This document shows, piece after piece, positions 1 to 47,039 of a stretch of 47,039 nt of DNA. This DNA comes from an uncultured Bartonella sp. (GTDB lineage Bacteria > Pseudomonadota > Alphaproteobacteria > Rhizobiales > Rhizobiaceae). The notes under the pieces are model-generated. The model was not told the origin of the DNA. It saw only the letters and a list, made by a program, of their open reading frames with translations, and did no database searches. Numbering within the stretch: the stretch's first letter is position 1; every line of letters starts with the position of its first letter. The translations under genes were made by a program, and so were the position numbers. Where the stretch lies: the NCBI GenBank assembly GCA_945285915.1, contig CALYQL010000018.1:1-47039 (forward strand), given 5' to 3'.

Positions 1-1
1 T

Positions 2-187
2 TTGACAATTAAGCCTAACGATTATTTGGAATTGAAACCCGGATCCTATCAAATTGTATTTTTCAATTTGCGTGATAATTTACGTGAAGGTGAGAAGGTT
101 CCTGCAAAATTGCATTTTGAAAAGGCTGGCGACATCGACGTTAACTTTGAAATTGTGTCCCCAAGCGATCAATCCAAAAGTAACTAG
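2..187 (+). CDS. PCuAC copper chaperone, C-terminal end (partial)
   Basis: Only the last 61 residues lie in the window; the gene begins upstream, and the TTG at the left edge should not be taken as its start. The segment has the pattern ELKPGSYQIVFFNL, then LREGEKVPAKLHFEKAG and a final beta strand (VNFEIV), which matches the C-terminal half of the PCuAC (DUF461) cupredoxin-like fold. Family members are periplasmic Cu(I) carriers that help load CuA of cytochrome c oxidase. The copper-binding Met/His residues lie outside the window, so only the family can be named. This is notable because the oxidase locus further along the window is degraded. Confidence 0.75.
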   Translation: MTIKPNDYLELKPGSYQIVFFNLRDNLREGEKVPAKLHFEKAGDIDVNFEIVSPSDQSKSN

Positions 188-201
188 TTTAAGCTGTCAA
201 T

Positions 202-227
202 GCGTTACGCTTATTGTTGCGTAACGC
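202..227 (+). terminator. Hairpin after the PCuAC gene
   Basis: A perfect 9-bp inverted repeat (GCGTTACGC / GCGTAACGC) with an 8-base loop begins 15 bases after the stop codon. No T-run follows, so it is either a weak terminator or a transcript-end stabiliser. Confidence 0.35.
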
Positions 228-357
228 GTGATGCGCTATAGAAAGAACGCGTTATTTTTAGTGAAACACAGCTTATTTCAAAATATCGTATCGCCATTAT
301 ACGAAGGGCTCAAAACGCTAATTTAATTGCAGGGGTAATCGAGTTTGCCATACACTA

Positions 358-445
358 TGCCAGCGGAGCTGTGATAGGTGTGGCTGTGGTGCAGTGACGA
401 TTATGGCTGCAGCTTGCGGCAAGTGTGGCTGTAGTGCGGTGGCAA
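358..445. repeat. Short degenerate tandem array, about 22-24-base unit
   Basis: Three to four decayed units are visible. GTGTGGCTGTGGTGCAGTG at 378 recurs 45 bases later as GTGTGGCTGTAGTGCGGTG at 423, and a weaker middle unit (TATGGCTGCAGCTTGCGGC) lies between them, giving a basic step of about 22 bases. The unit length is the same as in the arrays near 10.3, 12.2 and 16.4 kb, but the sequence is different. Confidence 0.45.
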
Positions 446-814
446 GTTTTGAGTCTTTTTATTCTTAAGAAAGCGCCAGAGTTTGCAAAAGAATGCGTTA
501 GCATTTGCGTAAATATGATTGGCTTTTTGGTTTTGAAATAGCGCAATCACGATAATTTGTTTATTATCCTTGAGGATAAAAGATCAACTGATAACCAGAT
601 TTGTTATTTAACCGGCATAAAATGCAGATTCGTTGGCTAAGGTGAATGCCTGAAAACCAACAGAAAATCATATATATTTATGGCGAAAATACTCTTTTCG
701 TTGTAAAAACTACTGTTTTCCAGCACAAATTGATGCAATTACTTGAAGAAAATAGTGACCTATGTCATAGGCAAACAACCAAAATTGAATTTAAGCAATA
801 ATGAGGCAATACCT

Positions 815-1633
815 ATGGGTGACAGTAATGGTTTGTTGCGCGGCAAGCGTGGTTTAATTCTGGGACTTGCAAATAATCGTTCTATTGCATGGGGTATTGC
901 CAAGGCGGCACATGCTGCAGGTGCTGAACTTGCTTTTACCTATCAGGGGGAAGCATTGAAAAAGCGCGTTATGCCGCTGGCTGAAGAACTTGATGGTTTT
1001 ATCTGCGGACATTGTGATGTGACAGACGGCGCATCGATTGATGCTGTCTTTGCTGAAATCGAAAAAAAATGGGGCAAGCTCGATTTTCTCGTTCACGCCA
1101 TTGGCTTTTCAGATAAAGATGAGTTGACCGGACGTTATGTTGATACGTCGGAAGCCAACTTCACTAACACAATGAACATTTCAGTTTATTCTTTGACAGC
1201 TATTACGCAACGGGCTGAAAAGTTGATGACTGATGGTGGTTCAATATTAACTCTTACCTATTATGGCTCTGAAAAAGTCATGCCAAACTATAATGTAATG
1301 GGCATTGCCAAAGCAGCTCTTGAAGCAAGTGTGAAATATTTGGCAGTTGACTTGGGGCCAAAACAAATTCGTGTTAATGCGCTTTCTGCAGGACCAATTA
1401 AAACTTTGGCAGCATCCGGTATCGGTGATTTCCGTTATATTCTTAAATGGAATGAGTATAATGCACCATTGCGTCGTACCGTTTCCATCGAGGAAGTTGG
1501 CGACTCTGCCTTGTATCTTCTTTCAGATCTTTCTCGGTCGGTTACGGGCGAAGTACACCACGTTGATTCCGGATATCATGTTATCGGTATGAAGGCTGTT
1601 GATGCGCCAGATATTTCCGTAATAAAGGACTGA
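815..1633 (+). CDS. fabI: Enoyl-[acyl-carrier-protein] reductase (NADH)
   Basis: This is the last reductive step of each type II fatty-acid elongation cycle, reducing trans-2-enoyl-ACP with NADH in the cytosol. The 272-residue protein has the SDR fold with the FabI pattern: a glycine-rich cofactor segment near 14-28 (LILGLANNRSIAWGIA) and the catalytic Tyr-x6-Lys in NYNVMGIAK (Y159, K166), with the second conserved tyrosine at Y149. The frame is open from 743, but the ATG at 815 is chosen because GAGG lies 8 bases upstream and 272 residues is the usual rhizobial FabI length. A histidine phosphatase gene follows 16 bases later and is probably co-transcribed. Rhizobia often carry two fabI copies, so the paralogue number cannot be given from here. 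Confidence 0.95.
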   Translation: MGDSNGLLRGKRGLILGLANNRSIAWGIAKAAHAAGAELAFTYQGEALKKRVMPLAEELDGFICGHCDVTDGASIDAVFAEIEKKWGKLDFLVHAIGFSDKDELTGRYVDTSEANFTNTMNISVYSLTAITQRAEKLMTDGGSILTLTYYGSEKVMPNYNVMGIAKAALEASVKYLAVDLGPKQIRVNALSAGPIKTLAASGIGDFRYILKWNEYNAPLRRTVSIEEVGDSALYLLSDLSRSVTGEVHHVDSGYHVIGMKAVDAPDISVIKD

Positions 1634-1649
1634 TAAAGGACTTAATATT

Positions 1650-2243
1650 GTGTCTAATCGACCGCTTATTTATTTTTCCCGTCATGGGCAGACGGATTGG
1701 AATATTACCCAACGTATTCAAGGGCAAATAGACCGTGATATTACTGAGCATGGCCGTCAACAGGCCGCGCGCAATGGTAGATTGCTTAAAGAGTTGCTTG
1801 GAAATGCGGAAGGATTTGACTTTGTCGCAAGTCCGTTGCGCCGGACACGCGAAACAATGGAAATTATCCGCACCCAAATGGGGCTCGATGTCACAGCCTA
1901 TCGTACAGATCCACAATTGATGGAAATGCATTTTGGCGACTGGCAGGGCACAACCGAAGATGATATTGCAAAGGTTACGCCGGAATTAATCGCCGCTCGT
2001 GTTGCCGATAAGTGGAACTTTGTGCCCCCAGGCGAAAAGGCAGAAAGCTATGCTATACTTGCCAAGCGCGTGCAAAAATGGCTTGAGCAGGTAAAGGGTA
2101 AAACAGTGTGCGTTACCCATGGCGGATGCCTACGTTCCATCATGCATCTTTATGGTGGATTAAGTGAGGCTGAGGCTGCTAATTTTTCAGTTGAGCAGGA
2201 TCGTATTCTTCGTTTTGATGATAATGGATTGGAATGGCTTTAG
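1650..2243 (+). CDS. Histidine phosphatase family protein (phosphoglycerate mutase-like)
   Basis: This is a 197-residue cytosolic phosphatase of the branch-1 histidine phosphatase superfamily. The RHG motif carrying the phospho-accepting histidine is near residues 11-13 (FSRHGQTDWN). A conserved arginine segment follows (SPLRRTRETMEII), and the second catalytic histidine is in VTHGGCLR near residues 153-160. The start is GTG, with AAGGA 9 bases upstream. It is annotated as phosphoglycerate mutase in many rhizobia, but the short length and lack of dPGM insert regions make a broad-specificity phosphatase (GpmB/CobC-like) at least as likely; the substrate cannot be told from sequence. It lies directly behind fabI, an arrangement also found in related genomes. 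Confidence 0.85.
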   Translation: MSNRPLIYFSRHGQTDWNITQRIQGQIDRDITEHGRQQAARNGRLLKELLGNAEGFDFVASPLRRTRETMEIIRTQMGLDVTAYRTDPQLMEMHFGDWQGTTEDDIAKVTPELIAARVADKWNFVPPGEKAESYAILAKRVQKWLEQVKGKTVCVTHGGCLRSIMHLYGGLSEAEAANFSVEQDRILRFDDNGLEWL

Positions 2244-2418
2244 GCCATTCCTGTCATTAGGACAAATCTATCATTTTTCATGACATACTCGCTTTTTATG
2301 AAAAGCTAATTTTTCATGAAATTTAGTATTAATGAAAACAGTTTACGCATAAATTATTGATAAAACCGCAATCTAAGGCGCTTTTTTCTAAAACTAGTGT
2401 TTTGTAAGACGCTGTATC

Positions 2419-2673
2419 TTAGCCTTCTTGTGGCTCAATGTCTGTTACGTAACGGTTGTTGCCTTGTGCGTCGTAAAAAACAATAACTTTCATGCCTTCA
2501 TTCAGGACCGAATAATCAAATTCACCCGGTAAATTATATGTTTTGCCATTATCAAGGACAATTGTATTAGCAGTTTGATCAATTGCAGTAATAGTACCTT
2601 CCGCATCATCTGCATTGGCCAGAGCAGGAAAAAGGAATGCTGCAAATACGCTGATGAGAGCAAGTTTTTTCAT
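2419..2673 (-). CDS. DUF1344 family small secreted protein
   Basis: This is an 84-residue precursor with a clear signal peptide (MKKLALISVFAAFLFPALANA, cleavage after ANA) and a mature part of about 63 residues. The mature part, EGTITAIDQTANTIVLDNGKTYNLP and onward, is the compact beta-rich DUF1344 domain. The frame is open further upstream, but the ATG at 2673 is preceded by GAAAGGG and begins the signal peptide exactly. Family members are small periplasmic proteins of rhizobia with no established function. It stands alone, convergent with the histidine phosphatase gene and divergent from aroC. Confidence 0.8.
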   Translation of the reverse strand: MKKLALISVFAAFLFPALANADDAEGTITAIDQTANTIVLDNGKTYNLPGEFDYSVLNEGMKVIVFYDAQGNNRYVTDIEPQEG

Positions 2674-2961
2674 TATAGGCCCTTTCGAATTACAAATCAC
2701 TTTGATGAATAATTTTGAATTGTGTCGAAAGAGTAGCAATTGGTCAATCGGAAATGAAATATATTATTTGAAATTTGTTGTCCGGCATCAGGACAGATTA
2801 TCAGCCACATGAATGTACAATTTTTCTCGAAAATGGACAAAAACAGCGTTGAAAATAAAGCAATCGAGTAAAATTGTTTGCCTATGCAGCAATCCATGTT
2901 TGACCACAGCGTAAAAGGTCAATAGAAATACTGCAATTATTTAAACGAATTGGCGCTCTTT

Positions 2962-4056
2962 ATGTCATATAATACTTTCGGTCATATGTTTCGTGTAACC
3001 ACCTGGGGAGAAAGTCACGGTCCTGCATTGGGCTGCGTTATTGATGGTTGTCCTCCGGGGATAAAATTTAGCGTGGCAGAGGTGCAGAGCTATCTTGATA
3101 AAAGAAAGCCTGGTCAGTCACGATATACGACGCAACGCCGTGAAGCGGATGAAGTAAAAGTTCTATCTGGTGTATTGCCTTGTGAAAATGACACAATGCT
3201 TGTTACAACTGGAACACCTATTTCAATGTTGATCGAAAATACCGATCAACGGTCAAAGGATTATGGTGATATAGCGCGCCAGTATAGACCTGGTCATGCC
3301 GATTATACATATGATGTCAAATATGGCATCAGGGACTATCGTGGGGGCGGGCGTTCATCAGCGCGGGAAACAGCAGCACGTGTTGCAGCGGGCGCAATTG
3401 CCCGCAAAATTGTTCCCGATCTCGTTGTCAGAGGTGCAGTTATTGCGATTGGCAATATTGATATTGATAGAAGCCAATGGAATTGGGACGAGGTGGACAA
3501 TAACCCATTTTTTACACCGGATAAAACGGCGGTTGATAAATTTGCTACTTATATGGACGGAATACGCAAAGCCGGGTCGTCTGTTGGCGCTATGGTGGAA
3601 ATTGTTGCTGAAAATGTTCCAGCCGGTCTTGGCGCTCCAATATATGGCAAGCTCGATCAGGATATTGCATCATTATTGATGTCTATTAACGCTGTCAAAG
3701 CGGTAGAAATCGGTGAAGGTATGAATGCGGCGCGCTTAACAGGGGAAGAAAATGCTGATGAGATGCGCCAAGGTCCAGACGGTAAACCTTTGTTTTTGAG
3801 CAACCACGCCGGTGGAATTCTTGGCGGCATATCGAATGGTGAACCGATAATTGCTCGTTTTGCCGTTAAACCAACCTCTTCCATTTTAACGCCAAGGCAC
3901 TCGATTGATGCGCAAGGCAATAATGTTGACGTTGTTACAAAGGGAAGGCACGACCCTTGCGTGGGTATTCGTGCCGTGCCAGTTGGTGAAGCGATGGTTG
4001 CATGTGCCATTGCAGACCATTATCTAAGACATCGCGGCCAGACAGGTCGGATCTGA
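2962..4056 (+). CDS. aroC: Chorismate synthase
   Basis: Last step of the shikimate pathway: converts 5-enolpyruvylshikimate 3-phosphate to chorismate, needing reduced FMN. The 364-residue length is usual. The N-terminal signature [28 protein letters not shown], the middle motif around residue 125 ([23 protein letters not shown]) and the C-terminal [18 protein letters not shown] are all present. The frame is open from a TTG at 2950, but the ATG at 2962 matches family N-termini (MSYNTFGH). No strong Shine-Dalgarno sequence is seen. ribB follows after 10 bases, so the two genes are probably one transcript. Confidence 0.95.
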
Positions 4057-4066
4057 AAGGACTATC

Positions 4067-5179
4067 ATGACATTTAACCAGAAATCGGTTGTGGACGCTA
4101 TTCGTGCATTTGAACGAGGCGAAATTGTTGCGGTTACCGATGATGATGGCCGGGAAAATGAAGGTGATCTTATTGTCGCGGCAGTGCATTGCACGCCTGA
4201 AAAAATGGCTTTCATCATACGCAATACATCCGGCATTATTTGTGCACCAATGCCGCAGGAAGAGGCTAAGCGCTTAAATCTTGCGCCAATGGTATCAAAC
4301 AACGACTCTGCTCATCATACGGCATTTACTGTTACTGTTGATTTTCTTCATGGCACAACAACTGGTATTTCTGCTGAGGATCGTACCTTGACAGTGCGCA
4401 ATCTGGCTAATCCCAATGCAAATGCCAATGATTTTAGTCGCCCTGGCCACGTTTTCCCGCTGATTGCACGCGAAGGTGGTGTTCTTATGCGGTCTGGCCA
4501 TACGGAAGCGGCAGTAGATTTGTGTAAACTTGCAGATTTGCCACCAATTGGCGTTATTGGAGAACTGGTCAATGACGATGGTACGGTAAAACACGGACCA
4601 GAAGTGCGAGCTTTTGCTGCCAAACATGGTCTTCATGTTATAACAGTTGCTGATCTTATTGCTTATCGTCAACGCAAGGAAACCCTGATTGACCATGTGG
4701 GCGAAATGAAGATTGAAACCATGGTTGGTTCAGCCATTGCGCATAGTTACCAATTACCATGGGAACCGATGCAACATGTAGCCGTTGTCATTGGTGATAT
4801 CAGAGATGGTGAAAATATTCCGGTAAGATTACAGCGCGAAAATGTTGTTTCAGATGTTTTTGGCAAAAAACATGATATCGAAACGGTATTACGCCGCATG
4901 GCAGAGAAAGAAAAACGGGGCGTTTTTGTTTATCTACGTGAAGGCTCGGTTGGCGTTGGCAATCAGGGTGAGACGCGTAACCGTGAGATGATTATGGAAG
5001 GCTTGGAAACACATGAACAGGCCGTTGAACGGGAAGAAGAATGGCGCCAAATTGGTTTAGGGGCTCAAATTCTTAAACATCTCGGCATTTCATCTGTTAT
5101 TTTATACGCATCGCGCGAACGCCATTATGTTGGGCTGGAAGGCTTTGGTATTCATATCGCAAGAACAGATATTTTGTGA
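4067..5179 (+). CDS. ribB: 3,4-dihydroxy-2-butanone 4-phosphate synthase with degenerate GTP cyclohydrolase II domain (RibBX type)
   Basis: The N-terminal 205 residues are a complete DHBP synthase. They carry the acidic motif TDDDGRENEGDLIVAA near residues 25-40 and the RPGHVFPL and RSGHTEAAVDL motifs, so the protein should make the four-carbon riboflavin precursor from ribulose 5-phosphate. The C-terminal 160 residues align with GTP cyclohydrolase II but lack the three zinc cysteines: where RibA has the C-x10-C-x-C segment, this protein reads ENVVSDVFGKKHDIE. The C-terminal half is therefore probably not a GTP cyclohydrolase, as in the RibBX proteins known from other proteobacteria, and a separate RibA is expected elsewhere. 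An AAAGGA ribosome site lies 5 bases upstream; xseB follows after 7 bases. Confidence 0.92.
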   Translation: MTFNQKSVVDAIRAFERGEIVAVTDDDGRENEGDLIVAAVHCTPEKMAFIIRNTSGIICAPMPQEEAKRLNLAPMVSNNDSAHHTAFTVTVDFLHGTTTGISAEDRTLTVRNLANPNANANDFSRPGHVFPLIAREGGVLMRSGHTEAAVDLCKLADLPPIGVIGELVNDDGTVKHGPEVRAFAAKHGLHVITVADLIAYRQRKETLIDHVGEMKIETMVGSAIAHSYQLPWEPMQHVAVVIGDIRDGENIPVRLQRENVVSDVFGKKHDIETVLRRMAEKEKRGVFVYLREGSVGVGNQGETRNREMIMEGLETHEQAVEREEEWRQIGLGAQILKHLGISSVILYASRERHYVGLEGFGIHIARTDIL

Positions 5180-5186
5180 GGGTTAA

Positions 5187-5441
5187 ATGGCAGAACAACC
5201 GGACAATAACGATATTGCAACAATGAGCTTTGAACAAGCGCTTGATACACTTGAGAAAATCGTTGAAAAACTTGAACGTGGTGATGTCGCTTTAGAGGAA
5301 TCTATCCGTTTTTATGAACGGGGTGAAGCCTTGAAAAAGCGCTGTGATGCTCTGCTGAAAGCTGCCGAAAATAAGGTCGAGAAAATACGGCTATCCCGTG
5401 AGGGTAAACCAGAAGGCGTTGAGCCTTTGGATGCTGAATAG
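5187..5441 (+). CDS. xseB: Exodeoxyribonuclease VII small subunit
   Basis: This 84-residue helical protein forms, with the XseA large subunit, the nuclease that degrades single-stranded DNA to oligonucleotides. The family pattern is clear: [18 protein letters not shown], then [22 protein letters not shown]. The gene begins 7 bases after ribB, and its GAGGG ribosome site overlaps the end of ribB, so translation is probably coupled. xseA is not in the window. Confidence 0.93.
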
Positions 5442-5470
5442 TTTTCGCCCTGCTTAAAATAGCTATCTGC

Positions 5471-5959
5471 TTAAAACAGATATTTGATGAGATAGGGGCC
5501 GCCCCCCCAAACAAGTGTCCAAACTGCAGCGCCAAGAATATTGGCGCTGAGAAATTTGGCAAATGTCATTCCACCAGAACCGGCAATAAGTCCATTTAAC
5601 TGTCTTAAAACAACAATAAAACGTGCCGTGGCGACAAAAAGAAAGCCGCGTTTATTAAGCATTTGTTGAAAATGTTCCAGTCTTTCTGGTGTAAGCTTTA
5701 CCCAGTGACCATATTTTAACAGAAGTTTTTTCCCACCAAAATGACCGATAGCAAATCCGGTGCAATCGCCTAGGACACTACCGATAAACGCGCAGATAAG
5801 CATTGTCGATAAATCCAATTTACCGGCAGCCGCCATTAAAGAGCCGACGATAAGGCCACTTTCACCTGGTACAGGTGCGCCAAATGATTCGAAATATAGA
5901 ATAAAAAAATAGGCGAAAGCGCCATAATGCGCTATCCATTGCTCTATCCACTGTTCCAT
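5471..5959 (-). CDS. DedA family membrane protein
   Basis: This is an inner-membrane protein of about 162 residues with the DedA/VTT pattern: an N-terminal helix with ESFGAPVPGESGLIVGSLMAA, a hydrophobic segment with GSVLGDCTGFAIGHFGG, the conserved FVATARFIVVLRQLNGLIAG and a C-terminal hydrophobic pair. DedA proteins are linked to envelope homeostasis, and some work as polyprenyl-phosphate or phospholipid flippases; the substrate here is unknown. Upstream in-frame starts exist (TTG at 6004, ATG at 5962). The ATG at 5959 is chosen because GGAG sits just before the ATG pair, and the choice between the two ATGs is open. It converges with xseB. Confidence 0.88.
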   Translation of the reverse strand: MEQWIEQWIAHYGAFAYFFILYFESFGAPVPGESGLIVGSLMAAAGKLDLSTMLICAFIGSVLGDCTGFAIGHFGGKKLLLKYGHWVKLTPERLEHFQQMLNKRGFLFVATARFIVVLRQLNGLIAGSGGMTFAKFLSANILGAAVWTLVWGGGPYLIKYLF

Positions 5960-6250
5960 CATTCTCCAAACAATCTGTTGCTTAAGGGTATTAAGGACTA
6001 TCAAAGATATAAGACCAAACGGTGTAAACAGCGCCTGAAAATTTATATATCGTTCAATTTCCCATTTTCAATGTGCGCTTAAAGCTTGAAACTGGTTGCT
6101 TGTCGATACATTTATGATAGGAACAAGACTTCATCATGATATTTTGATCGGGGCAATTTATCATATGATGTTTTATTCTAAATTTAGGTGTAAACTATTG
6201 TGAATGGAATAACACAAGCTGTATGCATCTCTTAAGTTAAGGAATTTACT

Positions 6251-8173
6251 TTGTCGCGACCATCAACACCATTGCTGGATCGGATACACGACCCCAAAGA
6301 TTTACGCACATTACCTGAAAGTGATTTAACGACGCTTGCTGATGAATTGCGCGCCGAAACAATAGATGCGGTTTCGGTAACCGGAGGTCATCTGGGCGCT
6401 GGTTTGGGCGTCGTCGAACTGACAGTGGCTTTGCATTATGTTTTTAACACACCTGAAGATAAAATTATTTGGGATGTAGGACATCAGGCCTATCCGCATA
6501 AAATTCTAACCGGCAGGCGAGATCGCATTCGCACCCTGCGGCAAGAAGGGGGGCTTTCGGGCTTTACCAAAAGAAGCGAAAGTATCTATGATCCCTTTGG
6601 AGCGGGTCACTCTTCCACTTCAATTTCTGCTGGACTGGGCATGGCCGTTGCCAGCGAGCTGAAAAACGAAAATAAACGGAATATTATTGCCGTTATCGGC
6701 GATGGTTCAATGTCGGCTGGCATGGCTTATGAGGCGATGAATAATGCCGGTTCTCTCGACGCACGTCTCATCGTTATCTTGAATGATAATGATATGTCTA
6801 TTGCGCCACCAACCGGTGCAATGAGCTCTTATCTTGCAAGATTGGTATCAAGCCCATCCTATCGCAATTTACGTGAAAGAGCCAAGGCATTGAGCCGGAA
6901 ACTGCCAAAGTTCTTCTGGGATAAGGCAAGAAGATCGGAAGAATATGCCCGCGGTTTTTTAACTGGCGGAACATTGTTTGAAGAGCTTGGCTTTTATTAC
7001 GTAGGACCTATTGATGGTCACAATCTCGATCATCTTTTGCCTGTGTTGAAAAATGTCCGCGAGCACCCGAATGGTCCAGTCTTGGTTCATGTGGTAACAC
7101 GTAAGGGGAAAGGCTATCCACCGGCAGAAGCTGCAAGTGATAAATATCATGGTGTAAGCCGGTTTAATGTTGTAACTGGTGAGCAGATCAAAGTTAAAAG
7201 TTCGGCACCTTCTTACACAAAAGTTTTCGCCAATGCTTTGATTGAAGAAGCAACACACGACGATAAGATTGTTGCTGTTACGGCGGCTATGCCAACGGGT
7301 ACAGGGTTGGATCAATTTGCCCAAAAATTTCCAAAACGTATGTTCGATGTCGGTATTGCAGAGCAACATGCTGTAACATTTGCAGCAGGTATGGCGTGTG
7401 AAGGGTTGAAGCCCTTTGTTGCAATTTATTCTACTTTCTTGCAACGCGCCTATGACCAGATTGTTCATGATGTCGCTATACAGAAATTGCCGGTGCGTTT
7501 TGCAATAGACCGTGCAGGTTTTGTTGGTGCAGATGGTTCAACCCATGCAGGCAGCTATGATAGTGTGTTTTTATCTGCGCTGTCTGGCTTTGTGGTGATG
7601 GCACCATCAGATGAAAAAGAATTGATGCATATGGTGCGTACCGCCGCAGCTTATGACCAAGGTCCTATATCGTTCCGCTTTCCAAGGGGTGATGGTATTG
7701 GGCTAAAATTGCCTGATCGTGGCGAAATTATTGAAATTGGCAAAGGTCGTATCTTACGTGAAGGCAGTAAGGTTGCACTGCTTGGCTTTGGTACGCGGTT
7801 GCAGGAAGCTTTGGCGGCCGCTGATGAGCTTGCAGCTTCGGGTCTGTCAACAACGGTTGCCGATGCGCGTTTTGCGAAGCCGCTTGACGAGGAGCTTGTC
7901 CGTCGATTGGCGCAAGAACATGAGGTTCTTATCACAATTGAAGAGGGAGCTTCTGGCGGTTTTGGTGGCCAAGTCTTGCAGTTTTTATCGCGAGAAGGGC
8001 TATTGGATAAAGGCTTGAAAATTCGCACCCTGACATTGCCGGACGAATATTTGCATCATGGCCCACAAGCAAAGGTGCTATCTCAAGTGGGATTAGACCG
8101 CCGTGGTATTGTGAATAGCGTTTTCAGTGCCTTGGGTCGCGAAGCTGTAAACATTCCGCAAATACGCGCTTAA
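6251..8173 (+). CDS. dxs: 1-deoxy-D-xylulose-5-phosphate synthase
   Basis: Thiamine-diphosphate enzyme that condenses pyruvate and glyceraldehyde 3-phosphate, the entry step of the MEP isoprenoid pathway. The 640-residue length is usual. Visible features are the ThDP-binding segment [19 protein letters not shown], the catalytic histidine region [16 protein letters not shown], the transketolase-type central domain ([17 protein letters not shown]) and the C-terminal domain. The start is TTG, supported by AAGGA 8 bases upstream and by the family N-terminus [10 protein letters not shown]. It heads an operon: tlyA starts one base after its stop, and the m5U methyltransferase overlaps tlyA. ispH, the last MEP enzyme, is about 10 kb away in the window. 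Confidence 0.96.
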
Positions 8174-8174
8174 T

Positions 8175-8924
8175 ATGCCTGAAAAACAAAGGTTAGATGT
8201 CTTATTGGTGGAAAGGGGGATCTTTTCCACCCGTTCGCGGGCACGTGATGCTATTGCCCGTAGGACTGTGCTGGTTCAGGGCAAGGTCGTGGATAAAGCT
8301 GGACAAGTGGTTTTGAGCGAAGCCGAGATTATCGTTTCCGATCCAGCCCGTAACTATGTTTCAAGAGCAGCATTAAAGCTGCTTGCTGCACTTGATGAAT
8401 TTCCTGTTCGCACACAAGCCATCAATGCGCTTGATATTGGCGTTTCAACGGGTGGGTTTACGCAAGTTTTGCTTGAGCGCGGTGCAGCCCATGTTATCGC
8501 GGTTGATGTTGGCCATGGTCAATTGGCACAATCCTTGATAAACAATCCGGCAATTACCTTGTATGAAGGATTGAATGCGCGTGATCTTGAAAAAAAACAT
8601 CTTCAAGGTCTCGATATTCAACTTGTTGTTTCTGATGTTAGTTTCATTTCATTGAAACTTGCTTTGCCACCGGCTCTTTCATTGGCAGCTAAAGGTGCTC
8701 AGGCGGTTTTATTGGTTAAACCGCAATTTGAAATAGGGCGGGAAGGCATTGGTAAAGGTGGCTTGTTGAAAAATCCTGCTGATGGGGAAAAAATAGCAGA
8801 AGATCTGTTTGCCTGGTTAAATGAACAACAAGGCTGGAAAGCAAAAGGTCTACGGCCTTCTCCTATTGAAGGAGGGGATGGTAACGTGGAATATCTTCTT
8901 TATGGGGAAAAGTGCAATGATTGA
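8175..8924 (+). CDS. tlyA: TlyA family rRNA (cytidine-2'-O)-methyltransferase
   Basis: A 249-residue protein with an N-terminal S4 RNA-binding domain (about 5-65, RLDVLLVERGIFSTRSRARDAI) and a C-terminal FtsJ-type methyltransferase domain. The SAM motif is ALDIGVSTGGFTQVLLERGA near 85-105, and the catalytic-type segments are VVSDVSFISLK and LVKPQFE. TlyA enzymes methylate the 2'-OH of cytidines in rRNA, and this is the basis of capreomycin sensitivity in organisms that have them. Its position directly behind dxs (1-base gap) is the usual one in many bacteria. Confidence 0.92.
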   Translation: MPEKQRLDVLLVERGIFSTRSRARDAIARRTVLVQGKVVDKAGQVVLSEAEIIVSDPARNYVSRAALKLLAALDEFPVRTQAINALDIGVSTGGFTQVLLERGAAHVIAVDVGHGQLAQSLINNPAITLYEGLNARDLEKKHLQGLDIQLVVSDVSFISLKLALPPALSLAAKGAQAVLLVKPQFEIGREGIGKGGLLKNPADGEKIAEDLFAWLNEQQGWKAKGLRPSPIEGGDGNVEYLLYGEKCND

Positions 8925-10170
8925 AGAAGTGCAAATAGACCATATTGGGGCTGGTGGTGATGGCGTAGCAAAAACGCCACATGGCGCTGTCTATGTTCCC
9001 TTTACCCTGCCAACTGAAATTGCCAATATTGCCTGCCAGAACAATCAGGGGACTTTGATAGCTCTTAAAACCCGTTCATCAGAACGGGTAGACCCGACAT
9101 GTAAGCACTTTGAAGAATGTGGCGGTTGCGCTCTTCAACATTGGCAAGATACCGCCTATCAAGGCTGGAAAAGATCACTCGTTAGCGATGCCATGCAAGG
9201 ACGGGGTATTGATACGCAAATAGCACCTCTTCACCCTTGTGAAAAACATACAAGGCGGCGGATGACTTTAACCGCACGGGTAACACCCAAAGGGCAGGTT
9301 GTCGGTTTCAATCGCTATGGTTCTCATGACGTAGTGGCCATTGAAGAATGTCCCGTTTCAAGACCAGAACTGGTTGATAGTATTTTGCAAGTGAAAGTGC
9401 TTTGTGGGCTTTTGGCAAATTATGCAAAAGAGTTGCATATTACTGTCACTTTGGCAGAAAATGGTTTGGACATTGCCATTGCCGGTTGTCGGATTGATGA
9501 TGAGCAGTTGCGCCAACGTCTCATTAATGAATGTTTGAAACGCCCTATCACGAGACTTTCTGTTGAGGGCGAAATCATTATAGAAAAAGAAAAGCCCATA
9601 ATCCATTTTAGTTCTGTTGCGGTTGAGCTTGCTTCGGGTGGTTTTTTACAGGCGACAAAAGAAGCCGAAGATTTTATGGCTGGACTGGTCATGGATGGTT
9701 TGAAAAAAACCAAATATGTTGCGGATCTATTTTCCGGTTCAGGTACTTTTGCATTTCGTTTGGCTGAAAAAATGAAAGTTCACGCGGTTGAATATGATGC
9801 CGATGCATTAAAGAGTTTTGACCGCGCCATGCGCAATGCACACGGACTGAAAGAAATCAGCTATGAGAGGCGTGATCTGTTTCGCCGACCATTGACGGCA
9901 AAGGAATTGGAAAGTTTTGACGGTATTGTATTTGATCCGCCAAGAGCTGGTGCAGAAGAACAAGCCCGTGAGATTGCCAAAACATCAATCCCACGAATTG
10001 TTGCTGTATCATGTAATCCAGTGACACTAGCAAGAGACATAGCAATTCTACAAGAGGGTGGGTATAAGGTTGAAAAAATTATACCCATTGACCAATTTCT
10101 CTGGTCACCCCATGTTGAAACGATAGCAATTTTAAGTAAGCGCAAGCCCAAACCGGGCTGGCGCTTGTAA
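8917..10170 (+). CDS. 23S rRNA (uracil-5-)-methyltransferase, RumA/TrmA family
   Basis: This 417-residue enzyme is a SAM-dependent RNA m5U methyltransferase with an iron-sulphur cluster. The cluster cysteines are C62, C68 and C71 (C-x5-C-x2-C in CKHFEECGGC), with C145 (EECP) the likely fourth. The Rossmann motif is ADLFSGSGTFAFRLAE, the DPPRAG motif follows, and the catalytic nucleophile is C366 in SCNPVTLARD. The start at 8917 overlaps tlyA by 8 bases and has GGGGA 8 bases upstream; a longer reading from 8821 would lie inside tlyA. RlmD, RlmC or TrmA cannot be separated from sequence alone. The last codons lie inside a tandem duplication, and the first unit of a 25-base repeat array encodes the C-terminus PGWRL. 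Confidence 0.9.
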   Translation: MIEEVQIDHIGAGGDGVAKTPHGAVYVPFTLPTEIANIACQNNQGTLIALKTRSSERVDPTCKHFEECGGCALQHWQDTAYQGWKRSLVSDAMQGRGIDTQIAPLHPCEKHTRRRMTLTARVTPKGQVVGFNRYGSHDVVAIEECPVSRPELVDSILQVKVLCGLLANYAKELHITVTLAENGLDIAIAGCRIDDEQLRQRLINECLKRPITRLSVEGEIIIEKEKPIIHFSSVAVELASGGFLQATKEAEDFMAGLVMDGLKKTKYVADLFSGSGTFAFRLAEKMKVHAVEYDADALKSFDRAMRNAHGLKEISYERRDLFRRPLTAKELESFDGIVFDPPRAGAEEQAREIAKTSIPRIVAVSCNPVTLARDIAILQEGGYKVEKIIPIDQFLWSPHVETIAILSKRKPKPGWRL

Positions 10171-10442
10171 TTGCTAACAAGCTGGTGCCAGCAATTTTTT
10201 AACACCCTGGCACCTGTAATTACCTAATACGCTGGCGCCTTCGTTCCCTAACAAGATGGTAATTTGCCCAATTTCTCTGGTCACCCCATGTTGAAACAAT
10301 AGCAATTTTAAGTAAGCGCAAGCCCAAACCGGGCTGGCGCTTGTAATTGCTAACAAACTGGTGCCAGTAATTTTTAACACGCTGGCACCAGTAATTACCT
10401 AACAAGCTGGCGCCTTTGATTGCTTAGCACGATGTCAATTTA
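10090..10442. repeat. Tandem duplication, 176-base period, of the 3' end of the m5U methyltransferase gene
   Basis: CCAATTTCTCTGGTCACCCC at 10092 recurs at 10268, and the match continues to about 10265 and 10441. The unit covers the last 26 or so codons of the methyltransferase gene and the downstream spacer. Copies differ by scattered substitutions and a one-base deletion. The second copy is non-coding for the methyltransferase, but its right end supplies the last codons and stop of the convergent YeeE/YedE gene. Confidence 0.9.
10155..10429. repeat. Degenerate tandem arrays with a 24-25-base unit inside the 176-base duplication
   Basis: Within each large copy there are four units of 24-25 bases with the pattern GCTGGCGCC followed by TAATTxCCTAACA. 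Units run 10155-10179, 10180-10204, 10205-10229 and 10230-10253, then again from 10331 to 10429. Some neighbouring units carry opposite versions of the core: CTGGTGCCAG at 10358 and CTGGCACCAG at 10382 are exact reverse complements and could form a 10-bp stem with a 14-base loop. This could act as a bidirectional transcript end between the two convergent genes. Confidence 0.8.
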
Positions 10443-11647
10443 ACGGTGCTTTGCGCTTTACCAAAAAATATTGGTCTTAAATAGACGCCCAGTGCATTGC
10501 CGAAAAATGCCGAAGCTACCCACAACCAGCCATGCAAACTGCCGGAAGAGATACCAGAAAAATAAGCGCCAATATTGCAGCCAAAACCAACACGTGCGCC
10601 ATAGCCCAAAAGCAGACCACCGATAATTGCAGCAATAGCCGACCCCAATGGGACACGGAAATTGAAAGCAAAGCGTCCGGCTAGTGCCGCAGCGAGCATT
10701 GCACCGGCAATAATGCCAAAATCCATAACCGATGTAATATTGGAAAAGACACTTGCATCTAGGTTTTTTGCATTGGCTGGATTTTGCCAAAATGCCCAAC
10801 CGGACACATCAAAGCCAATAATACGGCCAATTTTTGCACCCCAAATTGGAAAAGCACCAGCAATGCTCCATGGTTTTCCAGATATAATCAGGGTTAAGTA
10901 ATTCAAGATGGCTAAAGCAACACCACCCCATATTAACGGCCATGGGCCACGGAAAAATCTTTGAAACCCATGATGATCTGTTGGTTTTTCCTGTTCCAAC
11001 GATCCATGACGACGCTTTTCTATAACAATTGTTAAGGCCGTAATGGCCGCAAAAAGGCAAAGCGACACAACAATTCCAAGTGGTGCGCCTAAGCTTTTCA
11101 CCAATGATACTGGTGGAAGTGCAGGCATGGAAGACCAGAAGGATGCATGTGCTGTTGAAACAAGGCCACCGATGACAAAAAATGCTAGAACAAGCAGCAT
11201 ACGGGCGTTGCCGCCGCCAAGAGTGAACAATACCCCTGAAGCACAGCCACCTGCAAGTTGCATGCCTATGCCAAACATGAACGCACCAATGATGACCGAC
11301 AGGCTAAGCGGTGCAATGGAGCCATTGACCGGATGACCAAAAATTTCACCAACACTTAATGTCGGGAAAAACAGTAATACGGCAATTGCCAACATCAACA
11401 TTTGCACACGCAAACCCCGTCCGCGTCCATCAGTAATAAAGACACGCCATGCAGAGGTGAAACCAAAAGATGCATGATAAAGGGTAATACCCAGTGCTGC
11501 GCCGACCAGAAGCAATAATCCCTGTTGCACGCTGTAGGCTATAGATAACCAAACAGCACAAATGATGATGAATAATGCACTTATAATTTTTGGGAGAGTT
11601 AAATAGTTAGACAGCTTGTTAGGCTGACCAGACACGACCGTGTACAT
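10424..11647 (-). CDS. YeeE/YedE family membrane transporter (thiosulfate-type, TsuA-like)
   Basis: A 407-residue inner-membrane protein with about 10-11 hydrophobic segments. It has the two halves typical of the family, each with a conserved cysteine motif: GGCASGVLFTLGGG in the first half and GFGCNIGAYFSGI near the C-terminus. In characterised members (TsuA) these cysteines relay thiosulfate through the membrane; relatives (PmpA/B) are linked to sulphur compounds or selenium. The frame is open upstream to 11734, but the ATG at 11647 has AAGGAAA in front. The last codons lie in the duplicated DNA shared with the m5U methyltransferase 3' end, so the C-terminal tail (KLTSC) may be recently acquired. 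It stands alone, with no sulphur-metabolism gene next to it. Confidence 0.88.
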   Translation of the reverse strand: MYTVVSGQPNKLSNYLTLPKIISALFIIICAVWLSIAYSVQQGLLLLVGAALGITLYHASFGFTSAWRVFITDGRGRGLRVQMLMLAIAVLLFFPTLSVGEIFGHPVNGSIAPLSLSVIIGAFMFGIGMQLAGGCASGVLFTLGGGNARMLLVLAFFVIGGLVSTAHASFWSSMPALPPVSLVKSLGAPLGIVVSLCLFAAITALTIVIEKRRHGSLEQEKPTDHHGFQRFFRGPWPLIWGGVALAILNYLTLIISGKPWSIAGAFPIWGAKIGRIIGFDVSGWAFWQNPANAKNLDASVFSNITSVMDFGIIAGAMLAAALAGRFAFNFRVPLGSAIAAIIGGLLLGYGARVGFGCNIGAYFSGISSGSLHGWLWVASAFFGNALGVYLRPIFFGKAQSTVKLTSC

Positions 11648-12393
11648 GGAGTTTCCTTTCAAACAAGATAGAAGCCGTATAATGGCTATTGTCTTGGACT
11701 GCGTACAAGTTTTGAAAGATTTTTTCAATAACAAGCAGAGTCAAAAAAACTTCGTTTCATAAAAACTGTTGAATAATCATTGGCATCACGGCAATTATTG
11801 ATCTTGTTTAATAATATTAAAATAAAAAACTATACCAAATATTCTGTTGAATATCGGCTATAACACTTTGATTAAATGTATTATTTTATGATGGCATTGA
11901 TTGTTGAAAAACAAAACCTTTAAGCTTGGCAATTTTTTAAGTTTGGCAGTTAACGTATTGTTGGCAATCGCTCAAAATATCGCGGCGAAACATAACGTTC
12001 GCGGAAATATCCTCATGAAGGAATCCTGTTAAATGATTGAACGTGCATGATAATATTGATGTATTTCTTGCGCGATTATTCCGATTATGTTGGATTATTT
12101 CAAGAGTTTTAAAACCTATTATCAAGATCAATGGATAAACGAGAAGAGCTAATTCAGACAAATGGAGAAGCAATTTTCGGCATACAGAAAGAGTTTACTC
12201 TGGCAAAAATGAGAGGGGTTAATTCTGACACACAGAAAGATCTTATTCTGAAATAGAGAAAGAGATTATTCTAACGAACGGGAGGAGCTTATTCTGACGA
12301 AAACGGGAAAAGCTTGTTAGGAGCATGTCCCGTTTATTACACATTCAAACAGCATGAATTGGTTGGGTTTGAAATCGCGGGGCTGTTTTATCG
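11648..12393. other. 746-base AT-rich intergenic region
   Basis: It lies between the YeeE/YedE start and the tldD stop. The part next to the transporter is very AT-rich and probably holds its promoter. The 12141-12325 segment is a tandem array (separate entry). An open frame at 11937-12173 on the minus strand has no ribosome site, unusual composition and overlaps the array, so I do not call it a gene. Confidence 0.5.
12141..12325. repeat. Degenerate tandem array, eight units of 22-24 bases
   Basis: Eight consecutive units fit the pattern GAGAAGAGCTTATTCTGAC plus four to six variable bases. Examples are GAGAGGGGTTAATTCTGAC, GAAAGATCTTATTCTGAAA, GAAAGAGATTATTCTAACG and GGAGGAGCTTATTCTGACG. Unit lengths are 23, 23, 24, 24, 23, 23, 24 and 22. 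No frame is open through the array on either strand. It ends about 70 bases downstream of the tldD stop. Confidence 0.8.
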
Positions 12394-13806
12394 TTAAACT
12401 GCTGTCCCGCCCAATGTCATGGCATTAATACGCAAATGCGGTAAACCAACACCAACAGGAACACTTTGACCCGCTTTACCACATGTTCCGATACCATCAT
12501 CAAGTTTCGGGTCATTACCAATCATGGTAATACGCTTCATGGCTTCCGGTCCATTACCAATTAACGTTGCGCCCTTAATAGGGGCGACAATTTTGCCGTT
12601 GCGTACACGATAGGCTTCTGTGCACTCAAAAACAAATTTGCCAGAGGTGATATCAACCTGACCACCACCAAAGGATACAGCGTAAATGCCATCTTGCAGC
12701 GAGCTTAACACCTCTTCCGGTGTATATTCACCACCAAGCATCATTGTATTGGTCATCCGTGGCATAGGCGCACAAGCATATGATTCACGACGCCCATTGC
12801 CTGTTGGTTTCATGCCCATAAGGCGGGCATTCAACCTATCCTGCATATAGCCAACCAATTTGCCATCTTCGATAAGAACATTGCGTGCAGATGGTGTGCC
12901 TTCATCATCGATTGTCAATGAGCCACGCCGATCGGCAATGGATCCATCATCAATAACCGTTACACCTTTTGCGGCAACCTGCTGGCCTAAAAGGCCAGAA
13001 AAGGCTGATGTCTTTTTGCGATTAAAATCACCTTCCAGACCATGCCCCACGGCTTCATGAAGCATAACACCCGGCCAACCGCTTGCCAGCACAACATCAA
13101 AAGTTCCTGCTGGTGCCGGTTCTGCTTCAAGATTGACAAGTGCCATTCGTAAAGCCTCATCAGCGGCCATTTGCCAATTTTCCGGTGTAATAAAATGATC
13201 AAAAACCTGTCGTCCACCACAACCGTAAAAGCCATTTTCCATACGCTCACCTTGGGCGGCGACAACCGATACGGATAAGCGGACAAGAGGTCGTACATCG
13301 CGCAGTAAATGCCCATCAGAGCGAAGAATTTCGACATGTTGCATCGAGCCCGCCAATGAAACAGTAACTTGACGCACTTTGTCGTCTTTTTCGCGGATAT
13401 AGTTGTCGATCTTTTGCAACAGGGCTACTTTATCTTCAAATGAAGGGGATTGTAGCGGACTGATTTCTTCATATAGTTTTTTATTGGTGCCAATTGGTGC
13501 GGCACTATAATTTCCACTATAGCCATTGGTAACGGCTTTTGCCGCGTCACTCGCCCGTTTAAGTGCTGCGGCACTTAATTCACCTGCATGGGCATAACCA
13601 GTTGCTTCGCCAGCAATGGCGCGTAAACCAAATCCGGTATCCTGATTATAGGAACCATTTTTCAGGCGACCATTATCATAAAGTAACGATTCGCTTTCTC
13701 GATATTCAAGAAACAATTCGCCATCATCAGCGTTCTTTAGTGTGTTTTGTACCAAAGATTGAACTTCATTGGCGCTGATATCAAATTGATCGATAAGCGA
13801 TTTCAT
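12394..13806 (-). CDS. tldD: Metalloprotease TldD
   Basis: A 470-residue protein of the TldD/PmbA (U62) family. TldD and TldE form a heterodimeric zinc protease that processes small peptides such as microcin B17 and the CcdA antitoxin, and is conserved in many bacteria without those substrates. The zinc site HEAVGHGLEGDFNRK is near residues 255-270, and the C-terminal region (YAVSFGGGQVDITSGKFVFECTEAY) matches the family. AGGAAAA precedes the ATG. It lies downstream of the IalB-like gene on the same strand with a 116-base gap. In related rhizobia it borders the cytochrome oxidase genes, as here. The partner gene is not in the window. Confidence 0.94.
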   Translation of the reverse strand: MKSLIDQFDISANEVQSLVQNTLKNADDGELFLEYRESESLLYDNGRLKNGSYNQDTGFGLRAIAGEATGYAHAGELSAAALKRASDAAKAVTNGYSGNYSAAPIGTNKKLYEEISPLQSPSFEDKVALLQKIDNYIREKDDKVRQVTVSLAGSMQHVEILRSDGHLLRDVRPLVRLSVSVVAAQGERMENGFYGCGGRQVFDHFITPENWQMAADEALRMALVNLEAEPAPAGTFDVVLASGWPGVMLHEAVGHGLEGDFNRKKTSAFSGLLGQQVAAKGVTVIDDGSIADRRGSLTIDDEGTPSARNVLIEDGKLVGYMQDRLNARLMGMKPTGNGRRESYACAPMPRMTNTMMLGGEYTPEEVLSSLQDGIYAVSFGGGQVDITSGKFVFECTEAYRVRNGKIVAPIKGATLIGNGPEAMKRITMIGNDPKLDDGIGTCGKAGQSVPVGVGLPHLRINAMTLGGTAV

Positions 13807-13877
13807 AAAACTTTTCCTGTCTAAACAACCAGTCGCCTTAATGCTTCAGTTGTTTTCATTCAGTCATATTGGGGTTC

Positions 13878-13913
13878 AAGATGTCAGCCAAAAAGCGTTA
13901 AGGCTAACATCTT
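13878..13913 (-). terminator. Hairpin between the IalB-like gene and tldD
   Basis: AAGATGTCAGCC and GGCTAACATCTT can pair over 12 positions (one G-T) around a 12-base loop. On the minus strand, where both flanking genes lie, no T-run follows, so an intrinsic terminator is doubtful; it may reduce read-through into tldD. Confidence 0.35.
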
Positions 13914-13922
13914 TTAAAACCT

Positions 13923-14465
13923 CTATTCCTTAGGAAGCGAGTTATAGGCATCTTTCAATCCGTTAAGATCAATCATGCCGCCGACACCTTCCTCAGGTGT
14001 TGTGAAAATAAAATAGGTCGCCATTTTGCCGTCAAGAAAGGCTTTCAAATCATTGTCTTTAAGGAAGGCTTCCGCCACACAATTATCCCCGAGACAACGG
14101 CGATATTCCATTTTGCCCATATCTTTATTGTCTATTTTTATACCAACCCCTAAACGCAATTCAACGCGGATAGGCACAAAAACACGCATCAAGGTACCTT
14201 GATTTTTTGGCAATTTATAAAGCGTAACCCGAAAAGTTATATCAGGACGGTTTTGCGCACGGACATTTTGCACAACCTCACACTGTATATTCGGTGTGCC
14301 GGGGGGCAGTGTACATATCTTTGTCCATGCACCAAATGTTTTTGGGGCGGGGACATTCTGTTGACTAGGTGCTTGACCTTGTGACGTACCCATTGAAAGG
14401 ATACCTACAGACATCAAGATCGCGGCAACGCCACAAGCCCGTTTTAAGAAATGACGAAGTGACAT
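13923..14465 (-). CDS. Invasion-associated locus B (IalB) family secreted protein
   Basis: A 180-residue precursor with an N-terminal signal segment (MSLRHFLKRACGVAAILMSVG) followed by a low-complexity linker and the IalB domain. The domain opens with KTFGAWTKICTLPP and has four cysteines in two spaced groups (ICTLPPGTPNIQC and CLGDNC). IalB was first linked to erythrocyte invasion in Bartonella bacilliformis, but paralogues are common in free-living rhizobia, so the name does not imply virulence. The ATG at 14465 is chosen because AGGAG lies upstream; the frame is open 27 bases further. It is divergent from the CtaD-like gene. Confidence 0.88.
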   Translation of the reverse strand: MSLRHFLKRACGVAAILMSVGILSMGTSQGQAPSQQNVPAPKTFGAWTKICTLPPGTPNIQCEVVQNVRAQNRPDITFRVTLYKLPKNQGTLMRVFVPIRVELRLGVGIKIDNKDMGKMEYRRCLGDNCVAEAFLKDNDLKAFLDGKMATYFIFTTPEEGVGGMIDLNGLKDAYNSLPKE

Positions 14466-14751
14466 AAAAACTCCTGCTCGAATCAGTATCACGTTATCGC
14501 GCTTCCACGTTTATGAAAAGTATCCATCTAGTTTGTCCATAATGCATTCACAATACAGAGTGAATATTTTCCATTATCATGCGCCTTCTAATATGGCAAA
14601 GGCGCAAAATTGTGATCAACACTTCAAAAAATGTTTTTATTTGAGGCCGTTTGTCGCATTGTTTCATCTATGAAATATTGTTACAGCAGAAAAAGGGAAG
14701 CTTTTGCAATGACATTATTGCGCAAGTGTTTTGAATTTATTGGTAAAGTAG

Positions 14752-16254
14752 ATGTCTAAGCACGTTGGAACAGGTCTGTTTTCTTCATTATTGCGTTGTG
14801 ACAGTAAGGCAGTAGGCACGCTTTACTTGATATTTGCAATTGTTGCAGGCGTTATCGGCGCTGTATTTTCAATAATATTAAGATTGGCTTTGAACGGAAC
14901 AGACATTGTATTTTTAAGCAATCTGTTTCCCAGAGATCCGATGTTATTGTCATTTATGAATATGGCACATGCGCTGATTCTGGTATTCTTTATGGTTATG
15001 CCGGCGCTTATCGGCGGATTTGCCAATTGGTTTGTGCCCATAATGATTGGCACACAAAATGTTGCCTTCCCACGGTTAAACGTTGTTGCGCTCGTTTTAT
15101 TGCCATTTTCGGTTGTTGCTGCTTTTACGGCACTTTTCACACTGGCAGAACCCAACCTTTTTAAAACATTGTTGTTTATCAGTATTTTGCTCGGTTCATT
15201 TTCATTTCTGTTTACTTTCGTCAATTTTATTAGCACCATTATAACCATGCGTGCGCCGGGCTTAACTCTGTCCCGTTTGCCTGTATTTGTCTGGTCTGTG
15301 TTGATCGCTTCCTTTTTAGGTCTCATGTCTGTGCCAGCAATGTTGGCTGCATTAACCGATCTTATCTATGCAAAAGATATAGAAATCGAACATTTATCCA
15401 TGATGATCTGGTTCTTTAGCCATCCGGAAGTTTATGTTCTTTTGCTTCCTGCTTTCGGTATCATCAGCCAGATTTTAACAACGTTTTGCAGACGCCGCTT
15501 ATGGATGGAAAATCTTGTCATTGCTGCCATGATTGCAATTGGTGGTATAGGTTTCATTCTATGGAGTCAGGATCTTTTCCATTTTCTTCAACCTAATGCT
15601 ATGGAACGCTATTTTAGTGTGGCATTGCCGCTTATTATCGTTCCAACCGTTTTTATTTTGATTAGCTGGTTTGTAACATTGGTTCAAAGCCGCGTTGCCT
15701 TTGCTACGCCAATGTTATGGGCATCAGGCTTTTTCTTTGTTGTTCTTATGGGGCAGATTTCTGCGATACAACTTATCGCCAGTAATTCAGGTTTAACCGA
15801 GCTTAATAGTTCGGCTTTTGTCGCGCATTTCCACTATATTCTTTCGTTGAGTGCAGTATTTGCCATATTTGCAGGTTGGTATTATTGGTTGCCTAAAATT
15901 ACCGGCTATTCTTGCCGGGTCGCAACAATCAAAATTCATTTCTGGATGATGTTTATCGGCGTCAATGCAATCTTCTTGCCACAGCATTTGCATGATCTAT
16001 CGGCAGGATATCTTTTCACTGCACCACAGGTCAGCATTTTTTCCAGTATCGGCGCAATTCTCGCCGGATTATCTGTCATTGTTTTCCTTTATGGAATTTG
16101 TGAAACACTGAATCGTCGTGTGAAAGTGGGCAACAACCCATGGGGGCAGGGCGCTGCAACATTGGAATGGCAGTTGCCTTCACCACCAGATAAAGCTTGG
16201 GTTAAGGTGCCGGTTATCCATAAAACACATATAGATGCCTCAAAGCGCAAATAG
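14752..16254 (+). CDS. CtaD-like protein: cytochrome c oxidase subunit I homologue lacking the CuB site
   Basis: A 500-residue membrane protein with about 12 hydrophobic segments, clearly related to CtaD (GTLYLIFAIVAG, FFMVMPALIGGF, MRAPGLTLSRLPVF, HPEVYVLLLPAFGIIS, AHFHYILSLSAVFAIFAG). Retained: low-spin haem histidines H73 and H361, the high-spin haem histidine H359, and H224, E226 and Y228 of the HPEVY motif. Lost: the CuB histidine pair of WAHH, here Q273-D274; the K-channel lysine of PTGIK, here I302; the Mg-site HDTY, here NSSA; the haem-propionate arginine pair, here in HDLSAGYL; and the external loop with GWTVYPPL. It therefore cannot be a normal oxygen-reducing subunit. An in-frame TAG just before the ATG fixes the start. 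ctaC is absent upstream, where it would normally lie. Confidence 0.9.
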   Translation: MSKHVGTGLFSSLLRCDSKAVGTLYLIFAIVAGVIGAVFSIILRLALNGTDIVFLSNLFPRDPMLLSFMNMAHALILVFFMVMPALIGGFANWFVPIMIGTQNVAFPRLNVVALVLLPFSVVAAFTALFTLAEPNLFKTLLFISILLGSFSFLFTFVNFISTIITMRAPGLTLSRLPVFVWSVLIASFLGLMSVPAMLAALTDLIYAKDIEIEHLSMMIWFFSHPEVYVLLLPAFGIISQILTTFCRRRLWMENLVIAAMIAIGGIGFILWSQDLFHFLQPNAMERYFSVALPLIIVPTVFILISWFVTLVQSRVAFATPMLWASGFFFVVLMGQISAIQLIASNSGLTELNSSAFVAHFHYILSLSAVFAIFAGWYYWLPKITGYSCRVATIKIHFWMMFIGVNAIFLPQHLHDLSAGYLFTAPQVSIFSSIGAILAGLSVIVFLYGICETLNRRVKVGNNPWGQGAATLEWQLPSPPDKAWVKVPVIHKTHIDASKRK

Positions 16255-16285
16255 TAAATATCATTATTGTCTTGCGCTGTGCTTT

Positions 16286-16454
16286 TATAGGCTAAGTGAC
16301 TTTTGTCTTTATAGTCTAAGCGACTTTTGTTTCTATAATGAGGCAAACTCTTGGCGTCTATAAATAGCGCAACTTCTAACGTTATAAACAAAGCAATTTT
16401 TGGCCTCACACATGAGGCAGACTTTGGCTTTACAAGCCAAGCACTGCATTAACG
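16286..16454. repeat. Degenerate tandem array, seven units of 24-25 bases
   Basis: Units begin at 16286, 16310, 16334, 16359, 16383, 16407 and 16431. The pattern is TATAxxCTAAGCGACTTTTG plus four bases; the first two units are nearly identical and the later ones diverge. The array starts 31 bases after the CtaD-like stop. On the minus strand a frame stays open through units 1-5 and gives octapeptide periodicity (KSRLDYKD, KSHLAYKS), which is expected from a 24-base unit and is not by itself evidence for a protein. Confidence 0.8.
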
Positions 16455-16675
16455 TTGATGCAGTGGTTAATGTCACGGTGATTATATTGACTTATGTTGC
16501 TGGGATTATTTTGCATTTCTCAATTTGTTTGGTCTTGCTTATATATGGTGATTATGGCTTGTTGCGTGATAAAACGGGCAAAGCAATGTAAATGCCTATA
16601 TTAATGGTTGCGTTTTCAGTTTAAAATGGATTGTGTGTCCTTAAAAAATATGAGGGTAAAAGGGGTAAACGTTTG

Positions 16676-17623
16676 ATGGCGACATTAGAGCAAATCACTG
16701 AGCCAGACAAAAGCGAGACTCCATCTGAAGCTGATGCCAACGACTATATGACGCTTTTAAAACCACGCGTTATGTCATTGGTTGTGTTTACTGCTCTTGT
16801 GGGCATGCTGGTGGCTCCAGTTTCTATCAATCCAATTTTGGGTATTGTTGCAATTTTATGCATTGCCGTGGGGGGCGGTGCTTCTGGTGCCTTAAATATG
16901 TGGTACGATGCCGATATTGATGCTGTGATGAAACGCACACAAAAACGGCCTATCCCATCAGGTAAGGTAACAGGCGGGGAAGTTCTGGTCTATGGCCTTG
17001 TGCTTTCCGCATTATCTGTGTTGACAATGGGAATCTTTATCAATTGGTTCTCAGCGGCATTTTTGGCGTTTACGATATTTTTCTATGTTGTTATTTATAC
17101 AATGTGGCTTAAACGCTCGACACCGCAAAATATCGTCATTGGTGGTGCATCTGGCGCATTTCCTCCCATGATTGGTTGGGCTGCTGCGACTGGTACAATC
17201 AGTATGGAAAGCGTTGTTCTGTTCCTTATCATCTTTATGTGGACACCGCCGCATTTTTGGGCGCTCTCACTATTTGCCAAAACGGATTATGGTGCAGCTA
17301 AAATTCCAATGATGCCAAATGTTCGCGGCGAGCGGTCGACAAAAAACCAAATTCTTGTCTATGCCATTATCATGGCGCTCTGTGGTGTAGCACCTTATGC
17401 CATGGGGTTTGCTGGCATCACCTATGGCATTGTGTCGATCGTGTTGGGAAGCATATTTGTTTATCACTCATTTGTGCTTTGGAAGACTGAAACCAAAGAA
17501 GCCACCACACCGGTTGCCAAAAAACTGTTTTTCTTTTCACTGTTTTATCTCGCAGCGATATTTGCTGTTCTTCTTATTGAATCGCTGGCATGGCGAATTA
17601 TGTCCTATTGGGGAATGTCGTGA
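16676..17623 (+). CDS. ctaB: Protoheme IX farnesyltransferase (haem O synthase)
   Basis: A 315-residue UbiA-family membrane prenyltransferase that adds a farnesyl group to protohaem to make haem O, needed by aa3, bo3 and some other haem-copper oxidases. The polyprenyl-diphosphate-binding motif [15 protein letters not shown] is near residues 77-92, the second loop has [12 protein letters not shown], and [13 protein letters not shown] and the [12 protein letters not shown] segment follow. The frame is open from 16631, but the ATG at 16676 is preferred, with AGGGG upstream. The stop overlaps the start of the CoxF-like gene (TGATG). Keeping ctaB while the oxidase subunits are lost or degraded suggests it serves a quinol oxidase elsewhere; that is inference. 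Confidence 0.94.
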
Positions 17624-17769
17624 TGAAGAGCAAAAACAATTTAGAACAGGTTGAACTTACCGAGGCGCAAAAAAATGCGCAAAGAAACCGCGCAAAAGGG
17701 CTTGGTATTGCACTTTTTCTGTTTGCATTGCTTGTATATGCGGCCACAATGGCGCATTTGAGTGCGTAA
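17623..17769 (+). CDS. Small single-span membrane protein, CoxF-like
   Basis: A 48-residue protein. A charged N-terminus ([20 protein letters not shown]) is followed by a basic stretch and one hydrophobic helix (GIALFLFALLVYAATMAHL). The same kind of small protein (ELTEAQKKARR then one helix) sits between ctaB and ctaG in rhizobial cytochrome oxidase operons and is often called CoxF. Its ATG overlaps the ctaB stop as TGATG, so the two are translationally coupled. Here ctaG and ctaE do not follow; ispH begins 29 bases later. The function is not established; it may help oxidase assembly or haem handling. Confidence 0.72.
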   Translation: MKSKNNLEQVELTEAQKNAQRNRAKGLGIALFLFALLVYAATMAHLSA

Positions 17770-17798
17770 TTGTTTGATTGCATTCCTAAGGGGTGGTT

Positions 17799-18818
17799 AT
17801 GATAAAAAGATCTCCGCTGACAATTCGCCTTTGCGGGCCGCGTGGTTTTTGCGCCGGTGTTGATCGTGCTATTCAAATTGTTATTCTGGCTTTGAAAAAA
17901 TACGGTGCCCCAGTTTATGTTCGCCATGAAATTGTCCACAACCGCTATGTCGTTGAAGGATTACAGGCACGCGGTGCAATTTTTGTTGAAGAATTGAATG
18001 AAATACCGGCAGAACATCACGGTCAACCAGTCATATTTTCTGCCCATGGTGTGCCTAAGTCTGTGCCAGAAGATGCTAAGCAGCTTAATCTCTTTTATCT
18101 TGATGCGACATGTCCCCTTGTTTCAAAAGTCCATAAACAAGCAATGCGACACCAACGGCATGGGCGTCATGTCATTTTAATTGGTCATTCCGGACATCCT
18201 GAAGTGATTGGTACTATGGGGCAAGTTGAAAATGGCTCTGTAACTTTAATTGAAAATGTTGAAGATGCCTTGAACTATCAACCAGCTCCCGGGCAGGAGC
18301 TAGGATTTGTAACGCAAACGACATTATCGGTGGAAGATACTGCCGGTATTATAGATGTGTTACGGCGCCGTTTTCCGACGATAGAAGCGCCAGCGGCAGA
18401 GTCAATTTGTTATGCCACCACCAACCGGCAAGAAGCTGTAAGTGCGGCGGCCCCTGGTAGCGACCTTTTCTTGATTGTTGGCGCACCGAATTCTTCCAAT
18501 TCACGCCGCTTGGTAGAGGTGGCAGAACGGTTTGGAGCAAAACGCGCACTCTTGGTGCAAAGGGCATCGGAAATTGACTTTGAAAATCTTAAAGATATAA
18601 AAACAGTCAGCCTTTCAGCCGGTGCTTCGGCGCCTGAAATAATTGTTGATGAAATCATTACAGCGTTCAGAAAATGCTATGATGTTACTATAGAACTTGC
18701 TGAAACAACGGTAGAAAATGAAACTTTTCTGGTTAATCGTGAGCTGCGCGATGTTGTTTTGACACCTCAGGATATGCAATTTGTCAATGGTGACGGCATT
18801 TCCGATGAGAATAAATGA
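17799..18818 (+). CDS. ispH: 4-hydroxy-3-methylbut-2-enyl diphosphate reductase
   Basis: Terminal enzyme of the MEP pathway, reducing HMBPP to IPP and DMAPP with a [4Fe-4S] cluster. The 339-residue protein has the three cluster cysteines in PRGFCAGVDRAI (C18), DATCPLVSKVHKQ (about 103) and SICYATTNRQ (about 199). The substrate-binding histidines are in VRHEIVHN and GHSGHPEVIG, and the TTNRQ motif is intact. The frame opens with GTG at 17793, but the ATG at 17799 has AAGGGG 5 bases upstream. In related rhizobia this gene follows the cytochrome oxidase assembly genes, and here it sits directly after their remnant. thrB follows after 32 bases. Confidence 0.96.
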   Translation: MIKRSPLTIRLCGPRGFCAGVDRAIQIVILALKKYGAPVYVRHEIVHNRYVVEGLQARGAIFVEELNEIPAEHHGQPVIFSAHGVPKSVPEDAKQLNLFYLDATCPLVSKVHKQAMRHQRHGRHVILIGHSGHPEVIGTMGQVENGSVTLIENVEDALNYQPAPGQELGFVTQTTLSVEDTAGIIDVLRRRFPTIEAPAAESICYATTNRQEAVSAAAPGSDLFLIVGAPNSSNSRRLVEVAERFGAKRALLVQRASEIDFENLKDIKTVSLSAGASAPEIIVDEIITAFRKCYDVTIELAETTVENETFLVNRELRDVVLTPQDMQFVNGDGISDENK

Positions 18819-18850
18819 AAGTGGCATAAATTGATCGTGCGGGTTTTATA

Positions 18851-19810
18851 ATGGCTGTTTATACCGACATTAGTGAACAAGAATTGGCATCTTTTTTAAA
18901 AGAATATTCCATTGGGAAACCGGTATCATATCGCGGTATCGCCGAAGGCGTAGAAAACTCCAATTTTATGCTGCATACCGATCAGGGGCGATTTATTCTG
19001 ACACTTTATGAAAAACGGGTTGCTAAAAATGACTTGCCGTTTTTTCTGGAATTGATGCAGCATCTTAGCAAAAAGGGTATATCCTGCCCACAACCTGTCC
19101 TGCGCAATGATGGAACAATGATCGGCGAATTGGCAGGACGTCCTGCTGCCATTGTTACATTTCTTGACGGCATCTGGATGAGAAAACCGGCAGCGGTGCA
19201 TTGCCGTGAAGTTGGCAAAGGATTGGCTGCAATGCATTTGGCTGGTCTTGATTTTTCTATGCAGCGTAAAAATAGTTTGTCAATTGATGCGTGGCGGCCA
19301 TTATGGATGAAATCTCGGGATCGCGCGGACGAGTTGTCACAAGGCATTACAAAAGACATTGATAGCGAACTTGATTATCTTGAAAAGCATTGGAATACAG
19401 ATTTACCGACAGGTGTTATTCATGCCGATCTGTTCAATGATAATGTTTTCTTTTTGAATGATAAATTATCAGGATTTATTGATTTCTACTTCGCATGCAC
19501 GGATATGCTGGCTTATGATTTGGCAATATGCCTCAATGCATGGTGCTTTGAGCGTGACATTTCGTATAATCTGACAAAAGGGCAGGGCATGTTGAAAGCC
19601 TATCGCTCTGTCAGACCGTTAAGTGATAATGAAATAGTAGCTATTCCTTTATTGGCACGGGGGGCTGCTTTGCGGTTTTTCCTCACGCGGCTTTATGACT
19701 GGTTCAATACACCAGCAAATAGTTTGGTGGTCAAGAAAGATCCTATGGAATATTTGCGCAAGCTCTATTTCTTCCGTGATGTCAAGAAGCCATCAGAAAT
19801 CGGCCTATAG
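18851..19810 (+). CDS. thrB: Homoserine kinase (type II, aminoglycoside phosphotransferase fold)
   Basis: A 319-residue kinase that phosphorylates homoserine in threonine synthesis. It belongs to the APH-fold type used by pseudomonads and rhizobia rather than the GHMP type. Visible parts are the nucleotide-binding N-lobe ([15 protein letters not shown]), the catalytic loop [14 protein letters not shown] near 194-207 and the metal-binding segment GFIDFYFAC in place of the usual DFG region. ispH-thrB-rnhA is a conserved rhizobial order. rnhA starts immediately after the stop. thrC, the next pathway step, lies about 8 kb away on the other strand. Confidence 0.93.
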
Positions 19811-20260
19811 ATGAGTAATTCGACTAAGAAAAACGTTGAAGTGTTCACCGATGGTGCTTGTTCTGGCAATCCTGGTCCCGGGGGCTGGGGAGCCATATTG
19901 CGATATAATGGGCATGAGCGGGAATTATATGGCGGTGAACGTGACACAACCAATAACCGTATGGAACTATTGGCTGCTATCAACGCGCTCAATACTTTAA
20001 AAGAACCTTGCTCGGTCGATCTATATACAGATTCCGTCTATGTGCGTGATGGTATTTCGCGTTGGATTGATGGTTGGAAAAACAATAATTGGCGAACAGC
20101 AGCCAAAAAACCAGTAAAAAATTCTGAATTATGGCAGGCGCTTGATACTGCACGGCAACGCCATGAGGTGCGTTGGCATTGGGTAAAGGGCCACGCAGGG
20201 CATCCAGAAAATGAGAGATGCGATGAGCTTGCGCGTAAGGGGGTCAGTGAAAACCGTTAG
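19811..20260 (+). CDS. rnhA: Ribonuclease HI
   Basis: A 149-residue enzyme that cuts the RNA strand of RNA-DNA hybrids. The D-E-D-D active site is complete: the first Asp in [16 protein letters not shown], Glu in NRMELLAAI, Asp in [11 protein letters not shown], and the last Asp in ENERCDELA. The basic handle region ([20 protein letters not shown]) is present, so it is the full bacterial RNase HI form. The ATG directly follows the thrB stop, with no spacer, so expression is coupled to thrB. Confidence 0.95.
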
Positions 20261-20306
20261 AGATAATCAGCTAGGTAAATAACCTTATAGGTTAATAATT
20301 AGGCAT

Positions 20307-21119
20307 TTATCGCTTTGTAACTGTGAAAGTTCCTGTAAAGGCTTTAGGCTCGGCATCAGCAATATAATTTACGCTGAATTTATCATCTGACGACATGTAA
20401 AGAATGTCAGCTGAAAATGTGGTTTGCCCGTCTTTCTGATCTATAATTTTTGCCAGACTAAGCTCGTTATCCCCACCATCAAGATAGAGGGCTGATATTT
20501 TTACATTTTTCGGCGTAGTAATTTTAATGGATAACTGGTTGTTTTTGAGTTCAGCATTTATTTGAATATTATTGTTGGTAGGTTCCGGCAATTGCTGTTT
20601 TGCCGTTTCAAGATAAGAAGCTTTTATTTGCTCTACCTCAAATGCTGATGATTCAAAGTTGAAATCAACATCAACAGGAAGACATATTTTCTCACAGAAG
20701 CCTATTGTTAGGCGCCCACTTAAATTTGTTGTATTTGTCGGACTGGTTAGAGAAAAGGGCAGAATAACATTGTTTTTGTAGCCAAACGACCAATCCTCGC
20801 CATCAGCAAACAGATGCGGCACGGGATAGAAAATATGGTAGTTGAGCGGCTCTTTGAATGTAAAGCTTGGTGCCATTCCCGAATTACCAGGATTTTGCCA
20901 ATAGGTTTTCCAACCCGGTTGAAGCTCGACCTCTATCAGGCCTTGCCTTTGTCCATTATTCCAATTGGGCTCAATGGCAATACGCACACGCCCACCGTCC
21001 GTATCATGCCATGGTGTTGATACAAGACTGTCATTGGGGAGACTTTTGGCTGTTGCAAGGTTTTGGATTGAGAAAACACAAAAGCTGCAAATAACAGCAG
21101 ATATAATTCGTTTAAACAC
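20307..21119 (-). CDS. Secreted DsbD N-terminal-domain protein (thiol-disulphide interchange)
   Basis: A protein of about 270 residues with a signal peptide (FKRIISAVICSFCVFSIQNLATAKS) and an immunoglobulin-like DsbD-alpha domain. There is no following membrane or thioredoxin domain as in full DsbD. Family marks are GLIEVELQPGWKTYWQNPGNSGMAPSF and a cysteine pair in IGFCEKICLPVDVDF. It is probably periplasmic and receives or passes electrons with a separate membrane reductase such as CcdA/ScsB; the partner is unknown. The frame is open to 21299. The GTG at 21119 is preferred because it begins the signal peptide, but the ATG at 21203 cannot be excluded. It is divergent from yqgE, a pairing seen in related genomes. 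Confidence 0.78.
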   Translation of the reverse strand: MFKRIISAVICSFCVFSIQNLATAKSLPNDSLVSTPWHDTDGGRVRIAIEPNWNNGQRQGLIEVELQPGWKTYWQNPGNSGMAPSFTFKEPLNYHIFYPVPHLFADGEDWSFGYKNNVILPFSLTSPTNTTNLSGRLTIGFCEKICLPVDVDFNFESSAFEVEQIKASYLETAKQQLPEPTNNNIQINAELKNNQLSIKITTPKNVKISALYLDGGDNELSLAKIIDQKDGQTTFSADILYMSSDDKFSVNYIADAEPKAFTGTFTVTKR

Positions 21120-21225
21120 CAGGGAACCACTCTTTATTAAATAACTATCAGAGAATTTACGACTTTTTGAGGAAATATACCAATTTCCTCTTGCACTTCT
21201 CATATTCACGTTTAACCTCACAATT

Positions 21226-21828
21226 ATGGATAATTTTAGAATGATGAAAAAACGTGACGGATTTTTGAACGGACATCTGCTTATTGCGATGCCCGGCATG
21301 GAGGACGAGCGTTTCAGTCGTTCCGTTATTTATATTTGTGCCCATTCTGATGAGGGGGCAATGGGACTTGTGTTGAACAAACCTCAGGATATGGTCTTTC
21401 CTGATTTACTCATACAATTGGGAATTATTAATAGTGCGCAGGCAAGCCATCTTCCGGAACTGGCGAAAACTATTCCGGTTCGTGATGGTGGGCCAGTTGA
21501 ACGTGCACGCGGTTTTGTTCTTCATTCAGATGATTATGCCTGTCAGGCAACAATACCAGTTACCAATGAAATCTGCCTAACTTCAACAACAGATGTGTTG
21601 AAAGCGATGAGCATGGGCAAAGGCCCACAAAAAGCTATCGTGACATTGGGATATGCTGGCTGGGGAGCAGGGCAACTGGAATCAGAAATTTCCGCCAATG
21701 GTTGGTTAACCAGCCCCGTTGATGCTGGTTTCTTGTTTGCAGATGATCTTGATAACAAATATCAGCAAAGCTTATTGCGAATTGGTGTTGATCCAGCATT
21801 TTTAGTTGCCCAAGCTGGTCACGCTTAA
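21226..21828 (+). CDS. yqgE: UPF0301 (YqgE/AlgH) family protein
   Basis: A 200-residue cytosolic protein of the YqgE/AlgH family. The patterns [60 protein letters not shown] and [16 protein letters not shown] are diagnostic. No biochemical function is established for the family; AlgH of Pseudomonas has been linked to gene regulation. Several closely spaced ATGs exist (21226, 21241, 21244); the first gives the usual family length. Confidence 0.9.
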
Positions 21829-22014
21829 ATTTTTTGATTGCAGCTTTTATACGTGTCTAATATTTTGGGGTTATGCTGGCTACCCATGCATAAAACAGCC
21901 CCACATCAACATGGTAGATTAGTTGATACTCGTCTTGGATCCAATCGTTACATACTATGTGCATATATAAATATATGTACGAGATATAAATATGTATCAG
22001 CTGTTATAGTTTGC
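21829..22014. other. Spacer after yqgE
   Basis: This is AT-rich DNA with an imperfect hairpin around GTGCATATAT / ATATATGTAC (about 21960-21981). No T-run terminator follows, and the frame running through it (21838-22068) has no coding signal. Confidence 0.4.
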
Positions 22015-22064
22015 CTTTATACAGTGCTTGCGCCGTATTGGGCGGTGCATCTATCAAAAATACC

Positions 22065-22388
22065 TTAGCTTGCTGATTTCGGATGCTTCGTCACCAGTGT
22101 TATAAGGTCTTCAATGCCAACAGGCTTTGTAAAGACAACACTCTGAACAAACTCGCACCCTTCTTCACGCAACAGAACGGCTTCATTTTCGGTTTCTACG
22201 CCTTCAGCGATAACCTTCATATCCAGATCATGCGCCATATTGATAATTGACTTCAATACGGGGCGTTTTTTTCGGGCTATCAACATTCAACAAGGAACGA
22301 TCCAATTTGATCATATCAAATGGGTAGCGCAATAAAAATGCGATTGAAGAATAACCTGTTCCGAAATTATCAAACGCCAGACCAATGC
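22065..22388 (-). pseudogene. Duplicate of the EAL-domain C-terminus (gene fragment)
   Basis: This is a 5'-truncated copy of the neighbouring GGDEF-EAL gene: it starts at the DNFGTGYSS region and ends at the same stop. It has the same frameshift at the A run and no promoter or ribosome site, so it is not expected to make a protein. Confidence 0.85.
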
Positions 22389-22452
22389 TCCCTATATAGT
22401 GCTTTCGCTATATTGGGCGGTGCATCTGTCAAAAATAACTTATGAAGACACC

Positions 22453-22660
22453 TTAGTTTGCTGATTTTGGATGCTTTGTCACCAGTGTTATAAGGTCTTC
22501 AATGCCAACAGGTTCTGTGAAGACAACACTTTGAACAAACTCGCACCCTTCTTCACGCAACAGAACGGCTTCATTTTCAGTTTCTACGCCTTCAGCGATA
22601 ACCTTCATATCCAGATCATGCGCCATATTGATAATTGACTTCAATACGGGGCGTTTTTTT
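22453..22660 (-). pseudogene. Out-of-frame C-terminal part of the EAL domain
   Basis: Downstream of the A7 run at 22654-22660, the true EAL continuation is read in another frame: KKRPVLKSIINMAHDLDM, then VIAEGVETENEAVLL and the ending TKHPKSAN. It contains the conserved GVET glutamate and the C-terminal glutamine region (CEFVQSVVF). It is joined to the upstream part only if one A is skipped or lost. Confidence 0.85.
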
Positions 22661-25333
22661 CGGGCTATCAACATTCAACAAGGAACGATCCAATTTGATC
22701 ATATCAAATGGATAGCGCAATAAAAATGCGATTGAAGAATAACCTGTTCCAAAATTATCAAGTGCCAGACCAATGCCCAATGCTTTGATTTTTTCAAGCA
22801 GATTGGCTGATTGTTCAGGATTTTCAATGATGATAGCTTCTGTCATTTCCATCATCAACCGCCCCTTATTGATGGGGTTCCGCATGAGAATTCCACGCAA
22901 TTCATTGATCAAATCCTGATGGATCATCTCCGCACTTGGCAGATTAACCGAGACGAAGAATGACTGTTTCGGGAAACGTTCTTGTATTTGCGAAAAATCG
23001 TTAATCACCGTATTCATGGCATATTGCGCCAGTGGCATAACAACATGTTCGCTTTCTGCCGCACCAATGAAATCTGCTGCGGATAGGTTGCCGTGTCTTG
23101 GGTGGTGCCATTCCAACATGGTTTCAAAACCGACAATCTGCCCATCAACAAGATCCAGAACAGGATGGTAGAGAACCTTTATTTCATTACGCTGCAGGGC
23201 GTACCGTATGTCATTGCCCATACTATTGCGTTCAAGACCAAGTGTACGGAAATTGGGTCTGAAAGGCTCGATCTTGTTGCCGCCCGCCTTTTTGGCATGC
23301 ACCATAGCAAGTTCGGCATCACTCAACATATCTTCCGCGTTGGAATTGCCTTCTGTCCACGTAATAAGCCCGATGGAGGCGGAAAGTTTTATCTCGCGTT
23401 GTGAAAAAAGTATTGGTGCTGCAACAGTTTTATGTAACTGATCGGCAAATGAAGCAATTTTTGCCGGCTCTGTTTGACTTGTTAAAACAATTGCAAAGCG
23501 GTCAGCCGATAAACGGGATAGGGTATCTTGCGGCGTAATTAATCGACCAAGACGCCGTGCTATTGTCAAAAGGAATGTATCCCCGACAGACATACCGAAA
23601 TGATGATTGATTTCTTTAAAACCATCAAAATCAACCACAAAAACAGTTGGACGCACCTTTTGCGTTGATACGGCAAGATTGACATAGCTTTGCAACCGGT
23701 CAAGGAAAAGCTGTTGGTTGGGCAGACCAGTTAGATTGTCATGAATAGAGTCCTGCAACAACCGTTCTTCTGCTTTTTTATGTTCTGTAATGTTGACCAA
23801 TGTTCCGACAACACGGACAATCTCTCCATCGGACCCAATAACCGGACGGGCGCGCAATGAAAACCAGTGGTAATGCCCATCACTAGAGCGCAAGCGGAAT
23901 ATTTGATCCAACCGACCTTTGCGCGTATCAAGAATAATATCCAAAACAGCGCGGAAGCGGTCACGATCGTCACTATGGAGCGATTGAATCCAGTTGCGTA
24001 TTGTACCATTCAATTGCGTGGCGATGGTTCCAAGATCAACAGTTAGATCAGGATTTATGACAACGCGGTCACGTCTAACATCCCAGTCCCAAACAACATC
24101 ACCGGCGCCCATAACAGCAAGCGCCTGTCTTTCAAGGTCAGAAAAAATGCCTTGATGAAACGCGCCGGCTGAAAAGGCATGTTGCATAACCGTGAATGAA
24201 ATCAGCAGGACAATAAGGACAAGGCCGCCAGCAAGTGCCGGTTGAACAATATCATTATCAAGTTGCCCAGTAACGCAGACATAGGCGCCACATAGCCAAA
24301 ATATGATAAGCAGCCATGTTGGGATAAGCATGATGGCGCGGTCATATCCCCGAATGGATAGATAACCAATCAGCAAGACACCAATGACCGCCGTTAACCC
24401 AAAGGACAACCGTGCAATACCAGCCGCACGTGTTGGATCATAAATTGCAAAGGCACCAAGCCCACATAGTGCAATAACCCACACAGCAGCACCATAGCTG
24501 AAATGGTAATGCCAGCGGTTAAGATGCAGATATGTAAAGAGGAAAATGAACAAGGAGGCCGCCAGCGCAACCTCTGTTGCGGCACGCCATATTGGTTCGT
24601 TCTGGGCAGATATAACAAATAATTTGTTCAAGAAATTGAAATCAAGACCAATATAGGCAAGCACCGCCCATGCCACAGCAGCCGTTGCGGGAAAAAGTCC
24701 GGTACCGCGTACAACAAACAGTACACTTAGTAGCAATGCCAGCAAACCGGATATGCCCAGCAATATGCCGTGATAAAGTGTATAGGCGTTGATTGTGTCT
24801 TTATAGGCTTCCGGTTCCCATAAATAGACTTGCGGCAGCTTTGGAGAATCGAGTTCTGCAACAAAAGTAATAACAGCACCCGGATTGATTGTGATGCGGA
24901 AGATATCTGAATCCGGACTTGGTTGTCGATCGAGAGCAAAACCTTCACTCGGCGTAATTGATTGGATACGCAAAGACCCAAGGTCTGGCCAAAGCAATCC
25001 TGATCCCGCCATTCTATAATGCGGCGTTACGATGAGACGGTCAATCTGATCGTCGGTTGTGTTGGCAATCGCAAAGACAGCCCAATTGCTTTCCGCCCTT
25101 TCACCATTACCTTGCATTTCTATGCGCCGTACAATGCCATCAGGCCCCGGCGCAGTAGATGTCTGGAATGTGTTGCCTTGAATGTGATGGATTTCGACAG
25201 CACGTGATAAATCAAGTGCGGTATCTTGTGAAGAAATCTTTATCGGTTCAATAGCCAGCGCCGACTGGGTGAGAACAATAATCACCCAGCTTATAAAAAC
25301 AGCCCTGCTGACGATTTTGCCGATTGTTTTCAC
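22616..25333 (-). CDS. Membrane PAS-GGDEF-EAL protein, EAL domain truncated by a frameshift
   Basis: The 905-residue product has a signal segment (1-27), a periplasmic 7TMR-DISM-type sensory domain (about 30-180), seven or more membrane spans (about 187-390), a PAS domain (about 410-530), GGDEF (about 540-700) and EAL (from about 715). The GGDEF signature reads SADRF, so cyclase activity is unlikely. In the EAL part the first motif is ETML instead of EALL, and the paired aspartates of DDFGTGYSS read DNFGTGYSS, so phosphodiesterase activity is doubtful. At an A7 run (22654-22660) the frame shifts, and 14 unrelated residues replace the last 70 or so of the domain. The start is a GTG overlapping the acetyltransferase stop by 4 bases. 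It is either a decaying gene, a slippage-expressed one, or an assembly error. Confidence 0.85.
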   Translation of the reverse strand: MKTIGKIVSRAVFISWVIIVLTQSALAIEPIKISSQDTALDLSRAVEIHHIQGNTFQTSTAPGPDGIVRRIEMQGNGERAESNWAVFAIANTTDDQIDRLIVTPHYRMAGSGLLWPDLGSLRIQSITPSEGFALDRQPSPDSDIFRITINPGAVITFVAELDSPKLPQVYLWEPEAYKDTINAYTLYHGILLGISGLLALLLSVLFVVRGTGLFPATAAVAWAVLAYIGLDFNFLNKLFVISAQNEPIWRAATEVALAASLFIFLFTYLHLNRWHYHFSYGAAVWVIALCGLGAFAIYDPTRAAGIARLSFGLTAVIGVLLIGYLSIRGYDRAIMLIPTWLLIIFWLCGAYVCVTGQLDNDIVQPALAGGLVLIVLLISFTVMQHAFSAGAFHQGIFSDLERQALAVMGAGDVVWDWDVRRDRVVINPDLTVDLGTIATQLNGTIRNWIQSLHSDDRDRFRAVLDIILDTRKGRLDQIFRLRSSDGHYHWFSLRARPVIGSDGEIVRVVGTLVNITEHKKAEERLLQDSIHDNLTGLPNQQLFLDRLQSYVNLAVSTQKVRPTVFVVDFDGFKEINHHFGMSVGDTFLLTIARRLGRLITPQDTLSRLSADRFAIVLTSQTEPAKIASFADQLHKTVAAPILFSQREIKLSASIGLITWTEGNSNAEDMLSDAELAMVHAKKAGGNKIEPFRPNFRTLGLERNSMGNDIRYALQRNEIKVLYHPVLDLVDGQIVGFETMLEWHHPRHGNLSAADFIGAAESEHVVMPLAQYAMNTVINDFSQIQERFPKQSFFVSVNLPSAEMIHQDLINELRGILMRNPINKGRLMMEMTEAIIIENPEQSANLLEKIKALGIGLALDNFGTGYSSIAFLLRYPFDMIKLDRSLLNVDSPKKTPRIEVNYQYGA

Positions 25334-25959
25334 AACGCCTCACTTTCAATTGCCTTTAAAGGTCTTTCCGTTTCCAGTAGCGAATAGAGATAATGGTCCT
25401 GCCATTCACCACGAATTTTCACATAGGCTCGTAAGAGTCCTTCTCTTGTAAAACCACATTTTTCCAGAAGACGAATGGAACGGATATTTGTCGGAATCGA
25501 GGCAGCTTCTAGCCGATGCAACTTTAATTGTTGAAAGGCAAAATCTATCATGAGTTCCAGACCTTCTTGCATAAAGCCTTTTCCGGAATGTTTTTCACCA
25601 CACCAATATCCGATCTCGCCGCTTTGCACGACACCTCGACGGATATTTCCCAAACTTATTCCACCGATAAGATTGTTTGTTTTGGTGGAAAAGATAAAAA
25701 AAACATAAAAATCGCCATTTTTCCTTCCTCGGAAATAGCGCTCCAAATGTCCCTTATAGCGCTGTAACGTGCAAGCATCGGCAGACCAAAGCGGCTCCCA
25801 AGGCTCAAGAAAGGCGCGGCTTTCGATTCTTAGCTTTGCCCAAGCTTCATAATCGTCCAACAGTGGAAAACGTAGATATACATTTTCAGCGCACAGTTGA
25901 GGCATTAATCCTCTTTTCAATAATCTTCTGCGCGGCATGCGGAAGGGCATCTTGAACAT
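25330..25959 (-). CDS. GNAT family N-acetyltransferase (RimJ/RimL-like)
   Basis: A 209-residue acetyltransferase of the GNAT fold. It shows the substrate-side N-terminal part (LRFPLLDDYEAWAKLR), the acetyl-CoA loop region GEIGYWCGEKHSGKGFMQEGLELMIDFAF, and the C-terminal NIRSIRLLEKCGFTREG. This is the RimJ/RimL type that acetylates protein N-termini, most often of ribosomal proteins; the substrate cannot be named. AAGGA precedes the ATG. It lies 21 bases after the M16 peptidase gene and overlaps the GGDEF-EAL gene (GTGA), so the three form one operon. Confidence 0.9.
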   Translation of the reverse strand: MFKMPFRMPRRRLLKRGLMPQLCAENVYLRFPLLDDYEAWAKLRIESRAFLEPWEPLWSADACTLQRYKGHLERYFRGRKNGDFYVFFIFSTKTNNLIGGISLGNIRRGVVQSGEIGYWCGEKHSGKGFMQEGLELMIDFAFQQLKLHRLEAASIPTNIRSIRLLEKCGFTREGLLRAYVKIRGEWQDHYLYSLLETERPLKAIESEAL

Positions 25960-25980
25960 GCCAGTTTCCTTCTACATTTT

Positions 25981-27264
25981 TTAAATACGTCTACTATTTC
26001 CTGAGCCAAGCGACGAAACAAGATCACAATAGCTGACCAGTGAGCCAACCGACCCTACAGCAGCCAAGGTCGGTTTGGAATCTATAAATAGCCGTTCTGC
26101 CAGATCTGCCAACCTATCAACTGTAATTAATGATAAGCGTTCCATTAATTCGGAAGAAGGAATAGGTCGCCCATAAAGCGACATTTGACGGGCAATCATC
26201 TGCATACGGCTGGAAGGACTCTCGCGTGACATTGTCAAATTAGCGCGATATTGCGCACGCGCACGATCCAGTTCTTTCTGACTGATATTCTTGCTTGCTT
26301 TGTATAATTCTTCCAAAACTACCGGTACCAATTCTGCCAATCCATCTTCATTGGTTGCCGTGTGGATACCAAATAGACCCGTATCAGAAAAACCCCAATG
26401 GAAAGCATAGATGGAATAGCATAATCCACGCTTTTCGCGGACTTCCTGAAATAATCTTGAAGACATACCGCCGCCAAGAATAATGGATAATATCTGCGAG
26501 GCATAATAATCGCGCATATGATAGGCACGACCTTCAAACCCGATAAGAACCTGAGCGTCTTTTAAATTACGATATTCTCTGAAATCACCGCCGACATAAT
26601 TTGCCAGATCCGTAAGCGGTGCAACAGAATGCGCGCGAAATGAGCCCAAACGGCTTTCAACTTCACGCACAAATTGCTCGTGCTCTACCGCGCCTGCAGC
26701 AATTACAATCATACGATCAGCACTATAATGTTCATTCATGAACGAGCGTAAATTGTCGGACGTAAACGACCGGACGGAATCAGGTGTACCAAGGATTGGG
26801 CGACCAATTGTCTGGTGGCGGAATGCCGTTTCGGTAAAATAATCAAAAACAATATCATCAGGTGTGTCTTGGGTTGCGTTGATCTCCTGCAAAACAACCT
26901 GTTTTTCCCGCTCCAATTCTTCCTCTTCAAATTTTGAAGAGGTTATAATATCGGTCAATATATCGACAGCAAGCGGCATATCGTCCTTTAAAACACGGGC
27001 AAAATAGGCTGTCGTTTCAACGCTTGTTGCCGCATTTATTTCGCCACCAACATCTTCAATATCGGTTGCTATCTGATAGGCAGTGCGATTTTCAGTGCCT
27101 TTAAAAGCCATATGTTCAAGCATATGGGCAATACCATGTTCTTCCGCACGCTCATTACGCGAACCGGACTTGACCCATATGCCAAGGGCAACGCTTTCTA
27201 TCTGCGCCATTGTATGCGTGACGATCGTCAAACCATTGCTCAGCCGACTGATATCTACACCCAT
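25981..27264 (-). CDS. M16 family zinc peptidase (mitochondrial processing peptidase-like)
   Basis: A 427-residue peptidase with the inverted zinc motif HxxEH at H47-E50-H51 (HMLEHMAFKGT) and the third ligand E127 in QVVLQEI, spaced as in the family. The C-terminal half has the glycine-rich loop region (LGGGMSSRLFQEVREKRGLCYS). Alphaproteobacterial members are the closest bacterial relatives of the mitochondrial processing peptidase beta subunit; their natural substrates are poorly known. The ATG at 27264 is chosen over the further upstream frame opening at 27291, with GGAG 10 bases upstream. It follows thrC on the same strand after 172 bases, the usual rhizobial order. Confidence 0.92.
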   Translation of the reverse strand: MGVDISRLSNGLTIVTHTMAQIESVALGIWVKSGSRNERAEEHGIAHMLEHMAFKGTENRTAYQIATDIEDVGGEINAATSVETTAYFARVLKDDMPLAVDILTDIITSSKFEEEELEREKQVVLQEINATQDTPDDIVFDYFTETAFRHQTIGRPILGTPDSVRSFTSDNLRSFMNEHYSADRMIVIAAGAVEHEQFVREVESRLGSFRAHSVAPLTDLANYVGGDFREYRNLKDAQVLIGFEGRAYHMRDYYASQILSIILGGGMSSRLFQEVREKRGLCYSIYAFHWGFSDTGLFGIHTATNEDGLAELVPVVLEELYKASKNISQKELDRARAQYRANLTMSRESPSSRMQMIARQMSLYGRPIPSSELMERLSLITVDRLADLAERLFIDSKPTLAAVGSVGSLVSYCDLVSSLGSGNSRRI

Positions 27265-27436
27265 ACTCACAATACTCCGCTTTTGTACCAACTATTCCAG
27301 AAACGCAACGCCAGAAAAACACTTCTCGCTTATGGAAAGTCGCCTCTGAAAATCATACCTAACAAATTATTCTCAGAAAAATCACGTATAGAAAACCACA
27401 TTGTGATGTTTCTGTCTCAACAACTTGTTAGCAGGG

Positions 27437-28834
27437 TTAACGAGATATGCGTGATTTCAGTGCAATATAGTCTTTGACAACTTTTTCATCATTCGCCAAA
27501 ACTTCAAAACGCTCTTGCCTATCCATCAGGTCGCTGAGCCATTCAGGCAATTTTGGTGTTACACCACAGGCATTTTTTACTGCTTCCGGAAATTTCGCTG
27601 GGTGGGCTGTTGAAAGAACAACCATTGGGATTGTTGCATCTTGATGCTCACGTGCAACTTTGACAGCAATGGCTGTATGAGGATCAGCTAGATAATTGCT
27701 TTCTTTATATAAAGTATCAATCATTTTGGCTGTTTCACTCTCATTGCTGCTTCCAGCAGAGAACATGCTGCGAATATTCTTCAATCTTGTTGCATCAATA
27801 TGGAATTCACCCGATTGTTTCAAATTTTCCATCGCATTGCGGATCCATTCACAATCTCTTTCGCCAGCTTCAAACAGCAGTCTTTCAAAATTTGAAGAAA
27901 CCTGAATATCCATTGATGGTGATGTGGTGTGAATGAGCGAGCGTGTCTGGTAATTTCCTGTGGCAAGGGTGCGTGCCAAAATGTCATTATCATTTGTTGC
28001 AATGCCAAGCTTGGCAATTGGCAGTCCCATGCGTGAGGCAACAAAACCGGCAAAAATATCGCCAAAGTTTCCAGTTGGCACCGTAAAGGATATGGCCCTA
28101 TCAGGCGCACCTAACGATATTGCGGTGGTGAAGTAATAAACGATTTGCGCCATAATGCGCGCCCAATTGATCGAATTAACGCCAGACAGTGCCATTTTGT
28201 CACGGAACTTGTGGTCGTTGAACATGGCTTTTACCAGCGCCTGACAATCATCAAAATTGCCTTCAATAGCCAAAGCATGCACGTTTGCTTTGTGGTTGCT
28301 GGTCATTTGCCTTTGCTGCACGGGCGAAACATGGCCTTTTGGAAACAGAATAAAAATATCACACCGTTCTCTACCAGCAAAAGCTTCAATGGCAGCACCA
28401 CCCGTATCGCCTGATGTAGCACCGATAATTGTTGCTCTCTCGTCCTTCTTGGACAAAATATGATCCATTAACCGGCCAAGAAGTTGCATGGCGACATCTT
28501 TGAAAGCAAGTGTTGGGCCATGGAACAACTCCATGATGAATTCATTGGTGTTTGTCTGAACAAGTGGACAAACCGCTGGATGTCTGAATGAGGCATAAGC
28601 CTCATCAACCATTTGGTCAAAGTCTTTACGCTCTATTTCACCACCGACAAATGGCCATAATATTGTTTTGGCAATTTCCGCATAAGACTTTCCTCTTAAA
28701 GCTTTAAGCTCAACAGAAGAAAAATGAGGATAAGTTTCGGGAAGATAAAGACCGCCGTCGCGAGCAAGTCCTGCCATAACGGTGTCTGAAAACCCGAGAA
28801 CTGGCGCATTACCTCTTGTGCTCATATATTGCAT
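27437..28834 (-). CDS. thrC: Threonine synthase
   Basis: A 465-residue PLP enzyme that converts O-phosphohomoserine to threonine, of the longer (fungal/proteobacterial) subtype. Features: N-terminal MQYMSTRGNAPVLGFSDTVMAGLARDGGLYLPE, the PLP lysine in GPTLAFKDVAMQ near residue 115, the phosphate-binding ATSGDTGGAAIEAF, and SVNSINWARIMAQ-type residues near 225. GGAG lies 8 bases before the ATG. It heads the minus-strand thrC-M16-GNAT-GGDEF/EAL series. Together with thrB it covers the last two steps of threonine synthesis. Confidence 0.95.
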   Translation of the reverse strand: MQYMSTRGNAPVLGFSDTVMAGLARDGGLYLPETYPHFSSVELKALRGKSYAEIAKTILWPFVGGEIERKDFDQMVDEAYASFRHPAVCPLVQTNTNEFIMELFHGPTLAFKDVAMQLLGRLMDHILSKKDERATIIGATSGDTGGAAIEAFAGRERCDIFILFPKGHVSPVQQRQMTSNHKANVHALAIEGNFDDCQALVKAMFNDHKFRDKMALSGVNSINWARIMAQIVYYFTTAISLGAPDRAISFTVPTGNFGDIFAGFVASRMGLPIAKLGIATNDNDILARTLATGNYQTRSLIHTTSPSMDIQVSSNFERLLFEAGERDCEWIRNAMENLKQSGEFHIDATRLKNIRSMFSAGSSNESETAKMIDTLYKESNYLADPHTAIAVKVAREHQDATIPMVVLSTAHPAKFPEAVKNACGVTPKLPEWLSDLMDRQERFEVLANDEKVVKDYIALKSRISR

Positions 28835-29026
28835 TTATTTACTCCTCGGCTTCAGAAGCGGAAAATGTAATTATTTTCCTATTATTTAAAAATCTTTACG
28901 ACGTTAGAAACGTCCTGTATGGATGACACGCTTGTTAAATCATATAAGACATGAAAAAAAGTAGTGTTAATATATTTATCAAGTATTGATATAGAACAGG
29001 TTTACCACTTGAGGGAAGTCCACTTC

Positions 29027-29587
29027 ATGGAGAAAAAGTCGATTTTTCATTTTTCGTTAGGCTTAGGCGTTCTTATGGCAGCTTCAGCAGTTTTATCGGG
29101 CTGTGGTCATAAGGGAGTAGAGAAGGAACCGGCTGAACCAAAAATTACTGAGGCACAATTACGTGCTTATTGTCCTTTTGTTAAAATGAAGGACGGCACT
29201 TCCTATTATAATATTTATGAGCGCAATGGTCAGAATGATGCGAATAACGTCGTCTATCAGGCTGCAATCAGTGATGTAACAAGAACATGTGAAACCTCTG
29301 ACACCACTTTATCAATGAAAGTTGCGGCTGCTGGACGTGTTGTCCCTGGTCCAAAGTTTAAACCGGGTACGGTCGTTATGCCTATCCGTGTTGTTGTGAT
29401 GCAGGGGGATAGTGTCGTATATTCCATGCTGCATAAATATCCGGTACAAATAACCAATGGCACGGATGCAACGCAGTTCATTTTCTCGGATGACAAAATT
29501 TCCCTGCCAAAACCGACATCTAAAAATATTCGTATTTTTATCGGTTATGATGAAGGAAAGTCCAAGGCTGACAAGAAATCCAAATAA
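29027..29587 (+). CDS. Conserved lipoprotein of unknown function
   Basis: A 186-residue precursor with a lipoprotein signal peptide ending in the lipobox VLSGC (Cys about residue 26), so it is probably anchored in the outer or inner membrane facing the periplasm. The mature domain (ITEAQLRAYCPFVKMKDGTSYYNIYE ... CETSDTTLSMKVAAAGRVVPGP) is a beta-rich domain present in many rhizobia without known function. It ends with a lysine-rich tail. The ATG at 29027 is preceded by GAGGGAAG; a frame open from 28964 is a less likely start. It is divergent from thrC. Confidence 0.82.
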   Translation: MEKKSIFHFSLGLGVLMAASAVLSGCGHKGVEKEPAEPKITEAQLRAYCPFVKMKDGTSYYNIYERNGQNDANNVVYQAAISDVTRTCETSDTTLSMKVAAAGRVVPGPKFKPGTVVMPIRVVVMQGDSVVYSMLHKYPVQITNGTDATQFIFSDDKISLPKPTSKNIRIFIGYDEGKSKADKKSK

Positions 29588-30010
29588 AACGGTTTTTGTA
29601 TCACTGTCTTGAAATAAATTGTTTCCGGTGAATAGGCTAGATTTTTGACTTGGTTGGAAGCAGCCTTTAGCCGAACATTTTGGTCTATGTGATAAGAATA
29701 AGTAGCTTATAGCAAGGTTTCGGCAACCTCAGGGAAATATTCAATCATGTGTCTGGCATGCTGCCGGAACATTGTCTGGTAGGTGAGCTAAATTCTCAAA
29801 GCCCAAATTATATCTCTAAAGCATTATGCAAAACGTGATTCATAAATCACGTTTTGATTAAATTGATAAAATCAATAAATTAGAAATATTGTGTAAGCGG
29901 TCTGACGTTAAACAATAAGTACAATGGCTTTTATTGGGTGGTGTAGCAGTCAATTGACCGCAACATGAAGAGCATAGATATCGCCATCAATATTGGTCAT
30001 CACGTCATTA
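29588..30010. other. 423-base intergenic region between two convergent genes
   Basis: It contains the strong palindrome at 29830-29855 but no coding frame of quality on either strand. No clear T-run terminator was found for either the lipoprotein or the HAD gene. Confidence 0.5.
29830..29855. repeat. Perfect 11-bp palindromic hairpin, possible dispersed rhizobial palindrome
   Basis: AAAACGTGATT and AATCACGTTTT pair perfectly around the loop CATA. It is preceded by CTAAAGCATTATGC, which resembles the start of small palindromic repeats scattered through rhizobial genomes. No other copy is present in this window. Confidence 0.6.
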
Positions 30011-30703
30011 TTAATCATCGCGCCATTGTGCCATGGCATCAAGCACAGCAGCAAGATTGCTATGACGTGAAATAACAGTTTCTGCACCAGCTTCCGTCAA
30101 TGCATCGGCAAGGCCGGGATAGGCGTGGGATCCACCAGTAAAGCCGATAACACGCATGCCTGCGGCTGTCGCTCCACGTACCCCATGGATAGAGTCTTCA
30201 ATAACAATTGTGTTTTTGGGGTTGGCTTTCATCTTTTCTGCAGCATAGAGATAAACATCCGGTGCCGGTTTAGGTTTCTTTGTGCCAACTTCTGGTGCTG
30301 AATAGATGCGGTCTTCAAAAAGGTCATAAAGAGCAACTGTGGTCAACATATTCTTGATGTCGGCACTTTTTGAATTTGAGCAAAGACAATATGGATATTT
30401 TTCTGCAACTGATTGAACAGCAGCACGAACACCATCAATAGCCTGAAGCTCGTTAGCCATGCGGCTACGGAAAAGCTCTGGTACACGGTCTACAAGGCTT
30501 GCTGAAAGTGGAATGGTCGATTGTTTTTCGATCTCTTTTAAAATATCGATAAAAATCAGGCCAGCATAACGTTCGGCAAGCTCTTCGGGAGAAATTTCAA
30601 AGCCTGAATCGGTCAATAATTGCGATTCTATTTGTGCTGCCAGATATTCTGAATCAACCAAAACACCGTCGCAGTCAAAAATTACCAGATCAATTTTCGG
30701 CAT
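30011..30703 (-). CDS. HAD superfamily hydrolase (phosphoglycolate phosphatase / beta-phosphoglucomutase-like)
   Basis: A 230-residue cytosolic phosphatase of HAD subfamily IA. Motif I is FDCDGVLVDSE (nucleophile Asp near 9), motif II is LCSNSKS, the lysine of motif III is in GTKKPKPAPDVYLYAA, and motif IV is VIEDSIHGVRGATAAGM. Such enzymes dephosphorylate small sugar phosphates; the substrate is unknown. The ATG at 30703 is preferred over those at 30724 and 30718 because of GGGA 9 bases upstream. It is divergent from ccrM, as in several relatives. Confidence 0.87.
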   Translation of the reverse strand: MPKIDLVIFDCDGVLVDSEYLAAQIESQLLTDSGFEISPEELAERYAGLIFIDILKEIEKQSTIPLSASLVDRVPELFRSRMANELQAIDGVRAAVQSVAEKYPYCLCSNSKSADIKNMLTTVALYDLFEDRIYSAPEVGTKKPKPAPDVYLYAAEKMKANPKNTIVIEDSIHGVRGATAAGMRVIGFTGGSHAYPGLADALTEAGAETVISRHSNLAAVLDAMAQWRDD

Positions 30704-32231
<1,528 letters not shown>

Positions 32232-32275
32232 TGTTGTAAAAAAGCCGGATAACCTCCAGTCTCCGGCGTCATTGG

Positions 32276-32313
32276 AAGGCGTGTGCATGATGTGCGCACG
32301 CCTTTATTTTTTA
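32276..32313 (+). terminator. Intrinsic terminator for ccrM
   Basis: AAGGCGTGTGC and GCGCACGCCTT form an 11-bp stem (one T-G pair) with a 7-base loop, followed by TATTTTTTA. It overlaps the last codon of mutY on the other strand. Confidence 0.88.
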
Positions 32314-33377
32314 CCGGACTTCTGTTTTTTGAAAACATTGGGCAATGCCACACTGATAGCCTTTTTCATTGCAGTTGGTAAGGCTTCTTCCGCCAGTCTG
32401 TCAGTGGGGCACCACCAACCATTTCCAATATTCAACTTATCAATATTTTTAGCCAGATAGACATCAAGCGTCAGTGAAAAGTGCGTAAAGACATGGTGGG
32501 CTTGCCCCATAAATTGCCAATCGGCTGAAAACGGTGCATTGGCAAGCGTGTAGCTTTCATCGGCACTAAAATAATTGGGAATTTGTGTCATGCCTCCAAG
32601 GAGGCCCGATGCCTGTCGTTTTTCCAGATAGACATCGCCACTTTTATTGCAAATGACAAAAGCAATCCCATTTCTTTCTGGTCTTGGTATTTTCGGTGCT
32701 TTTACCGGATATAGCTCTGCCTTACCTTGTTTTTTAGCGCTGCAACATGCTTCTATCGGACAGATCATGCAACTAGGATCACGCGGTGTACAAATAGAAG
32801 CACCCAAATCCATCATTGCTTGCGCAAAATCACCCGGGCGTTTTTTGGGGGTTATCTTTTGAGTATATGCTTTTATTTCTGTCTTTGCTTTAGGCAACGG
32901 CGTGTCGATTGTAAAAATACGGGACACGACACGTTCAACATTTCCGTCAACAACGGCTACAGGTTGGTTGAATGCAATTGCTGCAATGGCTGCCGATGTA
33001 TAATCGCCAATACCTGGCAATTTCTTCAATTCTTCAGCCGTTTGTGGGAAAATGCCATGATATTTTGTAACAAGTGTGTCGGCACAAGCTTTTAAGTTGC
33101 GTGCCCGCGAATAATAGCCAAGTCCAGCCCAAGCTTTCATAATGTCTTCTTGCTCAGCTTTTGCTAAAGCAAAAATATCTGGCCATTTTTGCGTGAATTT
33201 TTCAAAATAGGATTTAACCGCTTCAACCGTTGTTTGTTGCAGCATTATTTCCGACAGCCACACACGATAAGGTTGCGGTGTTTCACCTTGCAATAAATCG
33301 CTCGGCGCCACCCGCCAAGGTAAAGTGCGGTGAAAACGATCATACCACGAAAGAAGCTTGTCTGAAATGTTTTGCAT
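32304..33377 (-). CDS. mutY: A/G-specific adenine glycosylase
   Basis: A 357-residue base-excision repair enzyme that removes adenine opposite 8-oxoguanine. It has the helix-hairpin-helix segment KLPGIGDYTSAAIAAIAF with the catalytic Asp in VVDGNVERV, the [4Fe-4S] motif C-x6-C-x2-C-x5-C (CTPRDPSCMICPIEACC) and a C-terminal NUDIX-like domain that recognises oxoG. The ATG at 33377 has GGAAG 8 bases before it; the frame also opens from a TTG at 33389. In relatives it is divergent from the DUF721 gene, but here two sugar genes lie between. Confidence 0.94.
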   Translation of the reverse strand: MQNISDKLLSWYDRFHRTLPWRVAPSDLLQGETPQPYRVWLSEIMLQQTTVEAVKSYFEKFTQKWPDIFALAKAEQEDIMKAWAGLGYYSRARNLKACADTLVTKYHGIFPQTAEELKKLPGIGDYTSAAIAAIAFNQPVAVVDGNVERVVSRIFTIDTPLPKAKTEIKAYTQKITPKKRPGDFAQAMMDLGASICTPRDPSCMICPIEACCSAKKQGKAELYPVKAPKIPRPERNGIAFVICNKSGDVYLEKRQASGLLGGMTQIPNYFSADESYTLANAPFSADWQFMGQAHHVFTHFSLTLDVYLAKNIDKLNIGNGWWCPTDRLAEEALPTAMKKAISVALPNVFKKQKSGKK

Positions 33378-33650
33378 GGCTTCTTCCAATCATACCCATT
33401 GAAAAAAAGCAAAAGAAAAGAACAGCGCGCTTACACGCAATGCCAGCAAAAATGAAATTGGCAAACGGATATCATAGTGAAGAGCGCAATATGGTACATT
33501 TGCGCTATTTGGTAACTTCAATCTGCCAATAATAATAGGTTCCGAAACTATTTACAATTTGTCGGCGACTGTTTACCCTAGTAGGAAAATACTAAAAAGA
33601 CGAAGTATTTATAATGTTTCCCGCCTTTCACTTGACTTTCGTTCATACTC

Positions 33651-34424
33651 ATGAGGAAAAAATTGGATATTCCCGTCTATATCATCAACCTAGACCGCTC
33701 AAAGGATAGATTTGAGGCGGTTGCTTTATCTGCAGAGAAAGCGCATCTCAATTATAGACGCGTAACCGCAGTTGATGGAAAAACGGTGGATATCAATGCT
33801 GATCCGCGAATAGATGTAAAAGGCTTTCGCAGACGTCACGGTAAACTTATTCTGCCGGGCGAAGCTGGTTGCTATCTAAGTCACCTCAATGCACTTTCCG
33901 TGATTGCTACAGGAGCAGATCCTTATGCGGTCATTGTAGAGGATGATGTTGCGTTTAAAGATAATTTTTTAAATATTGTCACGGCATTCACGGATATGAC
34001 CGGCTGGGATATTATAAAACTGGCCAATCACCGGAACCGTGTTTTTCGTAAAGATATGACTATAACGCCCGAAATTTCCATCGGGCGTTTTTTGCATGGG
34101 CCGCTTGGTAGCTCTGCCGCTTATATTGTTACCAAAGAGGGTGCCAAAAAGCTTCTTTCAAAACTTCAACCTATGAGCCTGCCATATGATGTTGCGCTAG
34201 AGCGGGGGTGGAGCGGTTTTCGATCATTCTCGACCAATATTAATCTGATTGATTTTTGTGATATTGGTGGCTCGACAATTGTAAAGGGCAGAAAAACATA
34301 TCATAAGACACGTCTACCGAAGTGGAAACGTGTTGGTACATTCTTTTTTAGATTGTCAGATTATATCCGGCGCATAATCTATGGGATAAAACCTTCAGGG
34401 TTGAAATGTAAGAAAGTACAATAA
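33651..34424 (+). CDS. Glycosyltransferase family 25 (LPS/LOS biosynthesis)
   Basis: A 257-residue GT25 enzyme: N-terminal IPVYIINLDRSKDRFE, the sequence GEAGCYLSHLNAL near 75 and the acidic sugar-nucleotide site VIVEDDV near 100. GT25 members add galactose or glucose to lipooligosaccharide cores; the donor and acceptor here are unknown. There is no signal peptide, and the basic C-terminus suggests membrane association. It begins a transcription unit with weak ribosome signal and is followed after one base by the epimerase gene. The pair appears inserted into the mutY-DUF721 interval. Confidence 0.88.
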   Translation: MRKKLDIPVYIINLDRSKDRFEAVALSAEKAHLNYRRVTAVDGKTVDINADPRIDVKGFRRRHGKLILPGEAGCYLSHLNALSVIATGADPYAVIVEDDVAFKDNFLNIVTAFTDMTGWDIIKLANHRNRVFRKDMTITPEISIGRFLHGPLGSSAAYIVTKEGAKKLLSKLQPMSLPYDVALERGWSGFRSFSTNINLIDFCDIGGSTIVKGRKTYHKTRLPKWKRVGTFFFRLSDYIRRIIYGIKPSGLKCKKVQ

Positions 34425-34425
34425 G

Positions 34426-35403
34426 ATGAAGGCCATCGTTACAGGCGCAGCCGGTTTTATAGGGTTTCATACGACAAAGGCATTATTGCAACAGGGCTGG
34501 ACAGTGATTGGTCTGGATAATCTTAATGATTATTACTCGGTTGCACTAAAAAATGCTCGGCTACAGCAGCTGCTAGATCATGATTCTTTCCGTTTTTTGA
34601 AGGTTGATATTGCAGATAAAAAACAGCTTGAAGACGCTGTCGGTCATGAAAAGAATATTGATGTTATTGTGCATTTGGCGGCACAAGCTGGTGTTAGATA
34701 TTCGATTGAAAATCCTTCCGCCTATGTTTCTTCCAATGTTGAAGGACAGGTGAGAATACTTGAACAGGCATTGCGCTATTCCAACAAACCACCAGTTGTT
34801 TATGCAAGTTCCTCATCTGTTTATGGTGCCAATACAAAAGTGCCATTTTCGGAAGATGACCGTGTTGATAATCCTGTATCTGTCTATGCAGCGACTAAAA
34901 GAAGTGGTGAACTTTTAGCCCATTCTTATGCTCATGTGCATGGATTAAAAACGTCTGGCTTGCGCTTTTTTACGGTTTATGGACCATGGGGAAGGCCGGA
35001 TATGGCACCATGGCTTTTCACAGATGCTATTTTGGATGACAGGTCAATAAAATTGTTCAATTATGGCAAAATGCAGCGGGATTTTACCTATATTGACGAT
35101 ATTGTTGCTGGTGTTATTGCTGTTGTAAAACGCATTCTTGAACAACCAGAACAGACAGAAGACTTGTATAATCTCGGTAATAATAAGCCGGTTGAATTAT
35201 TAGATTTTGTCCACGCGATAGAAAAAGCAACAGGAAAAAAAGCGGTAACAGAGCTTCAGCCAATGCCGCCAGCAGATGTGCCAAGAACCTATGCTGATAT
35301 AACACGGGCTTCACGCGATTTGGGCTTCTCTCCAACCACAAATATCGACGATGGCATGCAAAAGTTTGTTGATTGGTTCAGGGGCTATAGCAACAAAAAA
35401 TGA
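34426..35403 (+). CDS. NAD-dependent nucleotide-sugar epimerase, UDP-glucuronate 4-epimerase type
   Basis: A 325-residue extended SDR protein with the NAD motif VTGAAGFIGFHTTKALL, the catalytic Ser/Tyr/Lys region (YASSSSVYGANTKVPFSEDD, YAATKRSGE) and the C-terminal part RDFTYIDDIVAGV. The segments LDNLNDYYSVALKNARL and VYGPWGRPDMAPWLF are those of the CapI/LspL group, which makes UDP-galacturonate from UDP-glucuronate. Other 4-epimerases are possible. With the GT25 gene it suggests an addition to LPS or capsule. The stop overlaps the next start (ATGA), so DUF721-dsbA-smc may be partly driven from here. Confidence 0.88.
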   Translation: MKAIVTGAAGFIGFHTTKALLQQGWTVIGLDNLNDYYSVALKNARLQQLLDHDSFRFLKVDIADKKQLEDAVGHEKNIDVIVHLAAQAGVRYSIENPSAYVSSNVEGQVRILEQALRYSNKPPVVYASSSSVYGANTKVPFSEDDRVDNPVSVYAATKRSGELLAHSYAHVHGLKTSGLRFFTVYGPWGRPDMAPWLFTDAILDDRSIKLFNYGKMQRDFTYIDDIVAGVIAVVKRILEQPEQTEDLYNLGNNKPVELLDFVHAIEKATGKKAVTELQPMPPADVPRTYADITRASRDLGFSPTTNIDDGMQKFVDWFRGYSNKK

Positions 35404-35921
35404 ATTGGAAGCCACCCAAAAGGCATTTTCGTGCTTTGTCGGAAACAACATCAAAGTTGCTTGATCCTATTTTGCGCAAACGTGCCGGTCTCAATATTGA
35501 ATTGATGGATAATTGGTCGCATCTTGTAGGCGAAGATGTTGCAGAAACGACAATGCCGATAAAAATCATCTGGTCACGCAGAACCTGCCAAGATGACCCA
35601 TTTCAACCGGCTACATTGGTTGTGGCTTGCGAGGGATATGCTGCAATGCGGCTTACCCATGAAAGTGGTGAAATCCTACAGCGAATTAATGCATTTTTTG
35701 GCTATATAGCCATTAACCGGATAAAAATTGAGCAACGCTCGCTGCAAAATACAGTGAAAAAGACTGTTAAACAACTAGTTCTCAACGAATGTGACCGGCA
35801 ATTGGTAGACCAAATGGCTTCGGGAATAGAAGACGATGCTTTGCGTCAGTCATTATGCAAATTGGGTTTCTCAGTCTTTGCAGAAAAAAATATGAATTCT
35901 AACAAAGAATTTAGTAAATAA
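35400..35921 (+). CDS. DUF721 domain protein (DciA-like)
   Basis: A 173-residue protein with the DUF721 fold in its first half (KLLDPILRKRAGLNIELMDNWSHLVGEDVAE ... LVVACEGYAAMRLTHESGEILQRINAFFG). DUF721 includes DciA, the helicase loader/regulator found in bacteria without DnaC or DnaI, which includes rhizobia; this is family knowledge, and a DciA role here is inferred. The C-terminal half is helical and charged. It starts in an ATGA overlap with the epimerase stop, and dsbA follows after 95 bases. DUF721-dsbA-smc is a conserved rhizobial order. Confidence 0.85.
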   Translation: MNWKPPKRHFRALSETTSKLLDPILRKRAGLNIELMDNWSHLVGEDVAETTMPIKIIWSRRTCQDDPFQPATLVVACEGYAAMRLTHESGEILQRINAFFGYIAINRIKIEQRSLQNTVKKTVKQLVLNECDRQLVDQMASGIEDDALRQSLCKLGFSVFAEKNMNSNKEFSK

Positions 35922-36016
35922 GTCACGACATTGCCAAAACTCTAGCTTATGAGAATGTTATAACGTTTGTTTCTTATGTCGAACAAAGTAAAACACATTT
36001 TAGAAGAGGTACTATA

Positions 36017-36706
36017 ATGGTTGCAGTCATGAACCGTCGTCGCCTTCTGTCCTTAGCCGCCGCTTTAGGGCTTGCTACAACAAGCTGTCTAGGCGCGGTT
36101 TCATCTTATGCCGCTGAAGCAACCGGCCAAACCGCATCAACTGTAAAATCTTCCGGTACGGTTGATATGGCAAAGCTTTTAGAGCCAGGTACAATCAAGG
36201 ATATGGTTGAAGGTAAAGCAGATGCACCCGTGACAATCGTGGAATATGCATCATTGACATGCAGCCATTGCGCAGATTTCTTCAGCAAAACACTTCCTGA
36301 TATTCGTGAGAAATATATTAAAACCGGCAAAGCACGCTTGATATTTCGTGAATTTGCCTTTGATCCCAGAGCGACCGCAGGCTTTATGCTAGCACGTTGC
36401 GCGCCGGAAGATCGATATTTCCCAATGATACAAGTCCTGTTTGACAAGCAAATGGAGTGGGCAGCAGCGGAAGATGCGCTTGCACCTTTGAAAAAAATAG
36501 CATCAATGGCCGGACTTGACGATAAAGCCGTTGAAGCCTGCTTGCAAAATCAGACAGTGCTTGATGGGGTAAATAGCTCATTCAAGCGCGGAAAAGAGTT
36601 TGGTGTTACGGCAACACCAACATTTTTCATCAATGGTCAGAAATATGAGGGCGCATTGTCTGTGGAAGAAATGTCTTCAGTGATCGATAGTTTTCTGAAA
36701 GACTAA
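36017..36706 (+). CDS. DsbA family thiol-disulphide oxidoreductase
   Basis: A 229-residue periplasmic precursor with a twin-arginine-like N-region (MNRRRLLSLAAALGLATTS) and a signal segment to about residue 33. The thioredoxin domain has the active site CSHC (LTCSHCADFF) near residue 80 and the cis-proline in TATPTFFING near 200. It introduces disulphides in exported proteins. The two Met codons at 36017 and 36029 are both possible; AGAGG lies 7 bases before the first. It ends at an intrinsic terminator that separates it from smc, a standard rhizobial neighbour. Confidence 0.92.
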   Translation: MVAVMNRRRLLSLAAALGLATTSCLGAVSSYAAEATGQTASTVKSSGTVDMAKLLEPGTIKDMVEGKADAPVTIVEYASLTCSHCADFFSKTLPDIREKYIKTGKARLIFREFAFDPRATAGFMLARCAPEDRYFPMIQVLFDKQMEWAAAEDALAPLKKIASMAGLDDKAVEACLQNQTVLDGVNSSFKRGKEFGVTATPTFFINGQKYEGALSVEEMSSVIDSFLKD

Positions 36707-36719
36707 ATTATATGCTAAC

Positions 36720-36756
36720 AGATGGGTGTAGTTTTTCACTATACCCATTTGTTTTT
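36720..36756 (+). terminator. Intrinsic terminator after the DsbA-family gene
   Basis: AGATGGGTGTAGT and ACTATACCCATTT pair over 13 positions (two G-T pairs) around a 5-base loop, followed by GTTTTTA. Confidence 0.88.
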
Positions 36757-36769
36757 ATAAGGTTTGTAC

Positions 36770-39700
36770 ATGCAGTTCACAAAGCTGCGGCTTGTTGGAT
36801 TTAAATCCTTTGTTGAAGCGCAAGAGTTCGTGATAGAACGTGGGCTAACAGGTGTTGTTGGCCCAAATGGCTGCGGCAAATCCAATCTTGTAGAAGCGCT
36901 TCGCTGGGTTATGGGGGAAAATTCCTATAAAAATATGCGCGCTTCTGGCATGGATGATGTGATATTTTCAGGCTCTGCTACACGGCCACCACGCAATTTT
37001 GCCGAGGTTACACTTTTCCTAGATAATACAGATCGGAGTGCCCCCGTCGCGTTTAACGATGCTGATGAGTTGCAGGTTTCGCGCCGTATTGAAAGAGATT
37101 CGGGTTCAGTTTATCGCATAAACGGTAAAGAGGTTCGCGCCAAAGACGTTCAACTTCTGTTTGCCGATCAATCAACAGGTGCCCGCTCACCATCAATGGT
37201 TGGGCAAGGGCGAATAGGCGAGCTGATTCAAGCAAAACCGCAGGCACGCCGTGCCCTTCTTGAAGAAGCGGCAGGTATTTCTGGCCTTCATAGTCGCCGC
37301 CATGAGGCAGAACTGAGACTAAGGGCTGCTGAAACAAATCTTGATCGGCTGGAAGATGTGGTGGGGGATCTTTCTTCTCGCATTGAGAGTCTGAAACGTC
37401 AGGCAAGACAAGCCAACCGTTTCAAAGCGCTTTCTTCAGATATAAGGCAGGCTGAAGCGGGGCTGTTTTATTTGCGGTGGTCTGAAAGTAAAACACAAGA
37501 AGTTGAGGCTGAAAGTGCTTTAAATACGGCAACCCTGCAGGTGGCAGAGCGGGCGCAAGCCCATATGCGTGCAGAAAAAGCGCAAGAAGCCGGCAAAAAT
37601 ACTCTTCCACCAATTAGAGAAGAGGCCGCAAAGGCATCTGCTGCCCATCAGCGCCTAACGCTTGAACTCAAGCAGCTTGAAGACGAAGAAAATCGTAATA
37701 AACAACGACAATCGGAATTGCTGCGCAGGCTTGAACAACTTGAAGCGGACTTGGCAAGAGAAGAACAGTTGTCACGTGACAATAAGGATTTTCTGGATCG
37801 GTTGGTAGAAGAAGAGCTGACATTGCAATCGGAAGCAGAAAGCCAGCAGGAAAATGAATTCGAACTGACTGAACGCTGTGAAGCACTCAAAAATATTTTG
37901 CAAACCAGTGAAACAGAGTTGGAGCAACTGACAGGAAAACGGGCTGAGGCGCGCGCGGAAGAAACGCGTATAAATCAGCATATCCAAGAATTGCAGTCAC
38001 GCTCTGTTAAATTACAAACCAGCCTGACAACTACACTTCAGCAAATTACGACAATTAAGAGCGAACTTGAAGAAAGTGCCAATATAGAAGAGGCGAAGTT
38101 GGTTCTTGAACAGGCAGAAATTGCTATTGCTGAAAATGAGGAATTGTTACACGAGGCAGAATTAAAGGTCGAAGACTGCCGGCGTGAAGAAAGTCTTGCA
38201 AGACCGGTTGTTGCCGATTGTCGTGATAAATTAAATGGTCTTGTTACCGAAGCAAAAACACTGGAAAAAATGGTGCAATCTTTTGCACAGGGAGAATTTT
38301 TACCGGTTGTTGATGAAATATCGGTCGATCAGGGATATGAAACGGCTTTAGGCGCGGCCTTGGGCGATGATCTTGAGGCATCACTCGTAGACAATGCTCC
38401 TATTTATTGGAGCGGTCTTAATGCCGATAAAAGCACACCGCATTTGCCGGAAGGTGTGCCACCACTATTAAATTATGTCCATGCACCATCAGCTTTGGCA
38501 GCTTCTCTTTCCCAAATTGGTGTTGTGGATGAGCAAGATGGCACAAGATTGCAATCAAAATTGGAGACTGGCCAAAAATTGGTTAGTCGCAATGGTGCCT
38601 TATGGCGCTGGGACGGCTTGCGCGCACGGGCAGATGCACCAACCGCAGCAGCGCAACGCTTGTCGCAAAAAAATCGTCTGGTTGTGTTGGAAGAACTCAT
38701 AGCAACAGCACAAACAAAATTAACAGAGTCAGAAAATTTTTTAAAACAGAAAGAGCAAGCTGTAGAAAATGCCGCGTTAAGAGAGCGGGATTGTCGTGCG
38801 AGTTTACGTGTGAGCCGAGAGCAGAGGGAAGAGGCGCAGCGCCAATATTCCCGAATTGAAAAGGAAACAGCAGAACACCGATTGAAATTGCTGAATCTGG
38901 AAGGCGATAGCCGTCGCCTTGAGCAAGAGATAAAAGAGATTTCCCACCAACAAGAGCTTATGCAGGAACAGCAGCAAAATCTGCCCGACTTACAGGGGCT
39001 TGAAAGCCGCTTGAGGGAATTATCGTCACGCTTGCTGACAGAAAGAGCAGCCGTTTCTGAAGCTTCAGCACAATTGCAAAACTGGAAGCAAAATGCACAG
39101 GCGCGGATTCGTCGTCTTGAAGCCATAGGTCTGGAACGCAAAACATGGTTGAGTCGCATTGAAAATGCGAAAAAGCAGATTGATGCGTTACAAAGCCGCC
39201 GCGAAGAAGCGATGATTGAGGTTGAGAACTTGGCTGATGTGCCAGGCGGAATGGAAGAAAAACGGCAATATCTCATTGACGAAATTCAGAAAAAAGAAGC
39301 CGAAGGCCAAGAAATAATGGATCGGCTGGTAACAGCTGAAAATGCACAAAGCACATTGGATAAGCAAACATCGGAAGCCTTCGCCAAATTGTCATCAAGC
39401 CGTGAAGAACGTGCGCGTGCCGAAGAACGGTTAAATGCAGCTATTGATCGGCGTAAGGATATTGAAACAAGAATTCAGGACACGTTGAATAGTCCGGCGC
39501 ATGAAATTATCACTTTAACCGGTTTTAAAGTTGGCGAAAAATTACCTGATATAGAAACACTTGAACATAAATTGGAACGGCTTCGTATTGAACGGGAACG
39601 ACTGGGCGCTGTTAATTTGCGCGCTGATGAAGAAGAAAAAGAGTTGCGTGTTCGCTTTGACGCAATGACGGAAGAACGCGACGATGTTGTAGAAGCGATT

Positions 39701-40228
39701 AAAAAACTACGTGTTGCAATTCAAGGGCTTAATCGTGAAGGGCGTGAACGCCTGTTAAATGCGTTTGATCGCGTCAACACAGAATTTCAACGTCTTTACC
39801 ATCACCTTTTTGGCGGCGGCACAGCAGAGTTACAATTGATTGAGTCGGATGATCCGCTCGATGCTGGTGTGGAAATTTTAGCGCGCCCACCAGGGAAAAA
39901 ACCGCAAACAATGACGCTTTTGTCCGGTGGTGAACAAGCCCTAACGGCTATGGCATTGATATTTGCGGTATTTTTAACAAGTCCTTCGCCAATTTGTGTG
40001 CTGGACGAAGTTGATGCTCCACTCGATGATCATAATGTTGAACGCTATTGCAACCTTATGGACGAAATGGCGAAGTCAACTGAGACGCGTTTTGTCGTGA
40101 TAACGCATAATCCGATTACTATGGCACGCATGAGCAGGCTTTTTGGGGTGACGATGGGTGAGCAGGGCGTCTCTCAACTTGTATCGGTAGACCTGCAAAC
40201 AGCAGAACAAATGCGCGATATTGGTTAG
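36770..40228 (+). CDS. smc: Chromosome segregation protein SMC
   Basis: An 1152-residue SMC ATPase that with ScpA/ScpB compacts and segregates the chromosome. Walker A GPNGCGKSN is at 31-39; long coiled coils run about 165-490 and 650-960 around a hinge (about 500-640, with a shortened, non-canonical sequence). The signature LLSGGEQALTAMALIFAVF and Walker B ICVLDEVDAPLDDHN lie near 1050-1090. The ATG at 36770 is preferred over a TTG 6 bases upstream, with AAGG 7 bases before it. The last 75 or so codons and the flank are tandemly duplicated just downstream. Confidence 0.96.
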   Translation: MQFTKLRLVGFKSFVEAQEFVIERGLTGVVGPNGCGKSNLVEALRWVMGENSYKNMRASGMDDVIFSGSATRPPRNFAEVTLFLDNTDRSAPVAFNDADELQVSRRIERDSGSVYRINGKEVRAKDVQLLFADQSTGARSPSMVGQGRIGELIQAKPQARRALLEEAAGISGLHSRRHEAELRLRAAETNLDRLEDVVGDLSSRIESLKRQARQANRFKALSSDIRQAEAGLFYLRWSESKTQEVEAESALNTATLQVAERAQAHMRAEKAQEAGKNTLPPIREEAAKASAAHQRLTLELKQLEDEENRNKQRQSELLRRLEQLEADLAREEQLSRDNKDFLDRLVEEELTLQSEAESQQENEFELTERCEALKNILQTSETELEQLTGKRAEARAEETRINQHIQELQSRSVKLQTSLTTTLQQITTIKSELEESANIEEAKLVLEQAEIAIAENEELLHEAELKVEDCRREESLARPVVADCRDKLNGLVTEAKTLEKMVQSFAQGEFLPVVDEISVDQGYETALGAALGDDLEASLVDNAPIYWSGLNADKSTPHLPEGVPPLLNYVHAPSALAASLSQIGVVDEQDGTRLQSKLETGQKLVSRNGALWRWDGLRARADAPTAAAQRLSQKNRLVVLEELIATAQTKLTESENFLKQKEQAVENAALRERDCRASLRVSREQREEAQRQYSRIEKETAEHRLKLLNLEGDSRRLEQEIKEISHQQELMQEQQQNLPDLQGLESRLRELSSRLLTERAAVSEASAQLQNWKQNAQARIRRLEAIGLERKTWLSRIENAKKQIDALQSRREEAMIEVENLADVPGGMEEKRQYLIDEIQKKEAEGQEIMDRLVTAENAQSTLDKQTSEAFAKLSSSREERARAEERLNAAIDRRKDIETRIQDTLNSPAHEIITLTGFKVGEKLPDIETLEHKLERLRIERERLGAVNLRADEEEKELRVRFDAMTEERDDVVEAIKKLRVAIQGLNREGRERLLNAFDRVNTEFQRLYHHLFGGGTAELQLIESDDPLDAGVEILARPPGKKPQTMTLLSGGEQALTAMALIFAVFLTSPSPICVLDEVDAPLDDHNVERYCNLMDEMAKSTETRFVVITHNPITMARMSRLFGVTMGEQGVSQLVSVDLQTAEQMRDIG

Positions 40229-40521
40229 TTAATCGCTCAATCTTTTGGTGTTCTGTCGATTTGGTGTTGATGCCGTTCTCCGTAATCATAGTTTCGCGCA
40301 CTATTGCAACTTTATAGGCGAAATGGCGAAATCAACTGAGACGCGTTTTGTCGTGATAATGCATAATTCGATAACAACGGCACGCATGAACAGATTCTTC
40401 AGCGTGACGATGGGGGAGGGGACACTCAATTTGTACCGATAAATCTGCAAATAGCAGAACAAATGCATGATATCGGTTAATTAAATGGTCAACCTTTTGT
40501 TATTCAATCGATTTGGTATTG
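40010..40521. repeat. Tandem duplication, about 254-base period, of the 3' end of smc
   Basis: The segment 40010-40265 repeats from 40266 to about 40521. GTTGATG (40010 and 40266) and CTATTGCAAC (40045 and 40301) are 256 apart; the stop regions are 253 apart. The match continues past the smc stop into the spacer (TCTTTTGGTGTTCTGTCGAT versus CCTTTTGTTATTCAATCGAT). This copy is the most decayed of the three such duplications in the window. Confidence 0.9.
40266..40480 (+). pseudogene. Degenerate duplicate of the smc 3' end
   Basis: Reading VDAVLRNHSFAHYCNF, then GEMAKSTETRFVVIMHN, then a premature stop and finally IAEQMHDIG, it mirrors the SMC C-terminus from the Walker B region to the stop. 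It lacks a start, the signature motif and the rest of the head, so it cannot act as an ATPase. Confidence 0.85.
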
Positions 40522-40671
40522 TATTAATTAAAAATTGGTGTTGGCGCAGTGCCAAATGTCATTTAATCTTCATGCCATTGTGGGAGTTTTGTCTCTCATA
40601 TTGTTCATTCGTGCCAAGGAATAACCGATGCACGAGTGGCTTATAGTGATAACCGGAGGCTTGATGGTTCA
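40522..40671 (+). promoter_or_regulatory. Leader region of ppdK
   Basis: This AT-rich region between the smc duplication and ppdK probably holds the ppdK promoter. It has GGAGG at 40654-40658, 13 bases from the chosen ATG, longer than usual. No confident -35/-10 pair is seen. Confidence 0.35.
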
Positions 40672-43338
40672 ATGACAAAATGGGTTTATAGTTTTGGTAA
40701 TGGAAAAGCTGAGGGAGCGGCGTCTGAACGCAATCTCCTTGGCGGCAAGGGTGCCAATCTTGCTGAAATGAGTAATCTTGGGTTGCCTGTTCCTCCCGGT
40801 TTCACAATTACAACAGAAGTTTGCACATATTATTACGAAAATAATAAAACCTACCCCGACAAACTGGAAGAAACGGTTCAGCAATCCTTGGCTGAAGTTG
40901 GCAAGCAAACCGGCCGTCGTTTTGGCGATCATGAAAAGCCGCTTCTTGTATCAGTTCGCTCTGGTGCGCGCGCTTCTATGCCTGGCATGATGGATACAGT
41001 GTTGAACCTTGGCTTGAACGATGAGACTGTGCAGGCAATTGCCAAAGAAACTGGTGATGAACGTTTTGCCTATGACAGTTATCGCCGTTTTATCCAGATG
41101 TATTCCGACGTTGTTTTAGGCGTTGATAATTCACTGTTTGAAGAAATTATTGACGATGTAAAAGCCCGCAATGGTTATGAAGTTGACACTGAAATGACCG
41201 CCAAGGATTGGAAAGATGTCATTGTCGCTTATAAAAATTGCGTCAAAAAGGAACTTGGGGAAGACTTCCCGCAAGCCCCTGAAAAGCAATTATGGGGTGC
41301 TATTGGTGCGGTTTTCCAAAGTTGGATGACACCCCGTGCTGTGACTTATCGTGAACTACATGACATTCCAGCAAGTTGGGGAACAGCGGTTAATGTGCAA
41401 GCCATGGTTTTTGGTAATATGGGTGAAGATTCAGCGACCGGTGTTGCTTTTACCCGTGATCCTTCAACTGGTGAAAATGCGCTTTATGGCGAGTTTCTTG
41501 TTAATGCACAGGGTGAAGATGTTGTGGCAGGTATAAGAACGCCACAAAATATTACCGAAGCTGCACGCATAGCCGCTGGTTCAGATAAGCCATCGCTTGA
41601 AAAAACAATGCCAGAGGCATTTGCAGCCTTCCGCGATATCGCCAACAAGCTGGAACGCCATTACCACGACATGCAGGATATGGAATTTACCATTGAAAAG
41701 GGTAAATTATGGATGTTGCAGACCCGTATTGGTAAACGCACCGCACGTGCAGCCTTAAAAATGGCTGTTGATATGGTTGATGAAGGTTTGATCGATCGTG
41801 AACAGGCAATTTCACGCATTGAGCCAAAGTCACTCGATCAACTTTTACACCCGACACTTGATCCAAAGGCACCAAAGGTTGTTTTGGGCGTCGGTCTTCC
41901 TGCTTCACCAGGTGCGGCAACCGGTGAAATAGTATTTTCATCGGAAGAAGCTGAAGAGGCGGTTCACGATGGTCGCAAAGTTATTTTGGTGCGCATTGAA
42001 ACAAGCCCAGAAGATATCAACGGTATGCATGTTTCTGAAGGTGTGTTGACAACGCGTGGTGGTATGACGAGCCACGCTGCCGTTGTTGCACGTGGTATGG
42101 GAAAACCTTGCGTTTCAGGCGCAGGCTCCATTCAAATTGATTATCAGAAAGGTACGCTTAAAGCTTCTGGCCAAGTGTTCCACAAAGGTGACATTATCAC
42201 GATAGATGGTGGTAATGGCGAGATTTACAAAGGCAAGGTTGCTATGTTGCAACCAAAAATGTCTGGTGATTTTGCAAAACTTATGTCATGGGCCGACGAA
42301 GTGCGCCGCATGAAAGTTTGTGCCAATGCTGAAACGCCAACCGATGCTCGCATGGCACGTTCATTTGGTGCTGAGGGAATAGGTTTGTGCCGCACAGAAC
42401 ATATGTTCTTTGCAGGTGACAGAATTATTGCCATGCGTGAAATGATATTAAGTAATGATGAAAACGGACGTCGTAAGGCGTTGGCAAAATTATTGCCAAT
42501 GCAACGTTCCGATTTTACCGAATTATTTGAAATCATGCACGGGCTACCAGTCACCATACGGTTGCTTGACCCACCGCTGCATGAATTTTTGCCAAAAACA
42601 GATGCTGAAATTTCCGAAGTTGCAAAGGCAATGGATATTTCGGCTGAAACAATTAAAGAGCGGGCAAATCAGTTACACGAATTTAACCCGATGCTCGGGC
42701 TACGTGGTTGCCGTTTGGCAATTACTTATCCAGAAATTGCTGAAATGCAGGCGCGTGCTATTTTTGAAGCAGCGATTGATGCTGAAAAAGCAACAGGTGA
42801 AATCGTTGAACCAGAAATTATGGTGCCATTGGTTGCTTTGAAGGCCGAACTTGATTTCGTTAAAGAACGCATTGATTATGTTGCCGCAGAAGTCATGAAA
42901 GAACGCGGTGTTACAATGAAATATCTTGTTGGTACAATGATTGAACTGCCACGTGCTGCTATTCGTGCAAATGAAATTGCTAAAACAGCACAATTCTTTT
43001 CCTTTGGTACCAATGATTTAACGCAAACAACCTTTGGTATTTCGCGTGATGATGCTGGTTCATTCCTATCCACCTATATCAAGAAAGGTCTGTTGGAACA
43101 TGATCCTTTCGTTTCAATCGATCGTGATGGTGTAGGCGAAATGGTAAAAATCGGAGCAACACGCGGTCGCGCCCAGCGCTCAGATATCAAACTCGGTATT
43201 TGTGGTGAGCATGGTGGTGATCCATTATCAATTGATTTATGTGAGGAAACAGGGTTGAATTATGTATCCTGTTCGCCTTACCGTGTACCAATAGCACGTC
43301 TTGCGGCAGCACAATCTGCCATTAGACATAAAAAATAA
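40672..43338 (+). CDS. ppdK: Pyruvate, phosphate dikinase
   Basis: An 888-residue enzyme interconverting pyruvate, ATP and phosphate with PEP, AMP and pyrophosphate. It has the nucleotide-binding N-terminal domain (LLGGKGANLAEMSNLGLPVPPGFTITT), the phosphohistidine domain with GGMTSHAAVVARGMGKPCVSGAG, and the PEP/pyruvate domain with GLCRTEHMFF, FSFGTNDLTQTTFG and the acid-base cysteine in GICGEHGGDP. In Brucella it supports gluconeogenesis from C3/C4 substrates. The frame opens with GTG at 40636, but the ATG at 40672 matches family N-termini (MTKWVYSFG). It follows smc as in Brucella-type genomes; a polysaccharide deacetylase begins 8 bases later. Confidence 0.96.
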   Translation: MTKWVYSFGNGKAEGAASERNLLGGKGANLAEMSNLGLPVPPGFTITTEVCTYYYENNKTYPDKLEETVQQSLAEVGKQTGRRFGDHEKPLLVSVRSGARASMPGMMDTVLNLGLNDETVQAIAKETGDERFAYDSYRRFIQMYSDVVLGVDNSLFEEIIDDVKARNGYEVDTEMTAKDWKDVIVAYKNCVKKELGEDFPQAPEKQLWGAIGAVFQSWMTPRAVTYRELHDIPASWGTAVNVQAMVFGNMGEDSATGVAFTRDPSTGENALYGEFLVNAQGEDVVAGIRTPQNITEAARIAAGSDKPSLEKTMPEAFAAFRDIANKLERHYHDMQDMEFTIEKGKLWMLQTRIGKRTARAALKMAVDMVDEGLIDREQAISRIEPKSLDQLLHPTLDPKAPKVVLGVGLPASPGAATGEIVFSSEEAEEAVHDGRKVILVRIETSPEDINGMHVSEGVLTTRGGMTSHAAVVARGMGKPCVSGAGSIQIDYQKGTLKASGQVFHKGDIITIDGGNGEIYKGKVAMLQPKMSGDFAKLMSWADEVRRMKVCANAETPTDARMARSFGAEGIGLCRTEHMFFAGDRIIAMREMILSNDENGRRKALAKLLPMQRSDFTELFEIMHGLPVTIRLLDPPLHEFLPKTDAEISEVAKAMDISAETIKERANQLHEFNPMLGLRGCRLAITYPEIAEMQARAIFEAAIDAEKATGEIVEPEIMVPLVALKAELDFVKERIDYVAAEVMKERGVTMKYLVGTMIELPRAAIRANEIAKTAQFFSFGTNDLTQTTFGISRDDAGSFLSTYIKKGLLEHDPFVSIDRDGVGEMVKIGATRGRAQRSDIKLGICGEHGGDPLSIDLCEETGLNYVSCSPYRVPIARLAAAQSAIRHKK

Positions 43339-43346
43339 GGTATAAA

Positions 43347-44105
43347 ATGTTTGGTTCCATCGCTCGGCTTGGTCTGGTTTGTTTGATATTTTCGTGTTTT
43401 CAAACCCCCTGTTTTGCCGGAGCGGTGGAACCATCATTACATATCAACAAAGGTGATACTAAAAATCCGCAAGTGGCTTTAACACTGGATTTATGTATGG
43501 GCGAAGTCGACCATAGAATTTTTGATGTTCTGATTGAGCATAATATCAAAGCCACATTGTTTGTTACCGCGCGATGGCTGAATCATAATAAAGAGACGGT
43601 CGACGTTATAAAGGCGCATTCAGATCTTTTTGAAATTGCCAATCATGGTGCCAACCACATACCTGCAATTGACAATGAACCAACCATTTATGGTTTGAAA
43701 ACAGCAGGTAGCCTCAAAGCTATTTGTGAAGAAATAAAAGGCGGAGAAGATGCGATCTCTAAGGCAGGTTTTGCACAATCCATCTGGTATAGGGATGCTG
43801 CCGCTCGTTATTCCAAAGATGCTTTAACGCTAATTGACAATATGGGCTATAAAGTTGGTGGGTTTTCTTTAAATGCCGATATGGGAGCTTCTTTGCCAGC
43901 AAAAACTGTCTCTTCCCGTATTGCCAAGGCTAAAAATGGTGATGTTATCATTGCCCATATGAACCAACCTAAAAGAGTCTCAGGGCAGGGCGTTGCCGAT
44001 GGAATTCTTGCCTTGCAACGTAAAGGTTTTACGTTTGTAAAATTGTCAGATGCTGCGAAAACAGATAAAAGCGACGCAAAGATAACGGATTGCAATGCGT
44101 TGTAA
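43347..44105 (+). CDS. Secreted polysaccharide deacetylase (NodB-like) with modified metal motif
   Basis: A 252-residue precursor with a signal peptide (to about residue 25, PCFAGAV) and a NodB-homology domain. The first motif is TLDLCMG instead of TFDDGP: the general-base Asp is kept and the metal-binding second Asp is replaced. The H-x3-H pair survives in IANHGANHIPA, and WYRDAAARYS supplies the arginine motif. A similar TLDLC/TFDAC variant is known to me from other alphaproteobacterial members, so it is a subfamily trait rather than a local defect. The substrate is unknown. It shares the ppdK stop region as its ribosome site (TAAGG), so it is probably co-transcribed with ppdK. Confidence 0.85.
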   Translation: MFGSIARLGLVCLIFSCFQTPCFAGAVEPSLHINKGDTKNPQVALTLDLCMGEVDHRIFDVLIEHNIKATLFVTARWLNHNKETVDVIKAHSDLFEIANHGANHIPAIDNEPTIYGLKTAGSLKAICEEIKGGEDAISKAGFAQSIWYRDAAARYSKDALTLIDNMGYKVGGFSLNADMGASLPAKTVSSRIAKAKNGDVIIAHMNQPKRVSGQGVADGILALQRKGFTFVKLSDAAKTDKSDAKITDCNAL

Positions 44106-44123
44106 AAGGATACAGCACCAACA

Positions 44124-44909
44124 ATGAGAAAAAAATACGTTCGTATGGCCTCTCGTGCAGCAAGATGGTCACCACGATTTGGTATCGTTGCATTGATTGT
44201 TTTATTGGTCTCAGCTGTTTTGCATCGATTTTCTGTCATTACAACATTTCGACTCTTCGAACTTGTCAGCCTGTCAACTATTTGCGTTGTCCTGTCACTC
44301 GGCTTTGCGTTTAAAGGTCTCTATGATTTATGGCAAAGAGGCGATCGCGGTGGACTGAAAGCCTTTCGCGGCATTGTCTATTCATTAATCACCGCAACTC
44401 CACTGCTTATTTTTGCTGGTTTATGGTTTTCTTTGCCGCCGATAAACGATGTTTCAACAGATACAGAAACACCACCAGAATTTATTGCCGGTTCGCGCCC
44501 CATTGATGCTCTGCCAGTTTCTAACGATCTATCAAAGCAGGCTGTTTTGCAATTGGCGCAATGGCCACAATTGTCAGGCCGTCGTTATGATGGTTCCCCT
44601 GATCGTATTTTGAAATCTGTTCATAATGTGCTTGATGCACGAGGCTGGAAAGTTTTGGCAAATAAGGATGTTGATGGTGAAGATGACGCTTTGTATGTCG
44701 AGACGCAAGCCAGAACATTTTACCTAGGTTTTACATCGGATATAGTTATTAGGCTAATAGATGAAGGTGATACAACCTTTGTTGATATGCGTTCGGCATC
44801 ACGATATTTAACGCGTGATTTTGGCACAAATGCTGCCTTTATAACGGATTTTATGGACGCCTTGGATACTGAAATGCTCTCAACACCAGTGGATCAGGAT
44901 AAAGAATAA
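44124..44909 (+). CDS. DUF1499 domain membrane protein
   Basis: A 261-residue protein with three N-terminal membrane spans (about 18-110) and a C-terminal DUF1499 domain in the periplasm or cytosol. The domain contains RRYDGSPDRILKSVHNVLDARGW and ARTFYLGFTSDIVIRLID, with VDMRSASRYLTRDFGTN near the end. The function is unknown. It begins 18 bases after the deacetylase stop. Its 3' end overlaps the convergent MBL-fold gene by 16 bases. Confidence 0.85.
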   Translation: MRKKYVRMASRAARWSPRFGIVALIVLLVSAVLHRFSVITTFRLFELVSLSTICVVLSLGFAFKGLYDLWQRGDRGGLKAFRGIVYSLITATPLLIFAGLWFSLPPINDVSTDTETPPEFIAGSRPIDALPVSNDLSKQAVLQLAQWPQLSGRRYDGSPDRILKSVHNVLDARGWKVLANKDVDGEDDALYVETQARTFYLGFTSDIVIRLIDEGDTTFVDMRSASRYLTRDFGTNAAFITDFMDALDTEMLSTPVDQDKE

Positions 44910-45799
44910 ATCCCGTCTGGTCGCACAGCGCCATCCGTTTGCACAAGATGACGGTCAACAAGCGACTCTATATGCGCAAGCACAGATAGTTCTGCCGCAT
45001 ATCTCAATCGAGGATCAATATTGCGGTAAATAGCTTGCGCAATTGTTGCGATCGTGTGATCTCCTTTGCTCAAGCGTTCAAGAATCGCCCGCTCACGCAT
45101 TTTACGGTGTGCTTTTATGGCGCGAACAAGTCTATGGGGATTGTGAATAGCGCCACCATGTCCCGATAGATAAACCCGATCATCACGTTCAAGAAGCTTA
45201 TCTAAGGATTGCATATATTCACCCATGGATCCGTCAGGGGGTGCCACGACTGTTGTTGACCAAGCCATGACATGGTCACCTGAAAACACGATGCCGTCTT
45301 TTTCCAAGGCAAAAGCGGTATGATTTGCCATATGCCCTGGTGTTGTCACCGCCTTTAGTTGCCAGCCATCACCATTAATAATTTGCCCATCAATGAGCTC
45401 AATATCTGGTTTGAATGACGTGTCACAACTGGCGTCCAGTGTCGCAAGCGTAGAAAGATTTATTTTGCTGGCAGGCCTATAAGCCCCTTCAGCGACAATT
45501 ATCGCACCAGTCTTTTCTGCCAACCGTTTTGCAAGCGCGGAATGGTCACTATGGCTATGTGTTATAAAAATATGGCTTAATGGGTGACTACCAATAACAC
45601 GAAGTAAATTTTGCAAATGCTCTTCATTATCAGGACCAGGATCAATAATTCCCAATGTATTTGATCCGATAATATAGCTATTGGTGCCGGTAAATGTGAA
45701 AGGGGAAGGGTTGCGTGCCGTTAACAACCTTACAGAGTCATTTAACACAACTGCATTGTCATAATCGGGAATAAAATCTTTAACAAAAGGAATGGGCAT
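44894..45799 (-). CDS. MBL-fold metallohydrolase (LACTB2-like)
   Basis: A 301-residue metallo-beta-lactamase-fold hydrolase. The metal motif is THSHSDHSALAKRL near residues 80-93, further ligands are in TTPGHMANHTAF and FSGDHVMAWS, and the C-terminal histidine is in LSGHGGAI. A C-terminal winged-helix-like part of about 80 residues (MRERAILERLSKGDHTIATIAQAIY) is of the type found in LACTB2-like proteins, some of which are nucleases. The substrate is unknown. GAGG precedes the ATG. Confidence 0.88.
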   Translation of the reverse strand: MPIPFVKDFIPDYDNAVVLNDSVRLLTARNPSPFTFTGTNSYIIGSNTLGIIDPGPDNEEHLQNLLRVIGSHPLSHIFITHSHSDHSALAKRLAEKTGAIIVAEGAYRPASKINLSTLATLDASCDTSFKPDIELIDGQIINGDGWQLKAVTTPGHMANHTAFALEKDGIVFSGDHVMAWSTTVVAPPDGSMGEYMQSLDKLLERDDRVYLSGHGGAIHNPHRLVRAIKAHRKMRERAILERLSKGDHTIATIAQAIYRNIDPRLRYAAELSVLAHIESLVDRHLVQTDGAVRPDGIYSLS

Positions 45800-46167
45800 A
45801 ACGATTACCTCATTCTAGGGTTTAATCACAATCATTCCATCACGCAATGCACCATTCATCTGTTTGTTGCATTCTCTGAATATCCTCCTCATTGAAAGCA
45901 GCAAGTCAAAAAATATACACGCATAGGTGGTTTTAATGAACAACAATAAACCATCTTAACATCATTTTGAGTAAAAATACGGTCAAGAGTTAACCATATT
46001 ATATTGCTAATTAATTGATTTTAAAAACAAAAATAACCATTAATGTCGTTTATTCTCATAACGATAACAATAGCGTGATCGTTATGTTTTAATACTTGTA
46101 GTTGCTAGTATAGTTTTATACCGAATGATAGTTAGCGCCGGCCTATAGATATTAGAGAGGGAATTTT
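45800..46167. other. 368-base intergenic region
   Basis: It is AT-rich, between divergent genes, with the inverted repeat at 46057-46086 and probably the promoters of both neighbours. No coding frame is seen. Confidence 0.5.
46057..46086. promoter_or_regulatory. Operator-like inverted repeat upstream of the DUF2165 gene
   Basis: CATAACGAT and ATCGTTATG are perfect 9-base inverted arms 12 bases apart, about 80 bases before the DUF2165 start. It has the form of a binding site for a dimeric regulator; which one is unknown. Confidence 0.5.
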
Positions 46168-46677
46168 ATGCTTATCATTCGTTTATCAAAAGTAGCATTT
46201 GTTGCCGCTATTGCATTATTTGCAACATTGGTTGCCATTGAAAACATCTGCTATTCATCGATAAATTTTGCCTATGTTTATCACGTATTTCTAATGGATA
46301 CCGTTTTTCCAAACGCACCAACAAAATGGCGTGCAATTGACAATGATACGATCCAACATATCGGATATTGGTGTATTGTTACTTTTGAAACGCTGACTGC
46401 CATTTTATGTTGGGCTGGTTGTATTTTTATGGCTGTTAAAATTAACGCGCCAAAAAACGTTTTCCAATTATCTAAGCGCATAGCAATTGCCGGTCTTTCA
46501 ATTGGCTTTTTGGTTTGGCACATAGCCTTCATGTCCGTTGGTGGCGAGTGGTTTGGCATGTGGATGTCAAAAGAGTGGAATGGTGTTCCAGATGCTTTCC
46601 GGTTCTTCATTACCATCATTCTGGTACTTATTTATCTCGTTATGCCAGACGAGAAAATTAAAGCCGAAGAGGTTTAA
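46168..46677 (+). CDS. DUF2165 family small membrane protein
   Basis: A 169-residue inner-membrane protein with four predicted spans (about 5-27, 67-92, 107-128 and 142-162). The conserved segments NINFAYVYHVFLMDTVFP-like, NDTIQHIGYWCIVTFE and GGEWFGMWMSKEWNGVPDAFRF are those of DUF2165. The function is unknown. AGAGGGA stands 6 bases before the ATG. An operator-like repeat lies upstream, and an intrinsic terminator follows about 90 bases downstream, so it is probably a single-gene unit. Confidence 0.87.
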   Translation: MLIIRLSKVAFVAAIALFATLVAIENICYSSINFAYVYHVFLMDTVFPNAPTKWRAIDNDTIQHIGYWCIVTFETLTAILCWAGCIFMAVKINAPKNVFQLSKRIAIAGLSIGFLVWHIAFMSVGGEWFGMWMSKEWNGVPDAFRFFITIILVLIYLVMPDEKIKAEEV

Positions 46678-46768
46678 TGCTCATTTGTTGAGAGGGCTGA
46701 TTTTATCATCATATTGATAATTGTTGTAAAGCTCCAGTAACTTAAGAGATTCGGTAAATCCAAATCAT

Positions 46769-46812
46769 AAAAGTCCGTATAGCTTAGTACTATGCGGACT
46801 TTTGTTCTTTTT
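46769..46812 (+). terminator. Intrinsic terminator after the DUF2165 gene
   Basis: AAAAGTCCGTATAG and CTATGCGGACTTTT form a 14-bp stem (one G-T pair) around a 7-base loop, then TTCTTTTTG. The A-run on the other side would also allow use on the opposite strand. Confidence 0.9.
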
Positions 46813-46945
46813 GTTGATGAAATGTGGTTGAATTATCCCCATAGAACGATTTGTCTGACAATAAATTGCACAATATTGCTCTTTTTTACGCCAGTTTGGT
46901 GAAAAAATGTTGTGACCATTCGCATCACATATTGCGAAAATGAAA

Positions 46946-46973
46946 TTGAGAGGTTATAAGGCGCCAGTAAAGT
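46946..46973 (+). promoter_or_regulatory. Candidate sigma70-type promoter of the tRNA-Gln gene
   Basis: TTGAGA, 16 bases, TAAAGT, ending 16 bases before the tRNA start. The -10 matches the consensus at four of six positions, so this is only a suggestion. Confidence 0.35.
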
Positions 46974-46989
46974 TCGTTTAGCGATCTTT

Positions 46990-47039
46990 TGGGGTATAGC
47001 CAAGCGGTAAGGCACCGGTTTTTGGTACCGGCATTCCCT
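46990..47039 (+). tRNA. tRNA-Gln (anticodon TTG), 5' part; cut by the window end
   Basis: TGGGGTATAGCCAAGCGGTA begins with the acceptor 5' arm and a D-loop with AAGCGGTAAGGC. The anticodon stem-loop ACCGGTTTTTGGTACCGG holds TTG at the expected place. The window ends in the variable/T-arm region, so the 3' acceptor arm is not visible. The sequence is close to the bacterial tRNA-Gln(UUG) pattern. Confidence 0.93.

Follow-up and report, generated by a model that had tools for sequence, protein, structure and literature searches.

Why would a bacterium maintain a gene for subunit I of cytochrome c oxidase after most of the enzyme's copper site has gone? The question is raised by an open reading frame in the window, the whole 47,039-nucleotide stretch of DNA from an uncultured Bartonella sp. 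that was analysed here. The frame runs on the forward strand from an ATG to a stop (14752..16254, 500 amino acids), and CtaD' is used here as a label for the ctaD-derived product without the CuB site. The initial annotation described an intact, CtaD-derived frame over 500 codons, which is borne out by the open frame and by matches to PF00115 (249.9 bits) and to CtaD_CoxA (TIGR02891). The latter is the best NCBIfam match at 322.9 bits and does not reach the curated cut-off of 670.75. The score against the CyoB model TIGR02843 is 204.2 (cut-off 1020.35), which places CtaD' nearer to CtaD, and no cbb3 model is present among the five NCBIfam families matching at E values up to 0.001. The predicted structure model of CtaD' has 12 long helices, the last of them followed only by a low-confidence tail.

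In the alignment to canonical CtaD, the haem histidines H73 (codon 14968..14970), H359 and H361 (codons 15826..15834) and the HPEVY motif with H224 (codon 15421..15423) are all present, as had been claimed. We take H73, from established knowledge of CtaD, to be equivalent to a low-spin haem ligand; H361 is the other low-spin equivalent, H359 the high-spin equivalent and H224 the first CuB ligand equivalent. Q273-D274 (codons 15568..15573) replace the CuB His-His pair, isoleucine I302 (codon 15655..15657) replaces the K-channel lysine, and HDTY, the PRRY arginine pair and the GWTVYPPL loop are absent; all of these codons are read on the forward strand. The alignment thus agrees with the losses first listed, including that of the His-His pair, but the broader statement that the CuB site is gone holds only in part: because H224 of HPEVY is the equivalent of the first CuB ligand, two of the three ligands have been lost, not all.

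A paralogue diverging beside a normal ctaD is rejected, as the only other PF00115 gene in the 2.52 Mb window genome is cyoB-like and no second, normal ctaD was found there. This cyoB-like gene is present in one copy and has the His ligands, the K-channel lysine and the arginine pair; its CyoB-like product is the one true haem-copper subunit I that remains. At the locus itself, ctaD' is followed on the forward strand by ctaB, encoding haem O synthase (16676..17623; TIGR01473, 324.3 bits against a cut-off of 210.3), with a likely ATG start at 16676 in a frame open from a TTG at 16631. The conserved right neighbour ispH (17793..18818) comes next, and then two further conserved neighbours, a thrB-like kinase gene (18851..19810) and rnhA (19811..20260, named by resemblance), all likewise on the forward strand. 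To the left, on the reverse strand, lie an ialB-like gene (13923..14492) and a tldD/pmbA-like gene (12394..13806) that serves as the left anchor of the locus. An RNA element was rejected, with no Rfam match at the gathering score in the window.

The same set of neighbours surrounds canonical ctaD. The order tldD-ctaD-ctaB-ispH-thrB-rnhA is found in 20 of 22 canonical regions of the family, the exceptions being G064, with the ispH block beyond tldD, and the G094 region, which has no ispH. The intervals differ in length: between ctaB and ispH lie 2.6-3.8 kb in those 20 canonical regions and 120-410 bases in 11 regions that carry ctaD', and between tldD and ctaD lie 1.9-4.1 kb in the 20 canonical regions and 0.7-1.0 kb in the eight carrier regions reaching tldD. 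The split ctaB of G212 was counted at full length for these intervals. In the two canonical genomes checked, the ctaB-ispH interval contains ctaG and surf1, and ctaC (COX2) lies between tldD and ctaD. The window locus has neither ctaC to the left of ctaD' nor the canonical insert between ctaB and ispH.

Searches were then considered at three taxonomic levels. Within the genus (71 genomes, the window's own and 70 others), ctaD' is carried by the window genome and 13 of the 70 others at 51-97% identity, with the frame open in all 14. In the remaining 57 the matches are limited to long cyoB-like frames at about 31-38% identity. All 14 genus carriers are altered at the His-His position, with D274 invariant and Q, N or S at 273. 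Five more carriers belong to other genera, namely G026 and G126 (g27), G072 (g73) and the small genomes G111 and G006 (g7), which brings the total to 19. The family search covered 199 genomes, a minority of whose matches were inspected for the His pair. In the order (397 genomes), no CuB-less gene was seen among the 29 best matches besides the window, all of which are canonical. Two protein searches yielded 214 clusters, 192 with the His pair and 22 without it; the GWTVYPPL loop is missing from all 22, and two of them (P0026 and P0123) still have the first histidine of the pair. An assembly error is rejected, since the same kind of loss occurs in many genomes and in these 22 clusters. Six regions of non-carriers, five from the genus and one from g7 (G182), retain ctaB, and tblastn found no trace of ctaD in them.

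In the trees built here the CuB-less genes have a single origin. In a CtaD tree of 52 rows, the 26 CuB-less rows (13 from genomes and 13 of the 22 CuB-less clusters) form one clade with support of 100/100 and a stem of 1.23 changes per column. In a concatenated tree of the flanking proteins CtaB, IspH, ThrB, RnhA and TldD from 39 genomes, every carrier falls into a single clade (support 100), which also takes in the non-carriers of the carrier genera; the ctaB of G212 was excluded because it is split in two frames. An independent origin in each genus is not supported, with one clade recovered in both the CtaD tree and the flanking-gene trees. A composition artefact is also rejected, as the carrier clade stays at 100 after SR4 recoding. 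Inner placements in the CtaD tree are unsure, with long branches for G006, G072 and G259. The CtaD' of G259 (L125) has a branch of 1.45 and an unusual residue make-up, and the flanking-gene branch of this genome is only 0.19. These trees fit a single event in which the aa3 oxidase was lost and ctaD was kept beside ctaB, to be dropped later in 57 of the 70 other genus genomes. Its absence from those genomes raises the question of whether it was lost alongside a change of host.

Purifying selection acts on the retained gene. In the ten closest pairs (Nei-Gojobori, dS under 0.25; pairs not independent), dN/dS of ctaD' is 0.074-0.156; G026/G126 gives 0.049, and three more distant pairs, with dS near saturation at 1.2-2.5, give 0.092-0.123. 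For comparison, ctaB gives 0.023-0.115 in nine of the ten close pairs (L123/L124 left out). At the same time the protein has diverged quickly. CtaD' is 36-47% identical between carrier genera (51% when compared with the genus's most distant member, G259), and for these between-genus pairs the neighbouring proteins reach 59-79%, whereas canonical CtaD is 84-92% identical in seven between-genus pairs whose neighbours are 55-82% identical. A set of 26 canonical sequences agrees on one residue in each of 270 columns. This residue recurs in at least 25 of the 26 CuB-less relatives at 58 of the columns and in none of them at 49. Ten positions are newly conserved, being shared by at least 23 of the 26 CuB-less rows and at most two of the 26 canonical ones; they include S187, M197, V256, F276 and I302, the last of which is isoleucine in 23 rows. 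The combination of low dN/dS with fast divergence indicates that constraint on CtaD' changed rather than vanished.

A slowly dying gene without function is already contradicted by these data, and we give it next to no credence. Such a reading could draw on the fast divergence, the clean absence of ctaD' from the six non-carrier regions and the ligand losses of G006 described below, but dN/dS lies between 0.049 and 0.156 in all 14 pairs and the ten new positions are conserved. A pseudogene is rejected, because dN/dS is far from 1 and the frame is open, free of stops and frameshifts, in all 14 genus carriers; the initial annotation had likewise argued that the gene is not dying. Its statement that exactly the catalytic residues were lost is too strong, since many other invariant columns changed, divergence was fast and one carrier has no haem histidine left.

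What, then, is being conserved? H73, H224 and H361 are each present in 25 of the 26 CuB-less rows, H359 in 21 and H396 in all 26, with H73 and H361 retained together in 25. In CtaD, helices I, II, X and XI surround the low-spin haem. The mean share of canonical-invariant residues kept in CtaD' is 0.65-0.76 in these four helices, 0.58 in helix VI, 0.50 in III, 0.47 in XII (four columns only), 0.43 in IV and V, and 0.39-0.42 in VII-IX. Judged from the alignment, this pattern is compatible with a retained low-spin haem site; it fits such a site and does not prove it. The C-terminal tail, which has no haem ligand, keeps 0.75. Retention of two given ligands is also not improbable, because 58 of the 270 invariant columns are kept in at least 25 rows. 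The one exception for the histidines is G006 (L210:8927-10255; 1.1 Mb genome), in which H73, H224, H359 and H361 have become Tyr, Tyr, Arg and Tyr in an open frame of 442 amino acids beside ctaB.

These observations bear on several readings, of which the main rivals to a role in haem supply are a haem-free stabiliser of CtaB and a relay linked to cytochrome c. If CtaD' served only as a scaffold that stabilises CtaB in the membrane, its haem histidines would be slowly decaying leftovers. The state of G006 and the loss of the H359 equivalent in five of the 26 rows would be expected from such decay, and a role of this kind is suggested for an Acetobacter COX1-like gene in a published study (PMC10715153). 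Joint retention of H73 and H361 in 25 rows, despite only 36-47% identity between genera, argues against it, as does the persistence of ctaB in eight non-carriers, and we consider the scaffold unlikely. An enzyme with an altered metal site formed in the genus by His224 and Asp274, reducing for example NO or peroxide, would explain why these two residues are invariant in the 14 genus genomes while position 273 varies. Rows from outside the genus, however, have N, S, K or T at position 274, six rows (L118-L122 and P0011) carry Q in place of E226, Ile mostly occupies the K-channel position and the CuB chaperone CtaG is gone, which makes such an enzyme very unlikely. A gas or redox sensor acting through an open high-spin haem site is more improbable still: H359 persists in 21 rows that have no CuB, but it is lost in five, and the structure model contains no output domain.

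The respiratory gene content was surveyed in 29 genomes, comprising the 19 carriers, eight non-carriers and two canonical controls (G062 and G047). CtaG was found only in the two controls and in none of the other 27. The CuA subunit CtaC was not found in the window genome, whose sole PF00116 match, at 28.4 bits, is weak and resembles CyoA; PF00116 matches in the other genomes outside the controls are also weak and CyoA-like, and there are none at all in G254 and G219. CtaB and SURF1 are each present in all 29 genomes, and CtaA in 28, missing from G182 (g7), which also has no CtaD'. The ctaB of G212 (C1:808926-809764) and the ctaA of G242 (C3:839594-840554) are each split in two frames, either by sequencing error or in reality. 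The PF00115 matches of the carriers are limited to a cyoB-like protein and CtaD', with CtaD' alone in G254 (86% complete).

Cytochrome c1 provides the case for an electron relay, in which the low-spin haem of CtaD' would accept electrons delivered by cytochrome c or the bc1 complex. It is intact in 17 of the 19 carriers (in the window genome at G000:C7:104217-104927), the exceptions being G111 and the 85%-complete G258, yet the PF00115 matches of the carriers include no aa3 or cbb3 oxidase, and CCP/MauG was not detected in the 27 genomes other than the controls. The two distributions do not match, however. G111 has CtaD' without cytochrome c1, and the seven genus non-carriers include three with intact cytochrome c1 and no CtaD' (G224, G262 and G219), two with fragments (G091 and G199) and two with none (G168 and G233). 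With no CuA subunit found and no acceptor known after the haem, we regard the relay as quite unlikely.

The proposed history builds on the observed loss pattern, the single clade and the purifying selection on CtaD'. The ancestor of the clade formed by the window's genus, g27, g73 and g7 would have given up its aa3 cytochrome c oxidase. In this process ctaC would have been lost together with ctaG and everything else between ctaB and ispH, and ctaD and ctaB left in place, although the order of these events is itself inferred. From the remaining subunit I, catalytic residues including two CuB ligands and the K-channel lysine would then have disappeared, and the protein would have been retained as a non-catalytic membrane protein. 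CtaD' may still hold haem, at least at the low-spin site of H73 and H361. It would act as a partner of CtaB and CtaA that takes up or holds haem O or A, and would help to hand haem on to the quinol oxidase of CyoB type or, in the meantime, stabilise CtaB.

We tentatively prefer to see CtaD' as a non-catalytic partner in haem O/A supply that would bind haem in most members, and give this reading somewhat less than an even chance. A role together with CtaB is favoured because two groups of Alphaproteobacteria show the same retention beside ctaB. Several points weigh against haem supply. G006 has kept an open frame without any of the four histidines; the two kept ligands are a weak signal against the background of 58 in 270 and the ligand-free tail; and ctaD' and ctaB are about 420 bases apart in the window (16255-16675), so that co-transcription is only putative; in G111 the spacing is about 9 bases. 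The main objection is that CtaD' is not indispensable for haem supply, because the seven genus non-carriers keep ctaB, ctaA, cyoB and surf1 without it. The more specific idea that an oxidase core was turned into a dedicated holder of haem O/A between the haem synthases and another oxidase, once here and in parallel in Acetobacteraceae, is possible but doubtful.

It is still an open question by which route haem A or O moves from the synthases to subunit I of the oxidase, and a natural subunit I with haem ligands, without the copper site and beside ctaB would be a handle on the transfer step. CtaD' further shows that a catalytic respiratory subunit can outlive its own enzyme, and it is a warning that annotation of these genomes is no safe ground for inferring a cytochrome c oxidase. 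Two CuB-less clusters, P0007 and P0008, are called 'cbb3-type cytochrome c oxidase subunit I' in public records, a name that looks wrong.

Compared with known systems, CtaD' resembles CtaD, the A-type subunit I of aa3 oxidase (TIGR02891, PF00115), in its full-length homology, the locus order tldD-ctaD-ctaB-ispH, the predicted COX1 fold and the haem histidines. It differs from CtaD in scoring below the TIGR02891 cut-off, in having no three-His CuB site, K-channel lysine, Mg-site and propionate residues (HDTY and the arginine pair) or GWTVYPPL loop, and in residing in a genome in which no CuA-type COX2 (CtaC) or CtaG was found. CyoB, subunit I of bo3-type ubiquinol oxidase, shares the superfamily, but CtaD' falls far under the cut-off of TIGR02843. 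The NorB-type nitric oxide reductases have a three-His FeB site, of which two histidines are missing in CtaD', and with cbb3-type subunit I it shares only the superfamily.

The closest parallel comes from the acetic acid bacteria. Matsutani et al. 2014 reportedly described functional ctaA and ctaB with a mutated ctaD in Acetobacter pasteurianus. A dead COX1 retained beside ctaB is already in print for this one group: PMC10715153, which credits Matsutani et al. 2014, describes a 'deranged' COX1-like gene of Acetobacter that is kept in a cluster with ctaB, probably stabilises CtaB and encodes a protein in which every conserved metal-cofactor-binding residue is missing. Both cases involve a COX1 relic beside ctaB in bacteria whose respiration uses a bo3-type ubiquinol oxidase (PMC10715153), and ctaD' likewise adjoins ctaB in a genome with a ubiquinol oxidase and without a cytochrome c oxidase. 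No report of ctaD' in Bartonella or Liberibacter was found among the open-licence papers listed, and as far as such listings show, the new elements are a second group, its single origin, the retained haem ligands and the purifying selection measured on the gene. CtaD' comes from a different family and order than the Acetobacter gene, with which it is compared here by published description only. Unlike that gene, which is described as having lost all metal ligands (PMC10715153), CtaD' retains the low-spin haem ligands in 25 of the 26 CuB-less rows, and among the aligned rows G006 is the only one that fits the Acetobacter pattern.
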